A stretch of 64,000 nt of DNA from Christiangramia echinicola DSM 19838 (GTDB lineage Bacteria > Bacteroidota > Bacteroidia > Flavobacteriales > Flavobacteriaceae). The stretch lies in the NCBI RefSeq assembly GCF_000423065.1, contig NZ_AUHG01000010.1, positions 744,001 through 808,000 of the forward strand, written 5' to 3'. The notes below the pieces were generated by a model. That model was not told where the DNA came from. It was given only the letters and a program-made list of their open reading frames with translations, and searched no databases. Shown one piece after another: positions 1 through 64,000 of the stretch (positions are counted from its first letter, which is position 1; every line of letters starts with the position of its first letter). Both the position numbers and the translations under genes were made by a program.

Positions 1-1
1 A

Positions 2-94
2 GCTACCTCTAAAGCAGTTCATAACATTTCTAACAATTCAGAAAATGATATTATATTATATGTTAGAACCAACGGGAATATTAGAGTGGAATAG
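2..94 (+). CDS. C-terminal end of a gene entering from the left
   Basis: An open frame runs from the left edge for 30 codons to a TAG at 92-94. It ends in a hydrophilic tail with the residues DIILYVRTNGNIRVE. The start lies outside the window. I do not recognise the family and too little is visible to assign one. It shares the strand of the next genes and is followed by a 3' element like those found after several of them. Confidence 0.45.
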   Translation, partial: ATSKAVHNISNNSENDIILYVRTNGNIRVE

Positions 95-112
95 AGGCAG
101 TTGCCTACACTT

Positions 113-150
113 ATTCATCGTCAATAGCGGGTGTTGCCAGAAAAGCGTAA
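113..150 (+). repeat. cassette-like 3' element, copy a
   Basis: The sequence ATTCATCG..CAATAG.CGG..GTTGCCAGAAAAG resembles elements at 1816-1866 and 5496-5547 (shared ATTCATC, AATAG, CGG, GTT and AAGAAAA blocks). It starts about 20 bases after the end of the gene at the window edge. A strong imperfect hairpin with CTTGCG/CGCAAG arms follows at about 212-242. Confidence 0.4.
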
Positions 151-274
151 TTTTAAAAATCAGGAACGCAAATATCTAATTCTACAAGTCCGCGTAAAAA
201 TTTGAAACTTGCGATAACCGGGACCGTTTTACGCAAGCTGAAAAAAGCATCGTACAAAAGATAAAAATAGGCAA

Positions 275-820
275 ATGAGAAAATTAAAGCTTCAAATTCA
301 ACTATCCATTGACGGATTCATTTCGGGGCCTAATGGAGAAATGGACTGGATGATTTGGAATTGGGATGACCAACTAAAAGATTTCGTTGCAAAATTAACG
401 GAGTCAACCGATACCATTATCCTGGGACGAAAGCTTGCGGAAGGTTTCATTCCTCATTGGAAATCTAACAAAGACCTGGAAGGTGCTGATAAAATTAATA
501 ATTCAAAGAAAATAGTTTTTACAAAAACACTTGAAAGCACAGAATGGGAAAATACGATTTTAGAAAAGGGAGATTTAGCCAATAAGATACGGGAATTAAA
601 ATCCTCAGCTGGAAATGACATCATAGCTTATGGTGGTGGCGAATTTGTTTCCTCTCTGATAAAAGAAAATTTAATTGATGAATATTATTTTTTCATTAAC
701 CCTTCGATATTGGGCAGCGGAATGCCCATATTTCAGAAAGCTGATTATAAAAATGAATTGAAATTGAAAAAGGCTAAAGCATATGAGTGTGGAATAACCG
801 TATTAAACTATTTAAGTTAA
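275..820 (+). CDS. dihydrofolate reductase family protein (RibD C-terminal-like)
   Basis: This 181-residue protein has the layout of the RibD-C/DHFR-like fold. It shows an N-terminal strand followed by LSIDGFISGPNGEMDWM (residues 10-26), the ILGRK turn (49-53), the glycine-rich nucleotide-binding AYGGGEF (118-124) and the family signature NPSILGSGMPIF (142-153). Such proteins bind NADPH. Many stand-alone members have no assigned substrate, so a role in folate or riboflavin synthesis should not be assumed. There is no signal peptide, so it is cytoplasmic. It stands alone, with about 100 bases of spacer on the downstream side. Confidence 0.85.
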   Translation: MRKLKLQIQLSIDGFISGPNGEMDWMIWNWDDQLKDFVAKLTESTDTIILGRKLAEGFIPHWKSNKDLEGADKINNSKKIVFTKTLESTEWENTILEKGDLANKIRELKSSAGNDIIAYGGGEFVSSLIKENLIDEYYFFINPSILGSGMPIFQKADYKNELKLKKAKAYECGITVLNYLS

Positions 821-835
821 GAAAAAGGTGGCTTA

Positions 836-892
836 CGAAAAAGATTAATTACCAACAAATTCGCTACCCTTACTTTGCCAACTGGCGGTAAC
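836..892 (+). repeat. cassette-like 3' element, copy b
   Basis: It lies 16 bases after the preceding stop codon. It shares GAAAAA..ATTAATT..ACCAACA and, further on, CCTTACTT..CTGGCGGTAAC with the element at 5496-5595 (which has CTGGAGGTAGC). It contains short self-complementary stretches such as CGGTAACCG. Confidence 0.4.
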
Positions 893-925
893 CGAAACCA
901 TTGAATGCAATTAAGTTGAAAAATT

Positions 926-1804
926 ATGCGTAAAACTCTACATTTATTTATAATTTTTATAACTACTATATCTCTTGGGTATAGTCAAGGACGAGATTCT
1001 CATTTGATTAAAAAAGATTTTCTACAAGTAAAAGATAATCAAATCTATTATGAAGTTTCTGGGAGTGGAGTACCAGTAATATTGATTCACGGCGGATATC
1101 TAAATCATGAAATTTGGAAAAAACAAATCAATTTTCTAAATAAAAAAGGATTTAAAACAGTAGTGTATGATGATCTAGGTCACGGCAAAACCATAAACGG
1201 AAAAGAAGAAGTTTATGGATACCAAATTGTTGACGAAATAAGAAGGCAACTCAACCTTGAAAAAATAAATATAATTGGTCTCTCTTGGGGCTCTATGATA
1301 GCCTTGGATTATGCTTTAAATAATCCTAAAAACTTAGACAGATTGATTTTAATTTCTCCAGGTCTAAATGGATGGAACTATTTTCAAGATCCTAAAGCAG
1401 AAGAGAACTTTAATCAGAGGCAAATAGCAAAGATTAATAATGATAAAATTTCTTTTGTGGAATATTTTCAAAAAAATTGGACTGATGGTCCGGGCGAATC
1501 CACGGGAAGAGTAAAGGTAAAGTTACGCAATCATATTGGTGAAATATTACTAAATACAGTAAAGAATCATTGGGAAGAAAATTGGTCAAAATTATCTACT
1601 AAAACTAGATGGAATTCAATAGAAGCTAGAACTTTAATTATTACAGGTAATCTGGATGCGATTGATATTACAAAAATTGCAAAACAATACGACGAAGAAA
1701 TAAATCAATCGCAATGGATTGATATTGAAAATGTGGGGCATACTTTAATAGTTGAAAAACCAAAAAAAGTGAATCGTATAATTAATTTTTTTTTGAAATC
1801 TTAA
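926..1804 (+). CDS. secreted alpha/beta hydrolase
   Basis: A 292-residue alpha/beta-hydrolase-fold protein with an N-terminal signal peptide (about residues 1-20, ending LGYSQG), so probably periplasmic. The oxyanion loop HGG is at 55-57, the nucleophile elbow GLSWGS at 118-123 gives Ser120, GNLDAID gives Asp244 and VGHT gives His272, a full catalytic triad. The substrate cannot be read from sequence; esterase, peptidase or lactonase activity are all possible. The gene looks more AT-rich than those further right, which would fit transfer. It stands alone and ends shortly before a cassette-like element. Confidence 0.85.
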   Translation: MRKTLHLFIIFITTISLGYSQGRDSHLIKKDFLQVKDNQIYYEVSGSGVPVILIHGGYLNHEIWKKQINFLNKKGFKTVVYDDLGHGKTINGKEEVYGYQIVDEIRRQLNLEKINIIGLSWGSMIALDYALNNPKNLDRLILISPGLNGWNYFQDPKAEENFNQRQIAKINNDKISFVEYFQKNWTDGPGESTGRVKVKLRNHIGEILLNTVKNHWEENWSKLSTKTRWNSIEARTLIITGNLDAIDITKIAKQYDEEINQSQWIDIENVGHTLIVEKPKKVNRIINFFLKS

Positions 1805-1815
1805 CTGTACAAAAA

Positions 1816-1866
1816 TGATTCATCGCAAATTGATGGCACCTTTATTAAGAAGATAGTGAATTAGCT
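1816..1866 (+). repeat. cassette-like 3' element, copy c
   Basis: This stretch aligns over about 45 bases with 5496-5547: both have ATTCATC.CAAAT, GGCACC.TTA.TAAGAA.AT and then AATT. It begins 12 bases after the hydrolase stop. The clear similarity between non-adjacent spacers makes it a repeat rather than chance. Confidence 0.5.
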
Positions 1867-1991
1867 TACAAACTGTGTGTAATTGGGCAATTTCATATCC
1901 CTACTCTCGCCATTTGTAATTATCGAGACTGTTTCCTAAGATTACTTGATACTTTTGTATTAAATAACTATAATAAATAGTTGAAACTAAA

Positions 1992-2035
1992 AATATTAAA
2001 ACGAAAGATTCATGATAATCTTTCGTTTTAATATT
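1992..2035. terminator. bidirectional terminator
   Basis: A perfect 19-bp stem (arms 1992-2010 and 2017-2035) with a CATGAT loop lies between two convergent genes. A/T runs in the arms give U-tracts in both directions, as expected for a shared rho-independent terminator. Confidence 0.8.
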
Positions 2036-2055
2036 AGTAAATCTATTTTTTGATT

Positions 2056-3147
2056 TTATGGTTTAAAAACCCCGGTGCCAGCATCGTCATTTAAGGTGAC
2101 AAAATAATCAGAAACCACAGTTCCTTGTACATCGGTGACGTAGCACTTTAAGTATAAATTTTTATCAAGTGGTAAGTGAGCGGTATACGATGAAGTATAA
2201 ACTCCAAAAGTTGTATAACTAGTAGAGCTACCTGTATAACTTTTTTTCCATTCAAAAGTATATGGCGGCATACCTCCAGAAACATTTACCTCCCAGGTAT
2301 ATGTGCCAGAATTATTTCCTTTTGTTGGTCCAATTATATATGCTGACAAGTTAGGAATATTAGGGTCCGGCTCACAGCCGAACAATATTTGAATTGCTTC
2401 TACATCACCCTCGGAAAAATTTTCTAATAAACAAGCCGCTCCCGCTCTCATAAGGGAGGTTTCTTTGTCATTCAAGGAAGTCCCTTGGATATAACTCCAT
2501 AAATTAGGATCGTCTTCTGTATGACCTAAACCTAATGTATGTCCCAGTTCATGTTGAATGTCAGCGATTCTAATTCCTTGATGTATTCTTCCGTTAGAAC
2601 ATCCTTCTTTTCCCGAAAAATCATTATTTATAGTGACGTATTCCCCTGGATCTCCATTAAATGGTCTAGAACCAATTGAAAGGTAGTTAGATTGGATACT
2701 AATGTTCCGTATATCATTATCGGTTATTATTATATCTGCTAGGCTAGAACTAGTTACTAAATTTAAATACAAGTTACAATTGATCGAATTCCATCTCTCT
2801 ATAGCTTCCTTACTTGCATTAATCCATAAATCAGCTATACCAGGTTCGATATAAACGTTAAAATATGATCCATTCACTCCCAGAGTAGTATTAATATTTT
2901 GTTTATTTATTGAATTAATAGAATAATCATTTTCAGAGTTGTATTCCATATCTCCCTGAACGATAAATCTGTTTCCATAAATCTTTATTTCATCTTTTTT
3001 ATAGCCTATCTTTAAAAGATAATCTATCAAAGATTTATTTCCTTGTTCAGATGACGAACTTTCACTCGGTAAATGCGGATTTTCCGGTGCACAGGAAATA
3101 ATAAGGGATAAACAAAGAATTAGTAAATAAGTTAACGATTTTTTCAT
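2056..3147 (-). CDS. matrixin-like zinc metalloprotease lipoprotein
   Basis: A 363-residue protein with a lipoprotein signal (LSLIISC, lipidated Cys19), so it is membrane-anchored and probably on the cell envelope or surface. Residues 199-209 carry the metzincin zinc motif HELGHTLGLGH, followed by a SLM Met-turn near residue 233, as in M10/M12-type proteases. After the protease domain a C-terminal region (about 265-360) with the PPYTFEW pattern looks like an Ig-like or PKD-like domain. It is the only minus-strand gene in the left array and ends at a strong shared terminator. The substrate is unknown; digestion of external protein is likely. Confidence 0.85.
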   Translation of the reverse strand: MKKSLTYLLILCLSLIISCAPENPHLPSESSSSEQGNKSLIDYLLKIGYKKDEIKIYGNRFIVQGDMEYNSENDYSINSINKQNINTTLGVNGSYFNVYIEPGIADLWINASKEAIERWNSINCNLYLNLVTSSSLADIIITDNDIRNISIQSNYLSIGSRPFNGDPGEYVTINNDFSGKEGCSNGRIHQGIRIADIQHELGHTLGLGHTEDDPNLWSYIQGTSLNDKETSLMRAGAACLLENFSEGDVEAIQILFGCEPDPNIPNLSAYIIGPTKGNNSGTYTWEVNVSGGMPPYTFEWKKSYTGSSTSYTTFGVYTSSYTAHLPLDKNLYLKCYVTDVQGTVVSDYFVTLNDDAGTGVFKP

Positions 3148-3814
3148 AATTTAAATTTATCAGTTAGTTATAAATGTAGGAAAATATTTACAAAAACAGT
3201 GATTTTAAAATAATTTATAGATATGCATCTCTTCGAAAAAACTAGCAGCAACTATATCTGAAAAAGGACTATAATCAACTCCAAGTCGTATTGAGTAAAA
3301 AAAGGAACAGATTTTATTAGCAATTATTGAGATGGTCCTAATAATTAATAATGAGAAAAATTAAAAAGTGGATTGTCTATTATGATCAATTCTTTTCTCA
3401 ACAGAAAGGATTTTTTTAGACAAAAATTAATCCTTGAACAAGATTTAAAAATGAAATATTATTTAATGAAACATCTTGAATATTTTCTCCCTCCGCCATG
3501 CCCACTGGTATGTGGTTCAAAATTGCTGAGAAACAAATTTACTGAGGAGTTAAAACAGTAATTTTAAAAAACCTTAATAAGTGTAAGTTCGTTAAATCAA
3601 GTAATGCAAGAGCTCAAGGTCCTACAGTAACGATGCTTCACAATGGATGACAGTGTTAAAAAGAAAATGATTGTCTTGACATACTAATATCAAACGGACA
3701 ACTCCACGTTCTTTAATAGACTATCATAGTTAATTTTTATTCGAAACCGTAACCCTGGAGATTATTATCCTATATTTAAAAAAAATCAACCACTACTAAC
3801 CAAACTTAATTTCA
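3148..3814. other. long spacer without a convincing gene
   Basis: These 667 bases separate the divergent protease and the next plus-strand gene. A 62-codon open frame (3373-3561, TTG start) ends in a proline/cysteine-rich stretch, but it has no family resemblance I can see. The rest is AT-rich, with no clear repeat, tRNA or terminator. It could hold the remains of lost genes. Confidence 0.4.
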
Positions 3815-4540
3815 ATGAGAAAATCTTTAATTTTTCTATTGCTTCTTGCATTAATTCTTCCCAAAAATATTCAATCTCAAAACGAAGGTGAAGCAATTGC
3901 TGCAGTTGCAGGCGGATTATTAGCAATTGGTGCGGGCGTTGCTGCTGTAGAACAAATGAAAGAACAAGCTGAATTAACAGCCACACAATGGCTATTATCT
4001 AACCATCCAGAATTTGAGAGCTTCTCTTTAAAGACTATAGATTTTGATGGAAAGAAATTGAAGGATATTTCGTCTGCTTCAGTTATAACATTTAAGATCC
4101 AAGAATTTATCCCAGAGGATAAACCTGAGTTAAATGGAGATAAAAGAATTTTACTTGGATTTACAAGTTATGGTTGGATAAACGAATATGGGATTAATTT
4201 TGAAAAAGTTGATTGGCATCTCATTGATAGTAAAGAATGGATGAATATGATGGTAGCATACTCTAAAGTTTCTTCAGGCCAGAAAAACGATTCGGAAATC
4301 CGTGAAGTTCTTAAAGAAGGTAAAATCGTTAATCGCGGAGTTAAGGGGAAAAGGGGAATGGAAATTCCATTTTTCAAGTTAGAAGGTGATATGTATCTAG
4401 TAACAGATTACTCACCAAAAATGAAATTAGTCTATAACGAAAGATCATTGGGGATTTTCTTAAAAAGTACGAATGATCTTGTTCAAATTAGCAGAGGTGG
4501 TATTATTGAAATTCACGAATTCTTTTTTGAGGAATCTTAG
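3815..4540 (+). CDS. exported protein of unknown function
   Basis: A 241-residue protein that I do not recognise. Residues 1-21 form a signal peptide ending NIQSQ. Next comes a glycine/alanine-rich hydrophobic stretch (about 27-46, AIAAVAGGLLAIGAGVAAVE), which could be a membrane helix. The remaining 190 residues are a mixed alpha/beta soluble domain with a WLLSNHPEFESF start and many charged residues. The ATG matches the start of the signal peptide. It is a single gene followed by a cassette-like element. Confidence 0.7.
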   Translation: MRKSLIFLLLLALILPKNIQSQNEGEAIAAVAGGLLAIGAGVAAVEQMKEQAELTATQWLLSNHPEFESFSLKTIDFDGKKLKDISSASVITFKIQEFIPEDKPELNGDKRILLGFTSYGWINEYGINFEKVDWHLIDSKEWMNMMVAYSKVSSGQKNDSEIREVLKEGKIVNRGVKGKRGMEIPFFKLEGDMYLVTDYSPKMKLVYNERSLGIFLKSTNDLVQISRGGIIEIHEFFFEES

Positions 4541-4566
4541 CTTGATCTACAACATCAGGTACCGTG

Positions 4567-4600
4567 AAATAGCCGGAAAAATTAGCAATTAAATTCAGTA
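4567..4600 (+). repeat. cassette-like 3' element, copy d
   Basis: It reads AAATAGCCGG, then TTAG, then AATTAAATTCA. The same blocks occur in the same order at 5505-5542 (AAATAGTCGG, TTAG, AATTAAATTCA), with an 8-base length difference between TTAG and the last block. It starts about 26 bases after the preceding stop. Confidence 0.45.
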
Positions 4601-4649
4601 AAGTCTAAACTAACAATGTCCTCGAGGTTGGGGTGATTAAATTTTTTAA

Positions 4650-5510
4650 ATGAGTGAACAATACAAGATTAGGGGGTGGGTGAGAATACTATTAATGCTA
4701 ATTCCATATTTGTTTGTAGTTGGCGTATTTCAAATGATTGGTGCCGCTCTGGTAGATTACGATTATGGAAATATAGGTACTGATAGAAACTCGCAACAAA
4801 GATTTATAATTCAGTTATTCACGTTTCTTGGAACATGTTTGATCGTAGGGATCTTTGTTAAGTATATTGATAAGGAACAAATTATAAGCATAGGCTTAAA
4901 GATTAAGAATAGAAGTTCTGATCTTTGGATCGGGTTTACAATAGGAACTATAATCATGATTTTCGCCTTCGGAATTTTGGAATTCTTAAATGAAATTCAA
5001 TTTCAAAAGATCGTATTTGATTTAGATGAGATCATACTTTCAGTTTTCCTTTTCATATTTGTTTCTCTAACTGAAGAAATTTTATTTCGTGGTTATATCT
5101 TGAGAAATCTTATGTATTCCTTTAATAAATATGTTGCGTTGCTTATCTCTGCATTAATATTTGCTGTTGCGCATGGGATGAATCCTAATATCGATATTAT
5201 AGGGCTTACAAATATATTTTTAGGGGGTATCTTATTAGGGATAACTTATATACATACCAAAAATTTATGGTTTCCCATAGCTTTACACTTTAGCTGGAAT
5301 TTTTTCCAGGTCCTTTTAGGCTTTAATGTAAGTGGGCAAAATGTATATTCTTTGGTAAGGTTTAAAATGCCTCAAGAAACACTATTAAATGGAGGAGCTT
5401 TCGGGTTCGAAGGATCAATATTATCATTGATAATTTTATTGATTAGCATTATTAGCATCACTATATATTATAGGAAAAAACCAATCGCGACACCAATTCA
5501 TCACAAATAG
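4650..5510 (+). CDS. CPBP family intramembrane glutamic protease
   Basis: A 286-residue polytopic membrane protein with about eight hydrophobic segments. The CPBP/Abi catalytic motifs are in order: EEILFRGY with Glu142-Glu143 and Arg147, FAVAHG with His175, and HFSWNF with His213 and Asn217. These residues form the active site of Rce1-type intramembrane proteases. Bacterial members are linked to peptide maturation or bacteriocin self-immunity, but no peptide gene is adjacent here. The gene stop lies inside the following repeat element. Confidence 0.85.
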   Translation: MSEQYKIRGWVRILLMLIPYLFVVGVFQMIGAALVDYDYGNIGTDRNSQQRFIIQLFTFLGTCLIVGIFVKYIDKEQIISIGLKIKNRSSDLWIGFTIGTIIMIFAFGILEFLNEIQFQKIVFDLDEIILSVFLFIFVSLTEEILFRGYILRNLMYSFNKYVALLISALIFAVAHGMNPNIDIIGLTNIFLGGILLGITYIHTKNLWFPIALHFSWNFFQVLLGFNVSGQNVYSLVRFKMPQETLLNGGAFGFEGSILSLIILLISIISITIYYRKKPIATPIHHK

Positions 5511-5595
5511 TCGGCACCGTTAGTAAGAAAATAATTAAATTCACCAACACTCCAGGTTAAAGTCGCTAAGCTGCGTCCTTACTTCTGGAGGTAGC
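5496..5595 (+). repeat. cassette-like 3' element, copy e (longest)
   Basis: This element spans the stop codon of the CPBP gene and runs about 85 bases beyond it. Its left half matches elements c and d and its right half (ACCAACA, CCTTACTT, CTGGAGGTAGC) matches b. TCCAG/CTGGA arms within it could pair. A CAATAAT/ATTATTG hairpin follows at 5596-5613. Confidence 0.5.
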
Positions 5596-5647
5596 AATAA
5601 TCTAAATTATTGTGTACGATCACTTCAGATGATGAAAAACTACTAAT

Positions 5648-6142
5648 TTGAAAAGTAAAACAAATATCTTCCTGTTAATAAGTGCTGTGCTAGCAGTTGT
5701 GATAACGGGATGGGTCTATTATCAAATGTCACATAGCATTGGAGAATTAAGCTCTAACACTGAGATTGATGGGGATTTTAAAGTCTGTGATGAAGATAAG
5801 ATTCCAAATTATTATTCAATGGATACCGACTATGAAGGAGGCAAAAAAGCGATCAAAAACGAATTACTGAGTAACTTACAAAACTTAAAATTTGAAGATT
5901 CTGGTTTAATAACTTTTCGATTTATTGTGAACTGTGAAGGGGAAATAGGTAGATTCCGAATTCAATCAACAGATCTAAAATTAGAAAAGATTGAAATTGA
6001 TTCCGAAAAATTAAAAACTTTAGAATATGCTTTGGTTAGTTTAAAAAAATGGAATCCAGCTAAAAACGAATTTAATTCCTACGATAGTTACTACGTCCTG
6101 AATTTTAAAATAAGGGATAATAGGGTAGTAGATATTTTCTAA
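5648..6142 (+). CDS. membrane-anchored protein with TonB C-terminal-like domain
   Basis: A 164-residue protein from a TTG start, with one N-terminal transmembrane helix (about 6-26) and a periplasmic domain. The domain pattern (ITFRFIVNCEGEIGRF, then KKWNPA and SYYVLNFKI) resembles the TonB C-terminal fold seen in many small flavobacterial proteins. No proline-rich spanning linker is present, so it is probably not a full energy transducer. It ends 3 bases before the next gene, so the two form a pair. TTG is used because no in-frame ATG precedes the helix. Confidence 0.6.
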   Translation: MKSKTNIFLLISAVLAVVITGWVYYQMSHSIGELSSNTEIDGDFKVCDEDKIPNYYSMDTDYEGGKKAIKNELLSNLQNLKFEDSGLITFRFIVNCEGEIGRFRIQSTDLKLEKIEIDSEKLKTLEYALVSLKKWNPAKNEFNSYDSYYVLNFKIRDNRVVDIF

Positions 6143-6145
6143 CTA

Positions 6146-6943
6146 ATGAAAAGATTTTTTAAAATACTCAAACTAATTTTAGCTTCCCTGCTAACGGTAT
6201 ATTCTGTTGTAATAATATATATGCTGGCTTTTTCGTCCAAAGAAGATAGATATACTTTTGCATCTCATCTTCAAGGTGCTTGTCTTTCTCAATCAATGTT
6301 CGAAATTTTAAAATTTCAGGATCCATCAAATGATCGAATTTATTTCGAACAATCCGTTCCGTATAATAAAAGAGGATACTACGAAAAAGGGTTTCGACTT
6401 CTGGACAAAGCCGTTGAAATAGATCCCAAAATGCATTTAGGCTACAGGGGTTATATGAAACTTCGATTCTTAAGAGATTTTAAAGGTGCTTTAGAAGATC
6501 TTGATCGGTTAGATTCATTAACTCCAGGTGTTGTAGATACACCCTGGGGAGAAGATATTGACTTTCTTAGAGGAGAAGCCTATTTTGGTTTAGAAAACTA
6601 TGAGAAATCTAAATTCTATTTCAAAAGGAGTATAGAAAATCAGGGAGAAGACTGGGCAGATATTCAAGCCTTCGTTTATACGGGACTCTCAGAGCTCGAA
6701 TTAGGCAACCGGGAACAAGCAAAAAACCATTTTGATAAAGCTTTAAATCAATCAAAGTATACAGTAGAAGCTCATATTGGATTAGCCAGGATTTATTTAG
6801 AAAACGCTGAGTTGAAGAAAAGTAAATTCCATTTAGACAAAGCAGAGGAATACTTTAGTTATAAAAGGAATGATCCCTATAACGAATATTTAAATGAGGT
6901 TTATAAAGATGATCTATCCTTGTTAAAAAATTTCGAAGCATAA
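6146..6943 (+). CDS. TPR repeat protein, membrane-anchored
   Basis: A 265-residue protein with an N-terminal transmembrane helix (about 8-30), then several tetratricopeptide repeats (for example KGFRLLDKAVEIDPKMHLGY and REQAKNHFDKALNQSKYTVE). TPRs mediate protein-protein contacts. It starts 3 bases after the TonB-C-like gene, so both are probably translated from one mRNA and may act in one envelope complex (inference). Confidence 0.8.
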   Translation: MKRFFKILKLILASLLTVYSVVIIYMLAFSSKEDRYTFASHLQGACLSQSMFEILKFQDPSNDRIYFEQSVPYNKRGYYEKGFRLLDKAVEIDPKMHLGYRGYMKLRFLRDFKGALEDLDRLDSLTPGVVDTPWGEDIDFLRGEAYFGLENYEKSKFYFKRSIENQGEDWADIQAFVYTGLSELELGNREQAKNHFDKALNQSKYTVEAHIGLARIYLENAELKKSKFHLDKAEEYFSYKRNDPYNEYLNEVYKDDLSLLKNFEA

Positions 6944-7056
6944 TGGAGAATAATTCAGATTTGTGTGAGATATGAAGAGTCCTTATCATCATTATTTTAC
7001 TCCTATAATTTCAAATAATTAGGGCAGATTACAGAAGTTTTAACCATTAACAATAT

Positions 7057-7266
7057 ATGAAAGAGGAGAACAAAATATTGCTAAAAACATTTGTTTCCGC
7101 TGGTCTAATCTTTGCTTTGACAATGGCATTGTATGGCTATTTTGCTAAAGATCAATTCTTAGTCTGGAAATTTATATTTCATTTTCTAGCCTTTGGGATC
7201 ACCATGGGGCTCGTAGCTCGTATAAACCATCGAAAAAAAATGAAAGAAGAAGCCAATAAGGATTAA
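7057..7266 (+). CDS. small two-helix membrane protein
   Basis: A 69-residue protein with two predicted membrane helices (about 8-28 and 34-52) and a basic C-terminal tail RKKMKEEANKD. The ATG is followed by charged residues and then the first helix, a convincing start. I do not recognise a named family. It lies alone, with a weak terminator-like hairpin downstream. Confidence 0.6.
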   Translation: MKEENKILLKTFVSAGLIFALTMALYGYFAKDQFLVWKFIFHFLAFGITMGLVARINHRKKMKEEANKD

Positions 7267-7313
7267 AATTATAACCTTATCTGCTGAAATTAAGCCAAAT
7301 CATGATCTCATCT

Positions 7314-7335
7314 AACTGAAGGGTTTCAGTTTTTC
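7314..7335 (+). terminator. weak rho-independent terminator
   Basis: AACTGAA and TTCAGTT arms (7314-7320 and 7325-7331) around a GGGT loop are followed by a short T-run. It lies about 50 bases after the small membrane-protein gene. Confidence 0.4.
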
Positions 7336-7468
7336 TGGTCTTCCCTTAAACTTGAAAAAGAATTATCTTCGTTAACATCATATGATACTGCTATTCAACT
7401 AGGTTCCCGGTATTGGTAAGACTTAGATGCACATCAATGAAGTTATAATTGATCTTTTATTTAAAACG

Positions 7469-8503
7469 ATGACTAAGAAAAATAGAACCTGGATACTTAG
7501 AACAGTATTAATAATTGGAACTATAGTCTCTCTGTATTTTGTTCCATGGCCAATCGTAAAAGCCTGGCTTACTCCTTTACCAGACTCAATTAAGGAGCAG
7601 GTAAATAAGGCGGCCGACTATGGTTTTGATGGAATCATCGTATACGTGGATACAAAAGGGGAAATGCCTGAATATTATACTTCTGGATACCAGAACAAGG
7701 AAAGTAAAAGCCCTGTTGATCCTAATTCATTATTTAAAATTGCAAGTATAGATAAGCTTTATACCGCGGTTGCAGTAACGAAACTGGTAGATTCGGGTCA
7801 GTTGTCTCTGGATAATACACTCGCTGCTTATTATCCTGAATTAGAGGATAGAATTGAAAATGCCGATAGAATAACCATAAGGATGTTAGTTAAACATAGA
7901 AGCGGGATCCCTAATTTTACGAATACCGAAAATTTCTGGATGAATCCTCCAGAAAATAGCCAGCAGGCACTCGAAAGGATCCTGGATCTACCAGCTGAAT
8001 TTGATCCAGATGAGGAATATGAATATTCCAATACCAATTATTTATTGCTTTCAAACCTTATAGAGAAGGTTACAGGCAGTAGTAAATTCGATTATATCAA
8101 AGATGAAATTTTAGATCCGCTTGGATTGAAGAATACCTTTGGTTCTCTCAATGATGTTGATATAGATAGAGTATTGAGCGGTTATTATGTAGGTGTTAAA
8201 GAGGATATTAAAACAACCAATTATAGATCTATGCTTGCAACGGCAGAAGATGTAGGGATATTTTTGCGAGCATTGAACGATGGTTCTCTATTTTATGGAG
8301 AAGAGCAGGAGATCTATTCTTCTCTTTACAAATACAACCATACCGGGCTTATCCCGGGTTATCAAAGTATTGCCAGATATCATAAAGACATAGATACGGT
8401 GATCATTCAGTTTACGAACACGACAAATTTTGAAGGATATAACTGGAATTTATCTGAAGTCATGTATAATAGGATATTAAAGATTGTCCGTAAGTATATA
8501 TAG
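7469..8503 (+). CDS. class C beta-lactamase-like serine hydrolase
   Basis: A member of the beta-lactamase/D-alanyl-D-alanine carboxypeptidase (AmpC/EstB-like) family. I chose the ATG at 7469, giving 344 residues, because a signal/anchor helix (TWILRTVLIIGTIVSLYF) follows it directly; a longer frame begins at 7427. The active-site motifs are SIDK (Ser93, Lys96), YSN (about 186-188) and an HTG box near the C-terminus in place of KTG. These proteins act in the periplasm on peptidoglycan, D-peptides or esters. Antibiotic resistance cannot be inferred. Confidence 0.85.
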   Translation: MTKKNRTWILRTVLIIGTIVSLYFVPWPIVKAWLTPLPDSIKEQVNKAADYGFDGIIVYVDTKGEMPEYYTSGYQNKESKSPVDPNSLFKIASIDKLYTAVAVTKLVDSGQLSLDNTLAAYYPELEDRIENADRITIRMLVKHRSGIPNFTNTENFWMNPPENSQQALERILDLPAEFDPDEEYEYSNTNYLLLSNLIEKVTGSSKFDYIKDEILDPLGLKNTFGSLNDVDIDRVLSGYYVGVKEDIKTTNYRSMLATAEDVGIFLRALNDGSLFYGEEQEIYSSLYKYNHTGLIPGYQSIARYHKDIDTVIIQFTNTTNFEGYNWNLSEVMYNRILKIVRKYI

Positions 8504-8541
8504 ACATAAGCAGAGCTATCAAAAATAAGGATTAAGATTAG

Positions 8542-9315
8542 ATGGAAATAGTAATTATTTCAATTGTAGCCTTTCTAGTTGCGATTTTGACCTTCTTTTC
8601 AGGTTTTGGATTAGGTACTATCCTGACCCCGGTCTTTATGCTATTCTTTCCCGTAGAACTGGCTATCGCTTTAACGGGAGTAGTGCATTTCTTCAATAAC
8701 ATATACAAGTTGGGCCTCGTAGGTAAGAACGCAAATAAAGAAGTTCTTATTAGGTTTGGTATTCCTGCGGTGATTGCAGCCTTACTGGGTTCCTGGATAT
8801 TGATAAATATAACAGATACGCAACCATTATTTTCTTATACTGCCTTCGGGTCCCAGTTTGAGGTATTTCCGGTTAAATTCTTAATCTCAATTCTGCTAAT
8901 TATTTTCGCAACTATGGATCTTATTCCATATTTCAACCAACTACAATTTGGAAAAAGCAAATTACCCATTGGCGGAGCTTTAAGCGGATTTTTTGGTGGG
9001 CTTTCCGGTAATCAGGGCGCATTGCGGAGTGCCTTTTTGATCAAGGCCGGACTTTCAAAAGAAGCGTTTATAGGAACCGCGGTTGTAGTATCAACATTTG
9101 TTGATTTTACCAGGTTAAGTATGTACGCGACAGGATTTTTAAGATCTGGACTCATCGATAATTTAAGTCTGGTATTTTTTGCGACCCTTTCAGGAATAGC
9201 CGGATCGTACTTTGGAAATATACTTTTGAAAAAAGTGACTTTAAGGTTTTTACAGGTTACCGTGGCCATTTTATTAATAATTGTATCGCTCGCCTTAGGA
9301 GCTGGAATCATTTAA
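8542..9315 (+). CDS. TauE/SafE family sulfite/anion exporter
   Basis: A 257-residue inner-membrane protein with about eight helices in two related halves. The first half carries FSGFGLGTILTPVF and the second FFGGLSGNQGALRSAFL, the conserved glycine-rich signatures of TauE/SafE (DUF81) proteins. Members export sulfite, sulfoacetate or similar organic anions; the substrate is not evident. It follows the hydrolase gene by 38 bases on the same strand and may be co-transcribed. Confidence 0.85.
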   Translation: MEIVIISIVAFLVAILTFFSGFGLGTILTPVFMLFFPVELAIALTGVVHFFNNIYKLGLVGKNANKEVLIRFGIPAVIAALLGSWILINITDTQPLFSYTAFGSQFEVFPVKFLISILLIIFATMDLIPYFNQLQFGKSKLPIGGALSGFFGGLSGNQGALRSAFLIKAGLSKEAFIGTAVVVSTFVDFTRLSMYATGFLRSGLIDNLSLVFFATLSGIAGSYFGNILLKKVTLRFLQVTVAILLIIVSLALGAGII

Positions 9316-9374
9316 AATTAATAATTAACTAATGGTATAAGAGCGCGTTAGTGTTATTTAGGAATTGATAAGAT

Positions 9375-10055
9375 CTACATGATCTTATAAGCCATCGTTA
9401 CAATAACTCCTTTATTATTATCTAAATTAACCGATAATAATTGCCTTTCTTCCTTTACTTCAAAATCAAATGGAGCAGCCAGAATGTCCAAACCACTCTG
9501 TTTTTTCAATCTGGTTCCCTGACCTGAAATAATATCTTTATTAGGCCTAAATTCTCCTGCGGGTAAATGCTCGGTTAAAACAAGGTATTTGAAATCTTTA
9601 AGGTTCTTTAAAACAGCATGAATCTCAGAATTGGATAGATGCTGCAAAACCTGTCTTAAAATAACTATATCGCCATTTGGTAGATCATCAACTGCGATAT
9701 CCAGACAATGGAATTCCAGGTTTTCCAGGTCGAATTCTTTCGTATTATGATCTATAAGTGAAGCTACAATATCTATCGCTATATATTTATTGGTGTACTG
9801 CACCAATTCCTTGCCTACGTTAAAATCACCACAACCCAGATCGCAAACAGTGATAGGATCTTCAAACGAATTTAAAAAGTATGACACTGCCTCGATATAC
9901 GGTTCTATAATTTCTGGGTGATGTGATCCTATGCCCGAATAGAAGGAAGTCTGGTTCTCTCCCCAGAGTTTCATAGAGTATACCTGTTCCATGGCTGCTT
10001 TTGTAGGCCACGGCTTCTTTGATCTTTTATTGGATTTCTCTTTTTCCTTCATCAA
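9375..10055 (-). CDS. class I SAM-dependent methyltransferase
   Basis: A 226-residue cytoplasmic protein. It has a SAM-binding motif I VCDLGCGD (70-77), an acidic strand YIAIDI (91-96), a motif GDIVILRQVLQHL (128-140) typical of the post-motif region, and a substrate-binding C-terminal half. The N-terminus is very basic and starts at either of two adjacent ATGs. The methyl acceptor is unknown. It converges with the TauE gene and lies downstream of the GH43 gene on the same strand, about 170 bases away. Confidence 0.8.
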   Translation of the reverse strand: MMKEKEKSNKRSKKPWPTKAAMEQVYSMKLWGENQTSFYSGIGSHHPEIIEPYIEAVSYFLNSFEDPITVCDLGCGDFNVGKELVQYTNKYIAIDIVASLIDHNTKEFDLENLEFHCLDIAVDDLPNGDIVILRQVLQHLSNSEIHAVLKNLKDFKYLVLTEHLPAGEFRPNKDIISGQGTRLKKQSGLDILAAPFDFEVKEERQLLSVNLDNNKGVIVTMAYKIM

Positions 10056-10225
10056 TGATACTTTACGAACAGGAACTTCAGAAAAATTTATAATATAAAA
10101 TAATTAACTTCTCCTACTAACCGGCATGAGGCCAGGAACATTCTGCTTTAAAAGGCATAGTAAAAGAACCTGTTTTTCTGCCGGATAGAATTGTAAAATA
10201 TTTAGATATAAAACAAAATATACCT

Positions 10226-12031
10226 CTACTCAACAGGAATGATCTCGGTTCTTTCGGAAATACCATTTTCATTGAATGCTTCAATGGTAAAATAATACTT
10301 CTGATCACGATCAAGGTTTCTCATGAGATGCTCTGTAACATCATATACCAGCCATGAATGATATAGCTTGTCTGGAGCAATACCCCAGCGAATATTGTAG
10401 CCTTGTGCACCTTTCACTTTATCCCAGGAAAAATTTGCATTTCTTCGGTCCTCTTCTCTTTCAACATTAAAGCTTTTAACTTTAGCGGGCTTTTTCCCCA
10501 GACCTTTACCAAAGATTCTAATTTCTGATAAAGCGAAATTGTTCCCGGGTACCTCTATATTATTATAGCGCACATATTTAGCTTTCACAGGCTGACTTAA
10601 AACTATGTAAGCGTTAGGACTGTCCTTATAACTTTTACTTCTGTCTATTACTGAATTCCAGTTGGTGCCATCTTGAGAAACTTCTACCGTAAACCTGTGC
10701 CGTAAACCGTCAGTTCGTGTATAGATTCCAGACTCATGATCGTGATAATTGATTTGAAGGGCAAAGATATTTCCGGGTGATAACATTTCAATTTCAACCC
10801 ATTGCTTGTCATCATTTGCTTCAGCTACCCAGAAAGATTTAGGACTTTCATCGGTAAGAACTTCCGACAGTATCTCACCTTCATTATTCGTTTTCTCTGG
10901 CATCTCGGTTATATCAAACTCACCATCTGTAGAAGTGCTTTTTTTGATCTGCATTTTTGAAGACGATACCGTAGTTTTTCCTTTATAAGACAGTAACATC
11001 CAGCCGTTATGTTCTCCAGCTTTTGTGGGATGACTTGGCGCATACCGGGGATAATCACCATAATGGGTGTTAGTATACATGAGTCCTTCCTCATCAAAAT
11101 AAGTTGGGAACATGGCAAGACGACGCTCCCAATGCGAATTAGAAGCCAGGGCCATAGTGGCAAAATGCCAGTATTGTCCATTGGTTTGCTTCATGGTAAT
11201 TCCATGTCCAGCGCCATTAGTAAATCCACCTGGTTTAAAACTCATAGGATTATTTGGCATATACTCAAAAGGCCCTAATGGAGATTCTCCAACATAAGCG
11301 CCATCGGCATATACATTGAATTGGGTTCCCGGAGCTGCATATTGTAGATAGTATTTACCATTATGTTTAGTCATGGAAGCACCTTCCATATAACCTTCCT
11401 TTAAAGTTGGATGGAAATTGTTTTCGCCGAACCGTTCCCAGCCATGTTCTTCTTCTACTAAATTGATAAGTTCTTTTTGAACACCTGTTTCTAGCATGCG
11501 GTCATCTTTATTCAGCATTTTCACTTTGAGAGGATGCACATTGGAAGATCCCCAGTAGAGGTAGGTTTTTCCGTCATCATCGATAAATAATTCTGAATCC
11601 TGAATATTGTTGCTAATAGATGCCGTTGGTGTCCATTCACCGCTTTTAGGATCATCTGTATAAAGTATACTGCCATATCCTGCAGGATCCCCGGCAAAAT
11701 ATAGTAGTGAATCTTTATGATTAAATGCGGTAGGGGCATTGCTACCTTCAAAGAACCATTGTTTAGGTTTTATGAATTCCCAGTTCACCAGGTCTGTAGA
11801 ATGCCAGTAACCAAAAGATCGGGTCACGAACATATAATACTCCCCACGAAACTCTACAACGGCAGGATCGGCGCCAGAGCGATATGAAATATTTTTACTT
11901 GAATTATAGACCATATAGGTATAATCTAAATCCAGTGGATTGATATAAGTTTCTGGTATTGCTTCCTGTGCCTTTAATTCAGGAAGAAAAAATAAACTCA
12001 ATATTGCGATTTTAAATATGGTGCTTTTCAT
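10226..12031 (-). CDS. secreted glycoside hydrolase family 43 protein with C-terminal accessory domains
   Basis: A 601-residue exported enzyme (signal peptide 1-21). The five-bladed propeller of GH43 is marked by the three acidic residues: DPAVV with Asp55 (base), QDSELF with Asp145 (pKa modulator) and MEGASM with Glu216 (acid). Members act on xylose- or arabinose-containing glycans. After the catalytic domain come an F5/8-type-C/CBM-like domain (about 390-510, ending LSEIRIFG) and a fibronectin type III-like domain (about 515-600). No SusC/SusD pair or other carbohydrate gene is nearby, so it is not inside a recognisable polysaccharide utilisation locus. Confidence 0.85.
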   Translation of the reverse strand: MKSTIFKIAILSLFFLPELKAQEAIPETYINPLDLDYTYMVYNSSKNISYRSGADPAVVEFRGEYYMFVTRSFGYWHSTDLVNWEFIKPKQWFFEGSNAPTAFNHKDSLLYFAGDPAGYGSILYTDDPKSGEWTPTASISNNIQDSELFIDDDGKTYLYWGSSNVHPLKVKMLNKDDRMLETGVQKELINLVEEEHGWERFGENNFHPTLKEGYMEGASMTKHNGKYYLQYAAPGTQFNVYADGAYVGESPLGPFEYMPNNPMSFKPGGFTNGAGHGITMKQTNGQYWHFATMALASNSHWERRLAMFPTYFDEEGLMYTNTHYGDYPRYAPSHPTKAGEHNGWMLLSYKGKTTVSSSKMQIKKSTSTDGEFDITEMPEKTNNEGEILSEVLTDESPKSFWVAEANDDKQWVEIEMLSPGNIFALQINYHDHESGIYTRTDGLRHRFTVEVSQDGTNWNSVIDRSKSYKDSPNAYIVLSQPVKAKYVRYNNIEVPGNNFALSEIRIFGKGLGKKPAKVKSFNVEREEDRRNANFSWDKVKGAQGYNIRWGIAPDKLYHSWLVYDVTEHLMRNLDRDQKYYFTIEAFNENGISERTEIIPVE

Positions 12032-12214
12032 TTACCTCTGCTTTATTTGAAAGCTTTTCAGCTTAAGTCTTCATTCAATTGTAAAAATAATTAAATGCGG
12101 TAGTCCGCAAGAAATTTCCAGCCTTAAAATGGTTACAATTATATAACGTAATTTTAGGTAAATATGGAACTACCGAAAAACGGCTAGCATATGTAAAAGT
12201 AAAATCTAACAGAT

Positions 12215-12523
12215 ATGAATTTAATAGTACTTTATCCTCAGCCAGAAAACGTGGAAAAATTTGAGTCAGATTATTCCACTCATAAAAAATTGCTTCATGA
12301 TAAAATGAATATCCCAATGGATCAAAAACCTTACACCATTACTAAGTTCTTATCAGGCCCCAACGGCAAACCTCCATATTTCCAAATGTTCACAATGCCA
12401 TTTAATTCTGCTGAAGAATTAGAAAAAGCACTTTCTTCTCCTGCCATGCAGGAAGTAGCCGCAGATGCTAATAGAATTTCTTCAGGAGGAGCCCCAACAA
12501 TATTAATTGGGAAATCAAGTTGA
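12215..12523 (+). CDS. EthD family protein
   Basis: A 102-residue ferredoxin-fold protein of the EthD/dimeric alpha-beta-barrel type. It begins directly with the first strand (MNLIVLYP), contains the FESDYSTHKKLLHDKM helix and ends with SPAMQEVAADANRISSGGAPTILIG. EthD was first found with an ether-degrading P450, but most members are stand-alone and of unknown role, and no P450 is present here. It lies 45 bases upstream of a DUF2200 gene on the same strand. Confidence 0.8.
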   Translation: MNLIVLYPQPENVEKFESDYSTHKKLLHDKMNIPMDQKPYTITKFLSGPNGKPPYFQMFTMPFNSAEELEKALSSPAMQEVAADANRISSGGAPTILIGKSS

Positions 12524-12568
12524 AAGAAAAACCCAATAAGCCTAAATTGATTTTTTTAATTTTATAAA

Positions 12569-12919
12569 ATGAAAAAACATAGAATCTTTACTACTTCTTT
12601 TGCGAGTGTCTATCCGCATTATATAACTAAGGCTGAGAAAAAGGGTAGAACGAAAGCTGAAGTGGACACGATTATTTGCTGGTTGACGGGATATAGCGAT
12701 AAAGCACTTCAGCAACAAATTGAAGCTAGAGTTGATTTTGAAACATTTTTTGAGCAGGCACCGGAGCTCAATCCTAATGTTTGCAAGATAAAAGGAGTGA
12801 TCTGTGGCTATAGGGTTGAAGAAATCGAGGATGAACTTATGCGTAAGATCCGTTACCTGGATAAATTGGTAGATGAATTAGCCAGGGGCAAAGCTATGGA
12901 GAAGATACTTAGAGAATAG
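12569..12919 (+). CDS. DUF2200 domain-containing protein
   Basis: A 116-residue cytoplasmic protein that fits the DUF2200 family over its full length. It starts [18 protein letters not shown], has the [12 protein letters not shown] segment, and the C-terminal [21 protein letters not shown] helix. The molecular function is not known. It probably shares a transcript with the EthD gene just upstream. Confidence 0.85.
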
Positions 12920-13046
12920 AGAGATTATTTAGCTTAGATATAAATCATTCTTTTCTTTCATTGCTAATTCTTCAGTCAAAGTATTGAGATAGATAAGGTG
13001 TATCTTCCAAATTACTAGAAATCAGATTACTTCAATGTAAAAAATC

Positions 13047-13616
13047 ATGAAAAATTTTAAGATCGTTGCAGTCTTATTTATACTTTCCATAGTAAATGTG
13101 CCAAATACAAATGCCCAGAATATTATAGAGCCAAAAGAAGGTTATACTCCGCAAATTGGGGTTTTGGTTTCCATGATGGAAGATCTTAGAAGCAGGATCA
13201 CCAGTAGCGTTGAAAAAACGGATGCTGAGAGCACAGATTACCTTCTAGATGATAATGCCAATAGTATTGGAGCTATGATCCTGCATCTTGCCGCTACAGA
13301 AAAATACTATCAGGTTTTCACCTTCGAGAATAGAGGTTTCAATAAAGAAGAAGAGAAAGAATGGATGATGGCCCTGGAGTTAGGAGACAAAGCCAGAAAA
13401 AAGATTAAAGGTCAGTCTATAAAACATTATCTGGCAATATGGGAAGAGGTAAGACAGGAGACGATTTCCCAGTTAAAGACTAAGGATGACAAATGGCTAA
13501 ACTCTAAAATAGATAATAGTTCTATGAATAATCATTGGGCCTGGTATCATGTAATGGAGCATCAGGCAAACCATATGGGACAGATTAGACTGGTGCAAAA
13601 AAGAATACCTAAATAG
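13047..13616 (+). CDS. exported DinB family protein
   Basis: A 189-residue DinB-like four-helix-bundle protein. The three metal-ligand histidines of the fold are visible in MILHLAATEKYYQ, AWYHVMEHQANHMGQIRL and its HQANH motif. Unusually for DinB proteins it carries an N-terminal signal peptide (about 1-23, ending NTNAQ), so it acts in the periplasm. Family members include thiol-dependent transferases. The substrate is unknown. Confidence 0.8.
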   Translation: MKNFKIVAVLFILSIVNVPNTNAQNIIEPKEGYTPQIGVLVSMMEDLRSRITSSVEKTDAESTDYLLDDNANSIGAMILHLAATEKYYQVFTFENRGFNKEEEKEWMMALELGDKARKKIKGQSIKHYLAIWEEVRQETISQLKTKDDKWLNSKIDNSSMNNHWAWYHVMEHQANHMGQIRLVQKRIPK

Positions 13617-13724
13617 GAACTGGAATATTAGGTAATTGGAAGCATTCAGCTTTTAATTTTTTTATTTCAAACCGTTATTCTATATTTAAATATCGAACCT
13701 ATATATATAACTCAACTTTTTAAG

Positions 13725-14150
13725 ATGAAAAATTTAATTAAGGTCTCGTTTCTATTCGCTCTAATGTTTTTACTCTCATGTTCCAGTAATGATGAAGCCA
13801 TTATTTTAGACCCTGCAGATAATTCTAAAAGTGTTGCAGATTGTGGCGAAGCATTTGTGAGTCCAGAGAGAAATTATTTTTGTCTTGGAGGTGCTCCAGA
13901 AGTTCTGCCGAGTGAGATTCTAAATTATGCGTTTAAACATAATTCAAGAAACACGGATGTAACCTGGAGTATTGAGTCTGGAGAGATGGAAATACTGAAT
14001 ATTGAGACCTCGGTTTCAGGAGATTTCACGATATCTATTGCCACCATAAAATTTGATTCAGACTTCGACGGTGGATTTTTAAAAGCATCCTCCATTCCTA
14101 ATGAAAATAAAGGAGAGGGATTTGTTCTGACTGAAATAAATCCGGAGTAA
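13725..14150 (+). CDS. lipoprotein of unknown function
   Basis: A 141-residue protein with a clear lipobox (FALMFLLSC, Cys19). After it come a serine/asparagine linker and a domain with two cysteines (SVADCGEAF and NYFCLGG) and a beta-rich C-terminal part (DVTWSIESG, TISIATIKF) that could be Ig-like. No named family is recognised. It is a single gene preceded by about 108 bases of AT-rich spacer. Confidence 0.65.
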   Translation: MKNLIKVSFLFALMFLLSCSSNDEAIILDPADNSKSVADCGEAFVSPERNYFCLGGAPEVLPSEILNYAFKHNSRNTDVTWSIESGEMEILNIETSVSGDFTISIATIKFDSDFDGGFLKASSIPNENKGEGFVLTEINPE

Positions 14151-14688
14151 TATCTAGATCTTCTTTTTAAATCAGGCTATGCTAGGCTATCAAGCTAAAA
14201 TTTAAGGCATTGGATCTATTTTCATAGTAGTGATCTTATTGAAATTAATTTCCCGTAATTTTTTTACAGATCTTCAACCATATATAATTTCTAATGATCA
14301 AAATAATACTTTATCAGCATAATTTGTATAGTGTTATTCTTCTGTTGTTAGAAAACTTTCCAGGGAATATTCTAGCACCATAGACTGGATCCCAAATTTT
14401 CATCTCTTACCAAATAAAAGTAATTCTCTGAAAATACCATTATAGAGTCCTGAGGAAATCTTATTGATTATAAAAGGTCTTTTTGAAAATGGCCAGCCCA
14501 TTTACAAAGAGCTTACTATCAATGCCAACGGTAATAATTGATCTTCCAGACATTTACTTTAGGACTGATTGAATTCAAAAATATATCAATGTCCAATCCT
14601 ATTGTTCAGCTTTATATCGTAAATTAAAGCTTGCTAATAATTACCTGCCCGTAATTCCTGTACTTCCTGCTTCTAATATTATAATATT
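14151..14688. other. spacer with a possible decayed coding stretch
   Basis: These 538 bases hold no intact gene. From about 14340 to 14550 one plus-strand frame reads as protein-like sequence (including STIDWIPNFHLLPNKS and FENGQPIYKELTINANG), interrupted by a TAG. This may be the worn remnant of a gene. Nothing else was recognised. Confidence 0.35.
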
Positions 14689-15564
14689 ATGAATTCAGTT
14701 ATTATTACAGGCGCCAACAGGGGAATAGGATTACAAACCAGTCTTAGCTTTGCCAGAAAAGGCTATAAAGTTTATGCAACTATGCGTAAACCAGATACCG
14801 CAGATGAACTTCAAAAAAAGATCAGCGAAGAATCCCTTTCCATTTCCATGCATCAAATGGATGTAGATTCAGATGAATCGGTTGATCAATGTATTCGTGA
14901 AATTTTAAAAGAAAGTGGGACTATAGATGTCCTGGTAAATAATGCTGGAATAGAGAGGCACGGCACTATTGAGGAAATGGAAATTTCTCAATTTAAAGAG
15001 GTAATGGAAACCAATTACTTCGGAATTATTCGTTGTGTAAAAGCTGTTCTTGGTTCTATGAGAAAGCAAGGTTCTGGTTGTATCATCAACGTGTCATCGG
15101 TTGCAGGAAATATCTCAAATTCTCCTCTAAGCAGTTATGCTGCTTCAAAATTTGCCGTAGAAGCCTTAAGTGAAGCTTTGGCTCAGGAGATCAAACCTTA
15201 TAATATACGAGTAGCTATTGTGAAGCCCGGGATCATTGATACAGATATGGCCAGGGATATTTCTTCGAAGAATTATACAGTCACCCGGTCGCCTATTACT
15301 GAAAGATTTTCCAATTTATTCAAGGAGTCTTTAAAGCATCCTACTCATGCCAATCTGGTTGCCGAAAAGATCCTGGAAATCGCCGAAAGTGATTCCTGGA
15401 AATTACGTCACCCGGTAGGTCCAGATGCTCAACCTTTCCTGGAATGGCGTGCTTCAATGAGCGATGAAGATTGGGTTGACTGGAATGCTGTAAATGATGA
15501 TGAGTGGTATGAAAAGGTGGAGAAGGATTTTGGACTAAATGCCCGGCCCCGAACCACAAAATAA
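14689..15564 (+). CDS. short-chain dehydrogenase/reductase
   Basis: A 291-residue classical SDR. The NAD(P)-binding motif TGANRGIG is at 7-14, NNAG at 84-87, and the catalytic Ser137 (in NVSSVAG), Tyr150 and Lys154 (in YAASK) are all present. Arg11 in the glycine loop suggests NADPH preference. The roughly 50-residue C-terminal tail beyond the core (EWRASMSDEDWVDWN) is longer than usual. Substrate unknown. It is a single gene that converges with the aminopeptidase P gene. Confidence 0.85.
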   Translation: MNSVIITGANRGIGLQTSLSFARKGYKVYATMRKPDTADELQKKISEESLSISMHQMDVDSDESVDQCIREILKESGTIDVLVNNAGIERHGTIEEMEISQFKEVMETNYFGIIRCVKAVLGSMRKQGSGCIINVSSVAGNISNSPLSSYAASKFAVEALSEALAQEIKPYNIRVAIVKPGIIDTDMARDISSKNYTVTRSPITERFSNLFKESLKHPTHANLVAEKILEIAESDSWKLRHPVGPDAQPFLEWRASMSDEDWVDWNAVNDDEWYEKVEKDFGLNARPRTTK

Positions 15565-15601
15565 TCTATCCAATAAACAAACCTTTTTAATGGCCAGAAT
15601 T

Positions 15602-17074
15602 CTAATCTAATTCCGGTAGGCTGAAATCATCAAAAACTGAAGGTTGTTTCATCATCTCCTCAATTTCTTCGGCCTTACGAGGTGCTTCGGAAGATAAATT
15701 CACAGGACCATTTTCAGTGATGAGAATGTCGTCCTCTATCCTTACGGCAATACCCCACCATTTTTCGTCACAATCACTACCTTCAGGAATATAGATTCCC
15801 GGCTCTACCGTGATAACCATGTTTTCTTCGAAATTCCCACCGGTATTCAGGTCATGTACATCGAGACCAATATGATGTGAAGTGCCGTGTGGAAAATACA
15901 TATGGCGTGTTTCAGGAGATGCAATAATTCCCAATTCGTAAAGGCCTTCATTAATGATCTCCTGTCCAGCCCTGTGGGTGTCAGATCCATTATTTCCAAT
16001 AACCGCTGCGGCAATTCCTGCTTCCTGGGCCTCATAAACCAGATCATAGATCGCTCGTTGTTCAGTGTTGAATTTTCCGTTTGCCGGAATGGTTCTGGTA
16101 ACATCGGCAGTATAGCCGTGATACTCGGCGCCAAGATCCATTAAAACAAGATCATTTTCAACCTTGGTCTTCGAGTTTTCAATATAATGAAGCACACATC
16201 CATTATTACCCGCTCCAACTATAGAAGGATAACCTTCATATTCACTGCCGTACTTTTTGTAGACATATTCATGTAAACCCTGGATCTCTGTTTCAGACAT
16301 TCCCGGGTGCATCGCCTTCATCACTTCTACCTGCCCCATTGCAGAGATCCTTACCGCTTTTTTAAGCAATTTCATTTCTTCCGGAGTCTTGATCTGTCTA
16401 AGTTCACCCATATACTGTCTGAGGCTTCTTGTGTCTATAGTCACTTCTGGAGCAGTACTAACTTCCTGCTTTAACTCAACATTTAAAGCTCCATTACTTA
16501 TTTGAGGAACCTTTTCCGCATAAACCTGATTTTTAAAAACTTCCACTAAATTCGCCAGATCTGCATTATTCCTGGTGTCTCTATAGTCATTTGTGAATGG
16601 CTTATGCATGACATTCTCAAATTCGGTAAAATCTATATTGTTATTTAAAAATTCCTTGCCGTTAAAAACATTGGTAAAACCGAGATCATTTTTAGCGCCT
16701 TCAACCCCTAATCTGTATCCTGTCCACATTTCTGCTCGCGGATTCTTTTCCTGCACATATAATATTTCATCATAGCTATCGCCTTCCTCCCCGGTTTGGT
16801 CTTCAGAAAAAATAACCAATACTGCATGTGGCTCTTTATAACCCGTGAGGTAATAGAAATCTGGATCCTGGTGATAAATATAATCCACATCATTAGCCCT
16901 GTTCCTTACCGGATTAGCAAAAAATACCGCTACCGAATTTTCAGACATTTTAGATCTTAAAGCATCCCGTCTGCTTTTATGAAATTCAGAAGAAAGAAAG
17001 TCCTGGGGTGTATTTTTTTGTGCGTTGATATTGATGCACAGCATAGAAAAGAAGATGGCGATTATAAATTTCAT
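15602..17074 (-). CDS. exported Xaa-Pro aminopeptidase (M24B)
   Basis: A peptidase that removes N-terminal residues preceding proline. From the ATG at 17074 it has 490 residues with a signal peptide ending ININAQ; a TTG start 21 bases earlier would overlap a likely -7 box (TATTTTG, 17093-17099). The N-terminal AMP_N domain precedes the creatinase-fold domain. The five metal ligands can be located: two Asp in the DLGAEYHGYTADVTRT region, His in GTSHHIGLDVHD, Glu in VEPGIYIP and Glu in RIEDDILIT. The export signal suggests use on peptides in the periplasm. Confidence 0.9.
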   Translation of the reverse strand: MKFIIAIFFSMLCININAQKNTPQDFLSSEFHKSRRDALRSKMSENSVAVFFANPVRNRANDVDYIYHQDPDFYYLTGYKEPHAVLVIFSEDQTGEEGDSYDEILYVQEKNPRAEMWTGYRLGVEGAKNDLGFTNVFNGKEFLNNNIDFTEFENVMHKPFTNDYRDTRNNADLANLVEVFKNQVYAEKVPQISNGALNVELKQEVSTAPEVTIDTRSLRQYMGELRQIKTPEEMKLLKKAVRISAMGQVEVMKAMHPGMSETEIQGLHEYVYKKYGSEYEGYPSIVGAGNNGCVLHYIENSKTKVENDLVLMDLGAEYHGYTADVTRTIPANGKFNTEQRAIYDLVYEAQEAGIAAAVIGNNGSDTHRAGQEIINEGLYELGIIASPETRHMYFPHGTSHHIGLDVHDLNTGGNFEENMVITVEPGIYIPEGSDCDEKWWGIAVRIEDDILITENGPVNLSSEAPRKAEEIEEMMKQPSVFDDFSLPELD

Positions 17075-17261
17075 GATGATAAATTTTAATTGCAAAATAC
17101 TTAATATCCTCTAAACTAAAACGATGAATTATTCCTTCTTTTATTTTAGATGGCCCCGGTGAATTATTTATTGTAAATTTAAGGAGCTGCTTCCGCTTTG
17201 TATCTGCCAGTAAATCACCTACTTATATTTTATATTTTTAATAATTGAAAATAAGGAAATT

Positions 17262-18149
17262 ATGAAGCGTCGAGATTTTACAAAACTTACCGGTCTAGGA
17301 ATAATTGCAATATCAACTACAGGTTTTATAAGTTTTAATGGTGAAAATTATGTGGGCGACTGTGAAACAACTTCAGACATTCTGGGGCCATTTTACCGTC
17401 CCGAAAGCCCTGTTCGCAACAATCTGGTGATTAAAGGGCAGCCAGGTGAGATTGTTGAATTATCTGGAACTGTTAGACACAAAGATTGCGCTACTGGATA
17501 CAGCAATGCTAAAGTAGAACTCTGGCATTGTTCTAATGATGAGGTCTACGATAATGATTCAGAAGAATTTAAATACAGGGGAACAACTTATTGTGATGAG
17601 AACGGCCATTATAAGTTTACAACTCAAATGCCTGTTCCGTATGACGTAGGCGGAGGAGAAGTGCGACCAGCTCATTTTCATATGATGTTTTCTGCGCCCG
17701 GTTACCAGAGTCTTATAACCCAGATCTATTTTGAAGGAGATCCTTTTATAACAAAAGATCCTTCTACAATCGGTTCCAGAGCGATACATAGAATTTTAAA
17801 ATTAGATAAAGAGGACGGGGTTTCAAAGATCGTATTTGATTGTAATATGAATGATCAATTAAAACTAAGTATCGAGGCCCTGGATCGTATTATAGGTAGT
17901 TACAGGGGAATTGATTCAGGCGAAATCAGTGAGTTTTTCAGTAAAGATGGTGATCTGTGGATTAAAAATGAAGTTTTCGGAGAAGTATTTACCTATGTAG
18001 GAAAGAATGATTTTGAATATGCCGGGCTGCCAGACGGAATGTATGAAAAATTGCATTTTGATCTAAAAAAGGACGGAGAGGTTTCTCTCATTAAATCTAC
18101 TTCCTATGGAAATGGGGTAGAAAAAGTCAGAAATTTTGAAAGGATATAA
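17262..18149 (+). CDS. intradiol ring-cleavage dioxygenase-like protein with C-terminal extension
   Basis: A 295-residue protein of the protocatechuate/catechol dioxygenase fold, which opens aromatic rings using Fe(III). The N-terminus MKRRDFTKLTGLGIIAIS resembles a Tat-type signal. The metal ligands are visible: a Tyr in VYDNDSEEF, a Tyr in MPVPYDVGG, and two His in RPAHFHMMF. After the about 200-residue core there is an extra 90-residue domain (about 205-295) rich in beta strands that ends VRNFERI. No pathway partners for aromatic breakdown are nearby, so the true substrate is uncertain. Confidence 0.8.
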   Translation: MKRRDFTKLTGLGIIAISTTGFISFNGENYVGDCETTSDILGPFYRPESPVRNNLVIKGQPGEIVELSGTVRHKDCATGYSNAKVELWHCSNDEVYDNDSEEFKYRGTTYCDENGHYKFTTQMPVPYDVGGGEVRPAHFHMMFSAPGYQSLITQIYFEGDPFITKDPSTIGSRAIHRILKLDKEDGVSKIVFDCNMNDQLKLSIEALDRIIGSYRGIDSGEISEFFSKDGDLWIKNEVFGEVFTYVGKNDFEYAGLPDGMYEKLHFDLKKDGEVSLIKSTSYGNGVEKVRNFERI

Positions 18150-18221
18150 TTTAATTAGAATCCTGAACTCAAATTAGGTTTCGCCCTTATTCAAAAATAT
18201 GGAAGCACTATTTCTATAGGT

Positions 18222-18758
18222 ATGATACATTATTGGTATACTATAATAAAAATTCTCGCTCTAAGAAAATTTCAAACTTCTATCGCTTTAGACGAAAGTA
18301 TTACCAGGACTTTCAGGGTTAGATTATTTGATTGTGATGGGCTAAGGGTTATGACGGCTTCTAAATACCCTGCTTATATGGATTATATGAGATGGGAGCT
18401 TATTGCCCGATCAAAACTGTATAAGGTGATTGTTGGTCGAGGTATGGCGCCAACCTTAGGTTCTCAAAAGATCATTTATAGAAAACCATTAAAATTATGG
18501 ACTAAATTTGAGGTGAAACTTGTAACTGCCGGGTGGGACGATAAATGGGTGTATCACCTCCATTATTTTATTCAGGAAGATTATACCAAAGCGATTGGTG
18601 TAACCAGGGCACTTATCTGGAAAAAAGATGTACCTCATGTATTGGCCGATATTATAAAAGAAGCAGGAGGTCCATCAATCGCCCAAACTCCCTCAGAATG
18701 GGTTTTGAAAATGTTTCGGGATGATAAAAACATCATTGAGAAATCTCAGTTCCAGTAA
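18222..18758 (+). CDS. hotdog-fold thioesterase family protein (4HBT-like)
   Basis: A 178-residue protein of the acyl-CoA thioesterase 4HBT type. The core begins with TRTFRVRLFDCDGLRVMTASKYPAYMD, where DCDGLRVM matches the substrate-binding turn of THEM6-like members, and continues with the long hotdog helix YMDYMRWELI. The N-terminal 30 residues are extra and partly hydrophobic, so the true start could lie downstream. It hydrolyses acyl-CoA in family members; substrate unknown here. It follows the dioxygenase gene on the same strand by 72 bases. Confidence 0.75.
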   Translation: MIHYWYTIIKILALRKFQTSIALDESITRTFRVRLFDCDGLRVMTASKYPAYMDYMRWELIARSKLYKVIVGRGMAPTLGSQKIIYRKPLKLWTKFEVKLVTAGWDDKWVYHLHYFIQEDYTKAIGVTRALIWKKDVPHVLADIIKEAGGPSIAQTPSEWVLKMFRDDKNIIEKSQFQ

Positions 18759-18828
18759 CATAAGTACATGGTAAGATATTATGTTTAAAGCCTTTGCTTT
18801 AGCTCTCCCTAAAAAGACTAAATTCCTT

Positions 18829-18836
18829 TAGTTTTG
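18829..18836 (+). promoter_or_regulatory. -7 promoter box
   Basis: TAGTTTTG matches the Bacteroidota -7 consensus TAnnTTTG. It lies 33 bases before the ATG of the acetyltransferase-like gene. No clear -33 TTTG at the right distance was found. Confidence 0.4.
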
Positions 18837-18868
18837 CAGTTATTTTTTAATTGTAATATTTAAATCAT

Positions 18869-19492
18869 ATGAAGTCAGAGCTAGACGTATCCACCTGGAA
18901 GAGAAAGGAACATTTTGAATTTTTTTCAAATTTTGAAGAACCTTTTTTCGGGCTAACGGTGGACTTAGATTGCACCACGGCTTACAATAAGTGTAAAAAA
19001 GAAGGAATTTCATTTTTTCTATTTTACCTGCATCTGGCTTCTAAGGCCGTGAATTCTATAGAGAATTTTAGATATAGAATAGTAGAAGGGAAAGTTTTTA
19101 TCTACGACCAGATCAATGCCTCTGCAACTATTAGCAGGCCCGACAATACTTTCGGTTTTTCCCATATCATTCACGATGAAGATTTTAAAGTATTCCTTGA
19201 AAATGCTGGAAAGGAAATGAAAAGAATCCAATCTGGCAGCGGACTCATGTTAGAGGAAGTTCGCCAGAACGAAGTTCATTATTCTGCACTACCCTGGGTG
19301 AAGTTCACTTCATTATCTCACTCCAGAAGTTTTTCTGCAGAAGATAGTTGCCCAAAGATCTCTTTCGGAAAATTAAGCCTGGTAGACGGGAAAAGAATGA
19401 TGCCAGTTTCTATTCATGTGCATCATGCGTTGATGGATGGTTATCATGTGGGGCTATTTGTAGAGAAATTTCAGGAATTGCTAAATTCTTAA
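18869..19492 (+). CDS. chloramphenicol acetyltransferase-like protein (CatA family)
   Basis: A 207-residue protein with the length and layout of type A chloramphenicol acetyltransferases. It has the N-terminal WKRKEHFEFFSNFEEPFF segment, the PWVKFTSLSHSR strand and the catalytic VHHALMDGYHVG, where the second His (186) and Asp190 match the CAT active site HxxxD. The enzymes move acetyl from acetyl-CoA to a hydroxyl group. It has no mobile-element context, so it may be a chromosomal relative with another substrate. Resistance is not proven by sequence. Confidence 0.8.
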   Translation: MKSELDVSTWKRKEHFEFFSNFEEPFFGLTVDLDCTTAYNKCKKEGISFFLFYLHLASKAVNSIENFRYRIVEGKVFIYDQINASATISRPDNTFGFSHIIHDEDFKVFLENAGKEMKRIQSGSGLMLEEVRQNEVHYSALPWVKFTSLSHSRSFSAEDSCPKISFGKLSLVDGKRMMPVSIHVHHALMDGYHVGLFVEKFQELLNS

Positions 19493-19660
19493 GTTTACAT
19501 CGATCTTCCTGAGATATTTATGATCTCCTGGAGCTTATCCTTCTGATTAGTTCAATACCCTGTTTTAGCCATTCACATCATTAATTGAGTTGATTTATAT
19601 AAAATATCTAACTTCATTTCCAGACCTATTATAGTTGTTGTTTTAAAATTCATCCCAATT

Positions 19661-20233
19661 ATGAAAACCATTACGATTTTATTCCTGAGCTTATTCATTA
19701 CTTCATCTGTATTTTCTCAAGCCGAATATGAACCAAATAATCAAAATCCTTTTGGCCTGCCAAACCCTGAAGCACCAGAAGAAATTAAAGATTATCAGCC
19801 ACTAATAGGTATCTGTGATTGTAAATCTATTAGGCGAAATGCTGAAGGCGAATGGACAGAACCTATAGAAATGTCCTGGGAATTTAAATATATATTGAAT
19901 GGTATGGCAATTCAGGATCAAACCCTGAAAGAAGATGGTGTTCATTCCGGCAGTATCAGGCAATTTGATATTGAGAATTCTACCTGGAATGTTCATTATT
20001 TCACCTCTGGGAAGCAGCCTGCGAATTTACCATCCTGGCAGGGAGGGATGCAGGATGGAGATATTGTTTTATATAGGTCACAGAAATCACCCAATGGGAA
20101 TGAAGGAAAATATAAGATCACTTTTAGCGAAATTTCTGAAGAAGGATTTAATTGGTTAGGGCAATGGGTAAGTTTGGATGGATCTGTAAAATATCCTACC
20201 TGGAAGATCGAATGTAAAAAGCGAAAACTGTAA
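19661..20233 (+). CDS. exported protein, DUF1579-like
   Basis: A 190-residue protein with a signal peptide (about 1-20, ending SVFSQ) and a beta-barrel-like, lipocalin-type pattern. PLIGICDCKSIRR opens it, MSWEFKYILNGMAIQDQ and GSIRQFDIENSTWNVHYF follow. The pattern resembles DUF1579-type proteins, which have a Trp/Gly-rich start and an LNG..D turn. Function unknown; ligand binding in the periplasm is possible. It is upstream of a hydrolase gene on the same strand by 160 bases. Confidence 0.6.
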   Translation: MKTITILFLSLFITSSVFSQAEYEPNNQNPFGLPNPEAPEEIKDYQPLIGICDCKSIRRNAEGEWTEPIEMSWEFKYILNGMAIQDQTLKEDGVHSGSIRQFDIENSTWNVHYFTSGKQPANLPSWQGGMQDGDIVLYRSQKSPNGNEGKYKITFSEISEEGFNWLGQWVSLDGSVKYPTWKIECKKRKL

Positions 20234-20392
20234 AAAGATCAATAAGTAGGAGGAAATAGAAAGGCTATAAAAATTGAAGGCTGGCAATTTCTCACTAAAA
20301 TTGGCTAACTTGATTATCATTGCAATTCTCAGTCATGGATTAGCGATCCCAAACTATCTGGCTATAATCTTATGGCATGTAAATAGAAACAG

Positions 20393-21280
20393 ATGGAAAT
20401 ACTTAAAACAGACCCGGCCAGATTTGAATCTATACCAGATTTCCCATACCAGGAGAATTATGTAGATTTTGAAGAAATGCAAATGCATTATATAGATGAA
20501 GGCGAAGGTGAAGTGATCCTGGCTCTTCATGGAGAACCAACCTGGTCTTATTTATACCGAAAATTCATTCCTGTTTTAAAAGATTACCGGTTCATTGCAC
20601 CAGATATGATTGGCTTTGGAAAGTCTGATAAGATCGTGGGTTGGAAGAATTATACATTTGATCTTCATTTTCGGTCGCTCAAAAATTTCATTGATAAATT
20701 AGAGTTGAATGATATCACGCTCATAGTCCAGGATTGGGGCGGTCTTTTAGGATTAAGTCTTCTGGGTGAATATCCCGAAAGATTTAAAAGGGTGGTGGTA
20801 TTGAATACTTTTCTGCCGAAAGGCAAAAAATTACCATGGTATTTCAGGTTATGGCAATTATATGCTAAATATCATCCAGCATTATCTGCCGGGAGGATTG
20901 TAAAATTTGCAAGTTTTGGAAAGATATCTAAAGAGGTTAGAAAAGCCTATGATAGTCCGTTTCCTGAGAAAAAATACAAAGATGGGGCTAAAGCTTTCCC
21001 TCAATTAGTTCCTTCAAAACCTGATGCTGAAGGTGTAGACAGGATGATAAAAGCCAGGAAAGTTCTATCTGAATGGTATAAACCGGCCCTGGTAATATTT
21101 TCAGATAAAGATCCTGTTTTTAGTGGGCTGGAAAATTTTTTCCATAAACTGATACCCGGAACTAAAGGAGACAGGCCAATTGTTATTCAGGATGCCGGGC
21201 ATTTTCTTCAGGAAGAAAAAGGTGAAGATATCGCACACCATGTAAAGACTTTTATAGAAAGTGATCTTGTAAAGTCATAA
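20393..21280 (+). CDS. haloalkane dehalogenase-like alpha/beta hydrolase
   Basis: A 295-residue cytoplasmic alpha/beta hydrolase. HGEPTWSYLYR at 46-56 and VQDWGG at 112-117 place an aspartate nucleophile (Asp114) followed by the halide-stabilising Trp115. SDKDPVF gives Asp240 and DAGHFLQEE gives His270. This Asp-His-Asp arrangement with HGxPTWSYLYR is typical of haloalkane dehalogenases, which cleave carbon-halogen bonds. The Glu in HGEP matches the class with a Glu at the halide site. Close relatives with other substrates exist, so activity must be tested. Confidence 0.8.
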   Translation: MEILKTDPARFESIPDFPYQENYVDFEEMQMHYIDEGEGEVILALHGEPTWSYLYRKFIPVLKDYRFIAPDMIGFGKSDKIVGWKNYTFDLHFRSLKNFIDKLELNDITLIVQDWGGLLGLSLLGEYPERFKRVVVLNTFLPKGKKLPWYFRLWQLYAKYHPALSAGRIVKFASFGKISKEVRKAYDSPFPEKKYKDGAKAFPQLVPSKPDAEGVDRMIKARKVLSEWYKPALVIFSDKDPVFSGLENFFHKLIPGTKGDRPIVIQDAGHFLQEEKGEDIAHHVKTFIESDLVKS

Positions 21281-21360
21281 GCGAAATATTTCCTCGAGGA
21301 TTTTATCTATTCAGTTTTGTACATTTATGTAATATAACTTTTTCCTAAAATTGATTGTAC

Positions 21361-22683
21361 ATGAAGCATCTCTTAAAATTTATAGTCTTAATAGTGACAT
21401 TCATAATACCTTTTTTGTCTGTTGGACAGCTGGATAAGAAAGAGAAAAAGATCGTGCAATCTGTAGACCAGCATGAGAAAGAAGCGCTGGAACTGCTAGA
21501 GAAAGCTGTAAATATAAACAGCGGCACCATGAATTTTGAAGGTGTACAAGAAGTGGGAAGGTTATTCAAGTCTGAACTGGATAAACTTGGTTTTGAAACC
21601 AGATTAACTTCCGGAGAGGCTTATGGAAGAGCCGGTCACCTTGTAGCTACCCATAAAGGAAAACCTGGCTTAAAACTATTATTAATAGGTCATCTGGATA
21701 CGGTATTTGAGTTGGATAGCCCTTTTCAGAATTCTTCGATGGAAAATGATTCGGTAATGAAAGCTCCCGGAGTGGCAGATATGAAGGGAGGGGACGTAAT
21801 TATTATTCTTGCCATGCAGGCACTGAAAGACGCAGGAGTATTAGAAAATATTTCTGTTGAAATTGTTATGACCGGGGATGAAGAAAAAAGTGGAGCTCCT
21901 ATAGAGCTTTCCAAGAAAGACCTTGTAGATGCTGCTGAACGGGCAGATGTTGCTCTAGGTTTTGAAAATGGAGATGGTGATCCTGAAACCATAGTTGTTG
22001 CCAGAAGAGGTTCTGCTGGTTGGAAACTTGAAGTGACAGGTAATGCAGCGCATTCTTCGCAAGTATTTAGTGAGAAAGTAGGGGTGGGAGCTATTTATGA
22101 AACTTCCAGGATCCTAAACGAGTTCTATACAGAACTTTCTAAAGAGGAAAATCTCACTTTTAATCCTGGTTTTATTTTAGGAGGAACTACGGTAGATTTA
22201 AAAGAAGATGGAACTGGGGGGTCTGCACTGGGAAAAACAAATGTAGTTGCTCAGAGTGCTATATCAAAAGGTGATATACGGGCAGTTTCCCCTGAGCAAT
22301 TAGAAAGAGCCAAACAAACAATGCTGAAAATTGTATCTGAAAATTATCCTGAAACAGAAGCTAAATTAAGTTTTGATGAGGGTGGTTATCCTCCTCTGGC
22401 TCGTACCGAAGGGAATAATCAACTTTTAAAATATTATGATAAAATAAGTCAGGATCTTGGTTTTGGAGAAGTATACCCGGTAAACCCAAGAAATGCCGGA
22501 GCAGCAGATATTTCTTTTACGGCCGGTCATGTAGAAATGGCGGTTGACGGACTTGGTTTAAGCGGAGCGGATGATCATACCATAAATGAAACCGGAAATA
22601 TAAATATGGTTGGTGTTCAGGCTAAGAGAGCGGCAATTTTGATGTACAGGCTATCTAAAATGGAGAATTTTAAAAAGAAATAA
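21361..22683 (+). CDS. exported M20 family metallopeptidase
   Basis: A glutamate-carboxypeptidase-like M20 peptidase. A TTG six bases upstream is possible, but the ATG at 21361 (440 residues) is directly followed by the signal peptide (KFIVLIVTFIIPFLSVGQ). The co-catalytic zinc motifs are GHLDTVF (His, Asp), DMKGG (bridging Asp), GDEEKSG (Glu-Glu) and a C-terminal DHTINE histidine. The domain between them is the usual dimerisation lid. It cleaves C-terminal or dipeptide bonds in the periplasm in family members. It lies 7 bases before a GNAT gene, so the two may be co-transcribed. Confidence 0.85.
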   Translation: MKHLLKFIVLIVTFIIPFLSVGQLDKKEKKIVQSVDQHEKEALELLEKAVNINSGTMNFEGVQEVGRLFKSELDKLGFETRLTSGEAYGRAGHLVATHKGKPGLKLLLIGHLDTVFELDSPFQNSSMENDSVMKAPGVADMKGGDVIIILAMQALKDAGVLENISVEIVMTGDEEKSGAPIELSKKDLVDAAERADVALGFENGDGDPETIVVARRGSAGWKLEVTGNAAHSSQVFSEKVGVGAIYETSRILNEFYTELSKEENLTFNPGFILGGTTVDLKEDGTGGSALGKTNVVAQSAISKGDIRAVSPEQLERAKQTMLKIVSENYPETEAKLSFDEGGYPPLARTEGNNQLLKYYDKISQDLGFGEVYPVNPRNAGAADISFTAGHVEMAVDGLGLSGADDHTINETGNINMVGVQAKRAAILMYRLSKMENFKKK

Positions 22684-22689
22684 TTTCAT

Positions 22690-23166
22690 GTGGATTTCAG
22701 GAAAACAACATGCCTTTCACTAAACGAAAAACAGCAGATCTTAGAGTTGTGGAATGGGGAATATCCCCGAGATCTTAAATATGAAAATTTTGAGCAATTT
22801 GAAGATTACCTGAAAAACCTCCGAGATCAAAATCACATACTGGTGCTTGACGAAAATCAAGATATTACTGGATGGTATGTTGATTTTATTCGTGAAAATG
22901 AACGCTGGTTTGCAGTAATTTTGAAATCTGAATTTCAAGGAAAAAGAATTGGAACCACATTGATCCAAGAGGTAAAGAAATACAGAACTGAATTAAATGG
23001 ATGGGTGATTTCCACCAATGATTATGTTAAGTGCAATGATGAACCATATAGGTCTCCCTTAGGTTTTTATGAAAAGAACGGGTTTCTAATTCATAAAGAT
23101 AAAATGCTGAAAACAACCAAAATAATGGCAATAAAGATCAGCTGGAAATATAATGACCAATCATAA
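22690..23166 (+). CDS. GNAT family acetyltransferase
   Basis: A 158-residue protein from a GTG start at 22690, 7 bases after the peptidase stop. The acetyl-CoA-binding loop of the GNAT fold is seen as EFQGKRIGTTLIQEV (Q/R-x-x-G-x-G type, with Gly at two positions). A C-terminal PLGFYEKNGF motif is typical of the fold. It acetylates an amine in the cytoplasm; the substrate is unknown. Confidence 0.75.
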   Translation: MDFRKTTCLSLNEKQQILELWNGEYPRDLKYENFEQFEDYLKNLRDQNHILVLDENQDITGWYVDFIRENERWFAVILKSEFQGKRIGTTLIQEVKKYRTELNGWVISTNDYVKCNDEPYRSPLGFYEKNGFLIHKDKMLKTTKIMAIKISWKYNDQS

Positions 23167-23428
23167 AAATTTCGCTTGAAATTCATCTGTTAGTATTTAT
23201 AGGTGACGGCGTTAGATCGTTTTATTGTTCCTGTATTTCAATTCAGGAACGGTCCATGAATTACTGAAGGTCAGTTGTTAAAACTTTATATTTAATAGAT
23301 TAATTGTAATAAAACATGGATAAATTGCGAATTAATACTTAATTTTAGCGTCCAAATCGGGTCTAAACCTACACAGATGCAATCCCTACAGCGCGTTAAA
23401 TATGCGAAGACCTTTTAAATGAGAAATC

Positions 23429-23617
23429 ATGAATAAAGTAAGGATCTTAGGATTAGGGATGGTCATAACCGGAATTCTTATTGGTTATTTTTTTAATAGA
23501 ACAGAAGTTCATTTACTATCAGGAATGTTGATAGGTCTTGGTGCTGGCTGGACCATTACGGGAAGGTTCCTGAGTAGCTACAAGGCCAGGAAGTCATTGA
23601 TTAGATCTAAATCCTGA
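23429..23617 (+). CDS. small membrane protein, two helices
   Basis: A 62-residue protein. Residues 7-26 and 31-50 are hydrophobic and glycine-rich (LGLGMVITGILIGYFF and LLSGMLIGLGAGWTITG), and the C-terminus is basic (YKARKSLIRSKS). The ATG fits the start of the first helix. No family name is recognised. Confidence 0.6.
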   Translation: MNKVRILGLGMVITGILIGYFFNRTEVHLLSGMLIGLGAGWTITGRFLSSYKARKSLIRSKS

Positions 23618-23662
23618 AGTATTATTTGTATTTGCAACTTTGTAATGAGCTTCTAAAAAAAC

Positions 23663-25519
23663 TTAAACCGCTTTTTTATCGATGTTCTCTTTTACAGCGT
23701 TTACATAATACATTTTTAATATTCTCTGGTTTTTAACCTCAACTTCACCGCGATATTCGCAGTGAAATTCGTGCTTTATAAGCTCATATGTGTTTTCAGA
23801 AATATTGATCCTTCCTATTTCTGAATGTGATTCCATACGGGCAGCAATATTTACGGTATCGCCCCAGATGTCGTAAGCGAACTTTTTAATACCAACCACA
23901 CCAGCTACTACGGGGCCTGAGTTAAGACCTATACGCACTTCAAAATCGGCATCATCAAACAGAGCTTTATCTTTAGTCTCCTGGACAAATTCGGTCATTT
24001 CAAAGGCGGCTTTAAGAATGCGAGAGGCATGATCATGAGAAGGAAAGGGTAATCCGCTTGCAGCCATATAGCTGTCTCCTATGGTCTTAATCTTTTCTAC
24101 TCCATGTTTATCCATAATTCTATCAAACTGTGAAAAATAATAATCAACAGTTTTAATAAGTCTTTCTGGAGTTAACTTTTCTGCTACTAGTGTAAATCTT
24201 TTAAAATCTGCAAAAAGAACGGTTACAGAAGCAAATTTTTGAGCTTTTACTTTTCCGTTTTTCTTTAATTCTTTTGCGGTCTCTTCAGGTAAAATATTTA
24301 GTAGTAATCTGTCTGATCTATTTCGTTCCTTTTCAATAATCGCACTGGTCTTGTTTATAAATCTATTTCGCCTGTATAATCCGAAAGCAAGTAATCCAAG
24401 CAGGAACAATGCAACCGCAATAGAGATCAATACTAATTGCTGATTTTTCTGCTTTTCATTTAAAAGGTCGAATTCGGCCTGTTTCTGATCAACTTCATAA
24501 TCTGCACGTAATCCGGCAATACTTTGTGCTGTTTCAACATTTATAACGCTGTCCCGATAAATAATGAATTCTTTGTAATATCTATAAGATTCAGGTATGT
24601 CCCCGGTTTTTTCGTAGATCTCAGATAATTTCAGATTAGATTCTATGATCTCATTCTTAAAACCATATGCTGTGGCGAGTTCTCGACTAAGTAATGCGAA
24701 CTCGAGGGCTTTGGCTTCATCATTCTTTTCAGTATAGATATCTGCCATTGCTGTTAAAAACTCGCAAATCGGGGCATAATCTTCTTCTTTCTCTAATTTC
24801 TGAATGGCATCCTGGATATTTTCCTCAGCCTTTTCATTTTCGCCTTGTTTTGCGTAAATCAAACCTAAGGTTCCAACACAATAAGCAGCACCTTTGACAA
24901 AATCCAGTTTATCGAAAATAAGTCCAGCCTCCTGTATATAAGAAAATGCTTTATCCAGCTGATTGTTTTTCAGGTATCCATCGCCTGCATTGAATAATCC
25001 TGATCCTAGATATGTAGAATCCTGTGCATCCTGGGCTCCTCTAAAATACTGGATGGCCTCGTCATAATATTTTACAGACCTTTCGAAATTTTTTGATAGT
25101 GAATACACATCACCGGTCACTAATTTTATCTGTCCAAGTTCTCGATCTGAATCTGTATTCTCTGCGGCATTAAAGTAACTTTCTAAAGCCTTACTATAAT
25201 CACCTTTAACTTGATAAGCGTTACCCAATTGAAAGTATCCTGCAAATACATATTTCGTACAATCTTTTGCTTTAGCTATACGCACTAATTCTTGAGAGTA
25301 CTTAACCTTTTTGTTCGGCTCTGTTATTTCATTAGACAATTCATAGAGTATAGATAGGTCATTCTTTTTAGCACCTGAATTTTCATATTCCTTCTCCATA
25401 TCTTCTATACTAGTCTCCTGCTGTGAATACAGGTGGCTAGGTAGAAATAAGAAGAATGTAAGGATCAGTATTTTACTGAGTCCCAATTTGATACTATAGA
25501 TCAATCTCCATCTACTCAT
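23663..25519 (-). CDS. TPR-containing membrane adenylate cyclase (class III)
   Basis: A 618-residue protein. After a signal peptide (1-32) come about seven TPR motifs (about 60-320) facing the periplasm, a transmembrane helix (about 362-382) and a class III cyclase domain (430-600). FADFKRF with Asp438 and IGDSYMA with Asp482 bind two metal ions. The Lys in KIKTIGD and the Asp in YDIWGDTVNIAARM match the pair that selects ATP, so cAMP is the likely product. It stands at the end of a set of three minus-strand genes, 15 bases after the preceding one. Confidence 0.85.
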   Translation of the reverse strand: MSRWRLIYSIKLGLSKILILTFFLFLPSHLYSQQETSIEDMEKEYENSGAKKNDLSILYELSNEITEPNKKVKYSQELVRIAKAKDCTKYVFAGYFQLGNAYQVKGDYSKALESYFNAAENTDSDRELGQIKLVTGDVYSLSKNFERSVKYYDEAIQYFRGAQDAQDSTYLGSGLFNAGDGYLKNNQLDKAFSYIQEAGLIFDKLDFVKGAAYCVGTLGLIYAKQGENEKAEENIQDAIQKLEKEEDYAPICEFLTAMADIYTEKNDEAKALEFALLSRELATAYGFKNEIIESNLKLSEIYEKTGDIPESYRYYKEFIIYRDSVINVETAQSIAGLRADYEVDQKQAEFDLLNEKQKNQQLVLISIAVALFLLGLLAFGLYRRNRFINKTSAIIEKERNRSDRLLLNILPEETAKELKKNGKVKAQKFASVTVLFADFKRFTLVAEKLTPERLIKTVDYYFSQFDRIMDKHGVEKIKTIGDSYMAASGLPFPSHDHASRILKAAFEMTEFVQETKDKALFDDADFEVRIGLNSGPVVAGVVGIKKFAYDIWGDTVNIAARMESHSEIGRINISENTYELIKHEFHCEYRGEVEVKNQRILKMYYVNAVKENIDKKAV

Positions 25520-25534
25520 AGGGTCGTAGGGTTA

Positions 25535-26014
25535 TCAATTTTGAGTTAAAAGTAATTTTGGATCTACTGGAAATGTTTTAGTGCTACCACCTGGATTATA
25601 TCTGACCTCAATCTCTAATGAGTATTTCTCTATGTCACCTATTCTACCAGGTTTTGATGATATTGTACCATTTATTTCATTCTTATTCGAATTAGGGTGC
25701 GGCCGGCTATTACCAAAAAAATCATTGCCACTATCATGTTTAAACTTTACAAATTTGACTCGAGGTCCATTTGGGTCTAAAGCTTTAACTTCCCATTTGA
25801 TTTTTTCACCAGGTTTAACGCAGGTCGTATATTCACTATTTCTAATAGTCTTACATGTGCCGAAAAAAGTAGTCTCCTCTATATTATTATCATTTATTTT
25901 CCTGGTATCTACCGTCAGCGTAATAGTTTTATCATTTTGAAACAATTTATAGATCAGAGCTGAGCCAATAGCAATTCCTGATATGAAAGCTGGGATTAAA
26001 TTTTGTGGTTTCAT
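25535..26014 (-). CDS. membrane-anchored protein of unknown function, paralog 1
   Basis: A 159-residue protein with an N-terminal hydrophobic helix (about 5-24). It is a paralog of its neighbour at 26087-26545: both contain NN-I-E/A-ET, an F-K/Q-HDSG motif after VKxVKF, and end in DPKLxLTQ. The HDSG block and the C-terminal KYSLxIxV strands suggest one beta-rich domain. No known family was recognised. It lies 15 bases before the cyclase gene and could modulate the cyclase TPR region (inference). Confidence 0.65.
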   Translation of the reverse strand: MKPQNLIPAFISGIAIGSALIYKLFQNDKTITLTVDTRKINDNNIEETTFFGTCKTIRNSEYTTCVKPGEKIKWEVKALDPNGPRVKFVKFKHDSGNDFFGNSRPHPNSNKNEINGTISSKPGRIGDIEKYSLEIEVRYNPGGSTKTFPVDPKLLLTQN

Positions 26015-26086
26015 AATTAAAATTTTTTGTTGATTATAATTATGTAGGGATAGATCAAGTAGGATTAATTTCCTACCCTATCTAGT

Positions 26087-26545
26087 TTATTGTGTTAGTT
26101 TCAGTTTAGGGTCAATAGTATATTCCTGCCAGTCATTATTACTATCTTTTACCCTTATGACCAGAGAATATTTTTCTTCTTCATTGGCATTTCCATTTAC
26201 GATATCACCTTTTATTCTACCATTTTTCATTTGTATGGAATCTTTATTAAATAATTTCGTTCCACTGTCATGTTGAAATTTTACCAGTTTAACTTTAGCA
26301 TCATTGTTTTCTGCCTGATCTGCTTTCCATTTAACTTCATCGTTTAAGCTAACTTCGGTTACAAAGTCCTCAATATTCGTATCGGCGGGTTGCCCTTCAA
26401 ATCTGCAGGTTTCAGCAATATTATTTTGGGTGATCGAATCTGTTTTAACAATAAGCATTAATTCAATTTTCTTTTGCGCATTGATGTTTGCTGAGAAAAG
26501 GATAATAATTAATAATAGTCCTGAATTTCTGATAATAGATTTCAT
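26087..26545 (-). CDS. exported protein of unknown function, paralog 2
   Basis: A 152-residue protein with a signal peptide ending NINAQ (about 1-23). It shares with the next gene downstream the order of motifs NNIAET, LNDEVKWKA, VKLVKFQHDSG and IDPKLKLTQ. The pair looks like a gene duplication followed by a change from a membrane anchor to a cleaved signal. It is 72 bases upstream of paralog 1 on the same strand. Confidence 0.65.
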   Translation of the reverse strand: MKSIIRNSGLLLIIILFSANINAQKKIELMLIVKTDSITQNNIAETCRFEGQPADTNIEDFVTEVSLNDEVKWKADQAENNDAKVKLVKFQHDSGTKLFNKDSIQMKNGRIKGDIVNGNANEEEKYSLVIRVKDSNNDWQEYTIDPKLKLTQ

Positions 26546-26834
26546 ATTTTTTAATATTAGTTGGTTTAAATTGTAGGGAAGTTATAGCCAGAAATGAGCT
26601 AAAGAAGTGAGGGTTTATGCTCGTTTTTTATCGATGCAATCTTTAAACACCTGATACAAGCGATCTTAAAGATAGAAAATATATTTAAATAATTGTAAAT
26701 CAATATTTTAGTGGTTTTAAAAATTTCAGGTTTTATACTTTTATAAAGTTGAAATGAAAGAAAGGAGTTCAGGAAATTTGCAGAGTCTTGAGGCGATATT
26801 TGATTAATACGCGGTCGAATATCAGTCAAGGCTT

Positions 26835-27005
26835 ATGGAACTTGAGAGGTAGGCAAAAGGTTTGGAGAAATTTCTGAGTTTTCTAAAAAATCCGGGATCA
26901 GGAATTGCTGCTACAGGCTGCGGGCCGGGGAAAATCGTAAATTTTATGCTGAAAAGACCTTCTGAATTTAGCATTCTGGGGATCGATATTTCAGAAAAAT
27001 GTTAG
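26835..27005 (+). pseudogene. decayed SAM-dependent methyltransferase fragment
   Basis: An in-frame reading from ATG 26835 meets a TAG after five codons and then continues with LEKFLSFLKNPGSGI, a motif I-like ATGCGPGKIVNFML and LGIDISEK before another stop at 27003-27005. The order (linker, GCGPG loop, acidic GIDIS strand) is that of class I methyltransferases. The first half only is left, so this is a relic. Just upstream, other frames contain further traces. Confidence 0.6.
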
Positions 27006-27175
27006 CGTTGGCCATTATAAAAAATCATGATAATAGCTTAATCTACATTTTCAAAAGAGGGTATAAAGAATTGTCGCTAATAGCAGGTAGTAATGACTTT
27101 ATAAATAAACCTGTCGAAAAAGAAACTTTGGCTAAAGCGTTACAGATTTACTTTGAGTCGGTTCAAGAGGAATAG
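26999..27175 (+). pseudogene. C-terminal fragment of a response-regulator receiver domain
   Basis: A 58-codon frame overlaps the end of the methyltransferase relic. Its tail LIAGSNDFINKPVEKETLAKAL matches the end of CheY-like receiver domains, where the KP pair follows the fifth strand. The phospho-acceptor Asp and the first half are missing, so it is a fragment. It abuts the methyltransferase relic with only a frame change, which indicates a deletion junction. Confidence 0.55.
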
Positions 27176-27183
27176 ATTTAAAT

Positions 27184-27211
27184 AAAAAAAGCTCCAGATT
27201 TCTCTGAAGCT
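27184..27211 (-). terminator. terminator of the tRNA-Leu transcript
   Basis: On the minus strand AGCTTCAGA and TCTGGAGCT arms (one G-T pair) enclose a GAAA tetraloop, followed by seven T. It starts about 10 bases after the tRNA 3' end. Confidence 0.85.
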
Positions 27212-27220
27212 TTTTCTCTG

Positions 27221-27302
27221 TGCGGGCGAGAGGACTCGAACCTCCACACCTCGCGGCACTAGATCCTAAGTCTAGCGTGTCTACCAATTCCACCACGCCC
27301 GC
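27221..27302 (-). tRNA. tRNA-Leu(TAG)
   Basis: An 82-base cloverleaf on the minus strand. The acceptor stem is GCGGGCG paired with CGCCCGC with discriminator A, the T-arm has GTTCGAGTC, the D-arm has TGGTAGAC, and a long variable arm is present as expected for a class II tRNA. The anticodon loop CTTAGGA gives anticodon TAG (codon CUA). The CCA end is not encoded. Confidence 0.92.
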
Positions 27303-27365
27303 ATTTTAAAGTTTCACAACACTTAGGACTCGTTGTGATTCCCTGCTTAATTACCTAAGCGGGTG

Positions 27366-27395
27366 CAAATATAATTATAGTTTTTAAATTTCAAA
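27366..27395 (-). promoter_or_regulatory. promoter of tRNA-Leu
   Basis: On the minus strand TTTG (27392-27395) is separated by 18 bases from TATATTTG (27366-27373), an almost ideal -33/-7 pair for the main Bacteroidota sigma factor. It would produce a leader of about 55-60 bases before the tRNA. Confidence 0.6.
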
Positions 27396-27608
27396 TAGTG
27401 TTGGCAGAAAATATTGAATTTTTTTTCCGAATAATTCAGCCTTTCAAATTCCGTGTTTTTAATAGTCTGAAATACAGTGCGTAATCAAATCATAAAATTT
27501 TTGGAAAAACTGAAAAAGTTTAGGCTTAGCTTATGAAAAGACATGATGATTGCATTATAGATTTCCAGATAGAACTTAGTAACTTTACGCAAACTTGAAA
27601 ATTAATTC

Positions 27609-29000
27609 ATGGATTCAATAAAAGAATACTTAGATAAGAATAAAGACAGGTTTCTGGATGAATTGGTTGATCTTCTTAAGATTCCTTCTATTTCAGCAGA
27701 TCCCGCTTACAAAGGGGATATGCTAAAAGCTGCAGATGCAGTTAAGGCAAGGTTGCTGGAAGCTGGCTGTGATACTGCAGAAGTTTCACCTACTCCAGGT
27801 CATCCTGTAGTCTATGCTGAAAAGATCATTGATAAAAATTTGCCAACCGTTCTGGTTTACGGTCATTACGATGTTCAGCCACCAGACCCGTTAGATCTTT
27901 GGGATTCTCCACCATTTGAACCGGTGATCAAGGAAACTAAAATTCACCCGGAAGGGGCAATCTTCGCTCGTGGTTCTTGTGATGATAAAGGCCAGATGTA
28001 TATGCATGTGAAAGCAATGGAATACATGACCCAGAATGATGAACTTCCCTGCAATGTGAAGTTTATGATAGAAGGTGAGGAAGAAGTAGGTAGTGAGCAC
28101 CTGGATTGGTGGATCAAAGAGAATAAGGAAAAGCTTCAGAATGATGTTATTCTAATTTCAGACACCGGAATGATCTCTAAAGACACTCCTTCAATTACTA
28201 CGGGTCTTCGCGGACTTTCTTATGTGGAAGTTGAGGTAACCGGGGCAAATCGTGATTTACACTCCGGGCTTTATGGTGGTGCAGTAGCTAATCCTTTGAA
28301 TATATTGAGTGAAATGATCGCTCAACTGACTGACGAGAATAATCATATTAGCATTCCAGGTTTTTATGATAACGTTGAAAACCTTAGCGATGAGGAAAGA
28401 TCTAAAATGGCTGAAGCTCCATTTAGCCTAGAGGAGTATAAAGAGAAACTCGATATCAGGGATGTTCATGGTGAAAAAGGATATTCTACTTTAGAGAGAG
28501 GGTCAATTAGACCAACTCTTGATGTTAATGGAATGTGGGGTGGATATATTGGAGAAGGGGCCAAGACGGTTCTTCCTTCAAAAGCATACGCTAAGATCTC
28601 CATGCGTCTCGTGCCAAACCAGGATTGGAAAGAGATCACTGAACTTTTCAAAAAACATTTTGAAAGTTTAGCACCAGATTCGGTAAAAGTTGAGGTGAAG
28701 CCGCATCACGGTGGGTATCCCTACGTAACACCAATAGACACTATTGGGTATCAGGCGGCGAGTGCAGCCTATGAAGAAACATTCGGAAAAACCCCGATTC
28801 CGCAAAGAAGCGGAGGAAGTATCCCGATCGTTTCCCTGTTTGAAAAAGAGCTGGATAGTAAGATCATCCTGATGGGATTCGGTTTAGATACTGATGCGAT
28901 ACATTCTCCAAATGAGCACTTCGGAATCTGGAATTATCTGAAAGGGATTGAAACCATTCCATGGTTCTATAAGCATTTTACTGAAATGAGTAAAAAATAA
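27609..29000 (+). CDS. M20 family dipeptidase
   Basis: A 463-residue cytoplasmic M20 peptidase of the carnosinase/CNDP-like group (no signal peptide). The zinc motifs are in order: YGHYDVQPPDPLDLW (His, Asp), GSCDDKGQ (Asp), EGEEEVGS (Glu-Glu) and the C-terminal region with HSPNEHFG. The lid domain has the DLHSGLYGG signature of this subfamily. It hydrolyses dipeptides in related enzymes. A TAACTTTA -7-like box is at 27580-27587, 22 bases before the ATG. It stands alone and is followed by repeats. Confidence 0.9.
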   Translation: MDSIKEYLDKNKDRFLDELVDLLKIPSISADPAYKGDMLKAADAVKARLLEAGCDTAEVSPTPGHPVVYAEKIIDKNLPTVLVYGHYDVQPPDPLDLWDSPPFEPVIKETKIHPEGAIFARGSCDDKGQMYMHVKAMEYMTQNDELPCNVKFMIEGEEEVGSEHLDWWIKENKEKLQNDVILISDTGMISKDTPSITTGLRGLSYVEVEVTGANRDLHSGLYGGAVANPLNILSEMIAQLTDENNHISIPGFYDNVENLSDEERSKMAEAPFSLEEYKEKLDIRDVHGEKGYSTLERGSIRPTLDVNGMWGGYIGEGAKTVLPSKAYAKISMRLVPNQDWKEITELFKKHFESLAPDSVKVEVKPHHGGYPYVTPIDTIGYQAASAAYEETFGKTPIPQRSGGSIPIVSLFEKELDSKIILMGFGLDTDAIHSPNEHFGIWNYLKGIETIPWFYKHFTEMSKK

Positions 29001-29015
29001 GTTTGCTTCTTCTGT

Positions 29016-29073
29016 TGTCATCCTGAACTTGATTCAGAATCTTCAGAGAAGCTGTTTCCAGCTCAGCTTGACG
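29016..29073. repeat. dispersed palindrome pair (divergent)
   Basis: GTCATCCTGAACTTGATTCAGAATC is followed after about 10 bases by a degenerate inverted partner ending CAGCTTGACG. Together they can fold into one long hairpin. This is the leftmost copy of the family. Confidence 0.7.
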
Positions 29074-29115
29074 AAGAAATAATAAGAATAATCGTTATCT
29101 ATAATACGATTAATA

Positions 29116-29187
29116 GTCATTTCGATCACAGGGAGGAATCTCATAGAGTATTGAGATTTCTTAGTCGTTTCACTTTTTCGAATTGAC
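29116..29187. repeat. dispersed D-type repeat
   Basis: GTCATTTCGATCACAGGGAG opens the element and a CAGTCGTTTCACTTT-like half ending GAATTGAC closes it. The two ends are complementary, giving a long imperfect hairpin. Similar copies lie at 31510-31574 and 31996-32075. Confidence 0.7.
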
Positions 29188-29286
29188 TTAAAACCTTAAT
29201 CAGTTATTCCTATTAATGGGGAGTCAGATTTATTAAAATTTGATTCCCCGTTTTTATATCTTAGCGCCTCAAAATTTTTTAACAAC

Positions 29287-31374
29287 ATGAATAAAATATT
29301 AAGTACTTGTCTGTTAGCTACGGCTCTTACTTTCGTATCCTGTGATCAGGATAAGAAAGGATCAGATTCAGCTCAGGCAGAAACTTCACAGGAAGAATTC
29401 AATTTTAAAGCTGATGAATTCGCAGATCTTAAGATCCTGCGTTATCAGATCCCGGGATGGGAAAATCTTAGCCTTAAAGAGCAAAAACTTGTTTATTACC
29501 TAACTCAGGCAGGACTTTCTGGACGCGATATTATCTGGGATCAGAATTATCGTCATAACCTTAGCATTCGTGAAGCTTTAGAGAATATTTATGTGAATTA
29601 TGAAGGTGATAAATCTTCTGAAGACTGGACTGCTTTTGAAACTTACCTTAAAAGAGTATGGTTTTCAAACGGAATTCACCACCATTATTCAAACGCTAAG
29701 TTGAAGCCTGAATTCAGTAAAGAATATTTCGATACGCTATTAAAAGAAACCAATACAGATCTTACTGGAGAGGCTTATGAAGTGATCTTTAATGATAAGG
29801 ATGCCAAGAAAGTAAATTTGAACGAAGCTGATGGTTTGATCGAAGGTTCGGCGGTGAATATGTATGGCGAAGGGATTACAGCTGCAGAGGTTGATGCGTT
29901 CTATGCGAACAAAAAATCTCCAAATCCTGAAAGACCTCTTGCTTACGGAATAAATACCAAGCTGGTTAAGGAGAATGGAAAGCTGGTTGAAAAAGTATAC
30001 AAAAGCGGCGGACTTTACGGCGAGGCGATCGATGAGATCGTAAAATGGCTGGAGAAAGCTAAAGCAGTTGCTGAAAATGAAAAGCAGGCAAATGCCCTAG
30101 GTCTTTTGATAGACTATTATAATACGGGCGATCTTCAAACATGGGACGAATATAACGTGGCATGGGTTGAAGCTACTGAAGGAAACATCGATTATATCAA
30201 CTCTTTTATAGAAGTATATAACGATCCAAAAGGTTACACCGGTTCTTACGAAAGCATTATCCAGATCAAGGATTTTGATATGTCTGAGAAAATGAGCGTT
30301 GTTGAAAAGAACGTTCAGTGGTTCGAGGATAATTCTCCGATCATGGACGAGCACAAGAAAGATTCTGTAGTTGGAGTTACTTATAAAACAGTAATTGTTG
30401 CTGGGGAATCTGGAGATGCGTCTCCGAGTACACCAATCGGGGTGAATTTGCCTAACTCAAGCTGGATTAGAAAAGAGCACGGAAGTAAATCTGTTTCTCT
30501 AGGAAATATCATCAATGCATATGAAAATGCAGGTGGAACCGACAGGTTAAAGGAATTTGCTCATGATGAAGAGGAAATCGCTCTTTCAGAAAAATATGGA
30601 AAACAGGCAGATAAATTACATACAGCACTTCACGAGGTTGTAGGTCACGCATCTGGTCAGTTAAACCAGGGTGTTGGAACTACAAAGGAGACTTTGAAAA
30701 GCTACGCTTCTACTTTGGAAGAAGGACGTGCAGATCTTGTTGGTTTGTATTACCTGATGGATCCAAAACTTGAAGAGCTTGGACTTACAGACAATGCTGA
30801 AGAGCTAGGGAAAGCTGCTTACAACGATTATATCAGGAATGGTATGGTAACTCAGTTGGTGAGATTGGAGCTTGGAGATGATGTTGAAGAGGCTCACATG
30901 AGAAACCGTCAGTGGGTGAGTGCCTGGGTTTTTGAAAAAGGTAAGGAAGATGGAGTGATAGAAAAAGTTGAGAAGGATGGTAAAACTTACTATGATATCA
31001 AGGATTATAAGAAGTTAAGAGAACTTTTCGGTGAGCTTTTGAAGGAAACTCAGAGAATCAAATCTGAAGGTGATTATGAAGCTGTAAAAGAACTTGTGGA
31101 AAACTACGGAGTAAAGGTAGACCAGAAGATGCACAAGGAAGTTCTGGACAGAAATGCTCAGTTCAAGTCTGCCCCTTACAGCGGATTCATCAATCCTGTT
31201 CTAGTTGCTGAAATGGATGATAACGGAGAGATCACTACTATAAAAGTGACTCAACCTGAATCTTTCGAAAAGCAAATGATGGATTATTCTGAAAACTTCA
31301 GCTTTCTAACTGAAAAGAAAGAAGCTAAGGAAAAAGCTAAAAAAGAAGAAACTGTTGAGGCAGCTGAAATGTAA
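29287..31374 (+). CDS. dipeptidyl-peptidase III-like lipoprotein (M49)
   Basis: A 695-residue zinc exopeptidase that removes dipeptides from peptide N-termini. The signal ends in a lipobox (TFVSC, Cys19). The M49 zinc site HExxGH is HEVVGH at 449-454, and the second motif EEGRAD at 478-483 supplies the third ligand and a neighbouring acidic residue. Its length matches M49 enzymes. Lipidation suggests a periplasmic or surface location, unlike the cytosolic eukaryotic enzyme. A strong terminator follows, and the highly acidic/lysine-rich tail (KEAKEKAKKEE) ends the protein. Confidence 0.9.
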   Translation: MNKILSTCLLATALTFVSCDQDKKGSDSAQAETSQEEFNFKADEFADLKILRYQIPGWENLSLKEQKLVYYLTQAGLSGRDIIWDQNYRHNLSIREALENIYVNYEGDKSSEDWTAFETYLKRVWFSNGIHHHYSNAKLKPEFSKEYFDTLLKETNTDLTGEAYEVIFNDKDAKKVNLNEADGLIEGSAVNMYGEGITAAEVDAFYANKKSPNPERPLAYGINTKLVKENGKLVEKVYKSGGLYGEAIDEIVKWLEKAKAVAENEKQANALGLLIDYYNTGDLQTWDEYNVAWVEATEGNIDYINSFIEVYNDPKGYTGSYESIIQIKDFDMSEKMSVVEKNVQWFEDNSPIMDEHKKDSVVGVTYKTVIVAGESGDASPSTPIGVNLPNSSWIRKEHGSKSVSLGNIINAYENAGGTDRLKEFAHDEEEIALSEKYGKQADKLHTALHEVVGHASGQLNQGVGTTKETLKSYASTLEEGRADLVGLYYLMDPKLEELGLTDNAEELGKAAYNDYIRNGMVTQLVRLELGDDVEEAHMRNRQWVSAWVFEKGKEDGVIEKVEKDGKTYYDIKDYKKLRELFGELLKETQRIKSEGDYEAVKELVENYGVKVDQKMHKEVLDRNAQFKSAPYSGFINPVLVAEMDDNGEITTIKVTQPESFEKQMMDYSENFSFLTEKKEAKEKAKKEETVEAAEM

Positions 31375-31396
31375 TATTTCTTTTTTCTGAAATTAT

Positions 31397-31424
31397 AAAG
31401 CCCGGCAATTGCCGGGCTTTTTTT
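31397..31424 (+). terminator. rho-independent terminator
   Basis: A perfect stem AAAGCCCGGC/GCCGGGCTTT with an AATT loop (31397-31420) is followed by more T. It lies 22 bases after the M49 peptidase stop. Its symmetry and T/A flanks would let it act in both directions. Confidence 0.88.
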
Positions 31425-31428
31425 ATAT

Positions 31429-31488
31429 GTCATTCTGAACGAAGTGAAGAATTTTATCAATAGAAGCTGAAACAAGTTCAGCTCGACG
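31429..31488. repeat. dispersed C-type repeat pair
   Basis: GTCATTCTGAACGAAGTGAA leads into GAATT and is followed by an inverted half, GAAGCTGAAACAAGTTCAGC with a CTCGACG end. Same family as the copies at 31588-31680. Confidence 0.7.
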
Positions 31489-31509
31489 TACCTAGAATAA
31501 ATGATTAAC

Positions 31510-31574
31510 GTCATTTCGACCAAAGGGAGAAATCTGTTCAAAAGAGATTTTTCAGTCTTTTCTTTCGAAATGAC
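31510..31574. repeat. dispersed D-type repeat
   Basis: GTCATTTCGACCAAAGGGAG at the left end and CGAAATGAC at the right end are complementary at their termini; the inner GAGAAATC/GATTTTTC halves also pair. It is flanked by C-type repeats. Confidence 0.7.
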
Positions 31575-31587
31575 TCTAAACACGAAT

Positions 31588-31680
31588 GTCATTCTGAACG
31601 AAGTAAAGAATCTCATCAGTAGAGGTTGAAAATAGTTCAACTTGACGGACTATGTCATTCTGAACGAAGTGAAGAATCTA
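31588..31680. repeat. two C-type repeats with an inverted half between
   Basis: GTCATTCTGAACGAAGTAAA (from 31588) and GTCATTCTGAACGAAGTGAA (from 31654) are direct copies, with a GGTTGAAAATAGTTCAACTT palindrome between them. They reach the 3' end of the next minus-strand gene. Confidence 0.75.
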
Positions 31681-31681
31681 G

Positions 31682-31918
31682 CTAGTTAAAATCTGTCTTT
31701 AAATAAAGCCTTTCTACCTTTTCCCTGGCCCACGGAGTTTTGCGTAGAAATTTAAGGCTGGATTTTATGGTAGGATTGCTTTTAAAACAATTGATATTGA
31801 TCCTGTCGGCGAGGCCATCCCAACCATAATATGCATGGAGTTTTTCTACAATTGTAGCTAGCTTTACACCATGTAATGGGTTATTTGGTTGTGGGTTAGA
31901 ATTATTCTGTTCGCTCAT
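31682..31918 (-). CDS. VF530 family DNA-binding protein (DUF2132)
   Basis: A 78-residue protein fitting the VF530 family over its whole length. The core is [31 protein letters not shown] and [18 protein letters not shown]530 of Vibrio is a small helical DNA-binding protein; a nucleoid or regulatory role is inferred only. Its stop codon is directly at the end of a dispersed repeat. Confidence 0.85.
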
Positions 31919-31933
31919 AATTTCAACATTTTT

Positions 31934-32075
31934 GTCATTTTGAACTTGCTTCGATCTTATCTATAAAATCGCTTTCAGGATTATTTATTGCTAGTAATTT
32001 CGACCGAAGGGAGAAATCTGCTTGATAATTTAATATTGAAAAGATTTCTCAGTCGTTTCACTTCTTTGAAATGAC
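31934..32075. repeat. degenerate C-type and D-type repeats
   Basis: A degenerate GTCATTTTGAACTTGCTTCG copy is followed by a better D-type unit (31996-32075) beginning TTTCGACCGAAGGGAG and ending TCAGTCGTTTCACTTC then GAAATGAC. The D unit can form a long hairpin. Confidence 0.65.
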
Positions 32076-32163
32076 CTTGAAATCCTTTAACGTAAAGCTA
32101 AACTTAATCAGCTTTTCATTTTGAGACCCTAAAATGAATTCAAGATGATACCAAATTTTGTAA

Positions 32164-32742
32164 TTAAATTTTCTTTACGAATTTGGTAAGTATCACGATC
32201 TGTTGTCCTTCAACTTTTCCTTCGATCTGTTCTGCATTGTCATGAACAAGGGAGACTCTTCTCACTGCAGTGCCTCTTTTTGCGGTCAGGCTCGAACCTT
32301 TTACATTCAAATCTTTGGTTAGTACTACCGTATCTCCGGCTTCAATAACAGCACCGTTACTGTCTTTATGAATTATAACATTCTCAGCTGATTCTTCCTG
32401 AATACCTGCTTTAGCCCATTCCTTTACTTCATCTTCCATATACATCATGTCCAGAAGGTCCTGTGGCCAGCCTTCAGATTTTAATCTGTTCAGCATTCTC
32501 CATGACATCACCTGTACCGCCGGAACTGTACTCCACATACTGTCATTCAAGCATCGCCAGTGATTAGGTTCTACTTTTTCCGGATCTTCGATCTGACCAT
32601 GACAGATATCACAAATAAGAATACTATCTATCAAAACCTCTTCTGGTGAATCTGGAATTGCAAAGACATTAAGGTTTTCATTATTTCCGCATAACTCACA
32701 GGTCGAATCACTACGTTGTCTTAAGCTTTGTTCTAAGGTCAT
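32164..32742 (-). CDS. PhnA domain protein
   Basis: A 192-residue protein. The N-terminal part contains zinc-ribbon-like cysteine pairs (CELCGNN and CDICHG), and the C-terminal SH3-like domain shows the PhnA signature DSNGAVIEAGDTVVLTKDLNVKGSS. Despite its name the PhnA family is not needed for phosphonate use in most bacteria and its role is unclear. It is longer than the about 110-residue short PhnA because of an extra middle region with tryptophans (VQVMSWRMLNRL). Confidence 0.88.
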   Translation of the reverse strand: MTLEQSLRQRSDSTCELCGNNENLNVFAIPDSPEEVLIDSILICDICHGQIEDPEKVEPNHWRCLNDSMWSTVPAVQVMSWRMLNRLKSEGWPQDLLDMMYMEDEVKEWAKAGIQEESAENVIIHKDSNGAVIEAGDTVVLTKDLNVKGSSLTAKRGTAVRRVSLVHDNAEQIEGKVEGQQIVILTKFVKKI

Positions 32743-32760
32743 GGTTATTCAATTTGGCTG

Positions 32761-32768
32761 CAAAGATA
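32761..32768 (-). promoter_or_regulatory. -7 promoter box
   Basis: Minus-strand TATCTTTG matches TAnnTTTG exactly and lies 18 bases upstream of the PhnA start. A matching -33 box was not found. Confidence 0.4.
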
Positions 32769-32809
32769 GTTGAAACTCTAAGCTGATTCAGAGATTATAG
32801 ATATTTTGT

Positions 32810-34519
32810 CTAAGATTCTGAATTTATATAATTCATAACCCTTTCTTCAAGAATTGGCAAAGTAACCACACCTTCCTCCAGGATCACCTCATGAAATTTT
32901 CTGATATCGAAATCCGGTCCTAAAGCTTCTTCCGCTTTCTTTCTTAGCTCTCTTATTTTTAATTCCCCGATCTTATAGGAAACCGCCTGTCCCGGCCATG
33001 AAATATATCGGTCTACCTCGGTATTGATCTCATGAATAGAAAGAGCTGTGTTCTTTTTCATGAAATTCACTGCTTCATCTCTTGTCCAGCCTTTAGCATG
33101 GATCCCCGTATCAACTACAAGTCTGCAGGCACGCCATTGCTCATAGGTAAGCTTTCCGAAGATCTCATAAGGATTGCGATAAATGCCCATTTCCTCGGCT
33201 AAAAATTCTGAATATAATCCCCAGCCTTCCCCAAAAGCAGAAATGTAAAAATTCCTTCTGAACTTCGGAAAATCTTCTCCGAGTTCATTATTCAAAGAGA
33301 TCTGTAGATGATGCCCTGGCACCGCCTCGTGCGCGGTAAGAGATGGCAAAACGTATTTAGGTCTGCTCGGCAGGTTATAGGTGTTTACCCAGTAATACCC
33401 CGGCTGAGTATCATTGGAAGCGCCAATATATCTTCCAGTGGTATATTTAGGTGCAATAGCCGCAGGAACTTCTGCTACTCCATATGGTTTACGCGGAAGT
33501 TTGGTGAAATATGCCGGTAATTTAGCATCGATCCTTTTGGAAATATCCCTGGCGAACATCAACAATTCTTCAGAAGTTTGAGCGTAAAACTGCTCATCGG
33601 TTCTTAGGAAATCAAAGAATTCTGAAAAAGTGCCTTCGAACTCAGTTTCGGCCATTACCTTCTTCATTTCGGTATTGATCCTTTGTACTTCATCAAGACC
33701 AATATTATGAACTTCATCTGCGCTAAGATCTAAAGTGGTGTAATATTCCAGTAAATAATCATAATGCTTTCTTCCATTAGGGGTTTCTGAGACTCCTAAG
33801 GTCTTTCGGGTCTTCGGAAAATATTCGGTTTCAAAGAAGGTTCTGATCCTTTTAAATTCCGGGATCACATTCTGAGTGATTGCTTTTTCCGCAGCATTTA
33901 AAACTGAATCCTTTTGTTTTTGAGATAAGGTAGAAGGAAGATCTTCAAAAGGCTTGTAGAAATAACTTTCCCTGTAATTATCTACAATCTGGCTGTTATA
34001 AGTATTTTCATAACCTTTAAAAATCACCAAAGGCTGAGTGATACCTTCCTTGAGCCCTTTTCTTAATAGTTTAAAATGCTGATCAACATAGGTTGGAACC
34101 GCATTCAATTTGTTGAGGTAAGCTCTCACTTGCGCATAATTATTCAAGTCTCGAATCTGGTAATTGAGGCTTAAATGAAATCCGGAATCAGAAAGTAACG
34201 GATTCAAATACTCCTTGAACTCGTAAGTTTTAACCGTATTTCTCAGATCATACTTAAGTAATTCAGCAGAGATCTTTTGAGTTTCAGAAAGTTCCTCTAA
34301 ATCCAATTCATTCAGTTCTCCCAGTAGATTTTCAGCAAAATCTGCCTGGTTCTTATAATGCTGTTCAGAATAAAGTCCGAGTGGATAATCTGAACGTTTA
34401 TAAGGCTCATAATCCTCAAATTTCGTGATGATCTTTTCGAGAGCAATAGAATCTTTTTGGGCAATAACCGGACTGGAAAGAAGTATAATGATGGCTAGAA
34501 GTGCCGGGAACGATCGCAT
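32810..34519 (-). CDS. exported DUF885 family protein (putative metallopeptidase)
   Basis: A 569-residue protein with a signal peptide (1-20, ending SPVIAQ). It follows the DUF885 family for its length. The HEAVPGHHLQ motif (about residue 400) looks like a zinc-binding HExxxGHH site, and a conserved EGWGLYSEFLAEEMG stretch follows, where Glu is a likely third ligand. Family members are often annotated as carboxypeptidase-like proteins. It is a large periplasmic hydrolase by inference. It is a single gene between PhnA and the YdjM-like gene. Confidence 0.85.
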   Translation of the reverse strand: MRSFPALLAIIILLSSPVIAQKDSIALEKIITKFEDYEPYKRSDYPLGLYSEQHYKNQADFAENLLGELNELDLEELSETQKISAELLKYDLRNTVKTYEFKEYLNPLLSDSGFHLSLNYQIRDLNNYAQVRAYLNKLNAVPTYVDQHFKLLRKGLKEGITQPLVIFKGYENTYNSQIVDNYRESYFYKPFEDLPSTLSQKQKDSVLNAAEKAITQNVIPEFKRIRTFFETEYFPKTRKTLGVSETPNGRKHYDYLLEYYTTLDLSADEVHNIGLDEVQRINTEMKKVMAETEFEGTFSEFFDFLRTDEQFYAQTSEELLMFARDISKRIDAKLPAYFTKLPRKPYGVAEVPAAIAPKYTTGRYIGASNDTQPGYYWVNTYNLPSRPKYVLPSLTAHEAVPGHHLQISLNNELGEDFPKFRRNFYISAFGEGWGLYSEFLAEEMGIYRNPYEIFGKLTYEQWRACRLVVDTGIHAKGWTRDEAVNFMKKNTALSIHEINTEVDRYISWPGQAVSYKIGELKIRELRKKAEEALGPDFDIRKFHEVILEEGVVTLPILEERVMNYINSES

Positions 34520-34581
34520 AAATGGAATTTTTCCTAAATATAAGAAATGTAAATACCTTGAATCGTGAAAATTGTGAATTC

Positions 34582-34631
34582 GTCATCTAAGCTCATATAA
34601 AAAAGATTCTGAAGCAAGTTCAGGAAGACGC
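34582..34631. repeat. degenerate dispersed repeat
   Basis: GTCATCTAAGCTC followed by a GATTCTGAAGCAAGTTCAGG half with a AGACG end keeps the layout of the palindrome pairs but is worn. It lies in the 143-base gap between two genes. Confidence 0.45.
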
Positions 34632-34662
34632 GTTTCCAGTTTAATATTATAGAACAGATTTA

Positions 34663-35667
34663 CTAATTACCCAGAATGCGAGCCCAAAGTCTGGGAAGAA
34701 GTTTTTTCGCATCGGTCATTTCCTTTTCGGTCTCTGTTGCGGTTAGCTCACCATGTTCTTTTGCTAATTCATAACTGAAGATAAATTCTGAATCTGGATC
34801 TTCGATATCCAGGTTTCCAAATCTTAGATCGTTGAAATGTAAACTGCCGTTTTTCGAGGAAAAGGTATACCAGCCTTCGCTTATCTGCAGGAGCCGCTTT
34901 AGGTTTGGATCGTCTTTTAGATTTACAGCCAGGTCGTAATTTTTAGGAACGCTGTAGAATTCAATTGGCTGCGTATCAAAAACTGAATAATTTCCAATTA
35001 AAAAGGCGTTTTCTGTTTCAATATTTGCCGTCCATAATATGGAATTTAGTGGAGTGGGCCTGGTGTCCATTCGCTCATAGGTGATATTCTGTTCTTCCAG
35101 GGAATTTTCAAATTTCTGAAAAGTATAGAATTTTAAAGCCGGGGTTATTACTAATAGATAGATACTGCTAACTATGAGTCCTATCTGGTTATACTTCTTC
35201 CTTCTAGGATCTGTACGTTTAAGTCGCATGGCCATGATAAGAAATACCAGGAATGGTAGCGTATACAGAGGATCAATTACAAAAATATTCTTATAAGCAA
35301 GCCTGAGTTCAAATGGCCAGAACAATTGGGTTCCCCATGTAGTATGTGCATCGAGCAGGGGATGGGTGAAAAGTCCCCAGAACATTAGCCAGGACCAGTT
35401 TTTCCATTTGGCTTCCGACTTTGACTCGATCTTCGAAATGATCCAGCCAAATACCGGAGCAAAGAGAATCGCAAACACAATGGAATGTGAAAATCCACGA
35501 TGGATTTCGATCGCGGTTATCGTATCGAAAAAGTTGCCAACGAAAGTATCCAGATCTGGAATTGTCCCGGCAATGGCACCATATAACGTAGCTTTATTAC
35601 CAATTTTCCTGCCGAGTACTGCTTCTCCAACTGCGGCTCCTAAAACGATCTGGGTAAGTGAATCCAT
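34663..35667 (-). CDS. YdjM-like membrane-bound metal-dependent hydrolase
   Basis: A 334-residue membrane protein. The start MDSLTQIVLGAAVGEAVLG and GTIPDLDTF are the signature of the YdjM/LexA-binding inner-membrane hydrolase family, with His in EIHRGFSHS and HPLLDAHTTWGT as likely metal ligands. Four to five membrane helices lie in the first two thirds, then a soluble C-terminal domain. The E. coli homolog is SOS-regulated, but no LexA-like site is obvious here. The enzymatic reaction is unknown. Confidence 0.85.
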   Translation of the reverse strand: MDSLTQIVLGAAVGEAVLGRKIGNKATLYGAIAGTIPDLDTFVGNFFDTITAIEIHRGFSHSIVFAILFAPVFGWIISKIESKSEAKWKNWSWLMFWGLFTHPLLDAHTTWGTQLFWPFELRLAYKNIFVIDPLYTLPFLVFLIMAMRLKRTDPRRKKYNQIGLIVSSIYLLVITPALKFYTFQKFENSLEEQNITYERMDTRPTPLNSILWTANIETENAFLIGNYSVFDTQPIEFYSVPKNYDLAVNLKDDPNLKRLLQISEGWYTFSSKNGSLHFNDLRFGNLDIEDPDSEFIFSYELAKEHGELTATETEKEMTDAKKLLPRLWARILGN

Positions 35668-35671
35668 GCTG

Positions 35672-35679
35672 CAAATATA
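35672..35679 (-). promoter_or_regulatory. -7 promoter box
   Basis: Minus-strand TATATTTG, only 4 bases from the start codon of the YdjM-like gene, matches TAnnTTTG. If used, the mRNA would be nearly leaderless. Confidence 0.35.
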
Positions 35680-35693
35680 GGTGCTTAATTAGA

Positions 35694-35775
35694 GACCCTG
35701 AATCAAGTTCAGGGTGACTTTATAGTTACCAGAAATCATACGGAACCTGTCATGCTGAACTTGATTCAGCATCTC
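35694..35775. repeat. palindrome pair A-B, copy 1
   Basis: A: CCCTGAATCAAGTTCAGGG within 35694-35718; B: TGCTGAACTTGATTCAGCA within 35749-35775, 30 bases apart and in opposite orientation. The stop codon of the adjacent GIY-YIG relic falls in the end of B. Confidence 0.85.
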
Positions 35776-36058
35776 ATCTTTCAAAAAATAAATCCTTTAA
35801 TTCTGGATTGAAATCTTTGATTAAATTCCATTTCTATTCTTTACGCCAATTCTTTAATTGTTTTTCTCTTGAGATAGCCTGGTTGATATCAGTAAATTCT
35901 TCAAAATAAAGCAAATCAATGAGGTTGTATTTTTTGGTAAAATCTGAACCTTTTCCATTTTTATGTTCAGTAATTCTTTTGTTCAAATCCCCGGTTACAC
36001 CAATATATTTTACAGTTTTATTCTTATTAGAGAGGATATAGGTATAACCTTTTTTCAT
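35774..36058 (-). pseudogene. GIY-YIG nuclease gene, copy 1, cut by a premature stop
   Basis: From ATG 36058 the frame encodes MKKGYTYILSNKNKTVKYIGV, with the GIY-YIG core (YTYIL and YIGV), an Arg in TGDLNKRITEH and the catalytic Glu in REKQLKNW. A TGG to TAG change stops it after 74 residues (35834-35836). The remaining codons (NLIKDFNPELKDLFFE) are still readable up to the old TGA at 35774-35776. The catalytic core is complete, so a shortened product could still fold. Its start is 14 bases downstream of palindrome A (36073-36097). Confidence 0.8.
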
Positions 36059-36072
36059 TTTCAAAAAGTAAA

Positions 36073-36155
36073 GACCCTGAATCAAGTTCAGGGTGACATT
36101 TTATTTGATATAAGTTATAATGGAGCTCGTCATGCTGAACTTGATTCAGCATCTC
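36073..36155. repeat. palindrome pair A-B, copy 2
   Basis: A at 36073-36097 and B at 36129-36155, separated by 31 bases that differ from those in copies 1 and 3. It lies between the two GIY-YIG genes, serving as the leader of copy 1 and the tail of copy 2. Confidence 0.85.
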
Positions 36156-36438
36156 ATATTTCAAAAAACAAATCCTTTAATTCCGGATTGAAATCTTTAA
36201 TTAAATCCCATTTCCATTCTTTACGCCAATTCTTTAATTGTTTTTCTCTTGAGATAGCCTGGTTGATATCAGTAAATTCTTCAAAATAAAGCAAATCAGT
36301 GAGGTTGTATTTTTTGGTAAAATCTGAACCTTTTCCATTTTTATGTTCAGTAATCCTTTTGTTCAAATCCCCGGTTACACCAATATATATTACAGTTCTA
36401 TTCTTATTAGAAAGGATATAGGTATAACTTTTTTTCAT
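36154..36438 (-). CDS. small GIY-YIG endonuclease-like protein (URI-like), copy 2
   Basis: A 94-residue single-domain GIY-YIG protein. YTYIL and YIGVTGDLNKRI form the GIY-YIG and arginine motifs, HK-G-GSDFTKKY follows, and the Glu of SREKQLKNWRKEWK is the metal ligand. I set the start at ATG 36438, because a longer frame reads only through palindromes. The family resembles the nuclease domain of UvrC and intron homing enzymes and could nick DNA. ATG is 14 bases after palindrome A, and its TGA stop overlaps palindrome B, so the gene is embedded in the repeat. Confidence 0.85.
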   Translation of the reverse strand: MKKSYTYILSNKNRTVIYIGVTGDLNKRITEHKNGKGSDFTKKYNLTDLLYFEEFTDINQAISREKQLKNWRKEWKWDLIKDFNPELKDLFFEI

Positions 36439-36452
36439 TTTTAAAAAGTATA

Positions 36453-36534
36453 GACCCTGAATCAAGTTCAGGGTGACGTTATAGTTACCAGAAATCCTAC
36501 GGAGCTCGTCATGCTGAACTTGATTCAGCATCTC
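36453..36534. repeat. palindrome pair A-B, copy 3
   Basis: A at 36453-36477, B at 36508-36534. The 30-base linker, including ATAGTTACCAGAAATC, matches that of copy 1, which shows a common origin of the two outer pairs. It ends 5 bases before the MutS-like gene stop. Confidence 0.85.
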
Positions 36535-36538
36535 ACTT

Positions 36539-38317
36539 TCATTCCTCCACAATGTTCATTTTCCGGAGTAAAAAAGAAGCATTCATATTCTGGCAAATTC
36601 CGTCTTTTAAATGATAGTCGAAATGAAGTTCATCGTTTACGATCTCCGCGTCAAAATAGAAGTTTTTTACCTGATGTAATTCTTTACTGATCTCACATAA
36701 ACTAAGATCGTGGGTAGCGATAATTCCGGTAGAATTGGTGCCAACTAAACGTTGCACAAATTTTCGGGAGCCGATAGCTTTATCTGTACTATTAGTTCCT
36801 TTCAATATTTCATCAAGAATGATAAAGTAATCTTCGGTCTGGATTTTATCAACAATAAATTTCAATCTCTTCAATTCTGAAAAGAAGTAAGACTCATCAT
36901 CACCTAAAGAATCATTGGTACGCATACTACTGATAAGCTTAGTTGGCGAATAACTGCAGGAATCTGCACAAACCGGAAGTCCGATATTAGCCATGACAAT
37001 TTGCAAAGCGACCGTCCTTAAAAAAGTACTTTTCCCAGCCATATTCGCTCCGGTAATTATAAAGAACTGTTCCCCGTCTATCCGGAAATCATTATTAATT
37101 CTTTTGTTAGGATCCAGCAATGGATGCCCGAGATTTTTGGCAGTAATTCCAGCGCCCTTTTCTAATATTTCCGGGAAATGATAGTTAGAATGATTGAATG
37201 CGAAATTCCCGAGACTGTTATAAGCATCAGTTCTCTCTACTGCCTCAAACCAGTTTTCAACAGCTGTCTGGTGTTTCTCGATCCATTTCTCCAGTCGGTA
37301 ACACTGTCTTAGATCCCAAAGTAGAAATCCGTTAGCTAAGATTCCGAATAGAAAGTTATTTCTCTGGTCCAGTGCATCGATAGCTTTGGAGAACTCCTTC
37401 AGAATATTTGAAGCTTTTCTGGATCCAGAAGTGATCGAAGTCTTCACCTCTTTCATCAATTCTGATTCAAATTCCTCATTTTCTAAAAAGGATAATAACT
37501 GATGATATTGCTGAAAAGTATCCTGAGCCTTGCTAACCATACTTGATAGCTCACTGATCCTTTTCAGAAATACTCCGGTGATCAAAACTCCAATTATGAA
37601 CCATAAAAGAACCTGTGAGCCGCCAATGATATCTAAATAGAAAAGTATTAGAACAGCGACCGATAATACAGAAAAAACTGCCGGGAGCCATTTCATATAA
37701 TTAGGCACGAAGCTCTTATAATTCCGTATCCAGTTCAGGATTTTTCTTGAATTGGTTTCGGTCTTTACCAAAGTTGCGGTTGCAGAATAATTTTGCCTCC
37801 AGTCGGCTTTTGAAGCGAGTTCTTTTACCGCCTCTTGTTTTTTAAGAATGTCTACGGTGGTATTAGCCAATAAGATCTTTGCCAGCCTGGCCTTCCCCTC
37901 CTTAAGTGCAGTCCTGTTCAAAAACTGGAAAAAGGACTTACGCCCAAAAAGGTCAATATCTCTACTGAATTCATGATCTTCCGGTTCGAATTTTACCCCA
38001 TCAGCCAGATCTGAGAAATCTCTTGTTTTTAGAATCCTTAACTCAAGTTTATTGATCCCAATCAGCGCTTCTAACTTATCCTTTTCTTTTTTGAGGTCGC
38101 TGTGCCTGGAGATCAGGAATAGAAAGACAGCGATCAATACTAACGCAACCGGCAGTATGATATTTATATTTCCGAAGAAAAAATATATGCTAGCACATAT
38201 AGCCAGAAAGACACTCAATCTCAATGTACTTGAGATAACTAGCTTTTTGGAGATCTTGTTTTTTAAATCGGTGTATTTCGCCTGTCGCGAGGAATAAAAT
38301 TCTTCAGCTTCTGTCAT
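36539..38317 (-). CDS. membrane-anchored MutS-like ATPase
   Basis: A 592-residue MutS-related protein. It lacks the N-terminal mismatch-recognition domain of MutS. Instead it has hydrophobic helices at about 30-70 and 215-255, then a core/lever region and the ATPase. The Walker A GANMAGKSTFLR and Walker B FIILDEILKGTNSTDKA are intact, with the composite-site residues of MutS. It is unlikely to do classic mismatch repair. It starts in a TAATG overlap with the stop of the YjbR gene, so the two are co-translated. Confidence 0.85.
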   Translation of the reverse strand: MTEAEEFYSSRQAKYTDLKNKISKKLVISSTLRLSVFLAICASIYFFFGNINIILPVALVLIAVFLFLISRHSDLKKEKDKLEALIGINKLELRILKTRDFSDLADGVKFEPEDHEFSRDIDLFGRKSFFQFLNRTALKEGKARLAKILLANTTVDILKKQEAVKELASKADWRQNYSATATLVKTETNSRKILNWIRNYKSFVPNYMKWLPAVFSVLSVAVLILFYLDIIGGSQVLLWFIIGVLITGVFLKRISELSSMVSKAQDTFQQYHQLLSFLENEEFESELMKEVKTSITSGSRKASNILKEFSKAIDALDQRNNFLFGILANGFLLWDLRQCYRLEKWIEKHQTAVENWFEAVERTDAYNSLGNFAFNHSNYHFPEILEKGAGITAKNLGHPLLDPNKRINNDFRIDGEQFFIITGANMAGKSTFLRTVALQIVMANIGLPVCADSCSYSPTKLISSMRTNDSLGDDESYFFSELKRLKFIVDKIQTEDYFIILDEILKGTNSTDKAIGSRKFVQRLVGTNSTGIIATHDLSLCEISKELHQVKNFYFDAEIVNDELHFDYHLKDGICQNMNASFLLRKMNIVEE

Positions 38318-38676
38318 TATAAATCTTCAAGTTCCTTTTTCAATTTTTTGGTAAGACCATCAACAACCAGATCATAAGAATGATCTATCAATTCAAAGAT
38401 CAATTCAGGATCCAATCGCCCGTCCATTACCAGCGTGTTCCAGTGCTGCTTGTTCATATGATAACCCGGCAGAATATTCTCTTCGTATTCTTCTCTAAGC
38501 TCTAAGGCTTTTTCAGGATCACATTTTAGATTCGCTCTTAAGGGAACTTCATCCAGCGAAACAATAGAGAACATTTTTCCCATTACTTTCAGTACAAGAT
38601 TATCGGGACCAAAGGGAAGGCCTTCGGTTACGCCTTTCTTCTTCAGGCAATAATCTCTGAAAGTGTCGATGTTCAT
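38317..38676 (-). CDS. MmcQ/YjbR family protein
   Basis: A 119-residue protein with the CyaY-like fold of the MmcQ/YjbR family. It begins MNIDTFRDYCLKKKGVTEGLPFG and contains KVMGKMFSIVSLDEV, LKCDPEKALELREEY and the GYHMNKQHWNTLVMDG core. YjbR-like proteins have been proposed to bind DNA; the role remains unclear. Its stop overlaps the MutS-like start by one base. The gene is preceded by a palindrome pair. Confidence 0.88.
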   Translation of the reverse strand: MNIDTFRDYCLKKKGVTEGLPFGPDNLVLKVMGKMFSIVSLDEVPLRANLKCDPEKALELREEYEENILPGYHMNKQHWNTLVMDGRLDPELIFELIDHSYDLVVDGLTKKLKKELEDL

Positions 38677-38689
38677 TTTTTAATTTTTA

Positions 38690-38768
38690 GACCCTGAAAC
38701 GAGTTCAGGGTGACGCTACTATTTTGATAAATTTTTAATCTCCGTCATGCTGAACTTGATTCAGCATC
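38690..38768. repeat. palindrome pair A-B
   Basis: A-type CCCTGAAACGAGTTCAGGG (38690-38714) and B-type TGCTGAACTTGATTCAGCA (38744-38768), 29 bases apart, lie between two minus-strand genes with the same spacing and orientation as around the GIY-YIG unit, but without a nuclease gene. Confidence 0.8.
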
Positions 38769-38770
38769 CG

Positions 38771-39385
38771 TTACTTTTCAATTTTCTTGTTTTTAGAATC
38801 TTCAATAGTTAGCGCGGTATAATCCAGTTTCCAGCCAATGGTTTCCACGATTTTTTCCATCAAAACAATGGTATCTAAAGCTTCCTTTCTCGCCTGATCC
38901 ATGAGTCCGCTTTGAGGGATCTTATCTACGATCGCCTTTTTTGCATCCCGGTTAATATCGGTTAGATCTGAAGTGGTAAAGGGATTCGCCCATCCTTCAC
39001 GTTTGTCGTAATATTTAAAATCAGTTTCAATGGTTAACAATTCCGGCTGCGGAAAATTTGTAAGTATGATCTTTTTATGCTCATTATCACTCTGCATCTG
39101 GATCTTACTAAGGTCGAAACCTATATGAGCCTTGGCATTTACCAGAACAATGGCTTTTTTCTTTCCCAGGACAAGACTCAGGTATTTTTCCTTCATATTC
39201 TCATAATGATAGATCTCAGAAAAATCGCCTTCGATGCTTATGAACTTGCAAACGCTTTTGATCTTATCCATTAAAACCACCGATTGTTCATTGGTTTTCG
39301 ATTTTGAGCGTTCCTTATTAAAAACTGCAAAAATGAAATATGCAGCGACAGCACCAATGGCCAATCCTATAAAAAGTAATTCCAT
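38771..39385 (-). CDS. DUF4230 domain-containing protein
   Basis: A 204-residue protein with one N-terminal transmembrane helix (about 2-20), then a periplasmic domain with the DUF4230 layout: FISIEGDFSEIYHYE, LVLGKKKAIVLVNAKAHIGFDLSKI, and a C-terminal helical part (ARKEALDTIVLMEKIVETIGW). The family function is not known. It lies 1 base from the DUF4260 gene on the same strand, so it is part of a compact operon with the cyclase-family gene. Confidence 0.85.
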   Translation of the reverse strand: MELLFIGLAIGAVAAYFIFAVFNKERSKSKTNEQSVVLMDKIKSVCKFISIEGDFSEIYHYENMKEKYLSLVLGKKKAIVLVNAKAHIGFDLSKIQMQSDNEHKKIILTNFPQPELLTIETDFKYYDKREGWANPFTTSDLTDINRDAKKAIVDKIPQSGLMDQARKEALDTIVLMEKIVETIGWKLDYTALTIEDSKNKKIEK

Positions 39386-39386
39386 A

Positions 39387-39737
39387 TTAAATTCCTATTT
39401 CTCCCAGGTGCGTAAATTTAAAGCCTTTTTCGTATTTCAGTCCGTATCCCAGTAAGCGGTCAAAACTGGAATGAGCGAACAGGATGATACCTGCCACTTC
39501 CAGTTCCTGCAATTTAAGATAATATCCAATTAAGCCAATGACAATCGCCAGTCCTTTATGATGAAAAATATTATAGAAAAAAGCGCCCACCTTCGTGTTA
39601 ACCAGGTAACCCAGCATGCCAAAATCGGGCACAAAGAACAGACCGATAAACCACCACCAACTCAGGTCCTGAAGGTTAAAAGCCCAGATCCCCAGGAGAA
39701 GCATGATCAAATCTTCAATTTTTAATGTGAGTTTCAT
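39387..39737 (-). CDS. DUF4260 family membrane protein
   Basis: A 116-residue membrane protein. I chose the ATG at 39737 because it is one base after the cyclase-family stop and opens the family-typical segment MKLTLKIEDLIMLLLGIWAF. Four helices follow, with the motifs FFVPDFGMLGYL and LFAHSSFDRLLGYGLKY, which match DUF4260. The conserved His and Asp residues could bind metal or a ligand, but function is unknown. Confidence 0.8.
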   Translation of the reverse strand: MKLTLKIEDLIMLLLGIWAFNLQDLSWWWFIGLFFVPDFGMLGYLVNTKVGAFFYNIFHHKGLAIVIGLIGYYLKLQELEVAGIILFAHSSFDRLLGYGLKYEKGFKFTHLGEIGI

Positions 39738-39738
39738 T

Positions 39739-40485
39739 TTACTGAATTTTATAAAGTACCGGTTTGCATGGTGCGGCATCATTTTCAAAAGATGCAGGCT
39801 GAAGGTTTAGAAAGTATTCTCCATCCTCTATTTTATTGGGAACGTAGATCAATTCAGTAATAGTGGCATCAAAACGGGTGTTTTTAGGATAGTCCCAAAA
39901 TGCTTTGTGAGCCAGTAATTTCCCCTCATCCTTTTCCTTATCTACAGAAGGCTGATCTATTAGGAAATGTTTAATTCCTGCTTCCCGAATGAGGATCATC
40001 GCATCTTCTTCAATATATGGCCAGTTGGTATGCGAATGATGTTTAGAGATCTTACCTATATAATTCGGAATGGTACGAAGCACTAAGGCCTCCGATTCTA
40101 TGCCCTGTAATTTTTTAGAGATCTGTTCTTTGGTAAATACCAGGTCTTCATCTATTTTCTGAGGTTCAATTGAAATAAGTCTGGCCTTAAAAAGGAATGT
40201 TTTCAAGTGCTGCTGAATCGTGTTCAGCTCAGAGGTAATATGTCCAACACATTCAGTATGTGTGGCATGAGCATGCGGATTAAACCAGATATTATTGAAA
40301 TTCACAGACGATCCTTTGCTCACTTTTCCTATAAAACCGCCGTCGATTACCGGTTCAATTTCCGGATGTTTTAGATACCATGCCATTGGATTTTTATAGT
40401 CTCCGCGTAGACTAATGGAAATATCCAGAGGTTTCGAGAAATCTATTGAATAAGATTTACCATTATGGCTGATAGTAGCTAACAT
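39739..40485 (-). CDS. cyclase family protein (kynurenine formamidase-like)
   Basis: A 248-residue protein. I chose ATG 40485 since the longer frame reads through repeat sequence. NPHAHATHTECVGH contains the HxGTHxD-like metal site in a modified form (HATHTE), a second His-rich site is HSHTNWPYIE, and FLIDQPSVDKEKDEG gives a C-terminal Asp. Metal-dependent cyclases of this type act on amides or lactones, including formylkynurenine. The altered motif suggests a different subfamily. It is the first gene of a three-gene operon with DUF4260 and DUF4230. Confidence 0.75.
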   Translation of the reverse strand: MLATISHNGKSYSIDFSKPLDISISLRGDYKNPMAWYLKHPEIEPVIDGGFIGKVSKGSSVNFNNIWFNPHAHATHTECVGHITSELNTIQQHLKTFLFKARLISIEPQKIDEDLVFTKEQISKKLQGIESEALVLRTIPNYIGKISKHHSHTNWPYIEEDAMILIREAGIKHFLIDQPSVDKEKDEGKLLAHKAFWDYPKNTRFDATITELIYVPNKIEDGEYFLNLQPASFENDAAPCKPVLYKIQ

Positions 40486-40570
40486 GTGCGATCGATTGGT
40501 CTTAACAAATGTAGCATTGTTAGTTGATAATTGATAATAGTCATTAAAAATAGATTTCTCATTCACAATG

Positions 40571-40694
40571 CTTCTTCGAAATGACAAATTAAGATTATAA
40601 GGTAAAATCATATCGACCAGAGGGAGAAATCTACGTGCGTCATGCTGAACTTGATTCAGCATCTACAGAGACTCTGAAACGAGTTCAACACGAG
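40571..40694. repeat. cluster of D-, B- and A-type repeats
   Basis: A partial D-type unit (CTTCTTCGAAATGAC, then TCGACCAGAGGGAGAAATCT) is followed by B (40639-40664) and, after 3 bases, by a degenerate A (40668-40694, ACTCTGAAACGAGTTCAACA). It fills the gap between the cyclase-family and HemW genes. Confidence 0.7.
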
Positions 40695-40697
40695 CTG

Positions 40698-41825
40698 CTA
40701 CTTGTCTATATAGAATAGATCTGCCGCGATGCCATCACTAAGGAATTTCCCATTTGGAGTAATATGGAAGGTTTCATCAGAATTTTCCATCAGTCCGTCC
40801 TGTAAGAACCTATCGGCTTCCTTTAAAAAATGAAGCTTATATTTTTCGCCGAATTTCTCCTGAATATCCTCAAGGTTAACTCCATATTTAGTACGTAACC
40901 TGGTCATCACATATTCATTATAAGAGTCTGTCGTAGAAAGTTCCTCGGTTTGCTGAGGTAGTTTTCCTGCTTCGATGGAATTAATATAAAGAGAGTTATT
41001 ACTAATGTGCCATTTTCTGGATCTGCCATCAAACGAATGGGCAGAAGGGCCAATTCCCAGGTATGGTTTTCCTAACCAGTAGGCTATATTGTTTTGTGAA
41101 TGATAGCCTGGTTTTCCATAATTGGAAAATTCATAATGTTCAAAACCTTTAGAAGTAAGTGTTTCTATCAGAATATCGAATTGCTCCCGGTATTGTTCGT
41201 CTTCCACCGGCTTTACTTTGCCTTTTTCGATAAATTTTTCCAGAGCCGTTTTTGGTTCCACCGTAAGTGCATAACTTGAAATGTGTGGAATATCGAGTTC
41301 TAAAGCTTGTTGGAGATTTTGTTTCCATTGCTCGTTCGATTGACCCGGAATCCCGTAAATGAGATCGATGCTAATATTGTCAAAATAATGCTTCGCCAAT
41401 TGAAGCGATCTCAATGCTTCTTCAGAATTATGGGCCCGGTTCATTAACTTCAGATCCTTTTCAAAAAAGGATTGTACACCAATACTTAAGCGATTTATGG
41501 GAGAAGCATTTAGCATTTTGATGACTTCTTCAGTAAGGTCATCGGGATTTGCTTCCAGAGTTATTTCTGCAGTTTCAGAAACCTTAAAATATTCGAAAAT
41601 GGTTTTAAAAATGAGGTCTAACTCTTCAGAATTAAGCAGGGAAGGGGTTCCTCCCCCAAAATATATAGTTTGGATGTTTCTACCAATTTCATCTTTCCTC
41701 AATTCTAATTCTTCGCAGAGCATTTCCACCAGTTGAGATTTTTTTTTCGTAGACGTGGAAAAATGAAAATCACAATAATGACAGGCCTGTTTGCAAAAAG
41801 GAATATGGATGTAGATACCGCTCAT
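40698..41825 (-). CDS. hemW: HemW-like radical SAM protein
   Basis: A 375-residue radical SAM protein. The cluster motif is CKQACHYC (Cys11, Cys15, Cys18), followed by YFGGGTPSLL. The C-terminal HemN-like domain has the GIGPSAHSFDG segment. HemW binds heme and delivers it to respiratory enzymes. Because the fourth residue after CxxxCxxC is Asp (CDF) rather than Cys, it is HemW-like rather than a true coproporphyrinogen oxidase HemN. It is a single gene 45 bases downstream of ruvC. Confidence 0.9.
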   Translation of the reverse strand: MSGIYIHIPFCKQACHYCDFHFSTSTKKKSQLVEMLCEELELRKDEIGRNIQTIYFGGGTPSLLNSEELDLIFKTIFEYFKVSETAEITLEANPDDLTEEVIKMLNASPINRLSIGVQSFFEKDLKLMNRAHNSEEALRSLQLAKHYFDNISIDLIYGIPGQSNEQWKQNLQQALELDIPHISSYALTVEPKTALEKFIEKGKVKPVEDEQYREQFDILIETLTSKGFEHYEFSNYGKPGYHSQNNIAYWLGKPYLGIGPSAHSFDGRSRKWHISNNSLYINSIEAGKLPQQTEELSTTDSYNEYVMTRLRTKYGVNLEDIQEKFGEKYKLHFLKEADRFLQDGLMENSDETFHITPNGKFLSDGIAADLFYIDK

Positions 41826-41870
41826 TCAATTATCAATTAGCATTGATCAATAACCAGTTTATTGTTACGG

Positions 41871-42449
41871 TTATTTGACCTTATTCGGATTTTGCTTCAC
41901 GAAAGCATCCCAACCGGTGTAGCTTTTTCCAATTTCAGTTTTCCCCGAATTATAGAAATGGCAAACCGCTGCGGCAAGTCCGTCGGTGGCATCCAGGTTT
42001 TTTGGGAGCTCTCCTATATTTAACTGACTCTGCAACATTTTCGCTACCTGCTCCTTACTGGCGTTCCCGTTTCCAGTGATCGCCATTTTTATCTTTTTCG
42101 GAAGGTATTCAGTAATGGGAACTTCCCTTGAAAGTCCGGCAGCCATGGCTACACCCTGCGCACGTCCTAGTTTTAGCATGGACTGCACATTTTTTCCGAA
42201 GAAGGGAGCCTCAATAGCGATCTCATCGGGATGATAATTATCTATAAGTTCGATGGTTCTTTCAAAGATGAGTTTCAACTTTACATAATGATCCTTGTAT
42301 TTACTCAGCTGAAGTTCATTCATCTGGATAAAGCTCATTTTTTTATTCTCCACTTTTATGAGTCCAAAACCCATAATAGTAGTTCCCGGGTCTATGCCGA
42401 GAATGATCTTTTCACCTTTCAAAACCGATTTTTCCGAAGATTTGCTCAC
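41871..42449 (-). CDS. ruvC: Holliday junction resolvase RuvC
   Basis: A 192-residue RuvC. The acidic active site is seen as GIDPGTT (Asp), the Glu in AIEAPFF and the Asp in LDATDGLAAAVCH. It cuts Holliday junctions during recombination with RuvAB, which are not in this window. The first 14 residues (KSSEKSVLKGEK) extend beyond the usual start and the true ATG could be internal. It is divergent from the glycosyltransferase gene, with only 46 bases between them. Confidence 0.92.
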   Translation of the reverse strand: MSKSSEKSVLKGEKIILGIDPGTTIMGFGLIKVENKKMSFIQMNELQLSKYKDHYVKLKLIFERTIELIDNYHPDEIAIEAPFFGKNVQSMLKLGRAQGVAMAAGLSREVPITEYLPKKIKMAITGNGNASKEQVAKMLQSQLNIGELPKNLDATDGLAAAVCHFYNSGKTEIGKSYTGWDAFVKQNPNKVK

Positions 42450-42495
42450 AAAAATTAACTAATTTGGGACTTTCACAAAGCTAAACAATTCTGTC

Positions 42496-43662
42496 TTGGC
42501 AGCATCAAACTTATCGGTTATGCTTTTGCTGATCTTCCTGGGGTTGATCGCAGCTTCTTATCTGGGGCTTATCATTGCTTTTATAGTTGGATTTAACAGA
42601 GTTCCTGAATTTCAATCGAAAGCTCTGGCTGGAAAAAACACTTTTTCTATTGTCATACCTTATAGAAATGAAGCTGAAAATCTGCCCCGACTTTTTAGAT
42701 CCCTTACCAGTCTGAATTATCCCAGAGATAAATTTGAAATTATCCTGGTCAATGATGCATCTAAGGACGCTTCAAGATCCATTGCTGAAAAATTCAAGTT
42801 AGATTTCACTGAACTGAATATTCACCTTCTGGAAAATAGCAGGAAAACTATTTCCCCAAAAAAAGATGCCATACAGGCCGCGATCGATATTTCAAAATTT
42901 GACTATATCGTTACCACCGATGCTGATTGTATAGTGCCTGCTAAATGGCTGCAATTGTTTAATGAAAGTATACAGGAAAAGGCTTCAAAAATGATTGCCG
43001 CCCCAGTTGGCTTTGTTCAGGAAGTTGGAGATAAAAAGCCTTATTTTCAGAATTTTGAGGAAATGGATTTTATGAGCCTGCAGGCATCTACTATTGGTTC
43101 CTTCGGAATTGGAAAAGCCTTTATGTGTAATGCCGCAAATATGTGCTATGAAAAGGATACATTTCTAAAGGAGTCGGGTTTTGATGACTATGGAAAGATC
43201 GCCAGTGGGGATGATGTTTTCTTGTTACAGAAATTAAGGAAGAAAGGTTACAAGGTTGATTTTATAAAATCGGCTTCTGCCGTAGTTTTAACCGGTTATC
43301 AAAAAAGTTTAAGAAGTTTGCTGAATCAGCGAGTACGCTGGGCGGCAAAAACTTCTTCATATTCCAGTGTTTTTGCAAAATTTACGGGGTTAATCGTCTT
43401 CTTGATGAACTTTTCATTGATTGTTTTTACCGGATTGGCACTTTTGAATCTAGTACCTTATCAGGTTTTAATGTTAATCTTCCTGCTTAAATTCAACGCA
43501 GATTTTGTCCTTATTTATAAGTCGGCTAAGTTTATGAATCGCGATAGACTTATGCGTCATTATTTATGGAGTAGTATAGTGTATCCTATTTTTACAGTTT
43601 ATGTGGCGATTTTATCTCTTTTTAGAGGTTATGAATGGAAGGGGAGAAGGTTTAAAAAATAA
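42496..43662 (+). CDS. membrane-bound family 2 glycosyltransferase
   Basis: A 388-residue glycosyltransferase with an N-terminal helix (about 8-30) and two to three C-terminal helices (about 290-360). FSIVIPYRNEAENLPRLFRSL starts the GT-A domain, TTDADCIV carries the metal-binding D-x-D and LNQRVRWAAKT is the QxxRW motif of processive-type enzymes. It transfers a sugar on the cytoplasmic face, probably to a lipid or polysaccharide. A TTG start is used; ATG 42520 is an alternative that loses eight residues. Confidence 0.85.
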   Translation: MAASNLSVMLLLIFLGLIAASYLGLIIAFIVGFNRVPEFQSKALAGKNTFSIVIPYRNEAENLPRLFRSLTSLNYPRDKFEIILVNDASKDASRSIAEKFKLDFTELNIHLLENSRKTISPKKDAIQAAIDISKFDYIVTTDADCIVPAKWLQLFNESIQEKASKMIAAPVGFVQEVGDKKPYFQNFEEMDFMSLQASTIGSFGIGKAFMCNAANMCYEKDTFLKESGFDDYGKIASGDDVFLLQKLRKKGYKVDFIKSASAVVLTGYQKSLRSLLNQRVRWAAKTSSYSSVFAKFTGLIVFLMNFSLIVFTGLALLNLVPYQVLMLIFLLKFNADFVLIYKSAKFMNRDRLMRHYLWSSIVYPIFTVYVAILSLFRGYEWKGRRFKK

Positions 43663-43703
43663 TTGATGATTGACAATTGAGATATAGAAATTTTTAATTA
43701 GAC

Positions 43704-43760
43704 GTCATGCTGAACTTGATTCAGCATCTATTGGAGACCCTGAATCAAGTTCAGGGTGAC
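43704..43760. repeat. palindrome pair B-A, close spacing
   Basis: B (TGCTGAACTTGATTCAGCA, 43704-43729) is followed after 6 bases by a perfect A (CCCTGAATCAAGTTCAGGG, 43736-43760). The order is reversed relative to the GIY-YIG unit, so the two palindromes could form one long hairpin that acts as a terminator after the glycosyltransferase gene. Confidence 0.8.
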
Positions 43761-43795
43761 GAGTAATTATGAATAAAAAGATAAACTTTATACAT

Positions 43796-44086
43796 ATGAA
43801 TTATTACATACTTAGTTACAAACTAGCAGATAATTATCTCAAGGACCGCGGTCAATATCGTGCAGAACATCTTGGAATGGCTAAGGAAGCTACTGAAAAG
43901 GGAGAACTTGTCCTGGGTGGAGCAATGGATGACCCTGCAGATGAAGCCATCCTTATTTTTCGCGGGGATGATGATAAAACAGCGAAAGCCTTTGCAGAAA
44001 ATGATCCTTATTTAAAAAACGGATTGATCAAAAAATGGGAAGTAAGAAAATGGAATGCAGTGATTGGTAGTAGAATTGAGAATTGA
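43796..44086 (+). CDS. YciI family protein
   Basis: A 96-residue protein from ATG 43796, which directly opens the family's first strand (MNYYILSYKLADNYL). The YciI-fold markers are YRAEHLGMAKEA, GELVLGGAMDDPADEAILIF and NDPYLKNGLIKKWEVRKW with the conserved His-Asp pair (HL, DP). The function of most members is unknown. It is a single gene flanked by repeats on both sides. Confidence 0.85.
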   Translation: MNYYILSYKLADNYLKDRGQYRAEHLGMAKEATEKGELVLGGAMDDPADEAILIFRGDDDKTAKAFAENDPYLKNGLIKKWEVRKWNAVIGSRIEN

Positions 44087-44135
44087 AAACTGATTAATAA
44101 GATTTCTCCGTCATACTTGATGTGAACTGAAAGCT

Positions 44136-44196
44136 GTCACCCTGAACTTGATCCAGGAGCTATTTCATGAGATGTTGAATCGAGTTCAGCACAACG
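44136..44196. repeat. degenerate palindrome pair (right limit of the family)
   Basis: GTCACCCTGAACTTGATCCA followed by GGAGC (44136-44160), and GATGTTGAATCGAGTTCAGC followed by ACAACG (44170-44196), keep the A/B layout with substitutions. No further copies were seen to the right. Confidence 0.6.
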
Positions 44197-44284
44197 TTTT
44201 TCTGATAAATTTCAGTTCGATTTGATAATTGGAAAAGCGAAGACTAAAAATTCTAACCTTTTACTTTTGAAATCTAAAGTCAAG

Positions 44285-44758
44285 TTATTCGGCTTTCACA
44301 ACTACCGGCATTTTGAATACGGTAGAAACCGGGATTCCGCGTTTGCTGGCGGGATAGATCTTAGGTAACGAATCTATGCTTTGTCTGAGCCACTGCTCAA
44401 TTTCAGGTAATTGATTAGTTACGGTGGTATCTACCTTCACAGAATCTATTTGAGGTCTACCATCTTTGGTGATCTCTAAATAAATAAAAAGAGTGTCGTT
44501 AATACTCTCTGTAACTACCGGCTGCTGACTAGCCAAAAAAGAATAAATAGTGGTTGCAACCTGTCGCTCAAAACAATTCTTTGCCGCAGCAAGATCTGTC
44601 TTATCCTGGCAGTGTTCAAATGCCGGATACTCGTCAACTTCTTTCCAGTTTAGAAAACGGGATTCCTGCTCCAGAACCTCTTCAGAAGAGATCTTTTTAG
44701 TCTCAAAATTGCAGGAAGTTAGCATTAAAGTAAATACAAAAAGTAAAACTTTTTTCAT
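44285..44758 (-). CDS. lipoprotein with TonB C-terminal-like domain
   Basis: A 157-residue lipoprotein. ATG 44758 opens the signal KKVLLFVFTLMLTSC (Cys17), so the longer frame is rejected. PAFEHCQDKTDLAAAKNCF and the C-terminal VSTVFKMPVVV strand correspond in order to PAYPGCE....C and V.YSLPIVF in the two TonB-C proteins of the same operon. It is the last gene of the BlaI/M56 operon, with a 77-base gap to the gene before it. The role is unclear but is probably tied to the operon's envelope system. Confidence 0.65.
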   Translation of the reverse strand: MKKVLLFVFTLMLTSCNFETKKISSEEVLEQESRFLNWKEVDEYPAFEHCQDKTDLAAAKNCFERQVATTIYSFLASQQPVVTESINDTLFIYLEITKDGRPQIDSVKVDTTVTNQLPEIEQWLRQSIDSLPKIYPASKRGIPVSTVFKMPVVVKAE

Positions 44759-44835
44759 TGGCAATCCACTTTCGGATTCCAAAAATAGTGAAATATAGCA
44801 GGTTAGGAAAAATTGATTCGATTAAAAATCGAACT

Positions 44836-45240
44836 TCAGTTATCAATAGCCTTTAGATCCAGTTTTTGAATATTATTCTGCCAGGTAGATTCATTAACAT
44901 CCAGCTCCTGGGTGTCCAGTAAATAGCGTTCAGTTTTAGTTGTTGAAGGGTGGAATGCCTTTATAAGTTGGTTGTTCACATTCATAATAACCCCAAGATT
45001 CAGTTTCCTGTCTGCATAGATCCTGTATAAAACCTGATCATCGTAAAAGGCATTGTTCTTAAAAGCATGATCGCTCATCTCCTTTTCAATATTATCGTTT
45101 TCGATAAGCTTATCTTCAAGATATATTTGCATATCGCTATTAATATAAACGTCTACTGTAAAGATTTCCTCTGAATTTTGAGCGTTAATGCTATTAATTA
45201 CGAAAAAAACCAGGAAAGGGATAATGTGTTTCTTTAGCAT
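44836..45240 (-). CDS. exported protein of unknown function
   Basis: A 134-residue protein with a signal peptide (1-20, ending NSINAQ). The body is acidic and rich in Asp, Asn and Glu, with alternating strands (VDVYINSDMQIYLED, VLYRIYADRKLNLGVIM). I do not recognise a family; one ExbD-like pattern of short strands could be considered but is not convincing. It lies 6 bases after the TPR gene in the operon. Confidence 0.6.
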   Translation of the reverse strand: MLKKHIIPFLVFFVINSINAQNSEEIFTVDVYINSDMQIYLEDKLIENDNIEKEMSDHAFKNNAFYDDQVLYRIYADRKLNLGVIMNVNNQLIKAFHPSTTKTERYLLDTQELDVNESTWQNNIQKLDLKAIDN

Positions 45241-45246
45241 ATTTTT

Positions 45247-46392
45247 CTATTCTGAAAGGTGGATCTCTTTTTTAATTTCACTTATGCGATATTCGGCAAT
45301 TGAGATCATATCTTTTCGTCCCTGATCCTTATTTTTTTGAAGAAACTCTTCATACAGCTTAAGAACAGCCTTTTTATCATCGAAATGTGCATCAGCGGCA
45401 AGAGCTAATTCAATTTGGGCTCTTTCATTATCTGGGTTTTCTTTTAGCGCTTTCTGAAAACTTATATAGGCACTGCGGTAATCTTCCTGCCGTTTATAGG
45501 TTAGCCCCAGGTTGATATATTCAGAATCTACCGGTTGGTTATTTATAAACAAGGCCTTCATAAAATGCTCCTGGGCTTTTTCAACTTCATCCTTTTTAAG
45601 ATAAATTGCTCCCAGATTGGAATGAACAGCGGCATTCATATCATTGATTTCAAGCATCTTCTTATAAGTCTCTATAGCTTTTTCATTCTGGCCCGATACA
45701 CGATAAGCTTTGGCTAATTTTTCAAGTATAAACTCTGAACCTTCTCCAAGTGCAATTAGTTTCTCATAAGGTTCAATAGCTTTTTCAAACTGGAGAGATC
45801 TTGAGTAAGACTGGCCAAGTATAGACAATAAGGAAGCATTGTTAGGCCTTTCTTTTAAGCCTGAATTACAAAAGGAAATAGCGTTATAGGACTTGCCATT
45901 TTTAAGGTAATACTTGGCGGCTTTATAAGAAGCACCCTGATGAGTAAAATCTTTACTGAGAGTTTTGAAAAAATATTTGATTGCCGTACTGTCTTTTTTC
46001 TTCTCTTTTACAAGTCCTAACCTAAAGACAAAACCAGCATTATCTGGATAACTTTCAGAAAGACTGGTAAAGACACTGTCTGCCAGATCAATTTTGCCAG
46101 ACTCAAGTAATAATTCTCCATAATCCTGAGCCGTAAGTACTCGTCCCGGAGCCTTTTCAAGAGCCGTTCTGTAATTCTCCAAAGCTTCCTCGGTCTTTCC
46201 TTCCACCTGCTGAAATTTAGCCAGTTTCAGGTAAATATTATCCGATTTCGGACTCACCTTTCTCAAAAGATCTATAGCATCCTTATGTTTCCCCACCGCA
46301 GCCAGACTATCGGCTATTTTTATTGGTTTTTCCTGGGCTATGACAGAAAGGGAAAAGGCTAAAACGGTTATAATGGTAATTTTAAATCGCAC
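45247..46392 (-). CDS. exported TPR repeat protein
   Basis: A 381-residue protein with a signal peptide (1-19, ending SVIAQ) and about nine consecutive TPRs (for example KYYLKNGKSYNAISFCNSG and QEHFMKALFINNQPVDSEY). The periplasmic location suggests that it scaffolds proteins near the inner or outer membrane. In the operon it stands between the TonB-C gene (14 bases upstream) and a small exported protein. Confidence 0.8.
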   Translation of the reverse strand: MRFKITIITVLAFSLSVIAQEKPIKIADSLAAVGKHKDAIDLLRKVSPKSDNIYLKLAKFQQVEGKTEEALENYRTALEKAPGRVLTAQDYGELLLESGKIDLADSVFTSLSESYPDNAGFVFRLGLVKEKKKDSTAIKYFFKTLSKDFTHQGASYKAAKYYLKNGKSYNAISFCNSGLKERPNNASLLSILGQSYSRSLQFEKAIEPYEKLIALGEGSEFILEKLAKAYRVSGQNEKAIETYKKMLEINDMNAAVHSNLGAIYLKKDEVEKAQEHFMKALFINNQPVDSEYINLGLTYKRQEDYRSAYISFQKALKENPDNERAQIELALAADAHFDDKKAVLKLYEEFLQKNKDQGRKDMISIAEYRISEIKKEIHLSE

Positions 46393-46406
46393 TAATTATA
46401 TTGATT

Positions 46407-46880
46407 TTAATTGTCTTTCTTCTTCTCTTTTTCAGGCATGGCAAATACGATTGGTAAAGAATACATGATTCCTACATCTTTATCTTTCATCTTTCCGGGT
46501 TGCATTTGTGGAAGGCTGGAAACTACACGATTTGCCTCATTTTGAAGAGCCTCCCGTATTTCGGCATTATCGGCTAAAGAGCGAGATCGTACCTCTGTGA
46601 TCTCGCCATCTTCAGCTATTTTAAATTGAACTTCTATCCTGGTTTGTCCCTGAATATTTAGGTCTTTACCTACAGAAGTATTGAAATTGGTATTCACATG
46701 ATTGGTGATCTTTTGGACAGTGCAATCCTTTAATTGATCCTTATCGAGATCTTCACAACCCGGATAAGCCGGAGCCTGGTCTGCCACGGCAAATGGATAT
46801 GCCTTTTCCTGGCTAAATCCTGTGATTGAGAGCAATGAAAATAAGAATGTTAGGCTATAAAATTTTAAATTTTTTTTCAT
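46407..46880 (-). CDS. TonB C-terminal domain protein
   Basis: A 157-residue exported protein with a signal peptide (about 1-23). Its body is one TonB C-terminal domain: PAYPGCEDL....C, then TSVGKDLNIQGQTRIEVQF and RVVSSLPQMQPGKMK, ending MYSLPIVF. This domain is closely related to the C-terminus of the M56 protein encoded just upstream, which suggests a domain duplication. It has no transmembrane TonB anchor or proline-rich region, so it cannot be a standard energy transducer. Confidence 0.8.
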   Translation of the reverse strand: MKKNLKFYSLTFLFSLLSITGFSQEKAYPFAVADQAPAYPGCEDLDKDQLKDCTVQKITNHVNTNFNTSVGKDLNIQGQTRIEVQFKIAEDGEITEVRSRSLADNAEIREALQNEANRVVSSLPQMQPGKMKDKDVGIMYSLPIVFAMPEKEKKKDN

Positions 46881-46898
46881 GATATAATTATCAATAGA

Positions 46899-48470
46899 TT
46901 AATCTGCGACTTTAAAGGCTATAGGTAAAGAATACATAACGCTTACCGGTTTGCCATTCTGTTCACCTGGTTGCATTTGTGGAATACTAGCGACAACCCT
47001 TTTTGCTTCCTCTTCCAGTTCTGGTTTTGCAGCTCTGGCTTTAATATCCTGAATATGACCTGTTTCATCAATCCTGAATTGTACTATTACACGATTTAAA
47101 CCAGTAAGGCCGAGTTTTTTTCCAAGTGAGGTATCAAAATTTTTAGATACAAATTCTGATATCTTTCCAGAAGTGCAATTTTTACGAACATCATGCTCCC
47201 ATTCTTCGCAACCCTGAAATGCTGGAACTCGGTCTATCAAAGCAAAAGGCACTTTAGATTTATTATCATACATACTATTATCAGGTTTTGCTATATTTTG
47301 AGCCTTATCTTTTTCCGGAGAATAAAGATTCATGTACATAGTATATTCGCGTCCATCTTTTTTTGATACCTCCATTTTTTCATATCCTTCCGGAATTTTT
47401 TCTGACCTTAATTGAACCGAATATCTTATTTTATCAGCATTGTAATCTATAGTGGCTAAGGCTACATAATCTGGATGATTGAAAAGGAATTCTTCGTATT
47501 TATTGTGGATTTTTTGTTTTTCAGCAGTCATACCTTCAGTCTTGTCCAGCGTGTAGCTGTATTGAGATACTGAAGAATCTATTTCATCTTCTTTTAGTTC
47601 TTCAGAACAGGATACATAAGTCAACATCGCCAGCATTAATGGAATTACCAGTAAAAACTTGAATTTTGAAAGTTTTGATGATTTGTTTTTTTGTAACATG
47701 ATGATTCGTTTTTTGATTAATGAATGATTAAAAAATTGATTGGTGAATGAAATATCTTTCGTGTTGAAAGCTGTGTTAAGCAGCTGTTCAAAATAGGTTT
47801 TCCTTGAAATGGTTTTCACTACTTCATTGTCGGCAATATATTCGTGTACGCCGGCAATCCTTGACTGGAAAATGTAGATCAATGGATTGAACCAGAATAT
47901 GATCTTTAGGAATTCAAAAAATACCAGATCATAAGTATGCTTTTGTTTTACATGAACTATTTCATGGGATAAGATCTGCTGCTTTTCATCCGCACTCAGG
48001 TCGTTCCCCAGGTATATAGTATTAAAGAAAGTATAAGCGATCTTGGAGTTTGGCACCCTGATGATCTTTAATTCTCTATCAAATTCAGTAATTCCGGAAC
48101 TTGAAAGTTTTTTAAGATGAAAATATTTATAGGTAAAAAGAATCAATGAAATTAATGCTCCACTCAAGTAAGTGATCAGCCACCAATTGGGCTCCCATCC
48201 GCCTTCGGCATTAATAATTACCAGGGGCAGATTTTGTACATAAAGGTCTGGTTCTTTAGTTAAGGCTGCTGGTATGATCATCCTTGCGTTTTCTGGAACT
48301 GCTGAAACCAGAAATTCAAGCCTCAGCCAGGGAATCAAAAACGCCAGGATTGGTGTGGCTAGTAGATATAGCCGATTATAGTTAAAAAAAGTCTCTTTCT
48401 TCAGGAAAAGGTCATAAACCAGCAAGAATAAGAGCTGGAAGAATAATACCTGTAAAATATAATGTATCAT
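46899..48470 (-). CDS. M56 (BlaR1-like) metallopeptidase fused to a TonB C-terminal domain
   Basis: A 523-residue membrane protein. Four hydrophobic helices (about 2-20, 35-52, 98-117, 185-202) and a fifth (about 272-287) frame an M56 peptidase domain with HEIVH (His169-Glu170, His173). After the last helix a linker of about 120 residues leads to a TonB-C domain (about 415-523) with PAFQGCEE, TSLGKKLGL and VMYSLPIAF. BlaR1-type proteins sense a signal and cleave their partner repressor, here BlaI-like, whose gene overlaps by 4 bases. Confidence 0.88.
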   Translation of the reverse strand: MIHYILQVLFFQLLFLLVYDLFLKKETFFNYNRLYLLATPILAFLIPWLRLEFLVSAVPENARMIIPAALTKEPDLYVQNLPLVIINAEGGWEPNWWLITYLSGALISLILFTYKYFHLKKLSSSGITEFDRELKIIRVPNSKIAYTFFNTIYLGNDLSADEKQQILSHEIVHVKQKHTYDLVFFEFLKIIFWFNPLIYIFQSRIAGVHEYIADNEVVKTISRKTYFEQLLNTAFNTKDISFTNQFFNHSLIKKRIIMLQKNKSSKLSKFKFLLVIPLMLAMLTYVSCSEELKEDEIDSSVSQYSYTLDKTEGMTAEKQKIHNKYEEFLFNHPDYVALATIDYNADKIRYSVQLRSEKIPEGYEKMEVSKKDGREYTMYMNLYSPEKDKAQNIAKPDNSMYDNKSKVPFALIDRVPAFQGCEEWEHDVRKNCTSGKISEFVSKNFDTSLGKKLGLTGLNRVIVQFRIDETGHIQDIKARAAKPELEEEAKRVVASIPQMQPGEQNGKPVSVMYSLPIAFKVAD

Positions 48471-48832
48471 GACTTCTCATTTTTATTAATCTCCTTCATA
48501 ATGCTTTCGAGTTCATCAGAGCTCATATCATTCTTTTTGATAAAAAATGAAACCATACTTTGAAAAGAACCATTGAAGTAATTATTCATCAATTGTTTCA
48601 TGCTCTGGTTACTGTAAGTCTCCTTTTCCAGAACCGGGAAATAGTTATAACCCTTTCCTTTTTGCTTATGATCTACAAAACCTTTTGATTCCAGTATCCT
48701 TACAATCGTAGAAACAGTATTGTAGGCAGGTTTTGGATTGGGCATAGAATCAATAATGCTGGCCACATTAGCCTGCTTTAGTTCCCATAAGATTTGCATT
48801 ATCTCTTCTTCAGCTTTGGTTAATTGTTTCAT
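48467..48832 (-). CDS. BlaI/MecI family transcriptional repressor
   Basis: A 121-residue winged-helix repressor. It starts MKQLTKAEEEIMQILWELKQA and continues with PKPAYNTVSTIVRILESKGFVDHKQKGKGYNYFPV, the recognition helix and wing of BlaI/MecI/CopY proteins. It is cleaved by M56 sensors in known systems. It overlaps the M56 gene by 4 bases and is first in the operon. The palindromes at 48860-48895 are its likely operator. Confidence 0.92.
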   Translation of the reverse strand: MKQLTKAEEEIMQILWELKQANVASIIDSMPNPKPAYNTVSTIVRILESKGFVDHKQKGKGYNYFPVLEKETYSNQSMKQLMNNYFNGSFQSMVSFFIKKNDMSSDELESIMKEINKNEKS

Positions 48833-48859
48833 TTTAAAGGAGTTTGTTTCTGCTAATAT

Positions 48860-48895
48860 AAACTAAATATTTAGTTTAAACTAATAAGTTAGTTT
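48860..48895. promoter_or_regulatory. double palindrome operator upstream of blaI-like gene
   Basis: Two abutting 18-bp inverted repeats: AAACTAAATATTTAGTTT (48860-48877) is perfect, and AAACTAATAAGTTAGTTT (48878-48895) has AAACTAA/TTAGTTT arms. They lie 28 bases upstream of the repressor start. Two dyads in tandem match the way BlaI/MecI dimers bind. The position between divergent genes would also allow control of the DUF456 gene. Confidence 0.75.
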
Positions 48896-48940
48896 AAAAT
48901 TGAAATTAAGTTGATTATATTCGCTTTATAAAGTAGAGAA

Positions 48941-49438
48941 ATGGAGATAATTTTATTGATCGTTGCAAGTATATTCATGATCCTTGGAATACTTGGAAGC
49001 TTCCTGCCCGTATTGCCTGGAGTGCCTTTAAGCTGGATAGGTTTATTAATCTTTTACCTTATTCCCGGTGTTGGAATAAACTACCTGTTTCTAGGGATCA
49101 CCCTGGCCGTGGCTATTTTGTTCTATGTGCTGAATCTTATAATTCCGGCCATGGGAACAAAAAAGTTTGGTGGGAGCAGGAAGGGTATGATTGGGGCTAC
49201 TATTGGACTAATTGTTGGAATCTTTGCTCCAATTCCTTTTGCGATTCTAATTTTTCCGTTTGTAGGTGCCTTTGTTGGAGAAATTTTAAATAAAAGTGAC
49301 TCTAAAACTGCTGGAAAGGCTGCCTTTGGATCTTTTGTTGGGCTCCTGGCTTCGAGTTTTATGGAGTTTATCGTGACTTTTGCCTTTTTGATCCTTTTTC
49401 TATACCAATTCTGGAATTATAAAGAATTTATCTTCTAA
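48941..49438 (+). CDS. DUF456 domain-containing membrane protein
   Basis: A 165-residue protein made largely of glycine-rich helices, in the order MILGILGSFLPVLPGVPLSWIGLL, IPAMGTKKFGGSRKGMIGATIGLIVGIF and FPFVGAFVGEIL, which is the DUF456 pattern. Function unknown; it is an inner-membrane protein. A TATATTCG box at 48917-48924 could be its -7 promoter. It is divergent from the BlaI/M56 operon. Confidence 0.85.
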   Translation: MEIILLIVASIFMILGILGSFLPVLPGVPLSWIGLLIFYLIPGVGINYLFLGITLAVAILFYVLNLIIPAMGTKKFGGSRKGMIGATIGLIVGIFAPIPFAILIFPFVGAFVGEILNKSDSKTAGKAAFGSFVGLLASSFMEFIVTFAFLILFLYQFWNYKEFIF

Positions 49439-49471
49439 ATAGGCTCATTTTCAGAAACCTTTAAATAAGCT

Positions 49472-49479
49472 TACTTTTG
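49472..49479 (+). promoter_or_regulatory. -7 promoter box
   Basis: TACTTTTG matches TAnnTTTG exactly, 15 bases before the chosen ATG of the flavoprotein gene. It overlaps an upstream TTG start candidate, which argues for the ATG. Confidence 0.4.
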
Positions 49480-49494
49480 CACAAAAAAGGAGTA

Positions 49495-50538
49495 ATGCTT
49501 GATTTTATTGTAGTTGGAGCTGCCCAGGCTGGATTGGCCATGGCTTATTATCTACGGAAGCAGGGAAAGAATTTTCTTGTGGTAGATAAAGAGGCTGAGA
49601 TTGGCGCTTCCTGGCTCAATCGATGGGATTCACTTACATTATTTACGCCCTCTGAATTTAATAATATGCCCGGAATGGAATTTCCCGCGCAAAATGGCCA
49701 TTATCCTACCAAAACTGAAGTAGCTAATTACTTTAAAGAATACGCTGAAAAATTTGATTTTCCGGTTCAGTTAAATACCCTGGTGGAAAATATCTCACAT
49801 CATGATGATCATTTTATTTTAAAAAGTTCTGAAGGAGAAATGAAAGCGAGAAATATTGTCATCGCTACAGGGCCTTTTCATATACCATATACTCCGCCAT
49901 TTTCAAAGAAAATTGATAAGGATATATTCCAGATACATAGTAATTACTACAAAAATCCAGGTCAGCTTCAGGATGGAGGGACTATGGTTGTTGGTGCCGG
50001 GGACAGCGGATTCCAGATCCTTGATGAGGTTTCAGAAGAGAATGGCCGGAAAGTCTATTTTTCTGGTACAACAGAGGTGAAAGTGCTTCCGCAGGAAATA
50101 TTAGGGAAGACTTTATGGTGGTGGTTCACGAAATCCGGCTTTTTAAGTTTCAGCAGGGATACCTGGTTGGGGCAAAAAATATCACAATCCAGACAGCCTG
50201 TGATTGGAACTCCGGTCAAAGAAATTCTGGAAAGAGACAATGTAGAACCGGTAGGGAAAACCAAAAATGCTGAGGGTGAACTTGTGCTTACCGAAAAGAA
50301 AAAGATCACAGATCTTAAAAATATTATCTGGGCTACAGGTTACCGGCCAAATTTTGGTTGGATAGAAGGACTGGAACTAACCAAAGAAGGATATCCAGAG
50401 CATTACCGTGGGGTTAGCAATATCGAAGGGTTGTATTTTATTGGGTTGCCATGGTTGCATACCAGGGGGTCTGCGACTTTAGGGGGCATTAAAAAAGACG
50501 CGAAATATTTATCAGATCATATAGAAAAGAAGGATTAA
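49495..50538 (+). CDS. flavin-containing monooxygenase-like oxidoreductase
   Basis: A 347-residue flavoprotein. The FAD-binding GAAQAGLAMAYYL (about 8-20) is a variant of GxGxxG, the NADPH-binding VVGAGDSG occurs at about 165-172, and ATGYRPNFGW closes the fold near the C-terminus. It lacks a signal peptide. Family members oxidise soft nucleophiles such as sulfur or amines, or aromatic ketones; the substrate is unknown. It is separated by 2 bases from the TatD gene, so both are co-transcribed. Confidence 0.82.
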   Translation: MLDFIVVGAAQAGLAMAYYLRKQGKNFLVVDKEAEIGASWLNRWDSLTLFTPSEFNNMPGMEFPAQNGHYPTKTEVANYFKEYAEKFDFPVQLNTLVENISHHDDHFILKSSEGEMKARNIVIATGPFHIPYTPPFSKKIDKDIFQIHSNYYKNPGQLQDGGTMVVGAGDSGFQILDEVSEENGRKVYFSGTTEVKVLPQEILGKTLWWWFTKSGFLSFSRDTWLGQKISQSRQPVIGTPVKEILERDNVEPVGKTKNAEGELVLTEKKKITDLKNIIWATGYRPNFGWIEGLELTKEGYPEHYRGVSNIEGLYFIGLPWLHTRGSATLGGIKKDAKYLSDHIEKKD

Positions 50539-50540
50539 GT

Positions 50541-51308
50541 ATGATAATAACAGATACTCACACACATTTATATAGTGATGCTTTTGATGAAGACAGGAAA
50601 ACCGTAATACAAACTGCAATTGATAATAATATTCAACGGTTCTTTATTCCGGCTATAGATTCTGAAACAACTCAGAGCATGTATGACCTGGAAAAAGCTT
50701 TTCCTGATAATGTCTTTTTAATGATGGGGCTACATCCTACTCATGTCAAGGAAAATTTTGAAGAGGAGCTTAAGCATGTAGAAGAGGAGCTTGATAAGAG
50801 AAAGTTTTATGCCGTTGGGGAGATAGGAATAGATCTATACTGGGATAAATCTACATTAGGGATACAGAAACAGGCATTTAAAAGGCAGATTGAGTTTGCT
50901 AAAGATCGGGAGTTGCCTATAGTCATACATTGCCGGGATGCTTTTGAGGAAATTTTTGAAGTTCTGGAGGAGGTGAAAGATGATAAGTTATTTGGGATAT
51001 TTCATTGTTTCACCGGGAATCTGGAGCAGGCCAGGCAAGCTTTGTCTTATAATATGAAGTTAGGAATTGGTGGTGTGGTTACCTTTAAAAATGGTGGAGT
51101 AGATAAGTTTATCAATCAAATTCCACTCGATGAGATCGTTCTGGAAACAGATTCTCCATATCTCGCTCCTGCTCCATATCGTGGAAAAAGGAATGACCCT
51201 GTTTATATACTCAAAGTTGCAGAAAAGCTTGCGACTTTATATGATTTACCGATTGAAGAAGTGGCAGAGATCACTACAAAAAACTCCAAGGAAGTTTTCG
51301 GAATTTAA
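50541..51308 (+). CDS. TatD family hydrolase
   Basis: A 255-residue metal-dependent nuclease/hydrolase. The TIM-barrel ligands are in order: DTHTHLYSDAFD (two His), GEIGIDLYWD (Glu), VIHCRDAF (His), HCFTGN (His) and LETDSPYLAP (Asp). TatD proteins are DNases with 3'-5' exonuclease activity, perhaps for DNA repair. It lies between the flavoprotein and acyltransferase genes in one run of plus-strand genes. Confidence 0.92.
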   Translation: MIITDTHTHLYSDAFDEDRKTVIQTAIDNNIQRFFIPAIDSETTQSMYDLEKAFPDNVFLMMGLHPTHVKENFEEELKHVEEELDKRKFYAVGEIGIDLYWDKSTLGIQKQAFKRQIEFAKDRELPIVIHCRDAFEEIFEVLEEVKDDKLFGIFHCFTGNLEQARQALSYNMKLGIGGVVTFKNGGVDKFINQIPLDEIVLETDSPYLAPAPYRGKRNDPVYILKVAEKLATLYDLPIEEVAEITTKNSKEVFGI

Positions 51309-51357
51309 AGCTGTTAAAGAGAATTTTTGTTCATTTGTCAAAATAATTTGAATATAG

Positions 51358-52494
51358 GTGCAGAATTTTGATGATATAAGGTTTTATAAGGATGAAGAGG
51401 TGAATGATGCCTTGCGTGAGTACGTTAAACATCCCATGGTGAAAGCATTGCTTCAATTCACCTTTCCAGAAATGAAATCCAGCGATATTCAGGCAATTTT
51501 AGGGGAATGCCATTCCATTGCAGATTTCCAGAGTAAGGTGATCTATTTAAGTGTAGAGAAGGTGCTTGAAAAAACCAGTGAAGGATTAAGCGATAATGGT
51601 TTTGAGGAATTAGATTCGAAAGAATCCTATTTTTATATTTCGAATCACAGGGATATTATACTTGATACTTCCCTTATCAATTATACGCTACATGATCATG
51701 ATTTAATCATGACGGCATCGGCCATTGGTGATAATCTTGTGCAAAAGCCATTTTTAATGGCTTTGTCTAAATTAAACCGGAATTTCCTGGTTCAGAGAAA
51801 TCAAAGCCCCCGGGAAATGCTGAAAAGTTCAATGAAACTTTCAGAATATATAAAACATTTACTTTTTAATGAAGATCGTTCAGTTTGGATGGCTCAGCGA
51901 GAAGGTAGAACCAAAGACGGGAACGATTTCACACAGCAAGGTGTGCTCAAAATGGTAGGAATGGCTAAAGGAAATATAGATATCCTTGATTATTTCACCA
52001 ATTTGAAGATCGTACCTGTCGCTATGTCTTATGAATTCGATCCTACAGACATGTTGAAGATGCCTGAAGTTCTGGCAAAAAGAATGAAGGAGGAGTATAA
52101 GAAGTCGGCAAACGAGGACTTTAATAGCATCATGCAGGGAGCGATGGGGCAGAAGGGGAGAATCCAGATAAGTGCCGGCAAGATGCTTACCAAAGAAGAT
52201 TTCGACCCTATTAGAGAAAAAGAACTTTCTATAAACGACCAGTTGAAGGAGGTTTCCATTTTAATAGATAATGCTATATATCGTAATTATAAATTATGGC
52301 CGGCAAATTATATCGCCTATGATCTTCTGAAGAATGAAAACAGATTTGAAGATAAGTATACCGAAAAAGAGAAAAGACAATTTGATCGACGCATTACCAG
52401 AAGGGTAGATGTAAAGAATCCACTCGCATTAAATAGTTATTTATTGATGTATGCGAATCCAGTGATTAATAAAATGTCTTTAAATGAAGAATAA
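51358..52494 (+). CDS. PlsC-like acyltransferase
   Basis: A 378-residue glycerol-3-phosphate/1-acylglycerol-3-phosphate acyltransferase-like protein from a GTG start. The first acyltransferase block is NHRDIILD, in which the acidic residue after His is one residue further away than in classic HX4D; REGRTKDGNDF is the third block. It would add acyl chains to phospholipid precursors on the inner membrane. There is no strong membrane helix. Its end overlaps the asparaginase start by 11 bases, so the two are translationally coupled. Confidence 0.78.
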   Translation: MQNFDDIRFYKDEEVNDALREYVKHPMVKALLQFTFPEMKSSDIQAILGECHSIADFQSKVIYLSVEKVLEKTSEGLSDNGFEELDSKESYFYISNHRDIILDTSLINYTLHDHDLIMTASAIGDNLVQKPFLMALSKLNRNFLVQRNQSPREMLKSSMKLSEYIKHLLFNEDRSVWMAQREGRTKDGNDFTQQGVLKMVGMAKGNIDILDYFTNLKIVPVAMSYEFDPTDMLKMPEVLAKRMKEEYKKSANEDFNSIMQGAMGQKGRIQISAGKMLTKEDFDPIREKELSINDQLKEVSILIDNAIYRNYKLWPANYIAYDLLKNENRFEDKYTEKEKRQFDRRITRRVDVKNPLALNSYLLMYANPVINKMSLNEE

Positions 52495-53512
52495 TTCCAG
52501 GATATTACTAATCTATACCGGTGGTACCATTGGTATGATCAAAGATTATGATACGGGAGCCCTGAAGGCTTTTAATTTTGATGAGCTTTTACAGAATATC
52601 CCTGAATTAAAAATTCTGGAGCACGAGATCGAAACCTTGAGTTTCAATGATCCCATAGATTCTTCGAATATGAATCCTGAATACTGGGAGAAGATTGCGA
52701 AGACTATAAATGAGCATTATGATGAGTACGATGGTTTTGTAGTATTGCATGGTAGTGATACCATGTCTTACACGGCATCTGCCTTGAGTTTTATGTTCGA
52801 AAATCTTACTAAACCCATCATTTTTACTGGTTCGCAATTACCTATTGGTGATCTGCGAACAGATGCCAAGGAAAATCTTATTACCAGTATTCAGATAGCA
52901 GGGCTTCAGAAAAATGGAAAACCAGTAATATCTGAAGTAGGTTTATATTTTGAATACAAATTATATCGGGCCAACAGGACAACTAAAGTGAATGCAGAAC
53001 ATTTTCAGGCATTTGCATCCATGAACCATCCAGCATTAGCCGAGTCTGGAGTTTATCTTTCAGTGAATTACAGGTCACTTTGGAAGCCTAACAGGAAACA
53101 AAAAACGAAATTACATACAGGATTTGATGATGAGGTGCTCGTGTTAAAAATGTTCCCTGGAATAACAGAAGGCACGGTAAGATATATGTTGTCTAAAGAA
53201 AACCTCAAGGGAGTTATTCTTGAGACTTACGGCAGTGGGAATGCACCTAATGCAGATTGGTTTCTGGATATTTTGAAAGAGAAGATCAAAAAAGGATTAC
53301 GGGTAATTAATGTTACTCAGTGTATAGGTGGTAGTGTAACTATGGGACAATATGAAACAAGTGTGGGTCTTAAGAAAATAGGAGTAGTTTCTGGAAAAGA
53401 TATAACAACAGAGGCTGCAGTCTCTAAATTAATGTATCTTTTGGGTAAGGATCTTTCTCCTAAAGTGTTCAAGACTATCTATGAAACCTCTTTAAGAGGT
53501 GAAATGTCCTAA
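52484..53512 (+). CDS. ansA: type I L-asparaginase
   Basis: A 342-residue cytoplasmic asparaginase. Both active-site signatures are present: TGGTIGM near residue 12-18 with its Thr, and HGSDTMSYTASALSF at about 88-102 with Thr-Asp. It hydrolyses L-asparagine to aspartate and ammonia. No signal peptide and a homotetramer/dimer-size subunit support a type I enzyme. Its start lies within the end of the acyltransferase gene. A tRNA-Ser gene follows on the same strand. Confidence 0.9.
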   Translation: MKNNSRILLIYTGGTIGMIKDYDTGALKAFNFDELLQNIPELKILEHEIETLSFNDPIDSSNMNPEYWEKIAKTINEHYDEYDGFVVLHGSDTMSYTASALSFMFENLTKPIIFTGSQLPIGDLRTDAKENLITSIQIAGLQKNGKPVISEVGLYFEYKLYRANRTTKVNAEHFQAFASMNHPALAESGVYLSVNYRSLWKPNRKQKTKLHTGFDDEVLVLKMFPGITEGTVRYMLSKENLKGVILETYGSGNAPNADWFLDILKEKIKKGLRVINVTQCIGGSVTMGQYETSVGLKKIGVVSGKDITTEAAVSKLMYLLGKDLSPKVFKTIYETSLRGEMS

Positions 53513-53528
53513 AATTAACGATTGGTAC

Positions 53529-53558
53529 TTGACGGGGAAGTTTTTTTTTTGTTATTTG
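53529..53558 (+). promoter_or_regulatory. promoter of tRNA-Ser
   Basis: TTGAC at 53529-53533 and a TTATTTG -7-like box at 53552-53558 lie 20 bases upstream of the tRNA. A run of 12 T lies in the spacer. Confidence 0.45.
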
Positions 53559-53577
53559 CCGCCCCTAAACAATAAAC

Positions 53578-53665
53578 AGAGAGGTGGCCGAGTGGTCGAA
53601 GGCGCACGCCTGGAAAGTGTGTATACGTCACAAGCGTATCGAGGGTTCGAATCCCTTCCTCTCTG
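53578..53665 (+). tRNA. tRNA-Ser(GGA)
   Basis: An 88-base cloverleaf with long variable arm. The acceptor stem is AGAGAGG/CCTCTCT with discriminator G; the anticodon stem CACGC/GTGTG encloses loop CTGGAAA, giving GGA. T-loop GTTCGAATC is intact. The CCA end is not encoded. Confidence 0.92.
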
Positions 53666-53691
53666 CTAAGTGTTTTATTAAAAATAATTTA

Positions 53692-53699
53692 TATCTTTA
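53692..53699 (+). promoter_or_regulatory. -7 promoter box for exbB
   Basis: TATCTTTA differs by one base from TAnnTTTG and lies 33 bases upstream of the exbB ATG. The operon may alternatively be read from the tRNA promoter. Confidence 0.35.
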
Positions 53700-53732
53700 A
53701 CCCTTTAACTAATTAAATTAAGACAAACAGTA

Positions 53733-54536
53733 ATGAAAAGATTATTTTCTATTTTGGTAATCGCCGCGATTACGGTTCTTGGGGCCTACAATCTACAGGC
53801 GGCTAACAGCGCGAATACTTTGCCAGGAACGATTGTGACCTTTGTACAGGATGACGAGGAAGCAATGGCCGGTGATGAATTGGAAGAAGAAGAACTTGGT
53901 TTTCACCAGGAACTTAAAAAACGTTTCATCGAAGGTGGTCCTGCCTTTATGGGGATCGTTCTATTGTGTTTAATTCTTGGACTGGCTATTGCCATTGAGA
54001 GAATTATCTTTTTAAACCTTTCAACAACGAACACTAAGAAGCTTGCTCAAAACGTTGAGGATGCTCTTAATAGTGGAGGTATCGAGGCAGCTAAGGAAGT
54101 TTGTAGAAATACAAAAGGACCTGTTGCATCTATCTACTATCAGGGTCTAGACGGAGCTGACGAAAGTATCGAAGCTGCAGAAAAAGCAGTTGTTGCTTAC
54201 GGAGGTGTTCAAATGGGACAACTTGAGAAGAACGTATCTTGGGTTTCTTTATTTATCGCATTGGCTCCTATGCTTGGATTCATGGGTACTGTAATCGGGA
54301 TGATTCAGGCTTTTGACCGTATTGAAGCAGCAGGAGATATGCAGCCATCACTTGTGGCAGGAGGTATTAAAGTAGCACTTCTTACTACAGTATTCGGTTT
54401 GATCGTTGCGATTATTCTTCAGATTTTCTACAACTATATCATCGCTAAGATAGACAGTATCGTTAACGATATGGAAGACGCGTCTATCCTACTTATCGAT
54501 ATGTTAGTAGCTTACAAGAATAAAAAACGAATCTAA
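53733..54536 (+). CDS. exbB: ExbB/TolQ/MotA proton channel
   Basis: A 267-residue inner-membrane channel protein. Helix 1 (about 4-22) is followed by an acidic periplasmic stretch (EEAMAGDELEEEELG) and three core helices (about 74-95, 165-190, 205-230). The ExbB signature GLDGADESIEAAEKA and PMLGFMGTVIGMIQAFDRI with AGGIKVALLTTVFGLIVAI are present. With the two ExbD proteins it forms a proton-driven complex that drives TonB- or gliding-type machines. First gene of the operon. Confidence 0.92.
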   Translation: MKRLFSILVIAAITVLGAYNLQAANSANTLPGTIVTFVQDDEEAMAGDELEEEELGFHQELKKRFIEGGPAFMGIVLLCLILGLAIAIERIIFLNLSTTNTKKLAQNVEDALNSGGIEAAKEVCRNTKGPVASIYYQGLDGADESIEAAEKAVVAYGGVQMGQLEKNVSWVSLFIALAPMLGFMGTVIGMIQAFDRIEAAGDMQPSLVAGGIKVALLTTVFGLIVAIILQIFYNYIIAKIDSIVNDMEDASILLIDMLVAYKNKKRI

Positions 54537-54549
54537 GACAACGTAAATT

Positions 54550-54987
54550 ATGACCTTACATAAAATATTAAAATATCTGGCACTTGTTCTTGGTGTGATA
54601 GGTATGATCCTTCTGGGAAGGATTATCGCCACCGGAGACGATGCCATTAAAGCCTCGGCAGACCTGCAAGGGAGTCATTTAGACCCTTACATGTGGATTG
54701 CTTATTTGGTGCTAGCTGCAGTTGTTGTACTAGTTGCAATATTTGTGATCGTAGGTTTATTCAGAGGTAATATTAAGAACACGATTATTGCTATAGGATC
54801 ATTTTTAGTGATCGTAGTTGTTGCTTATGTTTTAAGTGACGGTACAGCAAAGGAACTTAAGGATGGTAGCATGCTTTCAGCATCTGGTGATCACTGGGTA
54901 GGTGCAGGTTTGTATACCTTCTATATTCTTGCTGCAATAGCTATTGGAGCAATGGTATTCTCTGGAATTAAAAAATTGGCTAAATAA
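54550..54987 (+). CDS. four-helix membrane protein in the exb operon
   Basis: A 145-residue protein with four membrane helices (about 8-26, 47-73, 79-97, 120-140), separated by short polar loops (LSDGTAKELKDGS). It has no named family that I recognise. Its place between exbB and the first exbD, 13 bases after exbB, marks it as an operon component, possibly an accessory or stabilising subunit of the Exb complex (inference). Confidence 0.8.
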   Translation: MTLHKILKYLALVLGVIGMILLGRIIATGDDAIKASADLQGSHLDPYMWIAYLVLAAVVVLVAIFVIVGLFRGNIKNTIIAIGSFLVIVVVAYVLSDGTAKELKDGSMLSASGDHWVGAGLYTFYILAAIAIGAMVFSGIKKLAK

Positions 54988-54988
54988 T

Positions 54989-55597
54989 ATGGCAAAGAGA
55001 TCAGCACCGGAAGTTAACGCCGGGTCTATGGCAGATATCGCCTTCTTACTTCTTATCTTTTTCCTGGTAACAACTACCATTGAAACAGATAGCGGGATAA
55101 GCAGGAAGTTACCGCCATGGCAACCTGAGGACGTTGAACCGCCGGTTATTAAACAACGTAACATCTTTACGGTTCTGGTTAACAGTAATAACCAGTTACT
55201 TGTTGAAGATGAAGATATGGATATTTCTGAGCTACAGGATGCAGCTGTAGAATTTCTAGATAACGGTGGAGGTACTGGTGACGAAGCTTGTAGCTTTTGT
55301 CAGGGTGCTAAAGATCCAGCATCATCTGTAAATCCTCAAAAAGCCATTATTTCCCTGGTGAATAACCGTGGGACAGAATATGGAACTTACATCGCTGTAC
55401 AGAACGAACTTGTGGCTGCTTACAATCAGCTTAGAGATCGCGAAGCACAGAGAATGTACGGGATAACTTTTACTCAGATGGAAAAGAATTACAACGATCC
55501 TAATTACAATGGTGATAAAGATGCACTAAAGGAAAAGATCGATGTGATTACAGCAATGATCCCACAGAAGTTATCTGAAGCCGAACCAACAAGCTAG
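54989..55597 (+). CDS. exbD: ExbD-like protein 1
   Basis: A 202-residue protein. ATG 54989 is chosen over an upstream frame start because it is one base after the preceding stop and opens the usual MAKRSAPEVNAGSMADIAFLL. The transmembrane Asp of SMADIAFLLLIFFLVTTT is the proton-binding residue. The periplasmic domain is longer than standard (about 120-140 residues in ExbD), including a CSFC pair in an insert (about 94-97), absent in most ExbD. Confidence 0.9.
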   Translation: MAKRSAPEVNAGSMADIAFLLLIFFLVTTTIETDSGISRKLPPWQPEDVEPPVIKQRNIFTVLVNSNNQLLVEDEDMDISELQDAAVEFLDNGGGTGDEACSFCQGAKDPASSVNPQKAIISLVNNRGTEYGTYIAVQNELVAAYNQLRDREAQRMYGITFTQMEKNYNDPNYNGDKDALKEKIDVITAMIPQKLSEAEPTS

Positions 55598-55627
55598 AGC
55601 TTTTAACAAACGAAAACGACTTTAACT

Positions 55628-56110
55628 ATGTCTAAATTTAAAAAGAAAAAGTCTGGAGATTTGCCTGCGATTAGTACGGCATCTTTACCTGATATCGTTT
55701 TCATGCTCTTATTTTTCTTTATGGTTGCAACTGTAATGCGTCAGAATACTTTGATGATTGAAAACAAATTACCGTTTGCAGACCAGGTTGAGAAACTTGA
55801 TAAGAAAGATTTGATCATGTATATCTATGCAGGGAAACCTAGCAAAAGGTACCAGGCTCAATATGGAACAGAAGCCCGTATTCAGTTAAATGATAAATTC
55901 GCTAGTATTGAAGAAGTACAGCAATTTATATATTCTGAAAGGGAGTCTAAAAGAGAGGAATTAATTCCTTACTTAACCACCGCTTTAAAAGTGGACGAAG
56001 AGACAAATATGGGTCTTGTTTCAGATATTAAACAAGAATTGAGAAAAGCTGAAGCACTTAAGATCAACTACACTACTGTGGTTGGTGATGCTGAGCAAAA
56101 TATTGAATAA
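55628..56110 (+). CDS. exbD: ExbD-like protein 2
   Basis: A 160-residue ExbD. A lysine-rich cytosolic start (MSKFKKKKSGDLPAIST) is followed by the helix SLPDIVFMLLFFFMVATV with its conserved Asp and a periplasmic domain. It is 30 bases after the first exbD. Two ExbD subunits with one ExbB are common in Bacteroidota, and a hetero-oligomeric plug is possible. Confidence 0.92.
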   Translation: MSKFKKKKSGDLPAISTASLPDIVFMLLFFFMVATVMRQNTLMIENKLPFADQVEKLDKKDLIMYIYAGKPSKRYQAQYGTEARIQLNDKFASIEEVQQFIYSERESKREELIPYLTTALKVDEETNMGLVSDIKQELRKAEALKINYTTVVGDAEQNIE

Positions 56111-56134
56111 TCTTTTCGATTTAATTATATAAAG

Positions 56135-56171
56135 CATCCTGTCTGTGTTAAATCAGACAGGATGTTTTTTT
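56135..56171 (+). terminator. terminator of the exb operon
   Basis: A perfect 11-bp stem CATCCTGTCTG/CAGACAGGATG with an 8-base loop (56135-56164) followed by seven T, 24 bases after the second exbD stop. Confidence 0.88.
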
Positions 56172-56199
56172 ATATTTAGGTTTCAGATTTTAAATCATA

Positions 56200-56919
56200 A
56201 TGGCCTTTAAAAAACTATTTCTATCCCTCTTTTTATGTCTGCCGTTGCTTTCCCCTGCGCAGGAGGAAGAAGACCGTTATAAGATCCCTGATACTGTTCC
56301 TTTTACTATAGATAGCCTGTACAGAGAGGACCAGTTTTACGCCGGATTTCATTTCAATTTAATTACGAACAGGCCTTCTAATGTTTCCCAGGAAAGTTTT
56401 TCCGGAGGTCTAAATCTAGGTTTTATTCGGGATTTTCCGTTGAATAAAAGAAGAAATATTGCTTTAGGTGCCGGTCTGGGGTGGTCTATAAATACTTACG
56501 GGCAGAATTTGTTTATTGGAAAGAATGAAGACGGTAGCACTATTTTTGAAAGTCTTGATAATGAGGTTAATTATAGTACTAACCGCTTTACAACTCAACT
56601 TGTCGAAGCGCCTATCGAATTTAGATGGAGAACTTCTTCTCCAGAAACTTACAAATTCTGGCGAGTTTACGGTGGCGTGCGTTTAGGTTACATATATCAT
56701 TTTAGAAGTAGATACAAAGATGCAGATCGGGAAATAATAGTTAATGATCTAAAAGAACTAGATCGTTTCAGGCTTGGAGCTACCTTCACCTTTGGTTATA
56801 ACACCTTCAATTTTCAATTCTACTATGCCTTGAACCCATTTTTTAAAGATGCAAAAGTAGATGATGCTAATCTAGATCTTTCTACCCTGAAAATAGGTTT
56901 GACATTCTATATTCTGTAA
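56200..56919 (+). CDS. PorT-family outer-membrane beta-barrel protein
   Basis: A 239-residue protein with a signal peptide (about 1-20, ending LLSPAQ) and an acidic start, then alternating amphipathic strands (FYAGFHFNLIT, IALGAGLGWSIN, RFRLGATFTFGYNTFNFQFYYAL) that fit an eight-stranded barrel, ending KIGLTFYIL. It resembles the PorT family, whose founder is needed for type IX secretion in Porphyromonas and for gliding as SprT in Flavobacterium. Because other small barrel proteins look alike, the assignment is tentative. Its final 38 bases overlap the opposed gene. Confidence 0.7.
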   Translation: MAFKKLFLSLFLCLPLLSPAQEEEDRYKIPDTVPFTIDSLYREDQFYAGFHFNLITNRPSNVSQESFSGGLNLGFIRDFPLNKRRNIALGAGLGWSINTYGQNLFIGKNEDGSTIFESLDNEVNYSTNRFTTQLVEAPIEFRWRTSSPETYKFWRVYGGVRLGYIYHFRSRYKDADREIIVNDLKELDRFRLGATFTFGYNTFNFQFYYALNPFFKDAKVDDANLDLSTLKIGLTFYIL

Positions 56920-57520
56920 ACCATAAGCCAAACATAATTGCCTGGGGTGCTAAACCGGTTATAAGGCCTAGAAATAGTTCCCATTTCGTGTGAGCTTTGT
57001 AGTACAATCTGGAAGAAGCACTTAAGCCGGTGGCGATTATAAGGAAGCTAATGCTATATATGAAGTAGAGATGAAAGTAAACGCAAAAGCCTATGACAAA
57101 CATCAATAATCCTGATATTCCTACCATATGGAGGCTTACTTTTATTTTAAACCAGGAAAGAATATAGGCAATAATTGAAGAAATTAATATTCCTGCGAAA
57201 TAATAAAATAAAGCTGGATAATTGTAAATATTAAGAACCTGGTTTAGAACCATGGCAGTTAAGAGTATAAAAAAGAAAAGTGGCCATTTTCTTTCCCCAA
57301 CCTCATCTAGAAAAATCGTTCCGGCCTTTCCAAGGTTTTTTAATAAGAAATAAAATACTATTGGTATAAAAATGGTGATGATCGCAATCGCCAGTAATTT
57401 AGCTTCTATGATCTCCCGGGGAAAAAACCTGGGTGTAAATATAAAATAGAAAAGACTTCCTGCAAAAGGCATCCATAATGGGTGTAGAAGGTAAGAGGCA
57501 AGTCTAAGTAGTATCTTCAT
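56882..57520 (-). CDS. polytopic membrane protein, unknown function
   Basis: A 212-residue protein with six helices, of which SLHMVGISGLLMFVIG and SISFLIIATGLSASSRLYYKAHT are reminiscent of the PAP2 fold, but the phosphatase residues are not clear. Its start overlaps the stop of rpoN by one base (TAATG), so it is translationally coupled to it. Its end overlaps the PorT-family gene by 38 bases on the opposite strand. Confidence 0.7.
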   Translation of the reverse strand: MKILLRLASYLLHPLWMPFAGSLFYFIFTPRFFPREIIEAKLLAIAIITIFIPIVFYFLLKNLGKAGTIFLDEVGERKWPLFFFILLTAMVLNQVLNIYNYPALFYYFAGILISSIIAYILSWFKIKVSLHMVGISGLLMFVIGFCVYFHLYFIYSISFLIIATGLSASSRLYYKAHTKWELFLGLITGLAPQAIMFGLWFTEYRMSNLFSG

Positions 57521-58977
57521 TAAATTTCTTTACGTAAACGCGCAACCGGAATATCTAACTGTTCCCTGTACTTTGCCACTGTTCTCCTTGCGATAGGATA
57601 TCCTTTATCCTTTAATACCTTAGCCAGTTTCTCATCTGTGAGTGGTTTTCTTTTATCCTCTTCTTCTATAGACATTTCCAGGATCTTCTTGATCTCTCTG
57701 GTAGAAACTTCTTCACCCTGATCATTGGTCATGGATTCTGAAAAGAATTCCTTTATCAATTTTGTACCGTAGGGTGTATCTACATATTTTGAATTGGCAA
57801 CTCTAGACACTGTAGAGACGTCCATTTCAATCTCATCGGCAATATCCTTCAGGATCATTGGGCGTAAATTACGCTCATCTCCAGTGAGAAAATACTCTTT
57901 TTGATAGTTCATAATAGAGCTCATTGTCACCATTAATGTTTGCTGACGCTGTTTGATCGCTTCAATAAACCATTTTGCGGCATCAAGCTTTTGCTTGATG
58001 AACATTACAGCATCTTTCTGTGCCTTCGTTTTTTCCTTCGACTCTTTATAGCCTTTCAACATATTGTTGTAATCCCTGGAAATATGCATTTCCGGAGCGT
58101 TTCTGCCATTAAGAGCTAATTGCAGTTCCCCGTCTTCGATCTTAATCGTAAAATCTGGAATTACATGCTCTACCATCCTGGTATTACCAGAATACGCACC
58201 ACCCGGTTTTGGGTTTAGATGTTCTATAACTTCAATGGCATCTCTTAATTCATCCTCAGAGATGTCATGGCGGGAAAGTAATTTTGTATAATGTTTCTTG
58301 CTGAAATGATCGAAAGACCGTTCCATGATGTCCTTAGCGAGTTCAACCTGTTTAGTTTGCTCTCTTCGATTTAACTGAATGATCAGGCATTCTTCCAGGC
58401 TTCTTGCTCCAACTCCCGCAGGATCCAGTTTCTGAACCTTTTTAAGGACTTTTTCAACACTTTCTTCGTCTGTATATATATTTTGAGTGAAGGCAAGATC
58501 ATCCACAATATCCTGCACGCTTCTTCTTATGTAACCGCTTTCATCTACACTACCTACAAGGAACTCGGCTATCTCTTCCTCTGTTTCTTCCAGCCTGATC
58601 GTACTCAACTGAGTTTTTAAATGCTGGGTAAAGGAAGTGCCGGCAGCATATGGAACCTGCCTGTCGTCATCGTCTGGACTATAATTATTTGCGTTAAGCC
58701 TGTAACTTGGTATCTCATCATCACTAAGATATTCATCTACATCGATCTCAGTTTCTATGGTTTCGTTATCGTAATCGTCCTCAGAATTTTCATTTCCCAG
58801 GTCGTCATACTCATCAATTTTTTCTTCCTTCCCATCTTCCAAAGCAGGATTTTCCTCCATTTCCTGCTTGATCCTTTGTTCAAATGCCTGGGTAGGTAAT
58901 TGAATAAGTTTCATAAGCTGAATCTGCTGTGGAGATAGCTTCTGGGATAATTTGAAATTTAATTGTTGCTTAAGCAT
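57520..58977 (-). CDS. rpoN: RNA polymerase sigma-54 factor
   Basis: A 485-residue RpoN. Region I is glutamine/leucine-rich (LKQQLNFKLSQKLSPQQIQL), region II is highly acidic (about 48-90), and the C-terminus carries the RpoN box ARRTVAKYREQL that binds the -24 element. I chose ATG 58977; a longer frame start would lie beyond a -7-like box at 58996-59003. Sigma-54 needs activator ATPases, none of which are encoded in this window. No -24/-12 promoter was searched exhaustively. Confidence 0.93.
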   Translation of the reverse strand: MLKQQLNFKLSQKLSPQQIQLMKLIQLPTQAFEQRIKQEMEENPALEDGKEEKIDEYDDLGNENSEDDYDNETIETEIDVDEYLSDDEIPSYRLNANNYSPDDDDRQVPYAAGTSFTQHLKTQLSTIRLEETEEEIAEFLVGSVDESGYIRRSVQDIVDDLAFTQNIYTDEESVEKVLKKVQKLDPAGVGARSLEECLIIQLNRREQTKQVELAKDIMERSFDHFSKKHYTKLLSRHDISEDELRDAIEVIEHLNPKPGGAYSGNTRMVEHVIPDFTIKIEDGELQLALNGRNAPEMHISRDYNNMLKGYKESKEKTKAQKDAVMFIKQKLDAAKWFIEAIKQRQQTLMVTMSSIMNYQKEYFLTGDERNLRPMILKDIADEIEMDVSTVSRVANSKYVDTPYGTKLIKEFFSESMTNDQGEEVSTREIKKILEMSIEEEDKRKPLTDEKLAKVLKDKGYPIARRTVAKYREQLDIPVARLRKEI

Positions 58978-58995
58978 AAATATCAGGGTCTCTAA

Positions 58996-59003
58996 CAAAA
59001 ATA
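58996..59003 (-). promoter_or_regulatory. -7 promoter box for rpoN
   Basis: Minus-strand TATTTTTG fits TAnnTTTG and is 18 bases upstream of the chosen rpoN start. It supports the shorter start. Confidence 0.35.
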
Positions 59004-59059
59004 AGGAAAATACAGGCCATACCACCTTTGGCATAGCTTATGTTTGTGGTAAAATTTTG

Positions 59060-59929
59060 TTAATACACCCTGTAGTTACTTAGGTTTCTGAATCTTTTAG
59101 GCAACCTGGATTTTACTTCTATCGCTTCCTCTGTAACTGGGTGTGAAAACGATACTCCGCCTGAATATAAATAAAGATTCTTATGCGCAAAATATCCGGT
59201 TTCTTCAATTCCATAAATTTCATCACCAACAATAGGATGTTTAAATTCACTTAGATGAATCCTTATTTGATGTGTTCTTCCTGTTAACGGTTTTGCTTCG
59301 ACAAGCGTATATAATTCCTCGTTTATTTTGAAAAATTTTAAAGGACTTACTAAAGTTGCTGAAGGCTTTTCTTCGATCTCAGAATCCAGTCTCAGATCTT
59401 TCCATAATTTACCGTGAACTAAGGCATAATAAACTTTCTGGATTTTCCTTTCAGCTAGGTTTTTCTGAAGTCTCAATAAGGAAGAGGTTGTCTTGGCGCA
59501 AATTAATATTCCCGCTGTTGGGTTGTCTAGTCTATGCGCTGGTAAGGGAAAGGGTAGGGCATCAGGTTGTGTAGACCTATTTAAATTGTGAGGTAATGCG
59601 TTTTCAATTGTTTTAAAGAAATTCCCGCTTGTAGAAAAACCCGCAGGTTTATGAATTAAGGCAATATGTTGATCCTCAAATAAGACTTCAAAGTCTAACT
59701 TAAAGATCTTTTTGTTTGGAATATCAGGTTGTAAAAGCTCAATCTTCTGACCTTCTTTAATCCAGTCACCGGTTTGTGCTTTTTGACCATTGATCAGGAT
59801 TAATCCTTTTTTGATAGCTTTTTTCAATCCGCTGCGGGATTGAATAGTGCTGAAAATAGAAACCGCATATTCCTGCAATCTTATATTTTCAGAGATTGCA
59901 GGAACTATATGCGTTTCTTGTATTTTCAA
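59060..59929 (-). CDS. RluA family pseudouridine synthase
   Basis: A 289-residue protein with an S4-type RNA-binding domain (about 15-62) and the RluA catalytic domain. The motif HRLDNPTAGILI at 132-143 contains the catalytic Asp135; the usual Ser after Thr is Ala. GRTHQIRIHLSEFKHPIVGDEIYG is the conserved second block. It isomerises uridines in rRNA or tRNA; the target is unknown. It is 4 bases after the asnS stop, so both are co-transcribed. Confidence 0.88.
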   Translation of the reverse strand: MKIQETHIVPAISENIRLQEYAVSIFSTIQSRSGLKKAIKKGLILINGQKAQTGDWIKEGQKIELLQPDIPNKKIFKLDFEVLFEDQHIALIHKPAGFSTSGNFFKTIENALPHNLNRSTQPDALPFPLPAHRLDNPTAGILICAKTTSSLLRLQKNLAERKIQKVYYALVHGKLWKDLRLDSEIEEKPSATLVSPLKFFKINEELYTLVEAKPLTGRTHQIRIHLSEFKHPIVGDEIYGIEETGYFAHKNLYLYSGGVSFSHPVTEEAIEVKSRLPKRFRNLSNYRVY

Positions 59930-59933
59930 TGAA

Positions 59934-61376
59934 TTAAAATTCTGCGTTCTGCGGAGTTCTTGGGAAAGGAATTACATCTCTGATATTCCCCATACCTGTT
60001 GTGAACTGTACAAGTCTTTCAAATCCTAATCCAAATCCACTATGAACACAGGTGCCGAATTTACGAGTGTCCAGGTACCACCAAAGCTCTTCTTCAGGAA
60101 TATTGAGTTCAGCCATTTTTTCTTTTAGAACATCAAGACGTTCTTCACGCTGGCTACCTCCAACAATTTCACCGATTCCAGGGAAAAGAATATCCATAGC
60201 TCTTACGGTTTTTCCATCCTCATTCAATCTCATATAGAAAGCTTTGATGTCTGCCGGGTAATCAAATAATATAACCGGACACTTAAAATGCTTTTCTACA
60301 AGATATCTTTCGTGCTCACTTTGCAGATCTGCACCCCATTCTTCAATGATATAATTGAACTTTTTCTTTTTGTTAGGTTTGCAATTTTTAAGGATCTCAA
60401 TTGCCTCAGTATAGCTAACTCGTTTAAAGTTATTCTCTAGAACAAAATTTAGTTTGTCAAGAAGATTCATTTCGCTTCTTTCAGCTTTTGGCTTAAGCTT
60501 ATCTTCATTTTCCTGTCTTTCCGCAAGGAATTCCAGATCTTCTTTACAATGCTTTAGAATATACTTCAAAACATATTTAATGAAATCTTCGGCCAGATCC
60601 ATGTTTCCATCAAGGTCACAAAAAGCAACTTCTGGCTCAATCATCCAGAATTCAGCAAGGTGACGTGAAGTATTAGAATTTTCAGCTCTAAATGTTGGTC
60701 CAAAAGTATAAACCTGTCCAAGACCAAGAGCAAAAGTTTCTGCCTCTAATTGTCCTGATACGGTTAAATTAGTTTCTTTTCCGAAGAAATCTTCCTTATA
60801 ATTGATGCTGCCATCCTCATTTTTTGAAGGATTTTTAAGGTCCATCGCAGTAACTTTGAACATTTCTCCGGCGCCTTCAGCATCACTGCCTGTGATTATA
60901 GGCGTGTTCACATAGAAGAAATTCCTGTCCTGAAAATATTTATGTACAGCAAAAGACAGTCTGCTTCTTACACGCATAACTGCGCCAAAAGTATTGGTGC
61001 GCACACGTAAATGAGCTTGTTCCCGTAGTTTCTCCATGCTGTGTTTCTTAGGAGAAAGTATGGTTAATTTTACCTCTTCAGGATTTGCATCACCAAGAAT
61101 TTCCAGCTCGGTAACTTCAATTTCCACCCGTTGCTGGCTACCCATGCTCTCTTTTAAAGTTCCCTTTACAGAGATGGCTGCGCCTACATTTATCCTTTTA
61201 ATTAGGTCTTCATCGGTATTTTCAAAATCGATAACACACTGAAGGTTTTTTAGGGTTGAACCATCATTAAGGGCGATAAATCTATTACTTCTAAAAGAGC
61301 GTACCCATCCTTTGACATGGTGTTCCTGTAAAAACTGATCGCTTTCCAGTATTTCAGCGATTTTTGCTTGTATCAT
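59934..61376 (-). CDS. asnS: asparaginyl-tRNA synthetase
   Basis: A 480-residue class II synthetase. The N-terminal OB-fold (about 18-105, VKGWVRSFRSNRFIAL) binds the anticodon. Motif 2 is FRAENSNTSRHLAEFWMIEPE and motif 3 is GFGLGFERLVQFTTG. The SRHLAEF Asn-specific stretch distinguishes it from AspRS. It charges tRNA-Asn. First in a minus-strand cluster with rluA-like, rpoN and a membrane protein. Confidence 0.95.
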   Translation of the reverse strand: MIQAKIAEILESDQFLQEHHVKGWVRSFRSNRFIALNDGSTLKNLQCVIDFENTDEDLIKRINVGAAISVKGTLKESMGSQQRVEIEVTELEILGDANPEEVKLTILSPKKHSMEKLREQAHLRVRTNTFGAVMRVRSRLSFAVHKYFQDRNFFYVNTPIITGSDAEGAGEMFKVTAMDLKNPSKNEDGSINYKEDFFGKETNLTVSGQLEAETFALGLGQVYTFGPTFRAENSNTSRHLAEFWMIEPEVAFCDLDGNMDLAEDFIKYVLKYILKHCKEDLEFLAERQENEDKLKPKAERSEMNLLDKLNFVLENNFKRVSYTEAIEILKNCKPNKKKKFNYIIEEWGADLQSEHERYLVEKHFKCPVILFDYPADIKAFYMRLNEDGKTVRAMDILFPGIGEIVGGSQREERLDVLKEKMAELNIPEEELWWYLDTRKFGTCVHSGFGLGFERLVQFTTGMGNIRDVIPFPRTPQNAEF

Positions 61377-61397
61377 TTAGTTGAAATTTAGAAAAAA

Positions 61398-61428
61398 CAA
61401 AGATAGTTTTTCGCCTGAAGCTTAGCAA
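61398..61428 (-). promoter_or_regulatory. asnS promoter
   Basis: Minus-strand TATCTTTG (61398-61405) is an exact -7 match, with TTGC (61425-61428) 19 bases upstream as a -33 region. It ends 22 bases before the asnS ATG. Confidence 0.6.
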
Positions 61429-61449
61429 GCAGGCTGTTTTATTAACATT

Positions 61450-63864
61450 TTAATTCTTTTCGTCTTCAGTTCTAAAGTCATTTTCATCCTCATCGGTTTC
61501 AATAATCTTCATTGCTGGTTCTTTTAAAACTTCCTTATTAGCAATACTTCTTTCCAGGGAAAGAAGTAATGATGGTAATAAAAGCAGGTTGGCCAGCATC
61601 GCAAAAAGTAAGGTTGCAGATACTAAGCCGCCGAGTGCTACGGTACCTCCAAAACTACTGATCATAAATACTGAAAATCCGAAAAAGAGTACAATAGAAG
61701 TATAGAACATACTTACACCTGTTTCTCTTAATGCCGCATAAACCGAACGTTTTATTTTCCAGTCATTGGCTTTTAATTCCTGACGGTATTTAGCAAGGAA
61801 ATGTATGGTGTCATCTACCGAAATTCCAAAAGCTATACTAAATACAAGGATTGTTGAAGGTTTTATTGGTACCCCGATAAATCCCATGACACCTGCTGTT
61901 ACCAGTAACGGTAAAAGGTTAGGAACTAAAGAAATGATTATCATCCTAAAACTTCTAAACATCCAGGCCATTAATATTGCGATTAAAAAAATAGCCAGGC
62001 CAAGTGAAATTATAAGGTTTCTTACCAGGTAATTTGTCCCCTTCTGAAATAGCAATGCTTTACCGGTAAGTGATACATTATATCTGTCTTCCGGGAAGAT
62101 CTTTTTTATCTGAGGAAGAAGATCATTTTCTATCTCTTCCATTTTCTCCGTTCCAACATCCTTCATAAAGGTGGTTATACGGGCAAATTGACCTGTAGAA
62201 TCTACATAAGACTGCATTAATCCATCACTAGATGATAGACTTTTTGCATATGGCATAATGAAGTTTCGCTCCTGTGAAGATGGAAGTTGATAATACTTGG
62301 GGTTTCCGTTATAATATGCCTGTTTCGAATATTTTGCCAGCCGGTTTACCGAAAGTGGTTTGGATAATTCAGGAATATCCTGGATAAATTGTTCGAGTTC
62401 ATCCATCCTTTTTAAGGTGGAAAGTTTCATCACACCTTGAGGCCTTTTAGTATCAATAAGTATCTCCAACGGCATCACCCCGTCAAACTCACTTTCGAAG
62501 AATTTCACATCCTTGAAGAAAGTAGTATTCTTAGGCATATCTTCCAGAATGCTTCCTGAAATTTTAATAGTGTAGATGCCAATTATACTTGCTATTAACA
62601 GGACAATAGAGGAAATATAGATAGCGATCCTATGATTTCTAACCATATTTTCTGTCCAATTCGTAAAACCACCTATCCAGCGTTTTGTAAGATGTTTTAA
62701 ATGCCTGTCCTTTGGAGGTCTTAGGTAACTATAGATCACCGGGATAATCAATAGACTTAGAATGAAAATGGCGATTATATTGATGGAAGCTACAACTCCA
62801 AATTCTCTTAGTAGCTGACTATCTGTTAGTATAAAAGTGGCAAAACCTGAAGCTGTTGTTAGGTTGGTCATTAAAGTTGCATTACCAACCTTGGTGATCA
62901 CCCTTTGTAAAGATTTCGCCTGGTTACCATGTTTCTGGATCTCTTGTTGATATTTATTGATCAGGAAAATACAGTTCGGGATTCCAATTACAATAATAAG
63001 TGGGGGAATCAAAGCAGTTAAGATCGTGATCTCATAATGCAACAAGCCTATAACTCCAAAAGCCCACATTACTCCAATACATACCGTGAACATAGAAATT
63101 AGAGTGGCTCTGATAGATCTAAAAAAGAAAAAGAAGATAATTGAGGTAACGATCAAGGCAGCTAATATGAATAAACCTATTTCGTCAACGATATTTTGGG
63201 CGTTCAGGGTTCGTATATACGGCATGCCCGAAACCCGAACATCTATACCGTGATCTTCTTCAAATTCTTCTATTAAAGGATCTAGTTCTTCCAGCACAAA
63301 GATCTTTCTGGCCTTAGTGTTCACCAGGTCTTTATTGAGATATATTGCAGATTGGATAGTGTTGGAATGAGAACTATAAACAAGATTCTCGTAGAAAGGC
63401 AATTCTGTGAAAAGCTTGTTTTCGAATTCTTTTAATTGAGTGCTGTCTGGATCTTTGCTTTCCAGAACAGGTACCATTTCAAATCTTTGAGGATCCTCAA
63501 ATTTTTTGAGTTCCTTCAGGCTTGCAGGCGATATAATGTGATCTACTTCTGGATAGGAAGTAATTTTTTTAGTAAGCTCGTTCCATGCCTTAAACTTTTC
63601 CGGAGTGAAAAGTGCTGAGTCCTGTACGCCTAATAATATAAGGTTTCCTTCCTCCCCAAATTTATCCAGAAAATCATTATAGCTAACATTCACCGGATGA
63701 TCATCGGGCATTAGGTTCGCTTCGGTATACGAAAAACGCATATTCTTCCACTGCGTGGAAAGCAGGAAAGTAGCGATCGCGATCAAGACAATGATTATGA
63801 TCCTGTTTCTAAGTATAAGGCGGGCTATGGAATTCCAAAATCCAAAGCTGAATATCTTATGCAT
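61450..63864 (-). CDS. MMPL/RND family transporter
   Basis: An 804-residue inner-membrane protein with 12 helices in two repeats of 1+5, with a large periplasmic loop after helix 1 and helix 7. GIPNCIFLINKYQQEI and FGISVDDTIHFLAKYRQEL are the proton-relay-type helices with acidic residues of the RND/MMPL and sterol-sensing families. Members export lipids or hopanoids. The cargo is unknown and no periplasmic adaptor gene is adjacent. The C-terminus is acidic. Confidence 0.88.
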   Translation of the reverse strand: MHKIFSFGFWNSIARLILRNRIIIIVLIAIATFLLSTQWKNMRFSYTEANLMPDDHPVNVSYNDFLDKFGEEGNLILLGVQDSALFTPEKFKAWNELTKKITSYPEVDHIISPASLKELKKFEDPQRFEMVPVLESKDPDSTQLKEFENKLFTELPFYENLVYSSHSNTIQSAIYLNKDLVNTKARKIFVLEELDPLIEEFEEDHGIDVRVSGMPYIRTLNAQNIVDEIGLFILAALIVTSIIFFFFFRSIRATLISMFTVCIGVMWAFGVIGLLHYEITILTALIPPLIIVIGIPNCIFLINKYQQEIQKHGNQAKSLQRVITKVGNATLMTNLTTASGFATFILTDSQLLREFGVVASINIIAIFILSLLIIPVIYSYLRPPKDRHLKHLTKRWIGGFTNWTENMVRNHRIAIYISSIVLLIASIIGIYTIKISGSILEDMPKNTTFFKDVKFFESEFDGVMPLEILIDTKRPQGVMKLSTLKRMDELEQFIQDIPELSKPLSVNRLAKYSKQAYYNGNPKYYQLPSSQERNFIMPYAKSLSSSDGLMQSYVDSTGQFARITTFMKDVGTEKMEEIENDLLPQIKKIFPEDRYNVSLTGKALLFQKGTNYLVRNLIISLGLAIFLIAILMAWMFRSFRMIIISLVPNLLPLLVTAGVMGFIGVPIKPSTILVFSIAFGISVDDTIHFLAKYRQELKANDWKIKRSVYAALRETGVSMFYTSIVLFFGFSVFMISSFGGTVALGGLVSATLLFAMLANLLLLPSLLLSLERSIANKEVLKEPAMKIIETDEDENDFRTEDEKN

Positions 63865-63882
63865 GGCTTTGCTTTAGCGGCG

Positions 63883-63890
63883 CAAAGTTA
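63883..63890 (-). promoter_or_regulatory. -7 promoter box for the MMPL gene
   Basis: Minus-strand TAACTTTG matches TAnnTTTG exactly, 18 bases upstream of the ATG. The -33 part is unclear. Confidence 0.42.
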
Positions 63891-63939
63891 GAAAAAGCAA
63901 GTTTAATTAGTTCGCATTAACCGATTAATCTTCCGATTA

Positions 63940-64000
63940 TTAAAGCTGAAGTTGTAAAGTGAATTTAAAAGCAAAATTATCCTTGAATCCAGCCAGGTGA
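63940..64000 (-). CDS. C-terminal end of a gene cut by the window edge
   Basis: On the minus strand 19 codons up to TAA (63940-63942) read HLAGFKDNFAFKFTLQLQL. The alternation of aromatic/hydrophobic and polar residues looks like a terminal beta strand of an outer-membrane protein. The rest lies beyond the window, so the family cannot be given. Confidence 0.45.
   Translation of the reverse strand, partial: HLAGFKDNFAFKFTLQLQL

Follow-up and report, generated by a model that had tools for sequence, protein, structure and literature searches.

Small GIY-YIG nuclease genes between their own palindrome families in many bacteria suggest a missing enzyme for a common class of bacterial repeats

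Introduction

Why does a gene for a very small nuclease lie, twice in a row, between copies of the same palindromes? The question is raised by a locus of Christiangramia echinicola DSM 19838, situated in a stretch of 64,000 nucleotides which we call the window. A first-pass annotation of this DNA proposed that the GIY-YIG nuclease plays a role for the palindromes akin to that of the REP-associated tyrosine transposases (RAYTs), in a system unlike RAYT.

The palindromes carry the tag of the CGTC repeats, which were found in five phyla by a 2013 survey; hosts include G. forsetii, Neisseriae (dRS3), R. conorii (RPE) and Novosphingobium aromaticivorans. In the parts of the survey available to us, these elements are mostly dimers with the tags outside and are apparently without a dedicated transposase (PMC3733652). 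The results below suggest that the nuclease is the missing enzyme spreading this common class of bacterial repeats, and that its genes lie between their own palindrome family in many bacteria. Genomes (G) and loci (L) are cited by our working numbers, G000 being the window genome.

Architecture of the window locus

The locus (35693-36533) has the form doublet-gene-doublet-gene-doublet. Three doublets of an A and a B palindrome surround two GIY-YIG genes of the minus strand, and the order on the plus strand is A1-linker-B1-gene(-)-A2-linker-B2-gene(-)-A3-linker-B3 (Table 1). As described in the first-pass annotation, two genes sit between three palindrome pairs; the A arms (AGACCCTGAATCAAGTTCAGGGTGAC) and the B arms (GTCATGCTGAACTTGATTCAGCATCT) prove to be exact copies. 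The unit of about 380 bases given there corresponds to start-to-start spacings of 379 and 380 between the doublets, and the overlap of the TGA stop with the B palindrome amounts, in both gene copies, to one shared base. Linkers 1 and 3 were also rightly called the closest: doublets 1 and 3, linkers included, are 92% alike over 90 nt, compared with 80% over 54 nt for doublets 1 and 2. Two details had to be corrected. The distance from the TCT end of the A palindrome to the ATG is indeed the same in both copies, but it is 13 nt and not 14. Furthermore, both genes are present but only one is intact, because an in-frame TAG at codon 75 breaks the copy nearer 35.8 kb (36058-35774), where the intact copy has TGG. 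The two copies differ at 12 codons.

Along the direction of the gene the arrangement reads [AGA-hairpin B-TGAC]-linker-[GTCA-hairpin A-TCT]-gene-[AGA-hairpin B-TGAC]-linker-[GTCA-hairpin A-TCT]. The gene is therefore enclosed in two ways: by an inverted pair whose GTCA tags point outward, and by direct copies of the doublet on its two sides. Five relatives carrying the gene at this site (G003, G005, G015, G016, G022) have one unit only, and the tandem copy is therefore special to the window among the genomes compared.

Table 1. Genes and palindromic repeats located in the window
Feature	Position	Strand	Basis
A palindrome, doublet 1	35693..35718		exact copy
B palindrome, doublet 1; last base common to TGA of broken copy	35749..35774		exact copy
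Second GIY-YIG copy, broken by TAG codon 75 (35834-35836)	35774..36058	-	ORF and codon comparison
A palindrome, doublet 2	36072..36097		exact copy
B palindrome, doublet 2; last base common to TGA of intact copy	36129..36154		exact copy
Intact GIY-YIG gene, 94 aa	36154..36438	-	PF01541 E 4.8e-17 (longer ORF containing gene); invariant residues
A palindrome, doublet 3	36452..36477		exact copy
B palindrome, doublet 3	36508..36533		exact copy
Lone doublet of the window family, where G001 and G015 have doublet-gene-doublet	38689..38769		site comparison
Dispersed B palindrome with degenerate outward partner	40639..40664		pair fold z -1.6, not significant
Gene-less dispersed unit with outward tags, [GTCA..TCT]-5 nt-[AGA..TGAC]	43704..43760		folds as one long hairpin, z -7.8
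Dispersed degenerate outward unit	44136..44195		sequence reading

The protein

The window protein matches PF01541 (Table 1), and this single domain takes up all of its 94 residues; no Pfam match to a separate DNA-binding region (NUMOD and the like) was obtained. Across 33 sequences 13 columns are invariant, among them Y7, Y18, G20, T22, R28, H32, E65 and K69; we take Y7, Y18, R28, H32 and E65 to include the catalytic residues of the GIY-YIG domain. The predicted structure has a pLDDT of 95.9. Its nearest solved folds are the UPF0213 protein BH0048 (E 4.7e-4) and Slx1 (E 0.013, TM 0.63 on the query), and a profile search of solved structures matched only UPF0213 BH0048 and EF2693. Slx1 is a nuclease of branched DNA and acts with Slx4 in eukaryotes. 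Searches of PADLOC, PHROG and NCBIfam returned weak partial matches only (best 1.7e-6) and no useful family name.

The median dN/dS is 0.126 and no value reaches 1 (52 usable of 143 pairs with 0 < dS < 2.5; pairs share genes). Intact copies therefore look to be under purifying selection. In a separate tandem locus (L006:1498-1797), one of two GIY-YIG copies has YYVE and the other YYVG; the former is probably inactive because YYVG is replaced.

Dispersed palindromes in the window genome

The palindromes are not confined to the gene. The B pattern (at most 2 mismatches, related variants included) has 66 copies in the 3.51 Mb window genome compared with 0 for the reversed control, and is thus beyond chance. 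Copies without a gene in the window form outward pairs whose arms are 4-8 nt apart, most clearly at 43704-43760; others are degenerate or mixed, including those at 29017, 31429 and 31588 besides 44136. The gene-bearing unit corresponds to such an outward pair in which the gene stands in place of the short spacer. Rfam models matched two tRNAs in the window and nothing at the repeats.

The same genome holds six GIY-YIG copies of four lineages (E up to 0.001), each lineage flanked by a different repeat family. The four copies outside the window are bordered by three further families: GTCATTTCGA...GAGAAATCT / AGATTTCTC...TCGAAATGAC; TGAGCCTGTCGAAGTGC / ACTTCGACAGGCTCA, around two tandem GIY-YIG genes; and GTCCATTCTGAATG...GAAGAATCT / AGACTCTTCGCTTTGCTCAGAGTGAC. 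Taking one arm for each of the four families and allowing 1-3 mismatches, 66, 24, 8 and 7 copies were counted genome-wide, the 66 taking in close variants, and each reversed pattern gave 0. The last family looks young and local, since five of its seven copies lie at most 800 bp from its gene.

Some further repeat arrangements were encountered. An arm array with a spacing of about 100-112 bp extends on both sides of a GIY-YIG gene (G000:C5:58155-58938, L003), with two further arm copies genome-wide. Repeat islands in which several palindrome families alternate occupy G000:C4:140-206 kb, among them an array that repeats every ~96 bp near C4:205.5-205.9 kb. A sister subfamily that pairs AGAAGCTGAA..TTCAGCTTGAC with AGATCCTGAA..TTCAGGATGAC is present in several of the genus genomes (e.g. 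G003:C2:278384-278442).

Dispersed palindromes of this kind might be moved by another transposase, of the RAYT/IS200 type or other, with the nuclease gene merely carried along. RAYTs are held to move GTAG REPs, according to the available portions of two studies (PMC2817692, PMC3733652), which makes such an arrangement conceivable. However, a search for the Y1_Tnp family found no match in G000, G001, G003, G005 and G022, though each has 33-66 repeat copies, and the accessible part of the survey states for its CGTC species that CGTC sequences flank none of the tyrosine transposase genes (PMC3733652). We consider a passenger gene very unlikely. For the window genome itself, a RAYT was rejected as the mover, no Y1_Tnp/RAYT (PF01797) match being present in G000. 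A protein of PF01541 in a genome without a PF01797 match also agrees with the wording 'unlike RAYT' of the first-pass annotation.

Flanks of the gene across bacteria

Is the embedding in repeats a general property of the gene? Three gene sets were collected by protein similarity: a genus-to-order set, which omits 12 of the weakest match rows of the relatives search, a set from named genomes of many phyla, which comprises the best 80 of at least 582 confirmed loci, and a phylum set of 30 loci from the best-matching genomes. For each gene, the 200 bp on either side were aligned locally with each other, directly and in inverted orientation. The controls are further ORFs of 100 codons or more from these loci, some of which may not be genes, treated in the same way. 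Segments with short or N-filled flanks were left out (1/107, 3/82 and 1/30, respectively).

A score of at least 18 in either orientation, taken as a shared repeat, is reached by 94 of 106 gene segments and 9 of 89 control ORFs of the genus-to-order set, which includes gene fragments and a tRNA-linked group whose shared repeat is a tRNA part. The corresponding values are 67/79 genes versus 105/533 controls for the named set (best 80 of at least 582 loci) and 26/29 versus 1/27 for the phylum set. Raising the score to at least 25 leaves 75/106, 59/79 and 23/29 genes versus 1/89, 12/533 and 0/27 controls, in the same order. Genes below the threshold of 18 number 12/106, 12/79 and 3/29. The contrast is conservative because the controls lie only a few kilobases off, in the same repeat-rich stretches.

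In our view, the association of the GIY-YIG gene with palindromes is secure. Homologues lying mostly away from palindromes, which the first-pass annotation had named as the outcome contrary to its proposal, are contradicted by these counts. The constant distance of the palindromes, which it suggested checking, holds in part: the ATG is found 11-14 nt past the palindrome in 9 of the 12 measurable genes with the window repeat type, but not in the other 3. Small ORFs might also come to lie in repeat-rich intergenic stretches by chance, beside palindromes which act as terminators. The strong folding and intergenic position of the palindromes would suit that explanation, but the control ORFs of the same loci score far lower and the repeats are clade-specific (see below), so that its probability is practically nil.

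Typical flanks in the named set are GTCATTCCCGCGAAGGCGGGAATCCAG - gene - CTGGATTCCCGCCTTCGCGGGAATGAC, as seen in the part of the 80 loci that was read by eye, and the CGTC tag is present in L256. On plasmid pNL2 of N. aromaticivorans DSM 12444 the gene has CGTCGCCCCGTGCTTGACACGGGGCTTGGCT on one side and an exact inverted copy of it on the other; the core pattern has 5 copies on this plasmid, two of them being the flanks of the gene. The gene is bordered by GTCATTCCCGCGCAGGCGGGAATC-type repeats in an N. gonorrhoeae record and occurs in tandem units in S. meliloti (L217).

Two plasmid loci deserve mention for their gene neighbours. On plasmid AZO_p3 of Azospirillum lipoferum 4B the gene and its repeats are located between sufB and sufC (L257:1486-1779), and on plasmid p1 of Planktothrix agardhii between an MmeI-type restriction gene and the DISARM gene drmA (L216:1489-1773).

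A separate group of small GIY-YIG genes (L076, L084, L085, L087, L088, L090, L091, L093, L094, L095) is found beside tRNA genes for Val, Arg, Leu and Met, upstream in most loci and downstream in L088 and L095. A tRNA is predicted in 10/10 of these loci. Most carry a partial tRNA copy on the opposite side, and some genes are in tandem. The group looks like a doublet-gene-doublet in which tRNA parts provide the hairpin.

Correspondence of protein clade and repeat type

The protein tree comprises 95 genes and 100 columns, with many forks open. A strict test took the 62 of 95 genes whose two flanks carry one and the same repeat type and left out 33 (15 without a label, 18 labelled on one side). 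For 11 repeat types, one of which consists of tRNA parts, these 62 genes require 10 changes on the tree, which is the minimum, and shuffled labels required at least 37 (200 shuffles). When each orthologous context is represented by a single gene, 25 genes and 10 types give 9 changes, again the minimum, versus at least 15 after shuffling. When one-sided labels are included, 80 genes give 11 changes, one above the minimum. The labels behind these counts are regular expressions written after reading the flanks and were not blind. A check free of labels and tree gave the same direction: among 4168 pairs of genes that differ in genome and lie in non-orthologous contexts, flank similarity climbs with protein identity (Spearman 0.34, compared with at most 0.11 in 999 permutations). 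Repeat type follows protein clade.

Co-occurrence of gene and repeats

A gene like L019 (E up to 1e-8) is held by 151 of 296 genomes of the window's phylum, and 38 of the 59 genomes in the relatives search have a GIY-YIG match. Repeats were counted in the phylum with the pattern GTCATTCC-N10-GGAATC. At least 3 copies occur in 51/151 genomes with the gene versus 4/145 without, and at least 10 copies in 26 versus 0; the totals are 1222 copies in gene-bearing and 31 in gene-less genomes, and Fisher values for this co-occurrence overstate its significance because related genomes are not independent. Fewer than three copies are present in 100 of the 151 gene-bearing genomes, as expected if other clades serve other repeats.

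Closer to the window, the B pattern has at least 5 copies in 13/13 genus or relative genomes with the window gene clade, or its remnant, and repeats (G000, G001, G002, G003, G005, G010, G012, G015, G016, G022, G028, G030, G032). Among the other 46 relatives, nine contain 8-62 copies (G004 46, G006 62, G011 27, G013 21, G014 23, G017 43, G021 8, G029 8, G037 9), and six genomes of the genus without the matching gene clade have 21-62. G013 gives no GIY-YIG match at E 0.001 despite its 21 copies. Equal abundance of palindromes in genomes lacking the gene, the other contrary outcome raised in the first-pass annotation, is thus contradicted at phylum scale, but the genus has these six exceptions. 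Gene loss after spreading may explain repeats without the matching gene. They are also the main evidence against a spread driven by the nuclease.

Could the palindromes spread by host slippage or recombination, and the gene be a free-standing homing endonuclease which lands on them? GIY-YIG homing endonucleases exist, and among the weak matches of the window protein are PHROG homing-endonuclease models and the NCBIfam group I intron endonuclease model. Moreover, doublet-gene-doublet resembles homing into a doublet, and some relatives do have palindromes without the gene. In contrast, only 31 of 1253 pattern copies fall in phylum genomes without the gene, and each labelled repeat type stays within one protein clade, which independent palindromes would not require. 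Homing into independently spreading repeats is less likely because, across the phylum, genomes without the gene have far fewer of these repeats, and we regard it as unlikely.

The enzyme might instead be a domesticated repair nuclease, that is, a structure-selective host enzyme active at cruciforms or branched DNA, for which the palindromes are substrate or control sites and not cargo. This would suit the fold near Slx1, and a repair study of Caulobacter crescentus, in the portion available, lists three small COG2827 genes whose role is unknown, and one of them has an SOS box (PMC1839093). However, the gene is patchy both among the relatives and in the phylum (counts above), several copies are broken or in tandem, and unlike copies share one genome, as with mobile genes. 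Such a host function is, in our estimate, very improbable indeed.

Presence and absence at orthologous sites

The region between two genes which we label, from their protein sequences, MmcQ-like and YdjM-like was compared in 20 relatives, and two intergenic sites were read. At the window site, G022 reads flank-[B-linkerX-A]-gene-[B-linkerY-A], and in G017 this flank is followed by [B-linkerY-A] alone. G011 has repeats without the gene, and G007, G008 and G023 have 42-61 bp with no repeat. The second site (window 38677-38770) contains doublet-gene-doublet in G001 and G015, broken genes between repeats in G016, G012 and G002, and one doublet in G000 and G022. A doublet of another family is present in G003, G005, G006, G011, G014, G017 and G021, and G004, G007, G008, G009, G013, G020 and G023 have no doublet.

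Sphingobium megaplasmids provide a second case, with seven records matching along the whole query. Four aligned records have the gene between CGTCACCCCGGGCTTGACCCGGGGTCCCG and a near-exact inverted copy, one of these genes with a one-base deletion. At the same place TomTYG64 has a single palindrome CGTCACCCCGGGTCAAGCCCGGGGTGACG and no gene, TomTYG74 has this palindrome with two bases changed and no gene, and TomTYG72 and TomTYG65 have neither palindrome nor gene.

The whole unit is thus present or absent at orthologous sites (G022 versus G017; Sphingobium plasmids) with palindromes as the boundaries, which is compatible with gain or loss. The comparison for precise insertions that the first-pass annotation suggested thus shows palindrome-bounded differences, in which gain and loss look alike. 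Five aligned pairs from the G003/G005 stretches, mostly about 80% identical, were searched for empty sites and had no clean junctions; no target-site rule was seen in these diverged stretches. The Rhizobium plasmid set had no clean empty site.

A possible mode of propagation

Gene and palindromes together are probably a small mobile element, built on a REP-associated GIY-YIG nuclease, analogous but not related to RAYT, that recognizes, cuts and multiplies its repeats. What is observed here is the flank architecture, the match of clade and repeat, the dispersed gene-less copies, the palindrome-bounded presence and absence, the purifying selection and the lack of a Y1_Tnp match in the window genome. 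The flank test and the co-occurrence in the phylum also support the RAYT-like role proposed in the first-pass annotation. Recognition of the hairpin, cleavage and repair-driven copying by the nuclease, and with them the movement of repeats, are what we infer.

The stand-alone nuclease of ~95 aa, with its fold near UPF0213 and Slx1, would recognize hairpins which belong to its own repeat family and bear the (C)GTCA tag, and cut at those repeats, most likely when they are extruded as hairpins or cruciforms. Repair or strand transfer could then copy the gene-plus-doublet unit into other palindromes, turning a doublet into doublet-gene-doublet. The same process may multiply the gene-less units [GTCA-hairpin-TCT]-short spacer-[AGA-hairpin-TGAC]. 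Cutting at extruded palindromes with recombination or strand transfer is suggested by a nuclease fold akin to that of a branched-DNA enzyme, the hairpin repeats, the one repeat type per clade and the doublet-gene-doublet form. It would explain why n genes come with n+1 doublets, the tandem units (window, S. meliloti L217, the C5 array) and the solo palindromes which remain after loss. Against this explanation, some genes lack shared flanks (counts above), and the repeat islands shared by several families on one contig could reflect permissive regions and not the activity of linked genes.

Comparison with known systems

The available literature was consulted for a link between such nucleases and palindromes. 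No association of GIY-YIG with palindromic repeats appears among the listed titles and abstracts of the open-licence literature, preprints aside. Neither 'palindrom' nor 'flank' occurs in the accessible text of the GIY-YIG superfamily survey (PMC1564403). Two later REP papers, in their available text, have CGTC repeats in the reference lists only (PMC12306157, PMC6006769), and a paper combining GIY-YIG and 'extragenic' lists them as unrelated genes in the section at hand (PMC9465073). No later enzyme for CGTC repeats was met in the text at hand from papers using that name. The intragenic REP list of the 2013 survey, in the part available, omitted hypothetical proteins under 120 aa (PMC3733652), and the GIY-YIG proteins here have about 95 aa. 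In our view, within the literature searched, the kind of element is new.

With more caution than for the element itself, we lean towards a broader statement: stand-alone GIY-YIG nucleases may be the missing enzymes of CGTC-tagged repeats across bacteria (dRS3 etc.). They would form a second, independently evolved class of REP-propagating enzymes, in which a structure-selective nuclease of 95 aa, by cutting the cognate palindrome, propagates both hairpin DNA and the gene that encodes it; a sister class would do likewise with tRNA gene parts. If the nuclease drives CGTC repeats, how a common kind of bacterial intergenic repeat arises can be tested with short DNA hairpins and a protein of 95 aa, and the enzymes that spread DNA repeats gain a new catalytic class. 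Many small genes annotated 'GIY-YIG nuclease family protein' or 'excinuclease ABC subunit C' would also acquire a role.

The closest folds are those of the UPF0213/COG2827 and Slx1 nucleases, and the UPF0213 structure entries are titled hypothetical proteins. Like GIY-YIG homing endonucleases, the protein has a GIY-YIG domain and possibly spreads as a stand-alone selfish gene. Unlike them, it consists of one domain of about 95 aa, which leaves no space for a distinct DNA-binding region, and its gene is flanked by palindromes instead of residing in an intron or a split target gene. The repeats resemble the CGTC REPs (Di Nocera 2013; including Neisseria dRS3 and Rickettsia RPE-4/RPE-6), with the same tag and head-to-head dimers whose tags point outside. 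As in RAYT/REP systems (REPtrons, REPINs), the gene is flanked by inverted palindromic repeats of which dispersed copies occur apart from it, the repeats vary together with the enzyme, and gene presence correlates with repeat number; the same kinds of evidence served for RAYTs in the available parts of Nunvar et al. 2010 (PMC2817692). In contrast to those systems, the enzyme is a GIY-YIG protein (PF01541) and not a Y1/HUH tyrosine transposase, the tag is CGTC/GTCA and not GTAG, and the gene lies also between direct copies of the doublet. We set the system apart as a new kind because it fails tests by which RAYTs and known homing endonucleases are defined while apparently working like a RAYT.
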